This document shows positions 1 to 10,636 of a stretch of 10,636 bases of DNA, in pieces. The notes under the pieces are model-generated. The model was not told the DNA's origin. It worked only from the letters and a program-made list of their open reading frames with translations, and made no database searches. The translations under genes and the position numbers were made by a program. This DNA is from Clostridiales bacterium. Its GTDB lineage: Bacteria > Bacillota > Clostridia > Peptostreptococcales > T1SED10-28. The DNA lies in the NCBI GenBank assembly GCA_007134725.1, contig SLKF01000268.1:1-10636 (forward strand). Reading direction: 5' to 3'. Positions within the stretch are counted from its first letter, which is position 1, and every line of letters starts with the position of its first letter.

Positions 1-2
1 AG

Positions 3-125
3 AAAAAAGAGCTCCCCCTCTCCGAACGAGTATACTACTGTGAAGCCTGTGGTATTGTCCTCGATCGGGATTATAATGCAAGCATCAACATCAAAAATGA
101 AGGAATACGTATGACATTAGCGTAA
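3..125 (+). CDS. tnpB: RNA-guided endonuclease TnpB, C-terminal end only (cut by window start)
   Basis: Only the last 40 codons are visible; the frame is open to the window edge and stops with TAA at 123-125. The residues contain a CxxC pair (CEACG), which is the second half of the TnpB zinc finger, followed by DRDYNASINI, the conserved RuvC-III segment with its catalytic aspartate. TnpB proteins are RNA-guided DNA nucleases encoded by IS200/IS605 and IS607 elements; the guide RNA comes from the 3' end of the gene and the element's right end. The C-terminus looks intact here. Nothing can be said about the rest of the protein, including whether the RuvC-I and RuvC-II residues are present. Confidence 0.9.
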   Translation, partial: KKELPLSERVYYCEACGIVLDRDYNASINIKNEGIRMTLA

Positions 126-232
126 CCTCAACATAGAACCGTGGGGCACACGGGGTTAGCTCGCTTATGCTGTAGCCGGTAGGCTACTCGAACGAGAAGC
201 CCCCACTTCTACAAGTGGTGGGAGTATGTCAC
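126..232 (+). ncRNA. Candidate TnpB omega/reRNA scaffold overlapping the IS right end
   Basis: Directly after the tnpB stop there is a run of small hairpins: CCGTG/CACGG at 139-153, a perfect GTAGCC-GGTA-GGCTAC stem-loop at 172-187, and the terminal CCCCCACTT/AAGTGGTGGG hairpin at 200-222. A GTGGGGCACACGGGG core of this kind is what I associate with right ends of TnpB elements in Firmicutes. In characterised TnpB systems the guide RNA overlaps the tnpB 3' end, its scaffold finishes at the right end, and the following 16-20 bases of host DNA act as guide. By that rule the guide here would start at about 233. The 5' end of the RNA is unknown and probably lies inside tnpB. Confidence 0.6.
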
Positions 233-357
233 TTTAGGGTATAAAGTAGTTAACAGGAAATCATCCGGGATTTAAGGAACGTTGAAATAATAATTAAAAA
301 AATAAATTGGTCTTTGATCTGTTGAATTTTATCAAGGAGGAGGAAAGGGGTGTAATT
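233..357. other. Spacer between the IS end and the cyclase gene
   Basis: AT-rich stretch with no convincing coding capacity. It holds the ribosome binding site of the cyclase (AGGAGG at 335-340 and AAAGGGG at 344-350). TTGAAA at 282-287 followed by TAAATT at 303-308 could be a weak promoter, but the 15-nt spacing is short, so I do not call it. Confidence 0.5.
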
Positions 358-1254
358 GTGGGAAGTCTTTTTTCTGAAGATTATTATAAATTTATTTTTG
401 AGAATAGTCTTGATGCCATCATGGTCACGAAACCTGATGGACAAATTGCAAAAGCAAATCCTGCCGCCTGCGAAATGTTGGGAAGGACAGAGGAAGAGCT
501 TCGTAGGGTTGGAAGGAAGGGAGTAATAGACCTTGAGGATCCCAGATTGAAAGATGCCTTGGAGCGAAGAAAAAAAGAAGGGAAAGTTAGAGCGGAACTG
601 AACTTCATTAGAAAGGACGGTACAAAATTTCCCGCAGATTTGACCTCAAGCCTATTCAAAACCAAAGAGGGAGAAGAGTGGACCGTGATAATCATGAGAG
701 ATATGACGAAAATCAAAGAAGCGGAAAGGGTTTTAAGAAATGAAAAAGCCCTATCGGAAAAGCTGGCAAGCTATGATTGTCTTACGGGGGTCTTGAATCG
801 AAGAGGATTTATGAAACGCTTGGAAGAGGAACTCGGAAAAGCCGATCGGGAAAAACAGGAATTAGGGTTAATCATGACCGATGTGGATTTACTTAAAAAG
901 GTTAATGACCGTTTTGGTCACTTAGCCGGAGATCGGGTGCTCAGAAAGTTTGCAGATGTCTTACAAGAGAATTTAAGACTGTATGATGTAATCGGGAGAC
1001 TTGGCGGAGATGAATTCATTGTGGCGCTGCCCAATACCACGGATGAAAAAACGAAAGAAATCGCAGAGCGGCTTCGGGAGAAAATCGAGAAGATGGAAGT
1101 GGAGTATGAGGGAAGTACCATCAAAGTGACCGCAAGCTTTGGGGTGAAGATGTACCGGCCCCAAACAGAGGTCAGTATAGATCAACTGATTTCAAAGGCG
1201 GATGAAAACTTGTATCTTGCCAAGGGTTTTAGGAATAACGTTTATCTTGGATAA
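358..1254 (+). CDS. PAS-GGDEF diguanylate cyclase
   Basis: Predicted to make cyclic di-GMP from two GTP, with activity tuned by an N-terminal PAS sensor. Numbering from the GTG start (298 aa): PAS plus PAC at about 8-122, a short linker helix, then the GGDEF domain from the DCLTGVLNRRG segment (about 140) to the end. The GGDEF signature is intact at 216-220, the metal/GTP-binding TDVDLLKKVND stretch is present, and RLYD at 207-210, five residues upstream, is a product-inhibition I-site. There is no transmembrane segment, so the protein should be cytosolic. I prefer GTG at 358 because it is preceded by a purine-rich AGGAGGAGGAAAGGGG; a TTG at 307 in the same frame would add 17 residues outside the PAS fold but lacks an obvious Shine-Dalgarno. 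The PAS ligand is not readable. It appears monocistronic, with an IS end upstream and a terminator downstream. Confidence 0.9.
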   Translation: MGSLFSEDYYKFIFENSLDAIMVTKPDGQIAKANPAACEMLGRTEEELRRVGRKGVIDLEDPRLKDALERRKKEGKVRAELNFIRKDGTKFPADLTSSLFKTKEGEEWTVIIMRDMTKIKEAERVLRNEKALSEKLASYDCLTGVLNRRGFMKRLEEELGKADREKQELGLIMTDVDLLKKVNDRFGHLAGDRVLRKFADVLQENLRLYDVIGRLGGDEFIVALPNTTDEKTKEIAERLREKIEKMEVEYEGSTIKVTASFGVKMYRPQTEVSIDQLISKADENLYLAKGFRNNVYLG

Positions 1255-1264
1255 TTGGGTTTTC

Positions 1265-1290
1265 GGCCATCCTGTGGGTGGTCTTTTTTT
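1265..1290 (+). terminator. Intrinsic terminator after the PAS-GGDEF gene
   Basis: GGCCATCC (1265-1272) pairs with GGGTGGTC (1276-1283) across a TGT loop, with two G-U pairs, and is followed by seven T (1284-1290). It lies 10 bases after the cyclase stop codon. Confidence 0.88.
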
Positions 1291-1300
1291 ACCCGGAAAC

Positions 1301-1321
1301 ATTTGATAATTATTATCAAAT
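1301..1321. promoter_or_regulatory. Fur-type operator (7-1-7 palindrome) upstream of msrAB
   Basis: ATTTGATAAT at 1301-1310 and ATTATCAAAT at 1312-1321 are perfect inverted arms around a single T at 1311. The core at 1304-1318, TGATAAT-T-ATTATCA, matches exactly the 7-1-7 consensus known for Bacillus Fur. The related PerR box has T where this site has G (TTATAAT...), and Zur boxes carry TCGTAAT, so Fur is the best match within the family. The centre lies about 49 bases before the predicted transcription start, just upstream of the weak -35. Confidence 0.75.
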
Positions 1322-1324
1322 ACA

Positions 1325-1353
1325 TGGTTATAGAATACAAACCGTGGTATAAT
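1325..1353 (+). promoter_or_regulatory. Extended -10 promoter for msrAB
   Basis: A perfect TATAAT at 1348-1353 is preceded by TG at 1345-1346, giving the extended -10 form TGnTATAAT. The best -35 at 17-nt spacing is TGGTTA at 1325-1330, which matches the consensus at only three of six positions; an extended -10 can compensate. Predicted start is near 1360, leaving a leader of about 26 nt before the ATG. Confidence 0.7.
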
Positions 1354-1385
1354 TATACTATAGAAAATATTAAAGGAGAATTATT

Positions 1386-2516
1386 ATGAAAACCAAAAAA
1401 AAGATCATATTGTTGTTGGTTTTTTTGCTCTTACTGGGATCCATATATGCTTTAGGGACGTCAAGAAGAACGATTGCTGAAGATGAGGAGACTATAGGAT
1501 CCGATCCCGTGTATAACAAAGAGGATTATGCTGCAGCCACTTTTGCAGGAGGCTGCTTTTGGTGCATGGAACCTCCCTTTAGAAAGCTCTCCGGTGTGAT
1601 CGATGTAATTTCAGGCTATACGGGAGGAGATACTGAGAATCCCACGTATGAAGAAGTTACAGCCGGTGGTACAGGCCACGTGGAAGCGGTACAGATTATT
1701 TATGATGAGAACCGGATCTCCTACGATTCTTTACTGGAGGTCTATTGGAGACAAATTAATCCCACGGATGATGGAGGACAATTTGTGGACCGAGGATTCT
1801 CCTATACCTCTGCCATATTTTATCATGATGAAAACCAACGGGTATTGGCAGAAAGCTCAAAAGAAGCCTTGGAAGAGTCCAACCGATACGACAGCCCCTT
1901 AGTAACCCCCATAAGAGAGGCGAAGACTTTTTACCCGGCGGAAGAGTATCATCAGAATTATGCGGAAAAAAACCCTCTTAGATATAATTTCTATACGAGA
2001 AATTCCGGACGGGATGAATATCTAGACGGAATTTGGGGAGATGACCGGGAATATGAGGTTTCTCATAACTTCAATGGTTTCGTAAAACCCAGCGACGAAA
2101 AACTAAGAGAGCGATTAACCCCCCTACAGTACCGTGTTACTCAAGAAGACGGTACAGAACCGGCATTTAACAATGAGTACTGGGACAATAAGGAAGAAGG
2201 CATTTATGTAGACATCGTGTCGGGAGAGCCGCTTTTTAGTTCCCGGGACATGTACGACTCCAAAACCGGTTGGCCAAGTTTTACAAGGCCCTTAGTGCCG
2301 GAAAATATTGTGGAACGGGAAGACCGAAAACTCTTTATGGTCAGAGTGGAGGTTCGAAGCAAACATGGGGATTCTCACTTAGGCCATGTATTCGAAGACG
2401 GTCCGGAGCCCACAGGCTTACGATACTGCATGAACTCCGCAGCCCTTCGCTTTATTCCCAAGGAAGAATTGAGAAATGAAGGATATGGAGAGTTCGAAAG
2501 CTTATTTGAAAATTGA
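1386..2516 (+). CDS. msrAB: Exported or membrane-anchored bifunctional peptide-methionine sulfoxide reductase MsrA-MsrB
   Basis: Repairs oxidised methionine in proteins: MsrA reduces the S-sulfoxide and MsrB the R-sulfoxide. The 376-aa protein has a lysine-rich start and a hydrophobic segment at about 7-23, so it is probably exported; no lipobox cysteine is seen, so it may be a membrane anchor or be cleaved after the YALG region. MsrA spans about 48-205 with the catalytic motif GCFWC (C57, second Cys C60). MsrB spans about 240-362 with [18 protein letters not shown] (H331, H334) and RYCMNS (C348, N350). Only three cysteines exist: the two zinc-binding CxxC pairs of many MsrBs are absent, and the usual resolving-Cys site before GWPSF reads T (residue 294). 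The start is set by AAAGGAG at 1372-1378, 7 nt from the ATG. It is a single-gene unit behind a Fur-type box. Confidence 0.95.
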
Positions 2517-2530
2517 CTGGTATGATCAAC

Positions 2531-2575
2531 CCCAGCCAGCCCAGCCAGCCCAGTCAGGCCAGTCAGGCCAAGTCA
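2531..2575. repeat. 9-bp tandem repeat, five units
   Basis: Units from 2531: CCCAGCCAG twice, then CCCAGTCAG, GCCAGTCAG and the degenerate GCCAAGTCA. The array fills the space between the msrAB stop codon and its terminator. The stepwise substitutions suggest local slippage and drift. It is far too short and unspaced to be a CRISPR array. Confidence 0.85.
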
Positions 2576-2608
2576 AGACCATTCAGATCCATTGGATGGT
2601 CTTTTTTT
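2576..2608 (+). terminator. Intrinsic terminator after msrAB
   Basis: AGACCATTCAG (2576-2586) pairs with TTGGATGGTCT (2592-2602) in an 11-bp stem with two G-U pairs and a 5-nt loop, followed by a T run to 2608. It closes the msrAB transcript. Confidence 0.9.
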
Positions 2609-2771
2609 ATGTTTTGGAGGAGAAAACCATAGAGCATTTTTTTCCTAAGAAATACCTTGCAATCGAAAAATTTGCTATGGATTGAATTTATGCAGGAATT
2701 ATTAGAAAGATCTCGAATAATAGTAAAGAGAAAATGAATTTATTTAACCGAGAGCAATAGGAGGATGTAAG
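2609..2771. other. Upstream region of the sensor-kinase operon
   Basis: AT-rich and non-coding as far as I can see. It must carry the promoter of the kinase operon because a terminator lies just upstream, but I find no convincing -35/-10 pair at proper spacing. TAGGAGG at 2758-2764 is the ribosome binding site of the next gene. Confidence 0.45.
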
Positions 2772-4718
2772 GTGATAAAAACTTCCCCAGGAGAGAATAG
2801 CAATAAAAATTTCAAAGGATCCCTTAAGGGAAAGTGGATCCCTTTATTCCTGATGGTCTGGGGAGTTCTATTGGGAGGATACGCCTATGGAGAAAATGAG
2901 GAGATTACCCTTCAGCTTCGCTGGGATCATCAGTTTCAATTTGCCGGTTACTATGCGGCCCTGTGGGAGGGCTATTATGAAGATGTGGGATTGAATGTTC
3001 ACATTTTAAGCGGATTCGATGACGCGGGAGAGGTGATTGCAGCCCCAAAAGAAGTGGGAGAAGGCCGTGCGGATTTTGGAATTGGGGCCTCGGATATCTT
3101 AACCTATCAGGAAAATGGATACGAGTTTGCTGTAGTAGCTTCGATTTTTCAACGAAGTCCTGTGGAGTTTTATATGCTCGAAGACACTCCTTATCAGAGC
3201 TTAGTGGATCTTTTGGACCTGGAGGTAGCTCGACGAGAGAATGATTTGTTGGACATAGAACTACAGGCAATGCTGGTGCAGGAGGGGATTGATCCGGATT
3301 TGATTCCTCGGATTTCCGGAGATTATGACTTTTCCATTGAAGATCTTACCAGTGGTCGCTTCGACGTCATTCCCGGTTATTTGGGAACCATTCCTTACCA
3401 AGGAGAGCTAAGAGAGATAAAGCTTCAGACCCTAAAGCCCATAGATTATGGAATTGATTTTTACGGAGACAGCATTTTTACCAATGCAGCATACGCCCTG
3501 TCCCATCCGGAACGGGTAAATGATTTTAAAGAAGCCAGCCTACAGGGATGGGAATATGCCTTGGAAAATCCCGAGGAAATAATTGAAAAGATGCTCTTAC
3601 ACTTTCATGAACCGGAAGGGATGTCCTTGGAGGAGTATCGTGCCTTTAATACATTTCAAAAAGAACAGGTATTGGAATATACCCTTTATCCAATCGTTTC
3701 CCTGGGAAACATCAATCCGTATCGCTGGGAGGAAATGGAAAGAATCCTGGTAGAACTTCAAGTGATTGAAGAAAGTAGGGATTTGAATAACTTTATCTTC
3801 GACTATGGTCAAATTATCCAAGGGCAGCGGGAACGAATCATCACCATATTAATCGCCATTTCCATGGGACTGGGTATGGCCACGGTTTTATTTATCGTGT
3901 ATTATGTGGCTTCCAAGAAAACCATGGGAAAACTCCAGGTCCTGGTGGCGGAGGCCCTTAGAGAAAATCAGAAGCAGGAGGGGATTATCCTCTATCAGTC
4001 CCGGCTGGCGGCTATGGGAGAGATGATCGGACATATTGCCCACCAATGGAGACAACCCCTAAACCAGCTGAATCTGATGATTACCAATGTGGAAGAATCC
4101 TATCAGGATCAGGATCTTCAAAAAGAAGACATGGAGAGTTTCACGAAACGATCGCAAAAACTGATTTATAAAATGTCCGAAACCATTGATGATTTCCGAT
4201 ACTTTTTCAAACCTCAAAAGGAAAAGGAAGTCTTTGATGTACGGGATCTCATTCACACCACATTAGAGCTGTTAAAGGATTCCATGAACTTAAAAGATAT
4301 TTCTGTTGAAATAAATGAACAGACTGAAGAGGGTGAAAAACACCGGGAGCAAGCTTTCAAAGTGAAAGGCTATGGAAACTATTTTTCTCAAGGGATCTTC
4401 AATGTGGTTCATAACGCCATGGATGCTGTGGAAAAAGAAGAAAAAACCAATCGCCGAATCTTCATTGAGGTTTTGGATTGTCATAAAACCATAGCAATTA
4501 AAATTAGAGACCGGGGAAAGGGTATCCCAATAGAAAACCTGCCACGAATTTTTGATCTGTATTTTACCACAAAAGACAAAGAACATGGGACGGGCTTGGG
4601 TCTTTATATTACCAGAATTATTGTGGAGGAACATCTGTCGGGAACCATCAAGGCAGAGAATCTAGAAAAAGGGTTTCAGGTGATGGTAGAAATCCCCAAG
4701 GAGGGTAAAAGTCTATGA
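2772..4718 (+). CDS. Sensor histidine kinase with an extracytoplasmic NMT1/THI5-like solute-binding sensor
   Basis: A 648-aa membrane kinase. Residues 21-40 form a signal-like hydrophobic segment. Residues about 43-345 resemble NMT1/THI5-type periplasmic binding proteins, beginning with LQLRWDHQFQFAGYYAA and GLNV. A single transmembrane helix at about 357-380 follows, then a short coil, a HisKA-type dimerisation domain with the phospho-acceptor H424 in GHIAHQWRQPLN, and an HATPase domain with N box (NVVHNAMDA, 544-552), G1 (DRGKGIP, 580-586), F box (FDLYFTTK) and G2 (GTGLGLY, 606-612). All catalytic boxes look intact. The GTG start is set by TAGGAGG at 2758-2764, 7 nt away. The stop overlaps the regulator's start by 4 nt (ATGA), so the pair is co-translated. 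Family ligands include pyrimidine thiamine precursors, alkanesulfonates and nitrate-like solutes; the ligand here is unknown. The downstream purine-type operon makes a nucleobase or degradation product a reasonable guess. Confidence 0.9.
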   Translation: MIKTSPGENSNKNFKGSLKGKWIPLFLMVWGVLLGGYAYGENEEITLQLRWDHQFQFAGYYAALWEGYYEDVGLNVHILSGFDDAGEVIAAPKEVGEGRADFGIGASDILTYQENGYEFAVVASIFQRSPVEFYMLEDTPYQSLVDLLDLEVARRENDLLDIELQAMLVQEGIDPDLIPRISGDYDFSIEDLTSGRFDVIPGYLGTIPYQGELREIKLQTLKPIDYGIDFYGDSIFTNAAYALSHPERVNDFKEASLQGWEYALENPEEIIEKMLLHFHEPEGMSLEEYRAFNTFQKEQVLEYTLYPIVSLGNINPYRWEEMERILVELQVIEESRDLNNFIFDYGQIIQGQRERIITILIAISMGLGMATVLFIVYYVASKKTMGKLQVLVAEALRENQKQEGIILYQSRLAAMGEMIGHIAHQWRQPLNQLNLMITNVEESYQDQDLQKEDMESFTKRSQKLIYKMSETIDDFRYFFKPQKEKEVFDVRDLIHTTLELLKDSMNLKDISVEINEQTEEGEKHREQAFKVKGYGNYFSQGIFNVVHNAMDAVEKEEKTNRRIFIEVLDCHKTIAIKIRDRGKGIPIENLPRIFDLYFTTKDKEHGTGLGLYITRIIVEEHLSGTIKAENLEKGFQVMVEIPKEGKSL

Positions 4719-5500
4719 ATCAGCAGAATGATTTGATTTTGCAGAACTTATCCGTACTCTATGTGGAGGACGAGGAAGATACCCGCATAGAACTGGCTCG
4801 CTATTTGCGGCGACGGGTAGGGAAACTATATACCGTGGGAAACGGGTTGGAAGGGTTGGAAAAATTCCGGGAGAATCCTATAGACATGATCATTACCGAC
4901 CTTAAAATGCCCTTAATGGATGGGTTGGACATGGTAAGAGAAGTTCGGAAAATAGACGTCAACGTTCCGGTGATCATTACATCAGCCCTTTCGGATAGTG
5001 AGAGGATCTTAAGTGCCATGGACCTTGAGGTGGTGAAATATGTGGTCAAACCCATAAACCCCAAGGAATTGGTGGCGGTTTTATCGGATATTGGGAAAAA
5101 AGTTTTGCAAGATCAACAAAAAGAACTGCTTAGAGAAAATACCTGGGCGACAAAAGATGAAAAAATGGCTCTGGAAAAAGAGATGGAAAGGAAATGTGCG
5201 GCAATTTTAAAAAGTCGAACCGGCAAAGGGCCAAAAAAAATACAAGCCTTCATTCAAGGGGAGGCGCTTTCCATAGAGATGAGTGAAATGCTTACCCCAA
5301 TGGAAAAGCAATTATTAGGAAATCCTAAACATACCACCCTGGTTACCTATTTTCGAAGATCCTTTTATGAAGAAATAAAAAATGAACTGGAAAGGAGTTG
5401 CTCTGAGGTCCTGGGAAGATCTTGCAGCTTTTGGGACTTGGATCAAAATACGAAGGAAAATTGGGAATCCCTTCGCTTCAAAATTGGCAATCCCCATTGA
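4715..5500 (+). CDS. Response regulator with receiver domain and DUF2294 (YbcI)-like C-terminal domain
   Basis: A 261-aa partner of the upstream kinase, overlapping it by 4 nt. Residues about 11-128 are a CheY-like receiver: acidic cluster E18-D19-E20, phospho-acceptor D62 in IITDLKMPLMDG, the T89/S90 switch region and K112 in the VVKPIN loop. A helical linker (about 129-155) leads to a C-terminal region (about 155-258) with GKGPKKIQAFIQGEALSI and a later LTPMEKQLL, which resemble the GRGPK and LTPAE motifs I know from DUF2294/YbcI-like proteins. No helix-turn-helix, ANTAR, GGDEF, EAL or HD output is visible. The domain assignment is from motif memory and needs a profile search; its biochemical role is unknown. 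If it controls the neighbouring permease operon it must do so without a recognisable DNA-binding domain. I see no strong terminator after the gene. Confidence 0.85.
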   Translation: MNQQNDLILQNLSVLYVEDEEDTRIELARYLRRRVGKLYTVGNGLEGLEKFRENPIDMIITDLKMPLMDGLDMVREVRKIDVNVPVIITSALSDSERILSAMDLEVVKYVVKPINPKELVAVLSDIGKKVLQDQQKELLRENTWATKDEKMALEKEMERKCAAILKSRTGKGPKKIQAFIQGEALSIEMSEMLTPMEKQLLGNPKHTTLVTYFRRSFYEEIKNELERSCSEVLGRSCSFWDLDQNTKENWESLRFKIGNPH

Positions 5501-5525
5501 ATATTCCAAATATTTTGCTAAGGGC

Positions 5526-5555
5526 TTTACGATGTATCAAAAAATATGATACAAT
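5526..5555 (+). promoter_or_regulatory. Promoter of the permease/hydroxylase operon
   Basis: TACAAT at 5550-5555 with an upstream TG at 5547-5548 forms an extended -10 (TGnTACAAT). TTTACG at 5526-5531 is a four-of-six -35 at 18-nt spacing. Start predicted near 5562, giving a leader of about 197 nt before the permease ATG. Confidence 0.6.
5533..5553. promoter_or_regulatory. Inverted repeat over the spacer and -10, candidate operator
   Basis: TGTATCA (5533-5539) and TGATACA (5547-5553) are perfect 7-bp inverted arms separated by 7 bases, and the right arm covers most of the -10. A protein bound here would block RNA polymerase. A second, overlapping TGATA-N6-TATCA repeat lies at 5547-5562. I do not recognise the cognate regulator. 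Confidence 0.5.
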
Positions 5556-5649
5556 ATTATCAGAATAGAAAAGAAGTGGAATACTGACTTTTCTATAAAC
5601 TATATGAATTAGTAAATCAGTAAATAATAGAATAACCGCTGAACAAGAG

Positions 5650-5677
5650 TTAAAGAAAATCCTAGATTTTGCTTTAA
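5650..5677 (+). promoter_or_regulatory. Leader hairpin directly before the attenuator
   Basis: TTAAAGAAAATC (5650-5661) pairs with GATTTT and CTTTAA (5665-5677) around a CTA loop, giving 12 bp with one bulged G at 5671. It abuts and slightly overlaps the foot of the terminator stem. It may be a pausing or alternative-fold element; no known riboswitch aptamer is recognised. Confidence 0.5.
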
Positions 5678-5721
5678 AAGGTCAGCACGAAAGAAGAGAT
5701 TCTTTTGTGCTGACCTTTTTT
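5676..5721 (+). terminator. Strong intrinsic terminator in the permease leader, likely attenuator
   Basis: The stem pairs 5676-5695 with 5700-5719, about 20 bp with a single G-U and a GAGA tetraloop. Its core is AAGGTCAGCAC with GTGCTGACCTT, followed by a T run ending at 5721. It ends only about 20 bases before the permease ribosome binding site and lies downstream of the proposed promoter at 5526-5555. It could simply end the upstream kinase/regulator transcript, but its position in the leader suits attenuation. Confidence 0.9.
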
Positions 5722-5758
5722 ATGGAAAAAACCCAAATATCCAAGGAGGCGTAAAAAA

Positions 5759-7150
5759 ATGGCAGAAAGAAGCGAAAAAGTTCGAAGTCGGTCGGTTTTT
5801 CAGTTGGAAGGGATGCCCAGTATCGGTAGAGCATTTCCCTTAGGGATGCAACATGTTTTAGCAATGATTGTGGGGAATATCACCCCTGCGATCATCATTG
5901 CGGGGATCGTGGGACTGGGTACCGGGGACGCCACGCTCTTGGTACAAAGTGCCATGTTTATTGCAGGAATTGCAACATTAATTCAGCTTTATCCCATGGC
6001 AATAGGAAGTTCTCCTTACCGCATCGGGTCCGGTTTACCGGTAATTATGGGGGTCAGCTTTGCCTACATTCCTCCCTTAATTGCCATTGGCAGTCAATAC
6101 GGAATAGCAGCAATACTGGGAGCCCAAATGATTGGTGGTATAGTGGCCATTATTGTGGGTATATTTATAAAACCGATTCGAAAATATTTCCCCCCAATGG
6201 TGGCGGGAACCGTGGTCTTTACCATTGGACTGTCGCTGTATCCCGTAGCCGTAAACTATATGGCCGGGGGCATAGGACAAGCGGGATATGGGTCTTACAC
6301 CAATTGGTTAGTGGCCATTGTTACTCTGTTAGTGGTGCTCTTTTGCAATCAGTTTGCAAAAGGCTATGCAAAACTGGCGTCGATTTTAGTCGGAATTTTA
6401 GCAGGATATTTCCTTGCCATACCCTTGAATCTTGTGGATTTTTCTCCAATTGCAGAAGCTTCCTGGTTCGCACTGCCCAGACCCCTGCACTTTGGCATTG
6501 AATTTTACCCATCAGCGATTTTAACCATGGCGATTATGTATGTGGTAAACTCGGTGCAAGCCGTAGGAGATCTTTCTGCCACAACCGTCGGGGGCATGGG
6601 CCGGGAAATCACCGACGAAGAGTTATCCGGCGGTATTGTCGGGAATGGTGTGGCCAGTATTATCGCCTCGTTTTTTGGAGGACTTCCCACGGCTACTTAT
6701 AGTCAGAATGTGGGAATTGTAAGTATGACGAAAGTCATCAGTAAGTTTGTATTGGCCTTGGCCGCGGGAGTGATTTTACTTGCAGGATTTGTGCCCAAGG
6801 TAGGCGCATTAATGACAACGATACCCCATAGTGTTCTTGGTGGAGCCACCATTACGGTGTTCGCCCTGATTACCATGACAGGAATTCGACTGATCATACA
6901 GGACGAGTTATCCATTCGAAACATCACCATTGTGGGATTGGCTGTGGCTTTGGGCGTCGGGATCAGTCAAGTGCCGGAAGCCTTATCATTATTTCCCAAC
7001 TGGTTTATGATGATTTTCGGAAGCTCTGCGGTGGTAATTTCCGCCATCGTTGTTTTCAGCTTGAATATTATCTTACCGAAAAAGTCCATTGAAGATGAAA
7101 GATTAGAGCGAGAAAAAATGGAAAAAGAAATGGAAGTGGAGGGTTCTTAA
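5759..7150 (+). CDS. NCS2-family nucleobase permease (xanthine/uracil type)
   Basis: A 463-aa polytopic membrane protein predicted to import a purine or related nucleobase by cation symport. The NCS2/NAT signature is present as QNVGIVSMTK at 316-325, and the TM1 histidine region reads PLGMQHVLAM (H32). Repeated long hydrophobic segments fit the 14-helix fold of the family, and the length is normal. In TM8 the segment reads VQAVGD (Q267), where XanQ and UraA homologues, as I recall them, carry a substrate-binding glutamate. The hydrophilic C-terminal tail (441-463) is rich in Glu and Lys. The ATG is set by AAGGAGG at 5743-5749. It is followed with zero spacing by the FAD subunit gene, linking uptake to oxidation. 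Xanthine is the most likely substrate given the neighbours, but uracil, urate or another purine is possible. Confidence 0.93.
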   Translation: MAERSEKVRSRSVFQLEGMPSIGRAFPLGMQHVLAMIVGNITPAIIIAGIVGLGTGDATLLVQSAMFIAGIATLIQLYPMAIGSSPYRIGSGLPVIMGVSFAYIPPLIAIGSQYGIAAILGAQMIGGIVAIIVGIFIKPIRKYFPPMVAGTVVFTIGLSLYPVAVNYMAGGIGQAGYGSYTNWLVAIVTLLVVLFCNQFAKGYAKLASILVGILAGYFLAIPLNLVDFSPIAEASWFALPRPLHFGIEFYPSAILTMAIMYVVNSVQAVGDLSATTVGGMGREITDEELSGGIVGNGVASIIASFFGGLPTATYSQNVGIVSMTKVISKFVLALAAGVILLAGFVPKVGALMTTIPHSVLGGATITVFALITMTGIRLIIQDELSIRNITIVGLAVALGVGISQVPEALSLFPNWFMMIFGSSAVVISAIVVFSLNIILPKKSIEDERLEREKMEKEMEVEGS

Positions 7151-7954
7151 ATGATCACCATACGAAAGTATTTTTTCCCTGAAACCATAGAAGAAGCCTA
7201 CGAGACGCTTATGGAAAAAAAGAGCAATGCCTTAATCGGAGGCGGGGCCTATTTAAAGCTGGGCTCCAAGGCCATGGGTACCGCAGTGGATCTATCCAAG
7301 GTGGGACTGGACTATATTAGGGAAGAGGAAAGCGCTTTTGAAATTGGAGCCATGACCACCTTTTCAACGGTTATGCTTCATGAAGGGCTAAACAAACACT
7401 TTGACAACCTTTTTCAACGGGCCATCGAAGATATTGTGGGGATGCAGCTGAAAAACATGGTTACCATCGGCGCAACGATTTATTCCCGGTATGGTTTTTC
7501 CGACTTTTTAACCGCACTCTTAGTTACCAATACAAAGGTTAAGCTCTTTAATGCGGGATGGATTTCTTTGAATGCTTTTCTGGAAAATGGTCCGGAAAAA
7601 CGGGATATTTTAGAGAAAATTCGAATTGAAAAGACCAATGGGTTGTATCGTTTTCAGGATTTAAGAGGGTCCAGCAGCGATTATTCGATTATCAATCTGG
7701 CCTTATCAAAAGAAAAAGATGCCTACCGGATAGCGGTAGGGGCAAGACCGGGACGGGCAAAACTTGCGGTGAAAACAATGGATTTTTTGCAGGAGCGGGA
7801 AGTGACAGCAGAAAACATGGAAAAAGCAGGAGCAATTTTATCCGAAGAAGTGGTTTTCGGCACCAACGGCAGAGGTTCAAAGGAATACCGAAAGGCCATG
7901 GCCAAGGTATTATTGAAAAAAGCCTTACAGGAGGTATCCATCCATGAAAATTAA
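7151..7954 (+). CDS. Molybdenum hydroxylase FAD-binding subunit (xanthine dehydrogenase family)
   Basis: Middle-chain subunit that passes electrons from the iron-sulfur subunit to FAD and then to the acceptor. The 267-aa protein begins with a typical YFFPETIEEAYETL segment, followed by the FAD pyrophosphate loop LIGGGAYLKLG at 28-38 (family usual: aGGTdl), a second FAD motif VTIGATIYSRYGFSD at 104-118 (usual TIGGN...P.SD), and a C-terminal CO-dehydrogenase flavoprotein-like domain from about 165. It is shorter than the roughly 290-aa Proteobacterial subunit and resembles the compact clostridial form. GGAGGG at 7138-7143, inside the permease 3' end, gives a 7-nt spacing to the ATG that directly follows the permease stop. 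The gene overlaps the 2Fe-2S gene by 11 nt, indicating a tightly coupled complex. Confidence 0.9.
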   Translation: MITIRKYFFPETIEEAYETLMEKKSNALIGGGAYLKLGSKAMGTAVDLSKVGLDYIREEESAFEIGAMTTFSTVMLHEGLNKHFDNLFQRAIEDIVGMQLKNMVTIGATIYSRYGFSDFLTALLVTNTKVKLFNAGWISLNAFLENGPEKRDILEKIRIEKTNGLYRFQDLRGSSSDYSIINLALSKEKDAYRIAVGARPGRAKLAVKTMDFLQEREVTAENMEKAGAILSEEVVFGTNGRGSKEYRKAMAKVLLKKALQEVSIHEN

Positions 7955-8411
7955 CCTAACCATCAACGGGAAAGAAAAAGAAATCGAGATTGCTCCTGAT
8001 GACTATTTATCCGAGGTCCTGAGAAGAGAAGGTCTTTTAGGCGTAAAAAAAGGCTGTGACACCGAGTCCTGTGGCCTGTGTACCGTTCATTTGGACGATG
8101 TTGCCGTACTTTCCTGTGGAACCCTGGCGGCGAAAGCCCATGGAAAGGCCATAACCACCATCGAAGGGGTAGAGAAAAAGGCGGAAAAAATCCGATATGA
8201 GCTGGGGAAAAGAGGGGTAGACCAATGCGGATACTGCGCCCCGGGAACCATTATGAGTATCCTGTATTTAGAGAAAGTAGTCAAAGATCCCACAGAAGAG
8301 GATATCAATCGATATCTAAAGGGGAATTTTTGCCGCTGTTCCGGATATGTGGGACAGTTGGAAGCCATAAAATCTTATCTGGAGGGTCAAAAACATGAAG
8401 TATGTGAATGA
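7944..8411 (+). CDS. Molybdenum hydroxylase 2Fe-2S subunit (xanthine dehydrogenase family)
   Basis: Small iron-sulfur subunit that carries electrons from the molybdenum centre to FAD. The 155-aa protein has both expected clusters. The N-terminal plant-ferredoxin-type cluster has C38, C43, C46 and C58 (GCDTESCGLCTV...SCG). The C-terminal helical-domain cluster has C95, C98, C130 and C132 (QCGYCAPG and GNFCRCSGY). All eight ligands are present; QCGYCAPG differs slightly from the common QCGFCTPG. The start is set by AGGAGG at 7929-7934, nine bases before the ATG and inside the preceding gene. Its last codons overlap the start of the molybdenum subunit by 17 nt, so all three subunits should be made in step. 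Length is typical for a stand-alone subunit. Confidence 0.95.
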   Translation: MKINLTINGKEKEIEIAPDDYLSEVLRREGLLGVKKGCDTESCGLCTVHLDDVAVLSCGTLAAKAHGKAITTIEGVEKKAEKIRYELGKRGVDQCGYCAPGTIMSILYLEKVVKDPTEEDINRYLKGNFCRCSGYVGQLEAIKSYLEGQKHEVCE

Positions 8412-10636
8412 TTCCATCAAAAAGATCGATAGCGATGCCCTGCTAAAGGGAAAAGGGGTATATACCGATGATTTAGCCCCAAAGGATGCACTGTGTATTA
8501 AAGTGGTTCGAAGCCCCCATGCCTTTGCAAAAATAATCAATATTGATGATCGATTAACCCGAAAGGTAGCCGGGGTGGAGATGGTTATTACCCATAAAGA
8601 TGTAAAAAAGATCCCATTTACAAGGGCGGGACAGTGTTATCCGGAACTTTCCCCCTACGATAAATTCATACTGGATGAATACGTACGGCATGTGGGGGAC
8701 GATGTGGCCATTGTTGTTGCGGAGAATCAGAAATCCGCAGAAATGGGGGCCAAACGACTAAAAGTCACCTACCAAGTATTGGATCCCTTACTGGATTTCA
8801 CGAAAGCCGAGGGGCATACAACTTTGGTACATCCGGAAGAGGAGAACTTTATTCCCGTGGATTTTGTGGGCTATGATCGAGAGCAAAACCTGGCCTGTAA
8901 CATTGGTTTTGAAGTAGGAGATATTAAGGAAGTGCTGAAAGATTCGGAAGTGGTGATACAAAAAACCTATGAAAGTCAGGCCCAGGCCCAAGCCATGATG
9001 GAGACCCAACGAGCCTTTAGCTACGAGGATGAGTACGGCCGTTTAGTCGTGGTATCCTCTACCCAAATTCCTTTTCATGTTCGAAGAACCTTAGCCAGAG
9101 CCTTGGACATGCCCATGAGTAAAATCCGGGTGATCAAGCCGAGAATCGGAGGAGGATTTGGCTCCAAGCAAAGCATTCATGCGGAGTTCTATCCCGCCTT
9201 AATTACAAAACTCACCGGAAGACCCAGCAAAATTGTGTACAGTCGGAAGGACGTATTTACCGGAACCACCTCCCGGCATAAAATGAAATTTGATATTACT
9301 CTGGGGGCAAGCAAAGAAGGAAAAATTCTAGGCATCGAGATGAATGCTCTTTCTGATACAGGAGCCTACGGAGAACATGCCAATACCACCGTGGGGGCTG
9401 CAGGAAAAAAAGTGCTGACCCTCTACAATAAGGTGAAGGCCTGCAGTTTTAAGGGAAAAGCCGTATATACCAATAACCTTCCCGGGGGAGCCCTCAGGGG
9501 ATTCGGCGTGACCCAAGGAACCTTTGCCTTGGAATCTGCAGTCAATGAACTGGCAGAAGTTTTAAAGATGGATCCCGTTACCCTTCGGGAAATGAATATG
9601 ATTAATAAAGGAGAAACCACGCCGATTTATAATATCATTACCAAAGGATCCGGTCCGGAGCCGATCTACATGGACAGTTGTGAACTGGAGGCCTGTGTAG
9701 AGAAGGGAAAAGAAATCTTCGGATGGGAAAATCGGAAGAGCCGAATCGCAAAAGAGAAAGACCCGTTAAAGGAAAAAAGAAAAGCTCGGGGCCTAGGCAT
9801 GGCCATCGCACAGCAGGGATCGGGACTGCCCAATATTGATATGGCCGGGGCTACGATAAAACTCAATGACGATGGGTTCTTTACTTTGCTGGTAGGCGCC
9901 ACAGACATTGGTACAGGCAGTGATACCATACTCAGTCAAATCGCTGCGGAGGCACTGGATGTTTCCATGGATCAAATTAATATTCATGCGTCAGATACGG
10001 ACGTGAGTCCCTTTGATAGCGGGGCCTATGCCTCAAGTACCACCTATACTTCCGGAAATGCAGTCATTGAAGCCTGTAAGAAAATGAATGACTTAATAAA
10101 AGAATATGGGGCAAAAGTCTTGGAAGAAGATATGGAGAACATTACTTTTGAAAGGGGACTCATTACCAGCAAAAACGGGAAAGAAATATCCCTGGAAACC
10201 TTTTCCAAGAAAATAACCTACTCTATGGTTCATCAACAGCTAACGGCTACCGGATCCTTTGTGCCTAAAAAAGCCGCCCCCCCTTATATGGCAGGTTTTG
10301 CCGAGGTGGAGGTGGACCTGGACACGGGGAAAGTGGACCTGTTGGACTTTGTAGGAGCCGTGGACTGCGGTACCGCAATCAATCCCATACTGGCCCAGGT
10401 ACAAGCCGAGGGAGGAATTGTTCAGGGAATCGGAATGGCCTTATATGAAGAAGTAAAGGTAAGCCCGAAGGGGAAGTTAAAGTCCAACACTTTTATGGAA
10501 TATAAAATCCCCACGAGAAAAGATATTCACAAGATTCAAATTGAACTGATCGAAGGACACGATGACACGGGACCCTACGGAGCAAAATCCATTGGGGAGG
10601 TAGTCATTAACACCGTGCCACCGGCTATTATGGAAG
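8395..10636 (+). CDS. Molybdenum hydroxylase large (molybdopterin) subunit, xanthine dehydrogenase family, 3' end cut by window
   Basis: Catalytic subunit that should bind the molybdopterin cofactor and hydroxylate a purine-like substrate. The frame stays open from ATG 8395 to the window end (747 codons), so it is truncated by the window and not broken; the family length of roughly 750-780 aa means only a short tail is missing. Visible landmarks are the N-terminal a/b-hammerhead region (about 14-120), the cofactor loops IGGGFGSKQ (251-259), GGALRGFGVTQ (364-374) and DIGTGSDT (504-511), the later DTDVSPFDSGAYASST loop, and GPYGAKSIGE (726-735), whose E735 matches the catalytic glutamate. Q259 occupies the site of bovine XDH Glu802, and no residue is clearly placed at bovine Arg880, so the substrate should not be taken as xanthine from annotation alone. 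GGAGGG at 8381-8386 serves as ribosome binding site. Confidence 0.93.
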   Translation, partial: MKYVNDSIKKIDSDALLKGKGVYTDDLAPKDALCIKVVRSPHAFAKIINIDDRLTRKVAGVEMVITHKDVKKIPFTRAGQCYPELSPYDKFILDEYVRHVGDDVAIVVAENQKSAEMGAKRLKVTYQVLDPLLDFTKAEGHTTLVHPEEENFIPVDFVGYDREQNLACNIGFEVGDIKEVLKDSEVVIQKTYESQAQAQAMMETQRAFSYEDEYGRLVVVSSTQIPFHVRRTLARALDMPMSKIRVIKPRIGGGFGSKQSIHAEFYPALITKLTGRPSKIVYSRKDVFTGTTSRHKMKFDITLGASKEGKILGIEMNALSDTGAYGEHANTTVGAAGKKVLTLYNKVKACSFKGKAVYTNNLPGGALRGFGVTQGTFALESAVNELAEVLKMDPVTLREMNMINKGETTPIYNIITKGSGPEPIYMDSCELEACVEKGKEIFGWENRKSRIAKEKDPLKEKRKARGLGMAIAQQGSGLPNIDMAGATIKLNDDGFFTLLVGATDIGTGSDTILSQIAAEALDVSMDQINIHASDTDVSPFDSGAYASSTTYTSGNAVIEACKKMNDLIKEYGAKVLEEDMENITFERGLITSKNGKEISLETFSKKITYSMVHQQLTATGSFVPKKAAPPYMAGFAEVEVDLDTGKVDLLDFVGAVDCGTAINPILAQVQAEGGIVQGIGMALYEEVKVSPKGKLKSNTFMEYKIPTRKDIHKIQIELIEGHDDTGPYGAKSIGEVVINTVPPAIME

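Follow-up and report, generated by a model that had tools for sequence, protein, structure and literature searches.

Genes of the locus

The stretch of DNA analysed here (the window) comprises 10,636 nt from a Clostridiales bacterium (GCA_007134725.1, contig SLKF01000268.1, positions 1-10,636, forward strand), and all the genes described for it lie on the plus strand. They include a PAS-GGDEF protein, a diguanylate cyclase (307-1254), a fused MsrAB (1386-2516) located 5' of a sensor histidine kinase (2772-4718), a response regulator (4715-5500), an NCS2 nucleobase permease (5759-7150) and the FAD (7151-7954), 2Fe-2S (7944-8411) and Mo-binding (8395-10,636, cut by the end of the window) subunits of a molybdenum hydroxylase. 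The gap of 258 nt between the regulator and the permease contains a leader (5562-5721), of which the permease is the first gene downstream. The permease and the three-subunit hydroxylase thus stand on the same strand as had been described in the original prediction, and this order is kept in 15 of the 62 loci compared below. Among the neighbours listed for the 14 other loci of the same order, GGDEF and MsrAB genes are rare, a GGDEF-type gene being found in L161 and L166 and MsrAB in L167. The permease is near pbuX, its score of 412.8 bits lying just under the NCBIfam cut-off of 414.15, and the NCBIfam matches of the hydroxylase subunits are below the equivalog cut-offs; therefore the substrate assignment goes no further than "purine-type".

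The kinase carries an NMT1/THI5-type solute-binding sensor domain (PF09084 NMT1, aa 54-269, E 3.8e-36), a HATPase_c domain (aa 540-644, E 1.1e-17) and a weak HisKA match (aa 415-482, E 1.8e-4, 22 bits, under the cut-off of 26.9). Its gene overlaps that of the regulator by 4 nt, so that the pairing of an NMT1/THI5-type kinase with an overlapping regulator, read earlier from the letters alone, holds.

The regulator consists of a receiver domain (PF00072 Response_reg, aa 14-123, E 2.6e-23, 82.7 bits) and an output domain matched by PF10057 MpsC (aa 150-247, nt 5162-5455, E 5.7e-16), as identified with Pfam, alignment and an AlphaFold2 domain model, and is referred to here as REC-MpsC. The acidic pocket of the receiver (E18, D19), its phospho-acceptor Asp (D62) and its Lys (K112) are invariant in 37 aligned sequences. 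The MpsC match spans profile positions 2-99 of 111 and, with 59 bits against 23, is over the curated cut-off. PF10057 is presumably DUF2294 under a newer name; on that assumption the Pfam match bears out the likeness of the C-terminal region to DUF2294/YbcI noted earlier. The model of the MpsC domain (pLDDT 95.4) has the order helix-strand-strand-helix-helix-strand-strand.

No ANTAR domain was found in the regulator with Pfam at E<=1, where the matches were Response_reg, MpsC and two DUFs that scored weakly, under their cut-offs. No significant match to a DNA-binding family or fold was obtained in the Pfam, PDB sequence and fold searches. With the MpsC domain, one PDB sequence search gave nothing and the other two matches (E 1.1 and 1.5). 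A fold search with the full-length model was filled by receiver domains, while that with the MpsC domain model gave no clear match, its best (weak) row being a DNA translocase domain. The ANTAR fold is not among the matches listed for the MpsC domain model, an absence that by itself proves nothing. The output is thus not a textbook one, as had been claimed, and the DNA-binding family that would have spoken against this claim was looked for in the same searches.

The leader between regulator and permease

The leader at 5562-5721, through which the regulator had been suggested possibly to act, was confirmed in the window. A promoter-like site read from the sequence (TTTACG - 18 nt - TACAAT, 5526-5555, plus strand) lies 5' of it. 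The leader itself contains, on the plus strand, hairpin A (5565-5596), with an asymmetric internal loop of A opposite GA, the antiterminator-like hairpin B (5638-5686), with an asymmetric internal loop of A opposite TG, both identified by folding and covariation, and an intrinsic terminator predicted by folding (5676-5721; hairpin of ~19 bp, loop of 4, T-run 5716-5721). The lower helix of hairpin B uses the TCAGC of the terminator, and the terminator and the lower part of hairpin B, having bases in common, are mutually exclusive. When the window leader was folded with the 3' arm of the terminator omitted, hairpin B was formed; with the arm included, the terminator was formed.

A leader with an intrinsic terminator is present between the regulator and the permease in all 15 same-order loci, with similar promoter-like hexamers seen by eye in the related leaders, and the alignment reveals a conserved core in low-GC and higher-GC leaders alike. 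Covariation was examined in a set of 14 leaders, from which L164 is absent as its terminator, though visible in the sequence, was missed by the search pattern, and in a set of nine, from which L161, L165, L166, L168 and L198 are also absent as MAFFT misplaces hairpin A, putative in the case of L198, there. For hairpins A and B together (nine leaders), 90.3% of the cells are paired and 17 of 29 pairs show changes on both sides (36 cells against 12.3 in shuffles, 0/500), the structure slid by 1-3 columns giving at most six such pairs; in helix 1 of hairpin A, 9/12 pairs have changed on both sides. For hairpin B alone (14 leaders) the corresponding figures are 14/17 pairs and 33 cells against 11.0 in shuffles (0/500), with at most seven pairs in slid versions. 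Covariation thus supports hairpins A and B. The terminator is 93.8% paired and has five covarying pairs, but its slid versions reach six, so that its evidence is pairing and not covariation. The leader is very probably a real and conserved attenuator, and an action of the regulator through it, which had been raised as a possibility, becomes probable with the terminator leader in 15/15 loci and the covariation of A and B.

A terminator between two transcription units is ordinary, and the hairpin at 5676-5721 could merely end the kinase-regulator transcript, the operon being controlled at the DNA level by REC-MpsC or by another factor; the weak DNA translocase row of the fold search is a further point in that direction. 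This explanation is, however, improbable. The promoter-like site lies upstream of the hairpin, which would place the terminator in the operon's own leader; hairpins A and B are conserved with covariation; no significant DNA-binding family or fold match was obtained; and in loci with citrate lyase and TctCBA genes (see below) the leader is found at the start of the operon, far from the regulator gene.

Distribution of the regulator and of related leaders

A protein search with the regulator gave 135 matches, 120 of which were listed, the first 90 listed all having both PF00072 and PF10057. A REC-MpsC profile matched 57 of the 297 genomes of the order (E<=1e-30); the last three of the 79 places were receiver-only and were dropped, so that 76 places remain, and 56 genomes in which REC-MpsC is full-length. 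From the 75 places outside the window 60 were taken for comparison, one of which (L181) was then lost as its regulator was missed by the gene caller; the other 15, to which L235 and L236 belong, were left out and are uncounted. With the window, L039 (Sporosalibacterium) and L041 (Clostridium ganghwense) added, the comparison comprises 62 distinct loci. The last two came from a related-locus search of genome contigs that returned 80 loci, with matches mostly covering the receiver, of which only L039-L041 were used; L040, a duplicate of L175, is uncounted. A plasmid search returned 1618 records, all below 60% identity, 20 of them covering at least 80% of the query. A class-wide scan (291 genomes, threshold 1e-45) added REC-MpsC genes from two genomes, both outside the order, and in neither was a leader seen adjoining the REC-MpsC gene.

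The order kinase, REC-MpsC, permease, FAD, FeS and Mo subunits occurs in 15/62 loci (the window, L157-L168, L198 and L039), including L198, where the FeS subunit was not called by the gene finder. In L162 (11817-12284) the 2Fe-2S gene falls into two short frames (76 + 74 aa), a frameshift or a sequencing error. The same kinase and regulator are present in L169 and L170 with the hydroxylase genes a few genes downstream, and in L212 the permease lies upstream of the NMT1-kinase pair, with no hydroxylase gene in the stretch. Since 15 of the 62 loci, spread over several families of the order, share this gene order and NMT1 is present in 18/18 kinases scanned (those of the 15 same-order loci, L169, L170 and L212), the arrangement is more than chance. 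NMT1 was found in none of 34 presumed kinases of the other loci (E<=0.001), in 23 of which dCache_1 is present; these are neighbours taken as kinases, 25 of the 34 matching HATPase_c, and 10 of the 62 loci lie outside the scan. The sensor domain therefore depends on the operon, whereas REC-MpsC is kept as the output. No protein family is constant beside the regulator, the next neighbour families reaching at most 21/62, in a count where the receiver and kinase clusters merge and the presence of REC-MpsC is by construction, the loci having been chosen by it. A kinase-like neighbour is absent within seven genes in eight loci (L190, L193, L203, L208, L187, L204, L206 and L041).

The remaining REC-MpsC loci among the 62 lie mostly beside citrate, chemotaxis and other operons. 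These include the loci named here class III, with citrate lyase and a 2HCT carrier (domain-scanned in L190 and L194), TTT-type, with citrate lyase and a TctCBA transporter (domain-scanned in L178, L219 and L226), and class II, with a chemoreceptor downstream (domain-scanned in L175), the other members being assigned by gene size, order and leader type. The gene 3' of the class II leader in L175 (6382-8376) is a chemoreceptor, an MCP with dCache_1, and REC-MpsC may steer chemotaxis too. Thus, the REC-MpsC route is not purine-specific. A signalling route for a purine or heterocycle, as originally proposed, retains the conserved link to the operon and loses its restriction to such compounds. On whether the pair occurs mostly away from permease and hydroxylase genes, the NMT1-type pairs stand directly before both in 15 of 18 cases and a few genes before hydroxylase genes in two (L169, L170), L212 having only a permease nearby, whereas across the whole REC-MpsC family most loci lie elsewhere.

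Judged by eye, and with hairpins A and B not checked individually in each, a leader is present in 52 of the 62 loci (15 same-order loci, L169 and L170, 12 class II, 9 class III and 14 TTT loci). It is less clear in six (L041, L204, L205, L209, L211, L213), among which L041 is an R1 match (see below), and none was seen in the gaps read of four (L206, L207, L212, L215). Covariance models at E<=0.05 locate a leader in 41/62 loci, 27 of which supplied model rows and 14 did not. In L169 and L170 the leader with its terminator lies 5' of the FAD gene. In the class II and class III loci it lies 3' of REC-MpsC and has hairpins A and B and the terminator, except in L195 (9379-9509), a class III leader in which A and B are present but no terminator is visible before the next gene. 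Pairing of A and B is 95.6% in class II (10 leaders), with clear covariation (7/32 pairs, 1/500 shuffles), and 97.0% in class III (eight leaders), where covariation is weak (4/39 pairs, 8/500 shuffles). All 14 TTT loci have a leader with a terminator (by eye); there it stands at the head of the citrate lyase operon, before its first gene and far from the regulator. This operon leads to the kinase and REC-MpsC, so that a leader in that position could provide positive feedback. In L180 together with L217, for example, the kinase and REC-MpsC lie 3' of the genes for citrate lyase and TctCBA and have the same orientation, and in L178 an opposite-strand gene intervenes.

The covariance models further connect these leaders. 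R1, built from purine-type leaders only, finds class III citrate leaders (L193, E 2.5e-4; L194, E 9.3e-4), the Clostridium ganghwense leader (L041, E 1.8e-4) and eight TTT sites (E 2.3e-4 to 0.048) directly 5' of citrate lyase/TctCBA operons, their gene content being scanned in L219 and L226 and the L220 site lying on another contig of its genome; a ninth match of the TTT set (L218, E 1.1) lies elsewhere. R3 in turn scores purine-type leaders (L157, E 5.2e-4; window, E 0.011). Since R1 scores class III and TTT leaders and R3 purine-type ones, the leaders of the different operons are related. R3 also matches the antisense strand of its own leaders weakly, as is to be expected for hairpins. REC-MpsC with its leader thus looks like a general module with exchangeable sensors.

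Above a G-C pair, many of the A and B hairpins have an asymmetric internal loop in which one A is opposed by AG or GA. By a strict descriptor, 8 of 32 leader terminators are preceded by this element against 11 of 876 other terminators of the same loci. A relaxed descriptor, allowing two more dinucleotides, finds it in 17/35 A regions, 15/35 B regions and both in 4/35 (shuffles: 0.6%, 1.0% and 0.0%). The element is enriched and not universal, with class II B and class III A hairpins deviating, and as the strict descriptor catches only 8/32 leaders, no single short motif defines all the classes.

The models R1, R2 and R3 were also run over the same 297 genomes as the REC-MpsC profile. At E<=0.01 they match 14, 12 and 10 genomes, respectively, a union of 29, and all 29 belong to the 56 whose REC-MpsC is full-length. 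No leader match (E<=0.01, R1-R3) was obtained in the 240 genomes that the REC-MpsC profile does not match, in a scan with stricter filters and 10-12 candidates scored per genome in the rows listed, which could miss weak leaders elsewhere. Six of the 14 R1 genomes (G062, G086, G032, G089, G095, G049) supplied no row for R1; the match lies on the contig and strand of the regulator within 13 kb in five of them and on another contig in G049. R2 finds two extra class II leaders in G026 off the regulator's contig (L221, 253-399, on C67, and L222, 3898-4039, on C39), the latter preceding a gene for a 246-aa short-chain dehydrogenase, and a regulon in trans is possible there. REC-MpsC is probably the factor acting on the leader.

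Two other explanations bear on this point. The leader could be a metabolite-sensing riboswitch, or be bound by another, unlinked factor, with REC-MpsC acting elsewhere; riboswitches typically show hairpins 5' of an overlapping terminator, and the operon here is purine-type. We consider this unlikely. Related leaders precede citrate and chemotaxis operons, making a single ligand unlikely, and the cross-class matches of R1 and R3 argue against a ligand-specific riboswitch; the absence of leader matches from the 240 genomes, under the stricter filters, is a further point against it. A scan with 4227 Rfam families at the gathering score likewise gave no leader match in the window, L158, L165, L039, L171, L175, L190 and L194. 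The sole Rfam match in those seven other loci is an unrelated lysine riboswitch away from the leader (L158, 634-816, minus strand, 117.7 bits). Low-stringency Rfam candidates on 5480-5780 (21 matches) were all far below their gathering scores, and a purine riboswitch was set aside as R1 also matches citrate operons.

Alternatively, REC-MpsC could act by protein contact, for example with a transporter or RNA polymerase, the MpsC domain having a role in membrane energetics as the Pfam family name (Na+-translocating membrane potential-generating system) would suggest. This appears the least probable of the alternatives, the recurring partner found here being the leader and not a membrane system. 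In excerpts of the S. aureus study (PMC6689103), deletion of mpsC caused no growth defect and mpsC was judged to be no functional part of mpsAB.

Proposed mechanism and comparison with known systems

The genes, the leader, its mutually exclusive folds, the covariation and the genome-wide co-occurrence can be read from sequence, and on them the following explanation may be built, which we regard as likely: REC-MpsC would be a phosphorylation-controlled transcription antiterminator of the permease/hydroxylase operon. The kinase would sense a small molecule, a ligand we infer from its NMT1-type domain, and phosphorylate the receiver at D62. Activated REC-MpsC, probably as a dimer, would bind the nascent leader at hairpins A and B through its MpsC domain, which is proposed as the RNA-binding part of the protein. 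By holding hairpin B it would block the terminator, which cannot form while B is held because the two share bases, and the operon would be read, the direction of control thus presumably being activation. With no signal, transcription would end at the terminator, near 5721. In related Clostridia, citrate and chemotaxis operons would be under the control of the same module, equipped with other sensors and with leaders that have diverged.

If correct, this would provide a second RNA-binding output domain of response regulators with an RNA element of its own, widening a kind that the papers considered describe with ANTAR alone, a first function for a domain (DUF2294/MpsC) whose role is so far unestablished, covariance models that find the REC-MpsC regulon, and an explanation for the possible control of purine-type, citrate and chemotaxis operons in a group of Clostridia. 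The leader is directly testable in vitro.

No report of the REC-MpsC system or of its leaders was found among the open-licence PMC papers listed in the literature searches. In the excerpts of this literature considered (including PMC3369931 and PMC8934654), the RNA-binding response regulators described all have ANTAR domains.

The leaders resemble the riboswitches and leader motifs of Rfam in being 5' leaders with alternative terminator and antiterminator folds. The MpsC/YbcI proteins (PF10057) are related to the output domain by the 59-bit profile match and by the G(K/R)GP motif, shared by all seven stand-alone MpsC relatives among the matches listed, whereas REC-MpsC is fused to a receiver, lies mostly beside a kinase and is linked to leaders. 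The analysis gave no indication of a Na+ or bicarbonate system, and mpsC is not collocated with mpsAB homologs outside staphylococci, according to the same excerpts of PMC6689103. A broader reading, offered tentatively, is that MpsC/DUF2294 domains generally bind RNA, that REC-MpsC is a second, ANTAR-independent antiterminator response regulator and that the stand-alone MpsC/YbcI proteins of B. subtilis and staphylococci may be RNA-binding regulators that took their name from an operon in which they have no role.

The closest known systems are the ANTAR regulators of the EutV type, which, as described in parts of PMC3369931 and PMC8934654, combine a receiver with an RNA-binding domain and act on two hairpins, the second lying in the terminator. 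The likeness to EutV/EutW extends to the kinase with its receiver-containing regulator beside a catabolic operon and to the two-hairpin leader, whose second hairpin is here also exclusive with an intrinsic terminator (PMC3369931 and PMC8934654, same parts). The output domain is different, being MpsC with no ANTAR match in Pfam, and the ANTAR hexaloops with conserved A1 and G4 are not seen in the leaders described here, whose loops differ from class to class, and inside a class, in both length and letters, the conserved letters lying in the asymmetric internal loops and the stems. The best reading is that REC-MpsC would work like the ANTAR regulators, but through an output domain unrelated to theirs and on an RNA element of another kind.
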